Below, piece by piece: positions 1-22,357 of a stretch of DNA of 22,357 nucleotides. Within the stretch, counting starts at the first letter, position 1; every line of letters starts with the position of its first letter. The DNA lies in IMG/VR virus record IMGVR_UViG_3300035698_029964, positions 1-22,357 of that record. One strand, 5' to 3'. The notes below the pieces were generated by a model. It searched no databases, was not told the DNA's origin, and saw nothing but the letters and a program-made list of their open reading frames with translations. The position numbers and the translations under genes are program-made. Source of the DNA: a virus.

Positions 1-353
1 AATCCATCTTCATAATCTGCTTTAAATTTAATCATATTCATACTCATCATCTCATCAAAAGATGTACCAGATTCAATCACAGCTAATGTCCAATAATAAA
101 GTGAATCTCCCAACTCCTTCTTTACTTTTATCATATCTACTGATCTATTATAACCGATTCCCTTCTTACATAAATCAAGAATTTCTGCTGCTTCAGTCAC
201 CATTCCCATAGATGCATGTAGAAATCCTGGTGAGATATAATCTTTACCTGCCATTTTGAAACGGGGAGATGTTGTTCTTTGGAGATCAAGAACAAACTTT
301 CAATATTCAACTTCTATTTCATTTTTTATCCGAAATACTTCATGATTATCCAT
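1..353 (-). pseudogene. MazG-like nucleotide pyrophosphohydrolase, in-frame TGA, cut by window edge
   Basis: Reading from the ATG at 351-353, which has GAGG about 8 nt upstream, the frame gives 17 codons, then TGA at 300-302, then stays open to the window edge. The part after the stop carries the all-alpha NTP pyrophosphatase signature: E-A-A-E (codons 54-57) followed by E-L-G-D (codons 80-83), the ExxE/ExxD metal-binding helices of MazG-like enzymes, which hydrolyse (d)NTPs to (d)NMP and pyrophosphate. The residues around the stop (VEY*KFVLDLQ) resemble the first conserved helix of the family, so the stop lies inside the fold rather than before the true start. The only later start before the motif is the ATG at 252-254, which lacks a visible Shine-Dalgarno. 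Many genes here end in TGA, so recoding to Trp is unlikely. A nonsense mutation, readthrough or a base error all remain possible. The C-terminus lies outside the window. Confidence 0.7.
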
Positions 354-363
354 TTTATTTTCC

Positions 364-852
364 TCATGACCAATTACTAGGATCTGTATTATAATATTGA
401 ACCCATTCATATATATACTGACAAACTATACATTTTCTCTTAGGAACTGATTTTCCTTTATACCGCGGATGTTTCTTACATGTACTTGGAAGATATCTCT
501 GAAGCCCTTTTAAAAGTTCCACTCCTAAAAGACCTCTCTTTACCATCTCTTCTGTATGTATAGCACAATGAACATTCCATTCAGCAGCAGCTAAATGATC
601 TTCACCTCTATCTCCTTCAAGATATTCATCTAAATGACGTTGAGCACTATTAAGAAATTCTACAACCGGCATTCCTTTTTCCCAATTACGAAGATCATAT
701 TTTATAGCCCCAGTTTCAAAATGTCTATTCACTCGTCTATTAGAAATAGGACTTCGAAGTGTAGGCAATCCCTTACCAACCATTCTATCTCTTAAAGCTC
801 CAGATTTAAATTTTCTCCGATTTCCTGTATCTTTAATAACAAATTTTTCCAT
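364..852 (-). CDS. DUF5664 / dATP-dGTP diphosphohydrolase-like protein with C-terminal zinc ribbon
   Basis: A 162-aa protein. Residues about 44-103 match the phage family known as dATP/dGTP diphosphohydrolase N-terminal domain (DUF5664): TGAIKYDLRNWEKGMP, then SAQRHLDEYL, then a GED acidic patch followed by AAAEWNVHCAIH. In characterised relatives this all-alpha His/Asp domain removes pyrophosphate from purine dNTPs; the activity here is inferred from the family. The C-terminus adds C125-x2-H128 and C141-x2-C144, a probable structural zinc site. It ends in TGA 11 bases before the MazG-like gene, so two nucleotide pyrophosphohydrolase-type genes are adjacent and probably cotranscribed. The family occurs in many ordinary phages and in Z-genome (2-aminoadenine) phages. 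No PurZ is present here, so base replacement cannot be claimed. Confidence 0.75.
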   Translation of the reverse strand: MEKFVIKDTGNRRKFKSGALRDRMVGKGLPTLRSPISNRRVNRHFETGAIKYDLRNWEKGMPVVEFLNSAQRHLDEYLEGDRGEDHLAAAEWNVHCAIHTEEMVKRGLLGVELLKGLQRYLPSTCKKHPRYKGKSVPKRKCIVCQYIYEWVQYYNTDPSNWS

Positions 853-857
853 CTCAA

Positions 858-1637
858 TTATTCTCCTTTCAATTTATCTAATTCTTCTTGAAAAGAATTA
901 AGATCTTCTCTTAATGATTTTACTGTTCTTACAAGTCTAGATGGAATAATATCTTTCAACTCCTCTAATTTTCTAAAAACAGACCATTGATTTACAGACT
1001 TACTAATATCAAAACCAAGTTCTTTAATCCTTTCTTTTATTTCATCATATGTCCCCATATTTTCTATAAGTTGTTCATTTTTTATCTCTACTCTTTTAAT
1101 ATCTCTTTTTATAATCTTTTGTATTCTCTTACCTACCTTACTTCCAAAATTTACTTTTTGTTCTTTCATTTCCATCCATTCCTTCCAATATACTTCACGA
1201 GAAACAGGATGATATTCCTTTTTTACACTAGACCTCCACATCATTATATATCTATATAATTCTTCTGGAATATCTACTTGTCTATAAGGCGCTTTCTTTT
1301 TTATAAATAAACGTGTTCCTGTACTTGAAAGCCATAACAATCCTACATTAGCAGGTACTTCATCAGGTAATATAAGTTTCCATGGACATACAAAATAAAA
1401 TTCATTACAATAAGGAAGATAAGATAGCCATTTTTCATCATTCAAAAAATCAGATCTACTTACTTTAATTTCATATCCTATAGTAAGAGGATTAGCCCAA
1501 GATTTCTTCATAACCCAAGCATCTAATCGAACACATCCCATAAATTGAGAGGGACCTGTTTTACATTCTGATATAAAAATATCTTGCCAATGTTTATCTC
1601 TTAATGCTTCTACTAATGTTCCTGCTACTACTACCAT
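858..1637 (-). CDS. MmcB-like PD-(D/E)XK DNA repair/nuclease family protein
   Basis: A 259-aa protein. The N-terminal 130 residues carry a restriction-like core: RLDAWVM (D39), then GYEIKVSRSDF (E56, K58), then KWLSYLPYCNEFYFVCP and a GLLWLS strand. This D...ExK pattern with 'SRxDF...KW..Y...C..FYF' is characteristic of the MmcB family, a PD-(D/E)XK fold linked to DNA repair in Caulobacter. A catalytic nuclease role is plausible because D, E and K are all present, but the substrate is unknown. Residues about 160-259 are Lys/Glu-rich and predicted helical or coiled-coil, an extension not typical of MmcB. The start ATG overlaps the stop of the sigma-like gene (TAATG) and follows GGAAG, supporting translational coupling. 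Confidence 0.65.
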   Translation of the reverse strand: MVVVAGTLVEALRDKHWQDIFISECKTGPSQFMGCVRLDAWVMKKSWANPLTIGYEIKVSRSDFLNDEKWLSYLPYCNEFYFVCPWKLILPDEVPANVGLLWLSSTGTRLFIKKKAPYRQVDIPEELYRYIMMWRSSVKKEYHPVSREVYWKEWMEMKEQKVNFGSKVGKRIQKIIKRDIKRVEIKNEQLIENMGTYDEIKERIKELGFDISKSVNQWSVFRKLEELKDIIPSRLVRTVKSLREDLNSFQEELDKLKGE

Positions 1638-2245
1638 TATACATCTTCCAAATTTCTATTACGTAAATACACTCGAATTCTTTTCAATACATTTTTTATC
1701 TTCTTTCGAATCCAATTATCAGAATGTCCATATACATCAGTCAAATCTTTCATTTTCAATTCTACTACAAATTTAAGATATAACAAATTAAGTTCTGAAG
1801 GTGTAATAATTTTATCAACAATTAATTTCTGATATCTTTCCCGTAAAAATTCCCGTTCAAGATCTTGATAAACTGTTTCTTCAGGCACTATCATATCTTT
1901 ATTTCTATAAATATTAGCTATAATTTTCTTTTCTTTAGGATTATCACAAAAATTTCTTATTTCAGCTTTCATATAAGCAATCAATCTTGCTTGTAGTTTT
2001 CTTCCTGACTCACTTTGTTTTGCAGTATCAATTCCTCTATAAATTCCTATAATAGCAGAATGATAAAAATCCTGTGCATAATCTTTATTCCGAAATTGAG
2101 GCCTTCTTTTTAGATATTTATTTATTGTATATACTATTAAATCATCTATTCTTATCAATATTTTTATAAAATCCCTCTTATTTTTTGTCTCTTTATATTT
2201 AAAAATTAATTTTTTAAAAATCTGATGTGATAATTTATCTTTCAT
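1637..2245 (-). CDS. Sigma-70-like transcription factor (phage sigma)
   Basis: A 202-aa protein starting MKDKLSHQIF. The ATG at 2243-2245 was chosen because GGAGACC sits 8 nt upstream and it directly follows the terminase stop; a longer upstream frame has no such support. Residues about 30-100 look like sigma region 2 (acidic DYAQDFYHSAIIGIYRGID followed by a basic, aromatic helix AYMKAEIRNF). Residues about 148-195 look like region 4 (TPSELNLLYLKFVVELKMKD, then a helix-turn-helix with DNWIRKKIKNVLKRI). In phages such small sigma-like proteins redirect host RNA polymerase to middle or late promoters; that role is inferred. Its place just after the terminase and the conservation of both regions support the call, but similarity is structural rather than strong in sequence. 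Confidence 0.6.
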   Translation of the reverse strand: MKDKLSHQIFKKLIFKYKETKNKRDFIKILIRIDDLIVYTINKYLKRRPQFRNKDYAQDFYHSAIIGIYRGIDTAKQSESGRKLQARLIAYMKAEIRNFCDNPKEKKIIANIYRNKDMIVPEETVYQDLEREFLRERYQKLIVDKIITPSELNLLYLKFVVELKMKDLTDVYGHSDNWIRKKIKNVLKRIRVYLRNRNLEDV

Positions 2246-2246
2246 A

Positions 2247-4247
2247 TTATGGTCTCCTATCTCCTTGTGACTTTTTAAATAAATCCTTAAAAGTCGAGGT
2301 TTCCTTTTTAGACATACCTTCTTGATCTGATTCTTTCTTTTTAGTCCGAATTGATGCTTCATCCACCCACCAAAGTTCATTTGTTGGATCTTCTTTAGGA
2401 GGAGTTATAGATTTCTTCATAGCCTCTTTCATAAATTCAATATCAGGAGGAGATTCACAATTTTTAAGAGCACTATGTGTACTTCCAGCAACTCCATCAG
2501 ACTCATCTTTTGAACCTTTTATAACCACTTCTCGAGTATTTCCATCTTCAAGAAATTCAATATCAATTACATTTTCAGGATGATCTATTTTATTTTTCTC
2601 TGGATCATCTTCTAAATTAACTAATTCAAAATGTAAATATTCATTTCTATGACAAATCCAACGTCTATCTTCTACTAAATCTCTAAATTCATGATAAATA
2701 CTAGAATCTTTATCTACAGAAAGATAATCACATTTAACACCTGCCCTAGTTAAAATCTGTATAGAATCCTCAGACATTGCTCTGTGATCAAATGTGCATA
2801 AAGCTATATTAAAATGATATAATTTTTTTAAATCTATAATCATTTTTCTAACTTTATTAAGAGGAATCTTATCACCAGGTCGAGCATGAATTCTCATTGC
2901 AAAATCAGTTTCTACAACAGCCCGTTTTACTTGTATAAAAGACCCATCTTCTTCCTCTTCATTATCTTTTACCCAACCCTTAACACAAGACATCCCTATT
3001 CCTAGGGCGTCACCATCACCTGAAAAAGCAATATCTACATGAATATATCTAGGAATATGTTTTGGAATACGTATAGCATTTAAATCAAGATAATTAATAA
3101 GATTAACATCATCTTCCATTCCTATACTAATTGTTAATTTTCTAACAGGATCTTTCTTTGTACTATCATAACAATCAACAAGCATTTTTTCAGATGAAAA
3201 TAATTTACTTTTCCTTAAATAAGAAACAGATATTCCTGCTATATCACGCAACGAACCTATTACATCACGATTAAAATCTCTATAATATTCTACTGGAACC
3301 CATATAACTTTAAATCCTTCTCTTTGAGCTTTTTCTACATCTTCTTTATTATAACAAACTTTATCTTGTTCATCTTTATAAGCCATAACTTCTGAAGTAA
3401 CATATATATCTCCTATCTTTACAGGAAATTTTTCACCACTATAATCTGCTGCTGGTTTAGCCTCCCAAATAGGAATATCTATAATATAGACACTCGGAAC
3501 ATTTTTCATTTGTACAATAAAAGTATTAAGAAAAGATAATTGTTCTTGTTTAGAAGCTACTAAGAAAAACTTACCTAAACTTTCCTCATCAAAAACAAAC
3601 CTAGACATAAATCTTCTTACAGTAGACTCATATGCTTTAAGAACTCTCATTCTTTGCTTATCAGATTCAGATGAATCATCCACCTCATCCATGCAAGCTA
3701 TAATAACATCAGAACCTACTGTTCCAAACCCCTTTGCATAAGGAGAAGCTAATTTATATTCAAATACAGGAAATTCTATTCTAGGAACAAGACCTGTTTC
3801 AAAAATAGTTCCTTTTTCTCTAAACCAAGGAGATGATAATAAATGACTTTGGAGTAAATTATATCCTATACTAGCTCCTAATGATTTTGTTAAATTAAAA
3901 AATACAACAGCCATTTTTCCACCACCAGCCTTTGAATAAAAAGACCAAGGATCTTTTAGACAAAGAATTCGATGCATTATATATCCCATTCCCCAGATAG
4001 CTGCTCTTGATTTTCCTGTTCCTATTGCTCCAGTTAAAACAATTAAATATTTTGAATCCTCTTTTGAAATCTCATCTAAACTATTCATCCATATAGGATA
4101 TATCATTTTCCCATTCCCAGTAAGTTTCCCAAAAAATCTATCACTACAAAGAAATTCTTTCATAGAAACGGGACGTTCTGTATATTGAAGATTATAGGCA
4201 TAATCTAAAAATGTATTAATACGTTTAATTTTATTTGGATTTTTCAT
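2247..4247 (-). CDS. terL: Terminase large subunit (packaging ATPase-nuclease)
   Basis: A 666-aa protein that powers DNA packaging into the prohead and cuts the concatemer. Walker A is GAIGTGKS at residues 73-80. Walker B is VIIACMDEVDD around 181-191, with D187 and E188. The C-terminal RNase H-like nuclease begins with HVDIAFSGDGDA (D405), continues with TFDHRAMSED, and ends with an acidic SKDESDGVAGSTHSAL segment, giving the expected three acidic positions. Length is a little above the usual 450-600 aa. The ATG at 4245-4247 was chosen because it overlaps the end of the candidate small terminase by 17 bases; the frame extends 10 codons further but that would overlap more deeply. No portal or capsid gene is in the window; they would be expected downstream, to the left. 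Confidence 0.9.
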   Translation of the reverse strand: MKNPNKIKRINTFLDYAYNLQYTERPVSMKEFLCSDRFFGKLTGNGKMIYPIWMNSLDEISKEDSKYLIVLTGAIGTGKSRAAIWGMGYIMHRILCLKDPWSFYSKAGGGKMAVVFFNLTKSLGASIGYNLLQSHLLSSPWFREKGTIFETGLVPRIEFPVFEYKLASPYAKGFGTVGSDVIIACMDEVDDSSESDKQRMRVLKAYESTVRRFMSRFVFDEESLGKFFLVASKQEQLSFLNTFIVQMKNVPSVYIIDIPIWEAKPAADYSGEKFPVKIGDIYVTSEVMAYKDEQDKVCYNKEDVEKAQREGFKVIWVPVEYYRDFNRDVIGSLRDIAGISVSYLRKSKLFSSEKMLVDCYDSTKKDPVRKLTISIGMEDDVNLINYLDLNAIRIPKHIPRYIHVDIAFSGDGDALGIGMSCVKGWVKDNEEEEDGSFIQVKRAVVETDFAMRIHARPGDKIPLNKVRKMIIDLKKLYHFNIALCTFDHRAMSEDSIQILTRAGVKCDYLSVDKDSSIYHEFRDLVEDRRWICHRNEYLHFELVNLEDDPEKNKIDHPENVIDIEFLEDGNTREVVIKGSKDESDGVAGSTHSALKNCESPPDIEFMKEAMKKSITPPKEDPTNELWWVDEASIRTKKKESDQEGMSKKETSTFKDLFKKSQGDRRP

Positions 4248-4965
4248 TATCTTTCTTATTTTCAAAATCAGCATCAACTATGTTTTTCTCTAAATTTTTT
4301 ATCATCTTTTCTCTAGATCTCGGGTCCATTTGATCAATTCCCTTTAACAACTTTTGATCTTCTTCTGATGATGTACTATGAACATTTTTTCGACTATCTG
4401 CACTATTAAAATTATATTGATTTATTTTAGTAATTTCTTGAGGTTTTGCAACAGAAAATCCTAAATCTTTAATTGCTTTTAAAAGAAGATTTTCATCTTT
4501 CCTCATTTCATCTAATATTCTCACCCGAAGATCATATATTCCTGTATTTTCAAGAAGCACTGTTGGTGTTATACTACCACATTTAGGTTCTAAACATCTA
4601 TATCCTACAACTTCATCATTAACATCCCGTATTTCACCTACAGGAACTTTATGACAAGTTGATACCAATATCTCTGATTTATCTTCTATTTCATCTAACC
4701 ATTGCTGATATCTACAAAGTCTTTCTTGTACTCCCATATGAAGATATTCCATAAAATTATAACAAACATGAAGACCCACATCGTTCTTTCTCTGCTTTTC
4801 AAACTTCTTAATAATTTTTGATACATAAACTGGATCTATATTTGTATCTTTATATTCAGGAAGTTTTTTCAATCCTTCTACAATTTTAGAAATAACACCT
4901 CTATATCTAAAATAATAAAATCTTATATTATCTTCAAGAGTAAATTTTTGAATTGAATTAGACAT
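4231..4965 (-). CDS. Probable terminase small subunit (DNA-binding)
   Basis: A 244-aa protein that overlaps the start of the large terminase. The call rests mainly on this position and on its N-terminus: residues 10-60 contain helices that look like a helix-turn-helix (GVISKIVEGLKKLPEY... VYVSKIIKKFEKQRK), as in small terminases that recognise the packaging site. The middle holds a possible zinc pair, C104 in STCHK and the CLEPKC segment near 124-130. The C-terminal 60 residues are charged, acidic then Lys-rich, and probably flexible. I do not recognise a specific family. It could alternatively be another DNA-binding protein in the packaging operon. The upstream Shine-Dalgarno is weak (AAGAAAG). 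Confidence 0.5.
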   Translation of the reverse strand: MSNSIQKFTLEDNIRFYYFRYRGVISKIVEGLKKLPEYKDTNIDPVYVSKIIKKFEKQRKNDVGLHVCYNFMEYLHMGVQERLCRYQQWLDEIEDKSEILVSTCHKVPVGEIRDVNDEVVGYRCLEPKCGSITPTVLLENTGIYDLRVRILDEMRKDENLLLKAIKDLGFSVAKPQEITKINQYNFNSADSRKNVHSTSSEEDQKLLKGIDQMDPRSREKMIKNLEKNIVDADFENKKDNEKSK

Positions 4966-5199
4966 TTAATTAACTTTCTTCTTTTCACTTCGATAATTTC
5001 TAATTCCTGCAATTAATGTACATATCCCCATAATAAATAATCCAGGAAGTCCTTTATAAGCAACTACAACAAGAAATAATACCGTAGCTATAACATACAT
5101 TATCCAAAACTTATATCTCTTTACCACAAGATTTAAACTTAAGGCTATTCCTATACCTCCCAATATATCAAACATCTTTATTAACATTTCCCAATTCAT
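4966..5199 (-). CDS. Small membrane protein, three hydrophobic segments
   Basis: A 77-aa protein made almost entirely of membrane segments: about residues 9-26 (ILGGIGIALSLNLVV), 29-48 (YKFWIMYVIATVLFLVVVAY) and 50-66 (GLPGLFIMGICTLIAGI), with a Lys/Arg-rich tail (RSEKKKVN). No signal peptidase site is evident. It somewhat resembles very short phage proteins annotated as PnuC-like (nicotinamide riboside transporter-like) in its Leu/Ile-rich repeats and single Trp in the second segment. It could equally be a holin: size, three segments and a basic tail fit. No lysin gene lies next to it, which argues weakly against a lysis role. The start has a strong GGAGAG site, and its ATG overlaps the TGA of the GroES-like gene (ATGA). 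Confidence 0.6.
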   Translation of the reverse strand: MNWEMLIKMFDILGGIGIALSLNLVVKRYKFWIMYVIATVLFLVVVAYKGLPGLFIMGICTLIAGIRNYRSEKKKVN

Positions 5200-5558
5200 T
5201 TTATCTCTCCATACAAATCTTTATATCCACAAAGAACTATAAAATGCTGTTTACCATCTAAACCTGTATCATAAAATCCCCAAGGCACACTTTTATCATA
5301 AGCAACCCTCATCCCAACTTTTAATTGATCTGAAGTTGGATGCCATATATCATCCTTATCATAATATCCAGGCCCTACACTTAACAAAATTCCTGTCCCA
5401 TCCCGATAATATTTCCTAAACTGACCAGGAATCTCAATTATACTTTTCTTACTCTTAAACTTTTCTGGAGGCGGAGTACGATAAATAAATACTTTATCTG
5501 ATATAGCTCTATATGGAAAACAAAGATTTCCGTCTTTATCATGCCAAGGAGTTTTCAT
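5196..5558 (-). CDS. GroES/Cpn10-like co-chaperonin
   Basis: A 120-aa protein with the 10-kDa co-chaperonin layout: AISDKVFIYRTPPPE (residues 18-32), a Lys/Ser loop corresponding to the mobile loop (about 33-46, ending IIEIPGQF), then GTGILLSVGPG (54-64), then QLKVGMRVAYDKS (78-90) and a final beta strand around HFIVLCGYKDL. GroES caps the GroEL ring. Phage versions such as T4 gp31 adapt the host chaperonin to fold the capsid protein, and its place next to the packaging genes fits that job, by inference. No GroEL gene is present. The sequence between GPG and KVG is longer than in bacterial GroES, and the N-terminus has about 15 extra residues. It overlaps both neighbours by 4 nt. Confidence 0.7.
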   Translation of the reverse strand: MKTPWHDKDGNLCFPYRAISDKVFIYRTPPPEKFKSKKSIIEIPGQFRKYYRDGTGILLSVGPGYYDKDDIWHPTSDQLKVGMRVAYDKSVPWGFYDTGLDGKQHFIVLCGYKDLYGEIK

Positions 5559-5929
5559 TTTACACCAACACTTTCATTAATATATGTAGCAATATTACCT
5601 TCTGACTCTTGAACATCAACACGATAACATTTAGATATCTGCAAATATATCCAATAAGCGAGATTTTCAGATGTAGGATTTAATCTAACAGGATCATCTT
5701 CATCAAGCATAGATCTAAACAATTCATTTAAATTCTGATGATCAAGTCGAAAATGAATTTTCTTCTTTATAAGAGCGAAATCTTCAACCATACCATTTTC
5801 ATTTCGTTCACCTTGACAATAAATAGTAATTTTTAAATTATGACCGTGAAGTCCATTACATTTACTTTCATAAGGTAGATTAAGTTGATGAGCTATAGCT
5901 ATTTCGAATGTTTTCTTTATCCTAAACAT
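5555..5929 (-). CDS. queD: 6-carboxy-5,6,7,8-tetrahydropterin synthase (QueD family)
   Basis: A 124-aa protein close to the family's usual length of about 120. QueD makes 6-carboxytetrahydropterin from dihydroneopterin triphosphate, the second step towards preQ0. All key elements are visible: zinc ligands H14 (in IAHQLN), H28 and H30 (in LHGHN); catalytic C24 (ESKCNG); the D63-H64 pair (RLDHQNLNEL); the NPTSENLA motif (84-91); and the late Glu around E110 (VQESEGN). With the QueC-like gene at 13359-13964 it forms part of a 7-deazaguanine route. QueE and FolE are not in the window and may be elsewhere on the genome or supplied by the host. A good GGAG site precedes the ATG. Confidence 0.88.
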   Translation of the reverse strand: MFRIKKTFEIAIAHQLNLPYESKCNGLHGHNLKITIYCQGERNENGMVEDFALIKKKIHFRLDHQNLNELFRSMLDEDDPVRLNPTSENLAYWIYLQISKCYRVDVQESEGNIATYINESVGVK

Positions 5930-6126
5930 TATTTTAACTCCTGTTCTATTATTTGAGTTTCAACAAAACCTATAACTTTACCTTTTCCTGATTCACCTTC
6001 TTTTGAAAACATCAAAGTTTGTTTATGACTTAATGCCCATTTTAAAGCTGCTTTCCAGGCTATCATACAGAATCCTTTTTCATTTTCTGTCGGCTCTTCT
6101 TTAAACCATTTATCAAATTCTTTCAT
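5929..6126 (-). CDS. Small phage protein, paralogue of the gene at 6126-6308
   Basis: A 65-aa protein of unknown function. It opens MKEFDKWFKEEP and contains AWKAALKWAL around residues 23-32, the same frame as its upstream neighbour (MKEFEKWYRELP ... GWKAALEWV). Short proteins with 'FxxWF' followed by 'W.AALEW' are common in phages and have no assigned role. It ends in IIEQELK, comparable with IINQELGEE in the paralogue. The start overlaps the stop of its neighbour and follows GGGAGAAG, a strong ribosome site. Predicted fully helical, with no membrane segment or catalytic motif. Confidence 0.65.
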   Translation of the reverse strand: MKEFDKWFKEEPTENEKGFCMIAWKAALKWALSHKQTLMFSKEGESGKGKVIGFVETQIIEQELK

Positions 6127-6308
6127 TATTCTTCTCCCAGCTCTTGATTGATTATTTCATTGGCAGAACTATCAATAACAAGGTTATCTCTTACCCATTC
6201 TAAAGCTGCTTTCCAGCCTTTTTCATATTTTTCACAAGTAAGGATAGTAAAATCCTCTGCATCTTCCCTCATTGGTAATTCTCTGTACCATTTCTCAAAC
6301 TCTTTCAT
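6126..6308 (-). CDS. Small phage protein, paralogue of the gene at 5929-6126
   Basis: A 60-aa protein, MKEFEKWYRELP..., with EKGWKAALEWVRD in the middle and an IINQELGEE ending. It shares start, core and end with the next gene downstream, so the two are a tandem duplication that has since diverged. Function unknown. AGGAA lies about 8 nt before the ATG. Predicted to be an amphipathic helical protein. Confidence 0.65.
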   Translation of the reverse strand: MKEFEKWYRELPMREDAEDFTILTCEKYEKGWKAALEWVRDNLVIDSSANEIINQELGEE

Positions 6309-6319
6309 ATTTCTAATTC

Positions 6320-6868
6320 CTATTCTATCAATTCATATAAAGAATTTAAATGACGATATTTCTCACCCATACCCATCCCACACCCAACCAAAAATCCATC
6401 ACCTTCATAAGTATAACCTACTACATCTGGAACATCCATGATATTCTGCTTAATACGATTTATCTTCTTATCAACCAAAACTGCTATATTAATAGATTTT
6501 GGAAGTAAATCTCCTCCAATAAGTATCTGATATGCTTCATCAAGTGTTAATCCTGAATCAATCACATCATCTACTATCCAAACATCTCTACCATTAATAT
6601 CTTCTTTAGTAAGATCAAGAGGATAAGTGACCAAAAGACTACCATTTGATTTAATTGTTTTATCATAAGAAGATAAACCTATATACCCTACTCTTATATC
6701 ATATTTTTGAGAACTGAATAAATTTAAAAGAGAATAAGTTGTAAACATTCCTCCTTTTAGAATACCAATAAAAGTTATCTTATCCTGATTAAACTTCTGT
6801 ATCTTCAAAGCCATATTCAAAATATGTGCACGTATATATCTTTCATTTTGAATTATATTTAATTTCAT
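6320..6868 (-). CDS. Hypoxanthine/guanine phosphoribosyltransferase-like protein
   Basis: A 182-aa type I phosphoribosyltransferase, the usual size of bacterial Hpt. The PRPP-binding motif VWIVDDVIDSGLTL is at residues 96-109, with the adjacent acidic pair D100-D101. The pyrophosphate loop GILKGG is at 35-40, and the flexible-loop region has SSYDKT around 66-71, like the SSYG segment of HPRTs. A late aromatic/valine region (VPDVVGYTYEGDGFLVGCGMG) matches the purine-binding end of HPRTs. It would join hypoxanthine or guanine to PRPP to give IMP or GMP. It may salvage purines released from host DNA, or act on a related base; because deazaguanine genes are nearby the true base is uncertain. It ends in TAG; GGAG precedes the ATG, which overlaps the Rad50-C stop. 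Confidence 0.75.
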   Translation of the reverse strand: MKLNIIQNERYIRAHILNMALKIQKFNQDKITFIGILKGGMFTTYSLLNLFSSQKYDIRVGYIGLSSYDKTIKSNGSLLVTYPLDLTKEDINGRDVWIVDDVIDSGLTLDEAYQILIGGDLLPKSINIAVLVDKKINRIKQNIMDVPDVVGYTYEGDGFLVGCGMGMGEKYRHLNSLYELIE

Positions 6869-7494
6869 ATCAAATTCTCCACTTTTTCAATATGACTAAT
6901 TCCTTTTATTTTACTTACATTAAATCGAGCATCAGCTAATTCCATTAACTTGGTTCTATGTGTAGTTATAATATATTGTGTATCAAACATTTCTGAAAGA
7001 TTTCGAAGTACATCTCCAAATAATACCAATCTCTCTCCATCCAAATTCCGACAAGGTTCATCAATTACAAAAACATTCCTTGTAACAGGATATTTAATAG
7101 CCCAACATACTAAACGTAATACAAATGAACATACATCAACAACTCCAAATCCAAGATCATCATCAGCATCTTTCAATAAATATCTTCTATCATCTATAAT
7201 AGCATACATTCGAATTTCAGGTTGATTTCTTGCTATAACACTTTCCATTTCAAAAGAATAATTTTCACCAAATACATAGTGTAATGCTTGAGTAATTAAT
7301 TTTTCAAAAACTGCTTTGAATTCACTTTGAGCTAGTATTCCTACAACATTCATTACATCAAGAGCTTCTTCTAAATTAACTAGATTATTTTTTAAGCCCT
7401 TAATCTTTGTCTCTGTTTCATCTTTTTTTGTAATAAGTAATTCTTGAGCAGCTCTTTTAGAATTTAAAAATTTTTCATATGTAGCTAAATTCAT
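6865..7494 (-). CDS. Rad50/SbcC-like ATPase, C-terminal half
   Basis: A 209-aa protein corresponding only to the C-terminal lobe of an SMC/Rad50 ATPase. Residues about 10-50 are helical or coiled coil. LGFGVVDVCSFVLRL (114-128) occupies the place of the ABC signature helix. Walker B is VFVIDE (141-146, E146 catalytic), followed by a D-loop NLDGERL (150-156) and the H-loop TTHR (H179). There is no Walker A, which is on the other half at 10161-11267. The two must meet to make a complete ATP site, in the same way the N and C lobes do in single-chain Rad50. The Mre11-like gene lies between them. It is an intact gene with its own start overlapping the upstream small gene by 4 nt, not a fragment left by a frameshift. 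Confidence 0.8.
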   Translation of the reverse strand: MNLATYEKFLNSKRAAQELLITKKDETETKIKGLKNNLVNLEEALDVMNVVGILAQSEFKAVFEKLITQALHYVFGENYSFEMESVIARNQPEIRMYAIIDDRRYLLKDADDDLGFGVVDVCSFVLRLVCWAIKYPVTRNVFVIDEPCRNLDGERLVLFGDVLRNLSEMFDTQYIITTHRTKLMELADARFNVSKIKGISHIEKVENLI

Positions 7495-7661
7495 CTTGAT
7501 TTTCTCTTAAATAATTTCGTTCTACGACAATTCTTACAAGTTACTTTAGATTTTATACGTGTAGCTTTGTCTTTATCTGTTGTATAAAAAGCATAATGAA
7601 AAAGACCACAAGCCATATAATAATTTGTACCACCAGGATATTTACCGTAATGCTTTTTCAT
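7491..7661 (-). CDS. Small zinc-finger-like phage protein
   Basis: A 56-aa basic protein. C18-G-x2-H22 in the first half and C42-x2-C45 in the second (VTCKNCRRTK) suggest one zinc-binding site of the type common in short phage proteins with an 'aCG ... vTCk.C' pattern. The start was chosen from GGGAG six bases before the ATG. It ends in TGA overlapping the start of the Rad50-C gene (ATGA), giving tight coupling. Function unknown; nucleic-acid binding is a reasonable guess. Confidence 0.65.
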   Translation of the reverse strand: MKKHYGKYPGGTNYYMACGLFHYAFYTTDKDKATRIKSKVTCKNCRRTKLFKRKSR

Positions 7662-7670
7662 TTCAACTCC

Positions 7671-7895
7671 CTAATCTATATACATTTCAATACAAGCCTC
7701 TTCTTTCATCTTATCAGGAAAAAGAATAAGAGGATCTCCAGGTTCATACTGAAATCTATCATTACCTTCACCATTAAAAGTGACCCAACGAGACTTAGAA
7801 CTTATATCATCTTTTTCTATTACAGCATATCCAATTAATTTACTCTGCTGTTTCTTCTTCGGAAGTAGCTGTAGAAATAATTTCCGCCATTTCAT
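7671..7895 (-). CDS. Hypothetical protein
   Basis: A 74-aa protein starting MKWRKLFLQLLPKKKQ. The ATG at 7893-7895 was chosen for the GAGGAG sequence seven bases upstream, which lies inside the previous gene, so the two genes overlap by 56 nt in different frames. The first 20 residues are basic and amphipathic; the rest looks like a small beta-rich domain (KLIGYAVIEKDD ... RWVTFNGEG ... DPLILFPDK). No catalytic motif or known family recognised. The unusually long overlap might mean the true start is later, but no ATG, GTG or TTG exists between the overlap and the conserved-looking part. Confidence 0.5.
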   Translation of the reverse strand: MKWRKLFLQLLPKKKQQSKLIGYAVIEKDDISSKSRWVTFNGEGNDRFQYEPGDPLILFPDKMKEEACIEMYID

Positions 7896-8106
7896 TATCC
7901 AACTCCTCAATTTTCTTTTTATTTTTAACAGACTTAGCTTTTAATTCTTCAAATTTTACTTGACCTTCCTTAAGAGAATTCACACCAAACTTTTCTTTTA
8001 ATTGTCGAAGAATTTGATCTTTCTTTCCTTCTTGTCGAGCTTTCTTTGTCTGTAAGTCAGAAATACTTTGTTTTTTCCTTTTTAATGCTTCTATAGTATT
8101 ACTCAT
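7840..8106 (-). CDS. Small coiled-coil protein of the recombination cluster
   Basis: An 88-aa, strongly charged protein that looks helical throughout. Residues 5-35 and 50-78 form heptad-like coiled coils (ALKRKKQSISDLQTKKARQ; ELKAKSVKNKKKIEELDNE), joined by a turn near KFGVNSLKEG. Short proteins with this helix - FG-turn - helix pattern occur beside SbcC/Rad50-like genes in phages, but no function is known to me. The acidic tail is TSEEETAE. A very strong ribosome site (GAGGGGGAAG) precedes the ATG. It sits between the Mre11 and Rad50-C genes and could pair with the coiled coil of the split ATPase; that is a guess. Confidence 0.6.
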   Translation of the reverse strand: MSNTIEALKRKKQSISDLQTKKARQEGKKDQILRQLKEKFGVNSLKEGQVKFEELKAKSVKNKKKIEELDNEMAEIISTATSEEETAE

Positions 8107-8530
8107 CTTTCTTCCCCCTCAATTCCATTCCTTCAGGTATTGAAATCAAATTTATATCAGGACCTAAAACAATAAAATCTATATCAAAATTTTCTTTTGC
8201 ATTCTTAAGAAGATCAGATAAAAATTCAATATCCGAAGACCATGATTTTAATTGCAAAACGTAAATCTTACCTCGCTCAAGTGATTTAACATATTCTATT
8301 GTTAAATTTTTTGTCTTTCTCCAACGAAATATTAATTCACTAGCATTATCTAAAACAACATCATCTACTACAAATATATCATTTCCACAATCAACAAGCA
8401 TTTGATTTACTTGTTTTATAATTGTTTCTTTTTTCTCAATACTCCAAGGTTCAAATAAATGTTCTTGTCTAAATTCATTCGTTTCAGTAAACTTTTTTAT
8501 CTGTTTCACTGTTTCTTTTTTACTATTCAT
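8099..8530 (-). CDS. Hypothetical protein downstream of Mre11-like gene
   Basis: A 143-aa protein, MNSKKETVKQIKKF... . The ATG at 8528-8530 overlaps the Mre11 stop (ATGA) and follows AGGGGAAG, so it was preferred to a longer in-frame start inside the Mre11 gene. The first 60 residues are predicted helical; the rest alternates strands and helices (DIFVVDDVVLD, KIYVLQLKSW, DIDFIVLGPDINLISIPEG), suggesting an alpha/beta fold. I recognise no family or active-site pattern. Position in the Mre11-Rad50 cluster suggests a recombination accessory role, without direct support. Confidence 0.55.
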   Translation of the reverse strand: MNSKKETVKQIKKFTETNEFRQEHLFEPWSIEKKETIIKQVNQMLVDCGNDIFVVDDVVLDNASELIFRWRKTKNLTIEYVKSLERGKIYVLQLKSWSSDIEFLSDLLKNAKENFDIDFIVLGPDINLISIPEGMELRGKKDE

Positions 8531-9462
8531 TTCTTCCCCTTTATTTCTTCTAAGCACTCATCAATAATATTTTTTACTTCTTGATTTGAATTTTTCTCCT
8601 TAAAAACATCTAAAAGTATATGTTTCCATCCTACAGTCTTCTGACCACGATTTTTCAATTCTTCAATAAATTTAAGTAAAATATCCGAATCTTTCTTTTC
8701 AATTCTTTTAAAATTAAATACTTTCTCGGCTAGTTCTATATCTAATTCAATCACTTTACTTTCATTAGTCTCTGTATCAAATATAACTACAGCAGGCTTA
8801 TGCTCTAAATCAAACTTTGAAATTGTTTTTCTAACAAGAACTCCTGGATTAATAATCGTCCTTCCTTGATAAGATGACATAAATCTATAATGATAATCTC
8901 CTGCTACAACTAAATTATAATCAGAGTATTTTCTAAGAAATTGATTTGGACCTATTAATTCTTGACCTGGATATAAAGGTCTATCACCAATCATTTTATG
9001 TATTACAAGAATATTATAACTATCTTTATTTCTTACTTCAGGAACTTTTTCACCAAAACTAGCTCCATACAATTGAACTGGCTGTTCTGAATCATCATCT
9101 CGATATCCAAGTGAAATCACTTTATTATCTGCTATTTGTAAAACTTCTGCTGCTTGTAAAACTGCTAAAGGGCTATTAGGTAAAGTAGACAAACTATGAC
9201 CTGTTAAATCATGCTGACCAGCTATGGAAATCATTTGAATATTGCGTGTACCAAAAGTATCTATCAAAATAGAAATTACTCTATTTGCTACAGTGGGGGT
9301 ATCACAAAAATCACCGGGTTGAATAATATACCTACAATTATTATCTTGAAATATAGATAAAGCTTGTTTTGTTTTTCTAATCAAAGTATCCCAATAATTA
9401 TCCGTCCTTCTATTGGGACTTCGATTTGTATAATGGGTATCCCCCAAAAGTCCTAGTTTCAT
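8527..9462 (-). CDS. Mre11/SbcD-like metallophosphoesterase nuclease
   Basis: A 311-aa protein with the calcineurin-like phosphoesterase motifs of Mre11/SbcD in order: GDTHYT (D8, H10), QPGDFCD (D51), AGQHDL (82-87), VIHKM (H155) and GDYHYRF (D189, H191). The third motif has Gln where the usual GNHD has Asn. A conserved INPGVLVRKTIS segment follows, then a C-terminal capping region to residue 311. With Rad50 it would process DNA ends using two metal ions; T4 gp47 and T5 D12 are phage relatives. The gene is nested between the two halves of its predicted ATPase partner. It starts after AGGGAA and ends in TGA overlapping the next ATG. Confidence 0.85.
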   Translation of the reverse strand: MKLGLLGDTHYTNRSPNRRTDNYWDTLIRKTKQALSIFQDNNCRYIIQPGDFCDTPTVANRVISILIDTFGTRNIQMISIAGQHDLTGHSLSTLPNSPLAVLQAAEVLQIADNKVISLGYRDDDSEQPVQLYGASFGEKVPEVRNKDSYNILVIHKMIGDRPLYPGQELIGPNQFLRKYSDYNLVVAGDYHYRFMSSYQGRTIINPGVLVRKTISKFDLEHKPAVVIFDTETNESKVIELDIELAEKVFNFKRIEKKDSDILLKFIEELKNRGQKTVGWKHILLDVFKEKNSNQEVKNIIDECLEEIKGKK

Positions 9463-9478
9463 AATTCCCTACTTTCTA

Positions 9479-9808
9479 TCAACTATGACGATTAACTGTT
9501 TTTTCTAAATCCTCATCGTCTTTTATTATTCTAACCATTTCTGCTTCTTGTTCTCTAATAATTTGAAGTATCTGTTTTTTATCTGAAAAACTTTTAATAT
9601 CTAATACTAAATTCTCTAAAACTCTTCTTAAATCTTCATCTACCAAATACCCATCACAAGTATAAACTTCCCCATTAGCTTTAAAATTTCTTTTTCTATA
9701 TCCATCTATATCTTTTATAGAATCAAAATAACCACGCAAATCCAAAATATATTTTGAAGAATCTACATGATCACCACTCATTCTTTCTTCCAAACTTCTA
9801 TTGCTCAT
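9479..9808 (-). CDS. Hypothetical protein
   Basis: A 109-aa protein with no recognised family. The first 40 residues contain SGDHVDSSKYILDLRGYFDS; the second half is a charged helix pair (EDLRRVLENLVLDIKSF ... QILQIIREQEAEMVRIIKDDED). No Cys pairs, membrane segment or catalytic pattern. AGGAGAAT lies just before the ATG, overlapping the possible frame-shifted end of the preceding gene. Its place between the Rad50-N and Mre11 genes suggests it belongs to the same operon. Confidence 0.55.
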   Translation of the reverse strand: MSNRSLEERMSGDHVDSSKYILDLRGYFDSIKDIDGYRKRNFKANGEVYTCDGYLVDEDLRRVLENLVLDIKSFSDKKQILQIIREQEAEMVRIIKDDEDLEKTVNRHS

Positions 9809-9828
9809 CTTATTCTCCTATACCTTCC

Positions 9829-9845
9829 TTTTCATCAAATGAAAA
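9829..9845. other. Short inverted repeat in intergenic gap
   Basis: On the minus strand the sequence reads TTTTCAT-TTG-ATGAAAA, a perfect 7-bp stem with a 3-base loop. It lies in the 42-nt gap between the stop of the gene at 9851-10150 and the next start. It is too AT-rich to be a strong terminator and may be chance. It also lies inside the possible -1-frame extension of the upstream gene, where a hairpin after the slip site could in principle stimulate frameshifting. Confidence 0.3.
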
Positions 9846-9850
9846 ATTAC

Positions 9851-10150
9851 TTAAACCGCCTTCTTTATTAACCAAGTTTTACTATCTATATCACAACCTT
9901 TAAGATAATTATCTAAAGCTCCCTCAAGCATAAAAACTGATAAATCTATATTTAATCTTAAAATATTAGCATCAAATAAATCTAAAGTTTCGGATAATTT
10001 TTCTTCATCATTTAAAATAGATTGAACAATCGCTCTAACTTCAATAGGAAATTCTGAAGATAAGAGACCTTCTCCATAAGTCAATATTATAGTTTTTACT
10101 AATGAAAAACCTAGTTTCCTTAAAGCTTCAAGACAATTAAAAGTTATCAT
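9851..10150 (-). CDS. Hypothetical protein, possible frameshift near its end
   Basis: A 99-aa acidic helical protein (EALRKLGFSLVKTIILTYGEG ... EVRAIVQSILNDEEKL ... LRLNIDLSVFMLEGALDNYLKG). No family recognised. In its own frame it ends ...WLIKKAV with TAA at 9851-9853. The -1 frame is open from 9878 down to TAA at 9810-9812 and reads NKEGGLSNFSFDEKEGIGE, a plausible acidic phage C-terminus that stops one base before the next ATG, as is usual for genes here. A single-base error or a programmed slip at ATA-AAG-AAG would join the two parts. AAGGA precedes the start. Confidence 0.55.
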   Translation of the reverse strand: MITFNCLEALRKLGFSLVKTIILTYGEGLLSSEFPIEVRAIVQSILNDEEKLSETLDLFDANILRLNIDLSVFMLEGALDNYLKGCDIDSKTWLIKKAV

Positions 10151-10160
10151 TTCATAATCC

Positions 10161-11267
10161 TTATTTATTACTATTCAATAAACATGTCTTAGTTTCATCG
10201 CAAAGCTTTGACCCACAGTATGGACAATCTTCCAATTGACCCATAAGTTCTTTCTCTTCTACCAATAATAATTTAATCTTACTATCATCATTAAAAATCT
10301 CTTCCGTTATATCTATCAAATCATCTAACAAACCTAACAATTCATCACTCATTTTACAATTATTAGAATACTGTTGAATAAATATATCTACATCAGAAAT
10401 TATCTCCAAATCATCTGGAAGAGAAATCTTTTGTTTTTTAATTATCTCTAATTCATCTAATAATGATACAAGATTTTCTTTCTCTTCATTTACTTTTAAA
10501 TATAAATCCATTATCTTATCACTACTCTGAAAAATTTCATCAATATTATCTGGAAGATATATAATACTTTTTTCAAGTTCTACTAACTCTAAAAGAAAAT
10601 CTGATAACTCTTGTTGTTTTACTTCTAAATCTTTATTTTTCTCAATAAGAATTTTTGTTTTATTTATCTTACTTTCAAGCCTATCAAGATCTATCTTCAT
10701 AAGCTCAATTAATTCTTTTTCTATTACTTCTAAATTATCTTGACAATTTACTATCTTACCTTTTTCTGCACTAACTTTACTTCTAAGTAATTTAACAACA
10801 TTATCTACTTCATCTAATTTAGTAATAGAACGAATATATGTAGCAACCTGTCCTGGTGTATCAAAAATTAAAAAATACTGTTCACTTTGTTTTTGAATAT
10901 TTATATCAGATAAATTTAAAACTTCTAAAATCGGTTTTGGGGGATTGACGCCAAAAGATGTAAAAGGAATATTCTCATCAGACATACTAAGAATATACTC
11001 ATTATGATTTTTTTTCATTAACCTGGTGATACCGACTTGTTTTCCATTATTATCTACAACTAATTGAGCTAATGCTTGATCTTTTCCCCATTGAATTATA
11101 TTTTTATTTTCTCCATGAGGTCTATTAGAAGCAATCCAATTCAATCCCCTCACCATATTGGATTTTCCATTATCAGAAGGTCCTGTAAATACATTTATAT
11201 GAGGAGAAAATTCAATTTTCACATCCTCATAAGTTTTAAAACCTTTTAATATTAATTCTTTAAACAT
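10161..11267 (-). CDS. Rad50/SbcC-like ATPase, N-terminal half with zinc hook
   Basis: A 368-aa protein holding the first half of a Rad50-type ATPase. It opens FKELILKGFKTYEDVKIEF, the typical SMC N-terminus. Walker A is GPSDNGKS (29-36). IQKQSEQYFLIFDTPGQ near residues 122-138 is like the Q-rich segment of phage Rad50 proteins. Residues about 165-340 are coiled coil. It then ends in a Cys cluster, C348-P-Y-C351, with C356 and C362 close behind, resembling a zinc hook (CxxC). There is no signature helix or Walker B; these are on the separate protein at 6865-7494. A normal Rad50 would continue through a returning coil of similar length, but the C-half supplies only about 50 residues of coil. 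It starts four bases after the HNH gene's stop. Confidence 0.82.
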   Translation of the reverse strand: MFKELILKGFKTYEDVKIEFSPHINVFTGPSDNGKSNMVRGLNWIASNRPHGENKNIIQWGKDQALAQLVVDNNGKQVGITRLMKKNHNEYILSMSDENIPFTSFGVNPPKPILEVLNLSDINIQKQSEQYFLIFDTPGQVATYIRSITKLDEVDNVVKLLRSKVSAEKGKIVNCQDNLEVIEKELIELMKIDLDRLESKINKTKILIEKNKDLEVKQQELSDFLLELVELEKSIIYLPDNIDEIFQSSDKIMDLYLKVNEEKENLVSLLDELEIIKKQKISLPDDLEIISDVDIFIQQYSNNCKMSDELLGLLDDLIDITEEIFNDDSKIKLLLVEEKELMGQLEDCPYCGSKLCDETKTCLLNSNK

Positions 11268-11270
11268 AAA

Positions 11271-11576
11271 TTAAACTCTTTTTTCAAAATTACGATTAGC
11301 AAGATTTAATTTTTTCGTAACATTTTTTAAATTAGATTTTTGATTATTCAATGTTAATTTATCTTGATGATCTGTTTCCATATCATCAGGACAATTCATT
11401 ATAAATCGATGCATATAAATTGATTTCTTCTTACTATCTCCGTTTATTGATCGTCTAGCATAAATTCGTGTACCATTACCAGTAATATTTGCATACCACT
11501 TAAATTGATTTACACGATTAAAATCCTCATCATCTACTAATGCAAAAAGACCATTTGTTAAAGAAATAATTTTCAT
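11271..11576 (-). CDS. HNH endonuclease (free-standing, homing type)
   Basis: A 101-aa protein of the short phage HNH family. The N-terminal part, ISLTNGLFALVDDEDFNRV...FKWYAN, is the beta segment that often precedes the HNH domain and reads the target. Then comes IYMHRFIMNCPDDMETDHQD followed by LNNQKSNLKNVTKKLNLANR, giving the H...DH...N...N arrangement (about H55, D69-H70, N77, N82). Such genes move by cutting an allele lacking them. It lies directly upstream of the N-half of the split Rad50 gene. The upstream ribosome site is weak and the ATG overlaps the previous stop. It could be active or a domesticated remnant; the catalytic positions look intact. Confidence 0.75.
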   Translation of the reverse strand: MKIISLTNGLFALVDDEDFNRVNQFKWYANITGNGTRIYARRSINGDSKKKSIYMHRFIMNCPDDMETDHQDKLTLNNQKSNLKNVTKKLNLANRNFEKRV

Positions 11577-11815
11577 TCTTCAGCATCCAATACTTTAAGT
11601 ATTTCTTCAGGACTAGAATTTACTACAAGTAATCCTCCAGTACCTAAATCAATTCCTGCTTTTTGTTCAGCAATAAGCTCACCTCCAGGTCCTGCTATCT
11701 TACCCGGAACCATAATTACTGTTACACCTACAATTTTATCTTTTTTAGCCCAATAGTATGAACCAAGATTACCACCCTTATCTACTAATCTAACTTTATG
11801 AAATTTTGATTTCAT
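11573..11815 (-). CDS. Hypothetical protein
   Basis: An 80-aa protein of probable beta-rich structure, with VTVIMVPGKIAGPGGE and a KAGIDLGTGG turn and a final helix (SPEEILKVLDAEE). The 'LVVNSSPEEILKVLD' ending resembles the ending of small phage and FlbD-like proteins that carry 'V.ESPEEV', but no function follows from that. A strong AGAGAGGAAAG site precedes the ATG, which overlaps the preceding membrane-protein gene by 20 nt. Confidence 0.6.
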   Translation of the reverse strand: MKSKFHKVRLVDKGGNLGSYYWAKKDKIVGVTVIMVPGKIAGPGGELIAEQKAGIDLGTGGLLVVNSSPEEILKVLDAEE

Positions 11816-12083
11816 TTTCTTTCCTCTCTTTTCTAATATAATATATCATTAAACTTATCCATAAAGAATTCATTGCGACAATAGTTAAACCACCTAAAAA
11901 ACTAGCCCATTGACTTAAAAATGGATAATAATAAATATTCCAAAAACCCCATAGAGTGAAATAAGCTGTTGCTATAAAACTAACTCCTCTAACTTTTTTA
12001 TCACGAAGCAATCTAATACAATGCATCATAACAAAAAAACCACCAAGTAATTCAAACATCCCATTTATTTTATCCTGCCACAT
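11796..12083 (-). CDS. Small membrane protein, PQ-loop/SemiSWEET-like
   Basis: A 95-aa protein with three hydrophobic segments: about residues 8-24 (MFELLGGFFVMMHCIRLL), 35-53 (GVSFIATAYFTLWGFWNIYYY) and 60-85 (ASFLGGLTIVAMNSLWISLMIYYI). The text 'KVRGVSFIATAYFTLWGFWN' followed by 'YYPFLSQWASFLGG' matches a recurring phage small-membrane-protein family whose layout recalls half a PQ-loop/SWEET transporter. Transport has not been shown for the phage family as far as I know. The ATG at 12081-12083 is preferred to the TTG at 12093-12095, which overlaps the upstream stop and has no well-placed ribosome site. Confidence 0.6.
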   Translation of the reverse strand: MWQDKINGMFELLGGFFVMMHCIRLLRDKKVRGVSFIATAYFTLWGFWNIYYYPFLSQWASFLGGLTIVAMNSLWISLMIYYIRKERKENEIKIS

Positions 12084-12091
12084 AATCTTTC

Positions 12092-12280
12092 TCAACCTTT
12101 CAATATATGTCGCATCAAATTAATATCTTTTATTATTTTTGAATTAACTCTAGATCTAAACAATGATTTACCTGTAAATTTTTTTGCTTGACAAAATAAA
12201 ATCATAAGATCTTTAACACTTAACTTATGTAATTCTTCAGCAGTATATGTTGTAGATGGATCATAACTTATCTTATTCAT
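12092..12280 (-). CDS. Hypothetical small protein
   Basis: A 62-aa basic helical protein beginning MNKISYDPSTTYTAEELHKLSVKD. The 'TAEEL.KLSVKDLMILF' text looks like a SAP- or LEM-like short helical unit, but this is not strong enough to name. Its ATG overlaps the RuvC stop (TAATG) and follows GGAGAAATG. No other motif seen. Confidence 0.55.
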   Translation of the reverse strand: MNKISYDPSTTYTAEELHKLSVKDLMILFCQAKKFTGKSLFRSRVNSKIIKDINLMRHILKG

Positions 12281-12777
12281 TACATTTCTCCCTGTAAATG
12301 TCTTCTACCATATTCTGCTATTAAAAGAGCATCTGATCTTCCATCTTTTAATCCGCCTTTAGGTCCAGTAAGTTCTGCTTGTGGAAACAGCTGCTTAGCA
12401 ATTTGATAAGCTTGTACTTTATAATCACCTTTTGATTTTACAATTCCAAAGTAATTATGCCATTTTTTTGGATGAATCAATTCATATGGAATGTTTAACA
12501 TTGCTAACATTCCGACTAACATTCCTTCACAATAACCTAATCCCCAAGAAGCTTGAACTCTAACTCCTCTCATAGGCTGTGTTTTTTCAACATATGCATA
12601 TATTTTTCCTGTATTTAATTCCCGTAAAATATTACAAATAGATACTATGTCATACATATTTTTTCCACTCTTACCTTTTTTGATATAAACTACAGGCATA
12701 TCTTTCATATCAAAAACATCACCATCAGATATACGAACAATAGCACCCATTAACCCTGGGTCGATTCCTATAACCAT
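12280..12777 (-). CDS. RuvC-like Holliday junction resolvase
   Basis: A 165-aa protein close to the length of RuvC. The RNase H-like active site is complete: GIDPG with D6, YAYVEK with E64, and KDGRSDALLIAEYGRR with D145 and D149. Between them lies WGLGYCEGMLVGMLAML and HPKKWHNYFG (residues about 78-111), matching the HPxxWK segment of RuvC-type phage resolvases. It would cut four-way junctions formed during recombination-dependent replication before packaging, which fits the RecA and Mre11-Rad50 genes around it. The start overlaps the stop of the small upstream gene. Confidence 0.82.
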   Translation of the reverse strand: MVIGIDPGLMGAIVRISDGDVFDMKDMPVVYIKKGKSGKNMYDIVSICNILRELNTGKIYAYVEKTQPMRGVRVQASWGLGYCEGMLVGMLAMLNIPYELIHPKKWHNYFGIVKSKGDYKVQAYQIAKQLFPQAELTGPKGGLKDGRSDALLIAEYGRRHLQGEM

Positions 12778-12929
12778 TATGGTTTCCCCTTTCTTTTTCT
12801 AATCTCTGCTATGCGTTTTTTCATTTCTTTTTCAGTAATATTTATATCACCCCAAAAGTAATCTTTCCGAAGTCTCTGTTCCTCTCTGGATGTTTGACAT
12901 TTTCTCGGCCAATCACCTTTAACACTCAT
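12777..12929 (-). CDS. Small phage protein (VKGDWPR type)
   Basis: A 50-aa protein, MSVKGDWPRKC..., ending in a Lys/Arg-rich helix (KEMKKRIAEIRKRKGKP). Short phage proteins starting 'VKGD..RP' are widespread with no known role. GGGGGGA lies about 10 nt upstream, a run of six G that is unusual in this AT-rich genome. The stop TAA overlaps the RuvC start (TAATGG). Evidence is position, ribosome site and resemblance to that family. Confidence 0.6.
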   Translation of the reverse strand: MSVKGDWPRKCQTSREEQRLRKDYFWGDINITEKEMKKRIAEIRKRKGKP

Positions 12930-13000
12930 CTTAGATGTCCCCCCGGATCATCATTACAGTGTATCTGATCAAGACTACTAATATGACCATTTTCAAACCA
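12930..13000 (-). other. 71-nt gap holding an in-frame continuation of the gene at 13001-13234
   Basis: Directly after the TAA of the upstream gene, the same frame stays open for 24 codons (WFENGHISSLDQIH..., ending HLR) and stops at a TGA that overlaps the next ATG (ATGA), the typical junction in this genome. The FENG text lies where relatives of the upstream protein carry a conserved 'ENGDV'-like segment. There is no ATG, GTG or TTG in the stretch and no promoter seen. It is best read as the lost C-terminus of the upstream gene. Confidence 0.5.
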
Positions 13001-13234
13001 TTAGTTATCCTCATACGGTGCAGCTACCATCCGGTAGAGTTCCAGCTTTGCACATTCGAGAACACTAATCATTTCATTGATATTGACATAATGCAAATCA
13101 ACATTTTTTAATAACTGTTCATGTAAAAACTTAGTGATTATATAATTACACTCACCAACAGAATTACAATGTTTGAATAAAGTTTTAATCAACCCATCTA
13201 ATACCTTACGTTGTTCCGGTTTTATATATGGCAT
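13001..13234 (-). CDS. Conserved phage protein (DUF6899-like), possibly truncated by TAA
   Basis: A 77-aa protein starting MPYIKPEQRKVLDGLI, with GECNYIITKFLHEQL and NEMISVLECAKLELYRMVAAPYED. This matches a common phage family of unknown function (DUF6899: 'MPYI..E.R...D', 'G.LNYvIT', 'NEviGVLEcaKLElYRRvaaPYED'). Family members usually continue a few residues beyond PYED, with 'ENGDV' as I recall it. Here the frame stops at TAA right after PYEDN, then continues with WFENG. A single change such as AAA or CAA to TAA would explain this. The start has a good GGAG site located over the stop of the preceding small gene. Confidence 0.75.
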   Translation of the reverse strand: MPYIKPEQRKVLDGLIKTLFKHCNSVGECNYIITKFLHEQLLKNVDLHYVNINEMISVLECAKLELYRMVAAPYEDN

Positions 13235-13243
13235 AATTGCTCC

Positions 13244-13354
13244 TTATCTATGTTTTTTATAAGTTTTAGTACATGAATTAACTTGTAAACCCTTCATCAA
13301 TTTACGCCGGGCCGCTTTGCGTTCTCTTCTATTACTATTCTTTTTCGCACTCAT
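13244..13354 (-). CDS. Very small basic protein
   Basis: A 36-aa peptide, MSAKKNSNRRERKAARRKLM... ending YKKHR, with about 16 Lys/Arg residues. AGG lies 7 nt before the ATG, and the frame fills the space between the QueC stop and the next ribosome site exactly. It uses GC-rich codons (GCG, GCC, CGG) that are rare in the neighbouring genes. It may bind nucleic acid by charge. Being so short, it could be chance, but the fit between its neighbours supports it. Confidence 0.5.
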   Translation of the reverse strand: MSAKKNSNRRERKAARRKLMKGLQVNSCTKTYKKHR

Positions 13355-13358
13355 AGAC

Positions 13359-13964
13359 TTACCTAATTTTTCTCTCATATAAAGCTAATTTATGAGTTAT
13401 ACATGGATTACATTTACCACACATTCTAATATTTTTTCCTCTACTTATAGGATCTTCACACCACCAAAAACATTTTTTAGGAATTTTTAAAGTATCTAAC
13501 TCCTGAAGAATATCATTTTTAGATTTGTACTCAAGAGGATACTTTACTGATACATTTGTTAAATTGCGGAGAAAACATATATTTTCAAAAATACGATATA
13601 CTTGAGTATAACCTGACCAACAAGTATCACCTTCATGATACCCAAAATGTACATTATCATTACTCTTTATAAAAGGTAAAATAGCACAAATCCACAAGCA
13701 AAGTTGACCATGTCCCGATGCTTCTACATCTAAAGCAGAAGAAATAGTTACAGTATAATTCTTTATATGATAACCTTTACGCTTTGCATAAACTAAATAA
13801 TTTTTTCTAACTTCCTTTTCTTTAATTACTTTTTTAGGATGAAGTTTTACTTTCCAATCAATAGAAATTGCTATAACAGGAGACTCTTTAGAAGATAACT
13901 TAGCCAAATTATGTAAAACTAAAGTGCTATCACAACCACCTGACCATACCACAATATTTCTCAT
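13359..13964 (-). CDS. queC: QueC-like 7-cyano-7-deazaguanine synthase (PP-loop ATPase)
   Basis: A 201-aa protein. The PP-loop nucleotide-binding motif is SGGCDST (8-14), at the very N-terminus as in QueC. The C-terminus has a four-Cys zinc site, C169 then C182-x2-C185-x2-C188 (MCGKCNPC), like QueC's CG.C..C but with a longer loop before the last three Cys. QueC converts 7-carboxy-7-deazaguanine to preQ0 using ATP and ammonia. With QueD in the same operon direction it points to preQ0 production, for phage DNA modification or for tRNA queuosine. It is shorter than E. coli QueC (231 aa) and diverged in the middle, so another PP-loop amidating enzyme is possible. AAGGTG precedes the ATG. Confidence 0.72.
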   Translation of the reverse strand: MRNIVVWSGGCDSTLVLHNLAKLSSKESPVIAISIDWKVKLHPKKVIKEKEVRKNYLVYAKRKGYHIKNYTVTISSALDVEASGHGQLCLWICAILPFIKSNDNVHFGYHEGDTCWSGYTQVYRIFENICFLRNLTNVSVKYPLEYKSKNDILQELDTLKIPKKCFWWCEDPISRGKNIRMCGKCNPCITHKLALYERKIR

Positions 13965-13979
13965 TTTTCACCTTAATTC

Positions 13980-15002
13980 TTACCAAATACGATGTTTTCT
14001 TGTTTCTGTTACATATTGTTTCTGCCATTCTTCCCAAACTTCCTGCTGCAATTCCTCTTCATAATTATTCTCTTCGACATATCTAACTGCAGTAGACATC
14101 TTATTTTCTTTTCCTAAATACTTTATCATTTGTGTTTTATTTTTAGCATCCTGAGGACCATTCTGACATTCACTTAAAAAATACAAATTAGAACTAATAT
14201 CATCAAGCCCATAATCGTAAAGTATTCTAAATCTTCCTTCCCTTAAAGGTGGAGCAACTTTATTTTTATCTATCCTAAATTTAACCCAATTACCTATAAC
14301 TCTTCCTGAAGTATTTACTATCTTAGTATCCATTTTTAAATAAATCTGCACTGATGAATAAAACTCTAAAGCCCTACCTCCAGAAGTAACCTCTCCTCCA
14401 AAACGAGATCCTATATTATCTCTAGTTTGATCTATACAAAGCAAAGTTGTATTACTTTCAGCAAGAGCAGAAATATATTTTCTAAATCCCTTAGACATTT
14501 GTTTAGCTCGCATAGTACCATAAGTTCCATCTTTCATTGCATCTTTTAATTCCACTTCTGCCGGAAGAGCTGTAATACTATCAACCACAATGATTTTAGG
14601 TTTAGTATTTAACTCCTTTTTCTTTTTAATAATTTTAGCAAGATAATCATCATAAAATTCTTCTAATGTTCTTGGATAACCTATTTGAAAATTCTTTTCA
14701 TTTTCACAATCTAAACCATAAATTGAAGCAAAAGAAGAATCCAATGTATGTTCAACATCTGCATAATAACTATCTTTATTAGCCCTCTGCATAAATCCAC
14801 AAACAGTTATAGCAAAAACCGACTTACAAGTACTAGTACCACCAAAAGCATGAACTATCCTTCCTACAGGTATTCCTCCCGGATATCTATTAGCAATAGC
14901 TATGTCCATTAAAGTACATCCTGTAGAAGACCATTCTTTAACTCCAGGCAATACTTTTGCTTTAATCTCTTTTGCTATATTTTCAACTTCTTTACTGTTC
15001 AT
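13980..15002 (-). CDS. RecA/UvsX-like recombinase
   Basis: A 340-aa strand-exchange ATPase, near the length of RecA. It begins with a helical N-terminus and STGCTLMDIAIANRYPGGIPVGRIV, the lead-in to Walker A. Walker A is GGTSTCKS (54-61), with Cys at 59 where RecA has Gly; T4 UvsX also departs from Gly there (GPSKSFKS). Walker B is KIIVVDSITALPAEVE (about 135-150), followed by the MRAKQMSKGFRKY helix, LLCIDQTRDNIG (the Gln-containing L2 entry) and SGGRALEFYSSVQI. It would load on SSB-coated DNA for recombination-dependent replication. It is followed directly by the QueC-like gene and preceded by the SSB and a partner protein, a common phage order. Confidence 0.85.
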   Translation of the reverse strand: MNSKEVENIAKEIKAKVLPGVKEWSSTGCTLMDIAIANRYPGGIPVGRIVHAFGGTSTCKSVFAITVCGFMQRANKDSYYADVEHTLDSSFASIYGLDCENEKNFQIGYPRTLEEFYDDYLAKIIKKKKELNTKPKIIVVDSITALPAEVELKDAMKDGTYGTMRAKQMSKGFRKYISALAESNTTLLCIDQTRDNIGSRFGGEVTSGGRALEFYSSVQIYLKMDTKIVNTSGRVIGNWVKFRIDKNKVAPPLREGRFRILYDYGLDDISSNLYFLSECQNGPQDAKNKTQMIKYLGKENKMSTAVRYVEENNYEEELQQEVWEEWQKQYVTETRKHRIW

Positions 15003-15541
15003 TATTCTTCTACCTCACCAATTTTTTCTCTTTCTTTAAGCTCTTCTGCTCGCCTAGCACGATCATTAACTATTTGAGCTTCTGAAATATTACTAATAGC
15101 TTGACTTTCATCAAGTAACTTTTTAGAATCATAATACTCACGAACAAACAAAGTTACTAAATCTCTAATTAAAGATTTTCGTCCCTCTACTGCAATTAAT
15201 AATTCTGAAAAAGAACTATAAGCTTCTTCAGCATCCAATGAAGCACTAATAGCTTTTCGATACTCTGATTGGATAATAACAGCAGAAACTACAGTATCAC
15301 TTGTTACTTTTCCAACAATACCATACTTTTCTGGATCTTTTCGAATCTTAGTCGATAAATCAGCTCTAACAAATTCAATATGTTCTTTATTTTCTTTATA
15401 AGCTCTTTTAATCTCGGAAGCTATCTCACCTACTTCTGTAAGAAGAATAGATTGATTTCGACATTCGACCTCAAGATTATATTGATCTATTGGCAATCGA
15501 GCTTTTAACTCATTATATAATTTTTTATCATCCTTATTCAT
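15002..15541 (-). CDS. Conserved helical phage protein of the SSB-RecA operon
   Basis: A 179-aa, all-helical, charged protein. It matches a recurring phage family found beside SSB and recombinase genes: an N-terminal coiled region, then 'K.T.D.V...V...S.YR.A....L.AEE.Y......L.A...R..LI.DL' (here GKVTSDTVVSAVIIQSEYRK and SLDAEEAYSSFSELLIAVE, about residues 78-120). Function unknown; a mediator that helps load the recombinase is a reasonable but untested idea. Its ATG overlaps the next gene's stop side by a single base arrangement and follows AAGAGGA. No nuclease or ATPase motif. Confidence 0.65.
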   Translation of the reverse strand: MNKDDKKLYNELKARLPIDQYNLEVECRNQSILLTEVGEIASEIKRAYKENKEHIEFVRADLSTKIRKDPEKYGIVGKVTSDTVVSAVIIQSEYRKAISASLDAEEAYSSFSELLIAVEGRKSLIRDLVTLFVREYYDSKKLLDESQAISNISEAQIVNDRARRAEELKEREKIGEVEE

Positions 15542-15542
15542 C

Positions 15543-16511
15543 TTAATCCTCTTTATGTTGTTCTCTAATTTCAGCTAATTTTTCTTTTACGGATTTTTCA
15601 TCTTCAGACTTAGCTGCTGTTGATTCAGAACTTTCTGTTCTACTCCTTCTTGACCTTCTTCCAGAAGACTCAGATTCATCTACTACTTCTTTCTCTTCTT
15701 CTACCGGTTTTCCTTCTTCAGACTTGGCTACTGTTGATTCAGAACTTTCTGACCTACTCCTTCTTGACCTTCTTCCAGTAAGAGTAGATACATCTACTAC
15801 TTCTGGTTTCTCTTCTTCTTCTACCTTTTCAGTTGAACCCATGACTACTTCTTGAACTTTATCATAATTAGGTTTTAAAAGAATATCATCAAATTCAGGA
15901 ACATCCTTACACCAATCATCAGGAATAGGATTATTGTCATCTAATTTAAATCCACGATATTTAGTATGTTTAATTCCAGTCCCTGTACGACTAAATTCAA
16001 CATCCCTACCCTTTTCAGGATCAGATACATCAATAGAATTACCTGTTCTTTTATCTTTTGATAATGTAACAATATTATCTTTTACCACACAAGGAGAATC
16101 AAACCAACGAAGACCTTCCTCTTCTGAACTCTCATCCTTAACATCATATACAAAAAACAAATATCGACGAGAATAAGAAAGAGCGCTCAATACTGCACTA
16201 TCTACTCCTTTTGATTGAAGCTCTTTTCTATATTCACACACAGGACAAGGCTCTCCATACATCTTATCAAGACACAAAACAGTAATTCCATCTGCACCTA
16301 TCTTAGTATGAATAAAAATTTCCCTCCCATAAAACTTTGTAAGATCAGGTGGAGAAATAATTCTAATAAAATTATCTCCTTGTCGGATCTTATATAGAGT
16401 GATTCCCAATCTTTCAAGTTTCTTTGTATCCACATAATTAAATCTTCCCTGACCTCCTTGAGCTGTTTTTTCTTGCTCATTTCCTATAGCTTTTGCTCTT
16501 TCATCATTCAT
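15543..16511 (-). CDS. gp32-like single-stranded DNA-binding protein with RS-rich tail
   Basis: A 322-aa protein. Residues about 30-225 form a T4 gp32-type OB fold with a zinc element: TVLCLDKMYGEPCPVCEYR (Cys near 80, 89, 92). The core includes YLFFVYDVKD, LRWFDSP, and RTGNSIDVSDPEKGRDVEFSR. It coats ssDNA in replication and recombination. SSB tails are normally acidic and recruit partners. Here the last 95 residues alternate acidic stretches with two Arg/Ser blocks (GRRSRRSR, near 247 and 285), from a 38-residue tandem duplication. The tail ends acidic (EIREQHKED). AAGGGG lies 10 nt upstream of the start. It is encoded between the clamp loader and the helical RecA-operon protein. Confidence 0.82.
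   Translation of the reverse strand: MNDERAKAIGNEQEKTAQGGQGRFNYVDTKKLERLGITLYKIRQGDNFIRIISPPDLTKFYGREIFIHTKIGADGITVLCLDKMYGEPCPVCEYRKELQSKGVDSAVLSALSYSRRYLFFVYDVKDESSEEEGLRWFDSPCVVKDNIVTLSKDKRTGNSIDVSDPEKGRDVEFSRTGTGIKHTKYRGFKLDDNNPIPDDWCKDVPEFDDILLKPNYDKVQEVVMGSTEKVEEEEKPEVVDVSTLTGRRSRRSRSESSESTVAKSEEGKPVEEEKEVVDESESSGRRSRRSRTESSESTAAKSEDEKSVKEKLAEIREQHKED
15601..15828. repeat. 114-nt tandem duplication in SSB tail (two copies)
   Basis: Two imperfect direct copies of 114 nt at 15601-15714 and 15715-15828. The first half of each copy is nearly identical (for example GATTCAGAACTTTCTG in both, then CTACTCCTTCTTGACCTTCT). The period is 38 codons, so the reading frame is kept and the protein gains a second RRSRRSR-ESSEST-AKSE block. 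It likely arose by slippage or unequal exchange. Confidence 0.85.
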
Positions 16512-16560
16512 AACTATATCCCCTTTTAAAAATTACATTTCTATACATTACTAAATATTT

Positions 16561-17502
16561 TTATTTTTCAAAACAAGCTTGGGCAACCAAAGACCCTAAT
16601 TGTGATTTTCCTCCATAAAAAACACTTTGAGAAAAAATCTTAAGCAAATGAGTTATATCCTTAGCAATTTCGATATCATCAGTTTTTTTCAATTTATTAA
16701 ACAAAAATGTTAAAACTGCTCTACGAACTTTTTCAGGATTATCATCTAAAAGTGAATATACTTGTATAATACGTTTCCACTTCTTTAATCTAACCTCTGG
16801 AGCTGTTATGAGTAATTTCATTAAATCTACTACATTCTTATCCTTTTCAGTCCCTTTCACAAGCAATTCTAATGCTTTATCAACATCTTTTATATCAATA
16901 ACTTGTTCTAATTGAACTAATGCCGTTCTAGGACATCCTTCACAAGTATATGAAATTGCTTCTAATATATCATGATTAATTTTAATATCTAATTTTTCAA
17001 TTGCTTTTTTAAGTAATTCAAGTATTTCATCTGAACTTAATATATTTACTTCATATTCTGAACATCGATTACGGACCGTTTTTATAAGATTTTGAGGTTC
17101 AGTTGTACATAAAATAAAATAACAATGTGAAGGATTATCCTCTATGATTTTTAAAAGAGCTTCTTGTGCAGCATGTGTCAATTGATGAGATTCATCAAAA
17201 ATATAAGTCTTAGTAGTAGAACCCATTCCAAGCAAATGAGCATTTCCTTGTACTTCTCTAATTGTATCAATTCCTCTTGTATTAGCAGCATTCATTTCTA
17301 AAATACTATGCTCACTTGAACCAAATTTTTCTGCTAATATTCGAGCAATAGTTGTTTTCCCACAACCACTAGGACCATGAAGTAATATACAATGAGAATG
17401 TCTATCCGCAGACTGTCTAAATATTCCTTTAAGAGCTCCTATAGTTGGAGTATTTCCTACTATTTCATCAAAATTATTAGGACGTACAAGTTGATAAAGC
17501 AT
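16561..17502 (-). CDS. AAA+ clamp loader subunit (DnaX/RFC/gp44-like)
   Basis: A 313-aa ATPase that opens and loads the sliding clamp. It starts LVRPNNFDEIVGN, the clamp-loader N-terminal box. Walker A is GPSGCGKT (43-50). Walker B is TYIFDESHQL (99-108; D103, E104). Sensor 1 is LCTTEPQ (131-137). The Arg-finger element is VRNRC (143-147), the SRC motif of this family with N in place of S. YTCEGCPRTALVQLEQ follows as sensor 2. The C-terminal collar runs to 313. Only one loader gene is seen, so a homo-oligomer or host subunits would complete the ring. It would act with the clamp at 21297-22331. The gap after its stop (16512-16560) holds only the SSB ribosome site. Confidence 0.85.
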   Translation of the reverse strand: MLYQLVRPNNFDEIVGNTPTIGALKGIFRQSADRHSHCILLHGPSGCGKTTIARILAEKFGSSEHSILEMNAANTRGIDTIREVQGNAHLLGMGSTTKTYIFDESHQLTHAAQEALLKIIEDNPSHCYFILCTTEPQNLIKTVRNRCSEYEVNILSSDEILELLKKAIEKLDIKINHDILEAISYTCEGCPRTALVQLEQVIDIKDVDKALELLVKGTEKDKNVVDLMKLLITAPEVRLKKWKRIIQVYSLLDDNPEKVRRAVLTFLFNKLKKTDDIEIAKDITHLLKIFSQSVFYGGKSQLGSLVAQACFEK

Positions 17503-17520
17503 TAGATGTAAATTCCTTTC

Positions 17521-17688
17521 CTAATGATTCCGACAAGTAAGAAGATCTACAGTTTGAACTTTTACCAACTCAGTGTTAGCTCTTGTAAAATCAGCCTCAG
17601 CATCAGTACGTCTAATTTCAGCTTCTAACAATTTAACTTCAGCATTTGTACGATTAACTTCAGCATGCTCTAATGCATTCATAATCAT
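17521..17688 (-). CDS. Small helical repeat protein
   Basis: A 55-aa protein, MIMNALEHAEVNRTNAEVK..., with an 11-residue-like repeat 'RTNAEVKLLEAEI / RRTDAEADFTRANTE' that should form an amphipathic helix. Two ATGs lie six bases apart; AAAGG fits the first and AGG the second. It is the first gene after the promoter at 17738-17767 and ends in TAG 18 bases before the clamp loader start. Function unknown. Confidence 0.6.
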   Translation of the reverse strand: MIMNALEHAEVNRTNAEVKLLEAEIRRTDAEADFTRANTELVKVQTVDLLTCRNH

Positions 17689-17737
17689 CCTACCTTTCTT
17701 TTTAATTTCTTTTTAATTTATTGATTTCTACACTATA

Positions 17738-17767
17738 ATTATACTGATTTCCATAAAATTATCTCAA
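17738..17767 (-). promoter_or_regulatory. Sigma70-like promoter, minus strand
   Basis: TTGAGA (-35, at 17762-17767) and TATAAT (-10, perfect consensus, at 17738-17743) are separated by 18 nt, in the longest gap free of genes (17689-17777). The start of transcription should fall near 17730, giving a leader of about 45 nt before the small gene at 17521-17688 and then the clamp loader, SSB and RecA genes. It looks like a promoter for unmodified host RNA polymerase, so it may work early. A palindrome adjoins its -35 box. Confidence 0.6.
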
Positions 17768-17783
17768 ATAATTCTGATTATTT
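17766..17783. repeat. Perfect inverted repeat next to the -35 box
   Basis: AAATAAT-CAGA-ATTATTT on the minus strand, a 7-bp perfect arm pair around a 4-base centre. It covers the stop codon of the gene at 17778-17960 and shares two bases with the -35 hexamer. Candidate operator for a repressor, or a weak hairpin at the end of the upstream gene; the arms contain no G or C, so it is not a strong terminator. Confidence 0.4.
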
Positions 17784-17960
17784 TTCTGGAAATCCCTTCT
17801 GTAATTCTAACCAAGCATTCACATATTCTGAATAAACTTCACAATTAGCATATTCACGACAAGTATAACAAAGTTGTTTAAAATGTTCTTGTCTACATTG
17901 AATTAGAAGTGCTTTCATTTCAATATAATATCGAACTGTTTTATATTGTTTTGATTTCAT
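17778..17960 (-). CDS. Small Cys-rich phage protein
   Basis: A 60-aa protein with four Cys (C22, C32, C35 and C41 in IQCRQEHFKQLCYTC...ANC) followed by YSEYVNAWLELQKGF. The spacing suggests one zinc site; short phage proteins ending 'C..Y..Y..AW..LQ' are common and unassigned. It overlaps the methylase gene by 4 nt and has only a weak ribosome site (ATAGA), so it is probably translated by coupling. Confidence 0.6.
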   Translation of the reverse strand: MKSKQYKTVRYYIEMKALLIQCRQEHFKQLCYTCREYANCEVYSEYVNAWLELQKGFPEK

Positions 17961-18529
17961 AATTCTATATCTGATTCTACTTCATCACCCCATACATCCC
18001 ATCCAAGCGTTTTCTCACGAGCAAATAATTCTATACGGGGTAAATCACCAACAAGTTGAACAATTCGTTTTCTCACTTCACTAGGTTTACAACTATGCTT
18101 CAATCTTTCACTTTCAACTAAAGCTCTTACATTATGTCTAATTACAAACTTATGTGCCTTTGAACCTTTTGTTGCAAGCAAACATAATTCAATACCACTT
18201 TTCATTGTATAAGCCCCCATAAAACATATAGGCTTACCTTGTTTATTTTTCTTTAACCAATCAAAACCAATTGTTTTATAAGAAAACCCCCAAGAATTTA
18301 TTACGCCAAGACATTTTTCTAAATGATAATCTGTTGTCCATATAAATAAAAGACAATTTTCCGCAGAAATTTTATTCACCGATAAATTCATTATCTCCTG
18401 TGAACTCATAACTTTGTATGGAGGTCTTCGCATACCTTTTACAGTAGTACAATTAGGTTCTGCTGTACTATCATTATAGTAACTCCAAGGTGGATCTACA
18501 TATATTATATTGTATTTTAACTCTTTCAT
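17957..18529 (-). CDS. MT-A70-family adenine N6-methyltransferase
   Basis: A 190-aa methylase. Motif IV is YVDPPWSY (D12-P-P-W15) at the N-terminus, followed by MSSQEIMNL, LLFIWTTDYHLEKCL, and FDWLKKNKQGKP. The S-adenosylmethionine-binding end is represented by ELCLLATKG and RIELFAREKTLGWDVWG. This order (DPPW first, SAM site last) and size match phage MT-A70 enzymes, which methylate adenine N6 in DNA. The target sequence cannot be read from the protein. It may protect phage DNA from host restriction. It overlaps the DNA polymerase gene by 4 nt (ATGA) and is preceded by only a weak ribosome site. Confidence 0.85.
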   Translation of the reverse strand: MKELKYNIIYVDPPWSYYNDSTAEPNCTTVKGMRRPPYKVMSSQEIMNLSVNKISAENCLLFIWTTDYHLEKCLGVINSWGFSYKTIGFDWLKKNKQGKPICFMGAYTMKSGIELCLLATKGSKAHKFVIRHNVRALVESERLKHSCKPSEVRKRIVQLVGDLPRIELFAREKTLGWDVWGDEVESDIEL

Positions 18530-21117
18530 AATGGCTCTAGATCATACCAACTAATCAACCCTTTCTCCCAACTAACTGATAAAGGTACATCTCTTTGCCA
18601 TTCAAATCTTTTTGAAACCAAAATTTCTTCTGAAAGACTTATAACATCTTCTACTTCTTCTGGATATGCATCAAAATCTAAACTATCATGTACTTCCATT
18701 CTAGCCAATGATCTTAATTTTTCATGAGCCATCTTTTTATCTATTTTATCTCCTGCATCTAACAATAAATGGAATGCAGGTCCTTGAATTGGTGTATTAT
18801 AAATTTTATTTATATTCAATGGACCAGGACGTCTAGCTCCAGTTACAAGTTCTATATAACCATTTTGTTTATAATCACTAATAGTACGATTTTGCCATTC
18901 TTTAATGTAATGGTATTCACTCCAAAACTCTTTTTGAACTTTTTCAATATGATCTACATGAATCCCAGGAAATGCCATTACTATAGAAGCTGGAACAGAT
19001 CCATAAACACTCGGAAAAACAAATCCATTCTTAGATACATATCTTTCATCTTTTGTAATTAATTTATAATCTTTTTCATAAATTTTTGCCGCCCACCTTC
19101 TATGGGTATCATAAGGATTAGGTCCGCCTTCTGGATGTTCTTGAACCCATTTTTCAAATTCAATTAATTGACGAATAAGTTCAGGATCACCTGAAATCAT
19201 TGCTATCACCCGAACTTCAATACCATCATAATCAACTTCTAACCAAATATTTCCGGGTAAAGGTATAATACATCTTCTAAATTTTCTTTGTTTCTTATCA
19301 TGTTGAAAAACATTCTGTATATTGGGACCATCAGCAGAAGATCTATATGAACGAGTAATATTAAGATTATAACAAGGATGTACATATCCATTAGAATCAA
19401 CAAGCCGCCTATACTCAGTGATTCTTTCAAGTACTTTAGTATTTTTTCGATAAGTAAAAAGAGATGAAATAATTGTTTTCACATCTAAATTTTTTGTAAT
19501 TCCAAGAATTTCCTGTAAAACCGGTTCACCTGTACCTCCCTTACCAGCAGGAGTTCTTCTCTTCTTAGTTTTCTCTATTCCACAGATATCATAAATTACT
19601 TGTCCTAATTGAGCTGGTGAATTAATTTCTAACTCTTTTTCTTTATCTATTTTAAATTGTTTAGCAGCTTCAGTATTAAGAATTAAATTTTTACATTCAT
19701 CCATTCCAGAACCAAATTCATCTTCAAGCTTATCTAATTGATTTAAATCTATTTGTACTCCTCTATCTCTAAGATTCATAAGAAATGAAAGAGAATGAGT
19801 AAAAAATTTATTAAATTTTACTAAATTCTCACCCATTTTTTCTATTTTTGATTTCTGTAAATAATAAGATTTTAATCCATATCTAACATCCCAACAATTA
19901 TAATCGCATACTTTTTCAAGAGGTTCATTTTCTAAATCTACTATATTAACCATATTCTTATATTCATGCCCAGTCATTTCAAAAGTTTGGAATGCTAAAC
20001 CTGTTGTTCTTGGATGACAATTTATAACATGAGCTGATACCATTGTATCATGAATAAAATTATTCATAGGCTGATTTAAAATTTCTCTATTCCATGATTC
20101 TTCCATATTATAATTTTGAACAGTTTTAGGAGCATCACTTTTTAAAAAACATTTAAAAGCTACAGCAATTCGAGTTTGTTCTTCTTCAGTAAATATGTAC
20201 TTATCATTACATTTAAGTTTAAATCCTATTGGAATAAATACAGCTGAATCAACATCATTAGTTAAAGCAATCGATAAAAGCTTCGAATCTTCATAATAAG
20301 GTGAGAGACGATTAGCTTCATAATCATACATTACTGGTTTAATAGAATCACAATAATCTTCTAATATAGCAATTGCTTCATCGATATCAGTAATGCATTC
20401 ATTTCCCTCTGAAGTAAGAGGTTGAGGAAGAGGATCATCAAGATAATTTAATATCTTAGCAAGATCATAAGTAAAAATATTACTATCATCAGGATCTCTA
20501 TTTGAATCTTTTCTATCTAAGAAAAAAGAAGGGCTGTACATACATCCTACCCAACAATTATATTTATGATAAGGAAAGACCTTTCCATGAGTAATATCAA
20601 CTTTAAATTGAATATCACTATCTACTTGTAAAACTCTTTCAATAGCTTGATTTCCAAGACATATAATTAATTTAGGTTGAATTTCCTGAATTTCTTTCTC
20701 AAGATTATCATAACAACATTTAATTTGATCAGAAGTTGGTTCTTTATCTTTTCCTCTCTTACCTTTACCTGGATAACAAGAAACTGCATAAGTTCCTGTA
20801 CAATCTATATCTAAATCTATATCTAAAAGTTTACAAGTGCTTTCAAGAAATCTACTTGGTGCTCCAACAAATGGAATTCCCCTTCTATCTTCTAAAACTC
20901 CTGGAGCTGTTCCTACAAAAAGAATACCTTTTTTACCTTCCCCAAAACTTTTAATACGAGGATTTCTACATTTTTTATCTAATCCACAAAGATTACAATC
21001 AAAAATCTTTGGACTAGATTTCCTTCCAGAAGAAGATCTTTTTTTAGAGAATTTCTCTGGATTATCTTTTTGAAAGAGTTCCCATTTATTTAGAAAAAAT
21101 GATTGCTGCTTACTCAT
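18526..21117 (-). CDS. DNA polymerase family A with N-terminal UDG-like domain
   Basis: An 863-aa replicative polymerase. Residues about 38-225 are a family-4 uracil-DNA glycosylase fold: CNLC (C41, C44) with SCYPG (C114) and KCC (C134/135) as iron-sulphur ligands, and GTAPGVLEDRRGIPFVG (69-85). Motif 2 reads MYSPSFFL (193-200), with Ser where active enzymes have His (YHPS), and GEAPG has become GTAPG, so glycosylase activity is doubtful. Residues 262-420 are the 3'-5' exonuclease: D265/E267 (YDYEAN), N335..E339, HDTM (D357), and Y406..D410. The polymerase domain has motif A VDYDGIEVR (D629), motif B R692...YG706 with one extra residue, and motif C VHDSL (H810-D811). AAGGA precedes the ATG. 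No 5' nuclease domain. Confidence 0.9.
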   Translation of the reverse strand: MSKQQSFFLNKWELFQKDNPEKFSKKRSSSGRKSSPKIFDCNLCGLDKKCRNPRIKSFGEGKKGILFVGTAPGVLEDRRGIPFVGAPSRFLESTCKLLDIDLDIDCTGTYAVSCYPGKGKRGKDKEPTSDQIKCCYDNLEKEIQEIQPKLIICLGNQAIERVLQVDSDIQFKVDITHGKVFPYHKYNCWVGCMYSPSFFLDRKDSNRDPDDSNIFTYDLAKILNYLDDPLPQPLTSEGNECITDIDEAIAILEDYCDSIKPVMYDYEANRLSPYYEDSKLLSIALTNDVDSAVFIPIGFKLKCNDKYIFTEEEQTRIAVAFKCFLKSDAPKTVQNYNMEESWNREILNQPMNNFIHDTMVSAHVINCHPRTTGLAFQTFEMTGHEYKNMVNIVDLENEPLEKVCDYNCWDVRYGLKSYYLQKSKIEKMGENLVKFNKFFTHSLSFLMNLRDRGVQIDLNQLDKLEDEFGSGMDECKNLILNTEAAKQFKIDKEKELEINSPAQLGQVIYDICGIEKTKKRRTPAGKGGTGEPVLQEILGITKNLDVKTIISSLFTYRKNTKVLERITEYRRLVDSNGYVHPCYNLNITRSYRSSADGPNIQNVFQHDKKQRKFRRCIIPLPGNIWLEVDYDGIEVRVIAMISGDPELIRQLIEFEKWVQEHPEGGPNPYDTHRRWAAKIYEKDYKLITKDERYVSKNGFVFPSVYGSVPASIVMAFPGIHVDHIEKVQKEFWSEYHYIKEWQNRTISDYKQNGYIELVTGARRPGPLNINKIYNTPIQGPAFHLLLDAGDKIDKKMAHEKLRSLARMEVHDSLDFDAYPEEVEDVISLSEEILVSKRFEWQRDVPLSVSWEKGLISWYDLEPL

Positions 21118-21142
21118 TTATATATCCTTATAAATTAATTAA

Positions 21143-21216
21143 TAGGAGCGATAGGACTTGAACCTATAACCTTTCAATTATCAGTCGAACGCTCTACCAA
21201 ATTGAGCTACGTTCCA
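21143..21216 (-). tRNA. tRNA-Ile (GAT)
   Basis: Cloverleaf read on the minus strand: acceptor TGGAACG, D-stem GCTC/GAGC, anticodon stem TTCGA/TTGAA with loop CTGATAA (anticodon GAT), T-stem ATAGG/CCTAT with TTCAAGT loop, and acceptor 3' strand CGCTCCT. The acceptor has two imperfect positions, U1-U72 and A5-C68. CCA is not encoded. It follows tRNA-Glu with a 2-nt spacer. Confidence 0.85.
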
Positions 21217-21218
21217 AT

Positions 21219-21291
21219 AGCCTCAAGGAGATTCGAACTCCTGTCTTCGGGATGAAAACCCAAAATCCTAAACCTGCCTAGACGATGAGGC
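21219..21291 (-). tRNA. tRNA-Glu (TTC)
   Basis: Cloverleaf on the minus strand: acceptor GCCTCAT/TTGAGGC (position 7-66 unpaired), D-stem GTCT/GGAT, anticodon stem TTGGG/CCCGA with loop TTTTCAT (anticodon TTC), T-stem AGGAG/CTCCT with TTCGAAT loop. It reads GAA, a very common codon in these genes. It begins five bases after the sliding clamp stop codon, so it must be cut from a clamp-polymerase transcript. CCA is not encoded. Confidence 0.88.
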
Positions 21292-21296
21292 CTATT

Positions 21297-22331
21297 CTAC
21301 TTCCTTATCTGAGCTAAATATTGTAAATTAACCGCTTCAAATAAAATTAAACCTAATTCTTTATAATATCTAAAATTAGAACATACTTTTATAATATCTC
21401 TCAAGAAAATAGGATTAACTTTTAATTCTATTTCAATATCTGTTCCAGCAGATGCTTCTAATTCTTCTTTAAATATACCCAATTCTTTATCTATAGAAGT
21501 AGTAATACATTTATTTTCACAAATTTTAATAGTAATTTCTTTATCCGTCTCATTTACATTCTTAAGAAAACTAATATGTCTTTCAAGAACATCTGATAAA
21601 TCATCAATTAACTTAACTTCTATTGATTCTCCAACAGTAGGAAAATATTGTAACAAATCTTGATATTCTCCTGTCAAAACAGATGTAACAATAGTAGTAC
21701 CATCGCATAAAATAACTACAAATGTATTTTGCTTTGAATATCCCATCTCTTGAATTTCATCTTTATTTTTGAAAAGAATATCAATAAATTTAACTGGTAA
21801 AGAACATTTAAATGATAAATTATTATTTAATATCCATTTTGAAATACGATATCTATCCGAACTAAAAAGTAAATTATCATTAATTCTTACACCACAGAGA
21901 GGTCCTGAAGTTTCATCTTTAGAAACTCCAAATCTACAAAAATTAAGACCTTGAATAAAATCTGGTATATCCACTGTTGGCACTAATGAATCTGGATCAT
22001 CTATTTCCCTAAAATTCACTTTATTCAATATAGTAAAAGTACCTTCAACCTTATTTGTCTTAACTTTAAGTTTATCATCTTTAAGAATTAAATCAACTTC
22101 TTCTTTATCTAAACCTCTTAAAAGATCATAAAATGATCTACCTGGAATAGCAAACTGACCAAAATCACTGCCTTCAGGAAGAGTAGATTCAATTATTAGA
22201 GCTCCATCTGTAGCCTGAATTAATCTTTTATTAACTTGAAGATATTGAAACTCTGGTACAAGCATATTAAAACCTAATGCCGGTACTACTTTTTCAAGAC
22301 AATCCACTAAATTTTTTCTATTAACTTTCAT
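21297..22331 (-). CDS. DNA polymerase sliding clamp (beta/DnaN-like)
   Basis: A 344-aa protein, close to bacterial beta clamp length (366), with the three-domain pattern. It opens MKVNRKNLVDCLEKVVPAL, then FAIPGRSFYDLLRGL at the end of domain 1 (about residues 61-75), matching 'ltvpar.l.d.vr.l' of DnaN. Domain 2 contains GPLCGVRINDNLLFSSDRYRIS (about 142-164), equivalent to the 'GV.l......ATDG.RL' signature, with SSDRYR in place of ATDGHR. Domain 3 contains LKVNPIFLRDIIKV (about 308-320), equivalent to 'FN.kYL.d'. It ends in TAG. It tethers the phage polymerase and is loaded by the gene at 16561-17502. AAAGGGAAAG precedes the ATG. The gene start lies 26 bases from the window edge. Confidence 0.85.
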   Translation of the reverse strand: MKVNRKNLVDCLEKVVPALGFNMLVPEFQYLQVNKRLIQATDGALIIESTLPEGSDFGQFAIPGRSFYDLLRGLDKEEVDLILKDDKLKVKTNKVEGTFTILNKVNFREIDDPDSLVPTVDIPDFIQGLNFCRFGVSKDETSGPLCGVRINDNLLFSSDRYRISKWILNNNLSFKCSLPVKFIDILFKNKDEIQEMGYSKQNTFVVILCDGTTIVTSVLTGEYQDLLQYFPTVGESIEVKLIDDLSDVLERHISFLKNVNETDKEITIKICENKCITTSIDKELGIFKEELEASAGTDIEIELKVNPIFLRDIIKVCSNFRYYKELGLILFEAVNLQYLAQIRK

Positions 22332-22357
22332 AATCTTTCCCTTTTAAAACATTGCAT

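Follow-up and report, generated by a model that had tools for sequence, protein, structure and literature searches.

The window analysed here, a 22,357-nucleotide stretch of viral DNA (IMG/VR record IMGVR_UViG_3300035698_029964), very probably encodes a complex of the Mre11-Rad50 (SbcD-SbcC) type with a Rad50 that is naturally divided into separate polypeptides. This split Rad50 appears to be a stable form of a universal repair machine that has been overlooked. Its N-half and C-half genes lie about 2.7 kb apart with an Mre11-like gene between them (Table 1), and each is an open reading frame with its own start and stop, as the initial annotation had reported. The same annotation had proposed that the two proteins form one Rad50 ATPase, stably split and with its Mre11 partner nearby, and this is now strongly supported.

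Table 1. Features of the split Rad50 region, in window coordinates
Feature	Position	Strand	Basis or remark
Rad50 C-half, 209 aa	6865..7494	-	short coil, signature-type segment, Walker B, H-loop; PHROG 15167 and family alignment
H-loop histidine codon, H179 (TTH, residues 177-179)	6958..6960	-	invariant in family
Walker B codons, VFVIDE, residues 141-146	7057..7074	-	read from sequence
Signature-type codons, LGFG, residues 114-117	7144..7155	-	Gly at the place of the ABC ATPase Ser; read from sequence
56-aa ORF between the halves	7491..7661	-	no family match above chance
88-aa coiled-coil protein	7840..8106	-	possible hairpin-gene counterpart by position and character only
152-aa ORF, between Mre11-like and 88-aa genes	8099..8557	-	no family match above chance
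Mre11/SbcD-like phosphoesterase, 311 aa	8527..9462	-	Metallophos_2, Metallophos, PHROG 100
109-aa ORF, between N-half and Mre11-like gene	9479..9808	-	no family match above chance
99-aa ORF directly downstream of N-half	9851..10150	-	no family match above chance
Rad50 N-half, 368 aa	10161..11267	-	Walker A lobe and helical arm, with the CPYC hook at the C-terminal end
Hook codons, CPYC, residues 348-351	10215..10226	-	read from sequence; C-terminus 17 residues on
Walker A codons, GPSDNGKS, residues 29-36	11160..11183	-	read from sequence

The two halves complement each other in their motifs, as had been proposed, and in their profile matches, which argues for a Rad50 of separate chains. The N-half, which carries Walker A and the terminal CxxC as first described, is matched by Pfam AAA_23 (E=1.3e-10, above the cut-off) and by PHROG 16465 'exonuclease' (E=5e-22), and it matches archaeal Rad50 models at their N-terminal end only. 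The C-half matches the same models at their C-terminal end only. Its other matches are PHROG 15167 'ATPase' (E=3e-28) and, below the Pfam cut-off, the C-terminal part of SMC_N (1.6e-5). In the family alignments, G29, G34 and K35 of Walker A are invariant among N-halves, and D145 and E146 of Walker B and H179 of the H-loop are invariant in 69 of 69 distinct C-halves; a first C-half alignment, of four sequences, was too diverse for a pattern scan. The C-half had also been credited with an ABC signature. Here the Walker B and H-loop motifs and a signature-type segment are present, but glycine takes the place of the ABC serine, and does so in every one of the 69 C-halves, the LSGG-type serine being absent. 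This serine is important in known Rad50s, and since the glycine is found throughout the family, ATP-driven dimerisation may differ from that of known Rad50s.

The Mre11-like protein matches Metallophos_2 (4e-9) and Metallophos (4e-5), both above the Pfam cut-off and indicative of a calcineurin-like phosphoesterase domain; its PHROG 100 match is to an SbcD-like family, and a search of PDB sequences with this protein gave no match at 0.01. Besides this gene, six small ORFs of at least 50 aa were counted between the halves, one of them a doubtful TTG-start overlap, rather than the seven small genes initially listed. A 101-aa ORF that adjoins the N-half is HNH-like by eye and has no Pfam match.

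Structure prediction likewise favours two chains that make one head. The inability of the halves to form an ATP site had been named as contrary evidence; instead, an AlphaFold2 model in which the halves of a relative (L027) were read through an artificial linker folds into one composite Rad50-like head (pTM 0.54, modelled without error matrix or ATP). Over a model range of 1..789, it aligns with P. furiosus Rad50 (4ncj_A) with Z 27.6 and rmsd 3.1 A at 293 of 311 residues. The AlphaFold2 model of the window N-half itself, of fair quality (pLDDT 72), resembles 1f2u_A, a separate Rad50 N chain, with Z 14.0. The structure search also returned RecF-type heads, and PADLOC gave a weak resemblance to AriA/mad3-type defence ATPases. 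A defence-system identity was not adopted, as the PADLOC matches are partial and scattered across many ATPase families.

The same split recurs in many relatives, which excludes chance. One N-half and one C-half are present as separate ORFs in all 14 phage or viral records searched, and a full-length SbcC/Rad50, also named initially as contrary evidence, was found in none of the 13 records tested, the window (a 22-kb fragment) included; this co-occurrence is further reason to regard the two as one Rad50. In Magritte and two relatives the halves are tens of kb apart. Of the relatives checked, nearly all have the Mre11-like gene within the cluster. Direct scans of viral contigs, either with the window's own halves or with the Mvi-JY20 C-half, gave no close relatives. 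Bacillus phage vB_BboS-125 has an AP2-domain gene inside its split-Rad50 cluster, and neither SbcC nor Rad50 is mentioned in the paper on its genome.

Three observations extend beyond the initial annotation, namely a split on bacterial chromosomes, the loss of the signature serine, and an N-arm of approximately 47-residue units. With regard to the chromosomes, the C-half is carried by ~17% of 398 sampled Bacillota genomes, the N-half, C-half and Mre11 genes are neighbours in bacterial genomes, and the operon adjoins recA in 7 of 10 bacterial loci opened. Additionally, an arm-less Mre11+N+C protein occurs as one chain in three genomes (L064-L066). Both this fusion and the adjacency of the halves to Mre11 in bacteria argue that the halves are parts of one Rad50. 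On the 878-position archaeal Rad50 model, the N-half of a recA-linked pair spans positions 3-461 and its C-half 679-877, so that ~217 positions are missing between them.

The location of the break is also consistent. Of 55 complete N-halves, 53 end 3-28 residues after the CxxC, which places the break at the hook. Arm length, put at 260-360 residues, varies by ~47-residue steps, while the C-coil is constant near 50; in the N-arms a helix break occurs about every 45 residues and there are repeats of 44-47 residues, the internal repeats being borderline in the window's own protein. The N-arm thus appears to be built of ~47-residue helical units, in which case a return strand of equal length is not needed. 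Together, the hook-terminal break, the stepwise arm lengths, the constant C coil and the internal repeats support a Rad50 of separate chains.

In most relatives, a gene for a helical hairpin of 77-117 aa is located just upstream of the C-half. It usually lies between N and C, where a lost return arm would be encoded, and was detected independently in the actinophage relatives L036 and L037; no such gene was found adjacent in Magritte and L038. The idea that the hairpin is a detached copy of the N-arm was not supported, as hhalign shows no kinship between them. The small hairpin gene is a family-wide candidate for a third subunit. The suggestion that the window's 88-aa protein may supply the returning strand is only partly supported: a hairpin gene does occupy this place in most relatives, but the similarity of the 88-aa protein to the hairpin family profile is not significant (E=6 in the leave-out comparison, 0.1 with 57 members, hhalign probability 52%), and BLASTP against the 94-aa protein of Mvi-JY20 gave no match.

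Two alternatives would do away with a split Rad50 as such. If the ORFs were functionally unrelated, the N-half would act by itself, as a P-loop protein of RecF or AriA type that carries a zinc tail, and the C-half would be decayed or belong to another partner. The resemblance of the N-half to RecF-type heads (and weakly to the defence ATPases) and the distance between the halves in Magritte and its two relatives are in keeping with this. However, the invariant Walker B Asp and Glu and H-loop His argue against decay, and strict N/C co-occurrence, fusion of the same parts into one chain and the predicted composite head leave this reading very improbable. Even less credible is a recent accidental breakage of the gene by an inserted mobile gene (for instance a homing endonuclease), or an assembly error. 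The HNH-like ORF beside the N-half and the AP2-domain gene of vB_BboS-125 could be taken as traces of such an event, but divergent phages and bacterial chromosomes have the same break point, and both halves have kept open frames and invariant motifs. This evidence from relatives led to its rejection.

Two further alternatives accept the split and concern the arm. The hairpin protein (possibly the 88-aa protein in the case of the window) may be the missing returning coil, such that N-arm, hairpin and C-coil together give a near-normal coiled coil. The position of the hairpin gene, its independent detection in actinophages and the missing model positions all suit this proposal, which is nevertheless on the unlikely side: 77-117 aa is too short to pair with an arm of 260-360 residues, no kinship to the arm was detected, the gene is not adjacent in Magritte and L038 and not significantly matched in the window, and the one-chain relatives lack both arm and hairpin. 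More doubtful still is an arm shared by the dimer, in which the N-arms of two protomers pair in parallel and their terminal CxxC motifs are joined by one zinc. Canonical hooks do pair two CxxC motifs, the CxxC here is at the extreme end of the N chain, and no return strand of equal length is available. Against this, the regular helix breaks and repeats suggest a folded array, and extra Cys/His residues near the CxxC in some N-half family members could complete a zinc site within one chain. The preferred reading remains a Rad50 of separate chains with a self-packed arm.

Compared to known Rad50/SbcC, the window has the same Walker A, Walker B and H-loop of a putative SMC-type ABC-ATPase head, the CxxC hook, and an Mre11-like partner gene nearby. 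In contrast, both lobes of Rad50/SbcC are in one polypeptide and its CxxC sits at the apex where two arms of a single chain meet, whereas the window has two genes, with the break just past the hook and the CxxC at the C-terminus of the N-half. The split family additionally lacks most of the return arm, has Gly for the signature Ser, and has an arm in ~47-residue steps. Separate short N chains of P. furiosus Rad50 were among the matches in sequence and structure searches; in the head crystals 1f2u and 3qkr, N and C lobes are also separate polypeptides, and the two chains crystallise as a head. This two-chain head is a laboratory construct from one natural gene, whereas the window's split is natural and its N chain has a long arm. 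Phage T4 gp46/gp47 is likewise a Rad50/Mre11 pair of phage recombination, and gp46 is one chain. Its coiled coil is shortened (PMC3175470).

Non-canonical Mre11-Rad50 proteins have been described in viruses and bacteria, including the Mimivirus Mre11/Rad50 fusion R555 (PMC3175470). An R555-type fusion is the opposite rearrangement, with nuclease and ATPase in one chain; these are separate ORFs in the window and one chain only in the arm-less relatives. A separate C-half is not described in that paper, which does report that one SbcC P-loop segment was not observed in Bacillus phage 0305phi8-36 and Anaerostipes (PMC3175470); these could be another split. Divided phage enzymes have a published precedent in jumbo phages, in which DNA polymerase III alpha and RNA polymerase subunits can be split; passages of the same paper on phage SbcC/Rad50 treat it as one ABC ATPase (PMC7824862). 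PHROG 16465 and PHROG 15167 hold the two halves but as unlinked families, one of them under 'other', and searches of open-access papers found no description of a split Rad50/SbcC.

Mechanistically, the N-half and C-half would associate in the cell into one ABC-ATPase head, as predicted for the relative. Two such composite heads would sandwich two ATPs, with Mre11 bound at the coil base, and ATP use may gate the cleavage of DNA ends or hairpins when the phage replicates and recombines its DNA. Where ordinary Rad50 has a long return arm, this Rad50 would have lost it, with ~50 residues kept ahead of the C-half head; this short coil may pair with the N-arm at its base, and the remainder of the arm may pack on itself as a series of ~45-residue helices. 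The separate hairpin protein of most relatives is probably a third piece that braces the arm.

More tentatively, and with somewhat less than even confidence, we propose a widespread, undescribed class of Mre11-Rad50. Its Rad50 would have three chains: an N-half with arm and terminal hook, a detached hairpin, and a C-half whose signature has no serine. On bacterial chromosomes the genes would adjoin recA or a HerA-like gene and provide the main or only SbcCD; the class would be shared with divergent phages, and a self-folded or shared arm would replace the two-stranded coil. The long, hook-bearing coiled coil of Rad50 is regarded as central to the holding of DNA ends. A lineage that was cut at the hook and dropped the return arm, and yet kept the head motifs, is a natural experiment that bears on which arm parts are required, and the split Rad50 offers small, separable subunits for structural work. 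It also marks many proteins annotated as 'ATPase', 'exonuclease' or hypothetical, with no link between them, as components of a single repair machine, also in bacteria for which an ordinary SbcC was found by neither model search.

In the window, every gene of interest between 6865 and 11267 is encoded on the minus strand. The 368-aa protein (N-half) matches the N-terminal part of Rad50/SMC-type ATPases in Pfam, PHROGs and NCBIfam, the 209-aa protein (C-half) matches the C-terminal part only, and in a single-sequence PDB search the two weakly matched opposite ends of SMC/Rad50 chains. This agrees with the initial annotation, in which a Rad50-like ATPase was encoded as two proteins with divided motifs (Table). 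An Mre11/SbcD-like phosphoesterase, above Pfam cut-offs, lies between the halves as had been proposed, together with six small ORFs rather than the seven reported. The C-half gene end shares 4 bases with a phosphoribosyltransferase gene. Directly upstream of the N-half is a 101-aa ORF that is HNH-like by eye (no Pfam match at 1e-3).

Table. Coordinates of split Rad50 genes and other features in the window and in related loci
Feature	Source	Position	Strand	Remarks
N-half, 368 aa	window	10161-11267	-	Walker A GPSDNGKS; C-terminal end DCPYCGSKLCDETKTCLLNSNK
C-half, 209 aa	window	6865-7494	-	VFVIDE, TTH, signature-type LGFG
Coiled-coil protein, 88 aa	window	7840-8106	-	
Helical ORF, 55 aa	window	17521-17688	-	
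Phosphoribosyltransferase	window	6320-6868	-	
HNH-like ORF, 101 aa	window	11271-11576	-	HNH-like by eye
QueD-type 6-pyruvoyl tetrahydropterin synthase	window	5555-5929	-	
QueC-like protein	window	13359-13964	-	
Uracil-DNA glycosylase/family A DNA polymerase, 863 aa	window	18526-21117	-	one fused protein
Arm-less Mre11+Rad50-N+Rad50-C	L064	1764-3818	+	one chain
Arm-less Mre11+Rad50-N+Rad50-C	L065	2152-4254	-	one chain
Arm-less Mre11+Rad50-N+Rad50-C	L066	2083-4170	-	one chain
Magritte N-half	L004	6001-7053	+	no CxxC
AP2-domain gene, vB_BboS-125	L002	5053-5625	+	
Interrupted N-half	L083	5344-6647	+	ORFs of 109 and 280 aa

The split recurs in other phages. By tblastn, Bacillus phage vB_BboS-125 and Microbacterium phage Magritte each have both halves as separate matches; in Microcystis phage Mvi-JY20 the C-half was located, and the N-half and Mre11-like genes lie just upstream of it. 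In all 27 viral loci from a scan with the vB_BboS-125 C-half, the N-half, C-half and Mre11-like genes are accompanied by a coiled-coil hairpin gene of 77-79 aa, and N, Mre11, hairpin and C fall within one region in an uncultured 485-kb phage and one relative. An AP2-domain gene lies between the N-half and hairpin genes of vB_BboS-125. In Magritte and two relatives, tens of kilobases separate the halves, which in Magritte are distant in the deposited linear record. Each of 14 whole phage or viral records has a single N-half and a single C-half, which differ in frame or location in every case (split matches within one frame counted as one; one marginal extra at 1e-3 disregarded). A full-length SbcC was not found in the 13 phage or viral records searched with AAA_23, which gave N-halves and otherwise two weak sub-cut-off matches only (the window clamp-loader ORF and one in G002).

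The split form is also found on bacterial chromosomes. C-half profile matches (E<=1e-15) occur in 67 of 398 sampled Bacillota genomes, in frames nearly all about 210-310 aa. Ten bacterial loci were opened, all on long contigs, and seven appear linked to recA. RecA was confirmed by model in three of three loci tested (L076, L077 and L082) and RNase Y on the opposite side of the C-half in four of four (L076, L080, L081 and L082); the setting of the remaining recA-linked loci is based on like gene sizes and order. In two other loci (L079 and L085), a HerA-like helicase adjoins the split operon. In the seven recA-linked genomes (G337, G053, G193, G314, G072, G357 and G250), SbcC model TIGR00618 had no match at 1e-10 except a partial one in G193, and SbcC_Walker_B matched long frames in G357 and G250 only. 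On these results, several genomes may have no SbcC besides the split form, which is only indicative since these model searches overlook some known SbcC. One recA-linked operon (L083) is intact except for its interrupted N-half, either a genomic frameshift or an assembly error. With its recurrence in phages and Bacillota, the arrangement is as stable as initially supposed, and the split Rad50 with Mre11 is genuine and natural.

The break in the Rad50 chain falls immediately after the hook. In 53 of 55 complete distinct N-halves, CxxC is present and the chain ends 3-28 residues beyond, the exceptions being Magritte and L083. One recA-linked pair covers positions 3-461 (N-half) and 679-877 (C-half) of an 878-position archaeal Rad50 model, such that about 217 positions, the distal return arm, are absent from both. 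In three genomes, Mre11, N-head and C-head form one arm-less protein of 684-700 aa, which ties the three parts together; the adjoining ORF is AddB-like by eye. In a concatenated tree (midpoint root, long branches), these fusions branch within the split bacterial group with support 0.98; the window groups with a viral contig (0.74), Mvi-JY20 (0.93) and huge phages (0.98).

Reconstitution of a head from N and C is very likely. Since both genes share one frame in the relative L027, the region spanning them was translated as one chain in which glycine stood for each stop, the out-of-frame stretch between them serving as a floppy linker. The AlphaFold2 model (pTM 0.54) has pLDDT mostly >90 in both head lobes and ~30 in the linker, and over its whole range (1..789) this predicted structure matches single Rad50 or SMC heads in VIA-align 2 (4ncj_A: Z 27.6, rmsd 3.1, 293/311 residues). 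For the window N-half, the predicted structure (pLDDT 72) aligns with the stand-alone N chain 1f2u_A (Z 14.0, rmsd 2.9, 136/149 residues). All 69 distinct C-halves keep the Walker B Asp/Glu and H-loop His and have glycine at the signature serine place, tree-wide, though kinship inflates the count.

The coils are unequal, as first noted: about 50 residues precede the C-half head in most members, and N-arms are near 180-197, 260, 310 or 355 residues, in steps of ~47. Scored against shuffles, repeats of 44-47 residues within the N-arm stand out in Moorella (score 102 vs shuffle maximum 43) and in the huge phage (51 vs 38); in the window the signal is borderline (52 vs 49, with double the spacing), and some members lack it. 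Predicted arm helices are broken every ~45 residues. We infer that the N-arm for the most part packs against itself or a second N-arm, so the inequality is no contradiction and a returning strand of equal length need not exist. The hairpin is a real family by profile comparison and a plausible candidate third subunit: a Bacillota-trained profile matches huge phages (2e-4 and 2e-7) and L036, a relative of actinophage Magritte (5e-9), and with more members also L037 (7e-7). The 88-aa window protein, initially suggested as the extra piece, and the 94-aa Mvi-JY20 protein resemble it in position and coiled-coil character only; in the window neither the 88-aa protein (E=0.1) nor a 55-aa helical ORF (0.03) matches significantly.

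QueD-type and QueC-like genes in the window hint that this phage may introduce 7-deazaguanine modifications into DNA or RNA. Uracil-DNA glycosylase and family A DNA polymerase domains are fused there. The anatomy of the split Rad50 is observed, and we infer that N and C associate and are active. N and C would jointly build each head. By analogy with known Mre11-Rad50, two heads would close on two ATPs, and the Mre11-like nuclease would sit at the coil base and be controlled by ATP. The window system would act on ends or branched DNA in the course of replication and recombination, a role that fits its neighbours (DNA polymerase A with UDG, RecA-like, gp32-like, clamp and clamp-loader genes).
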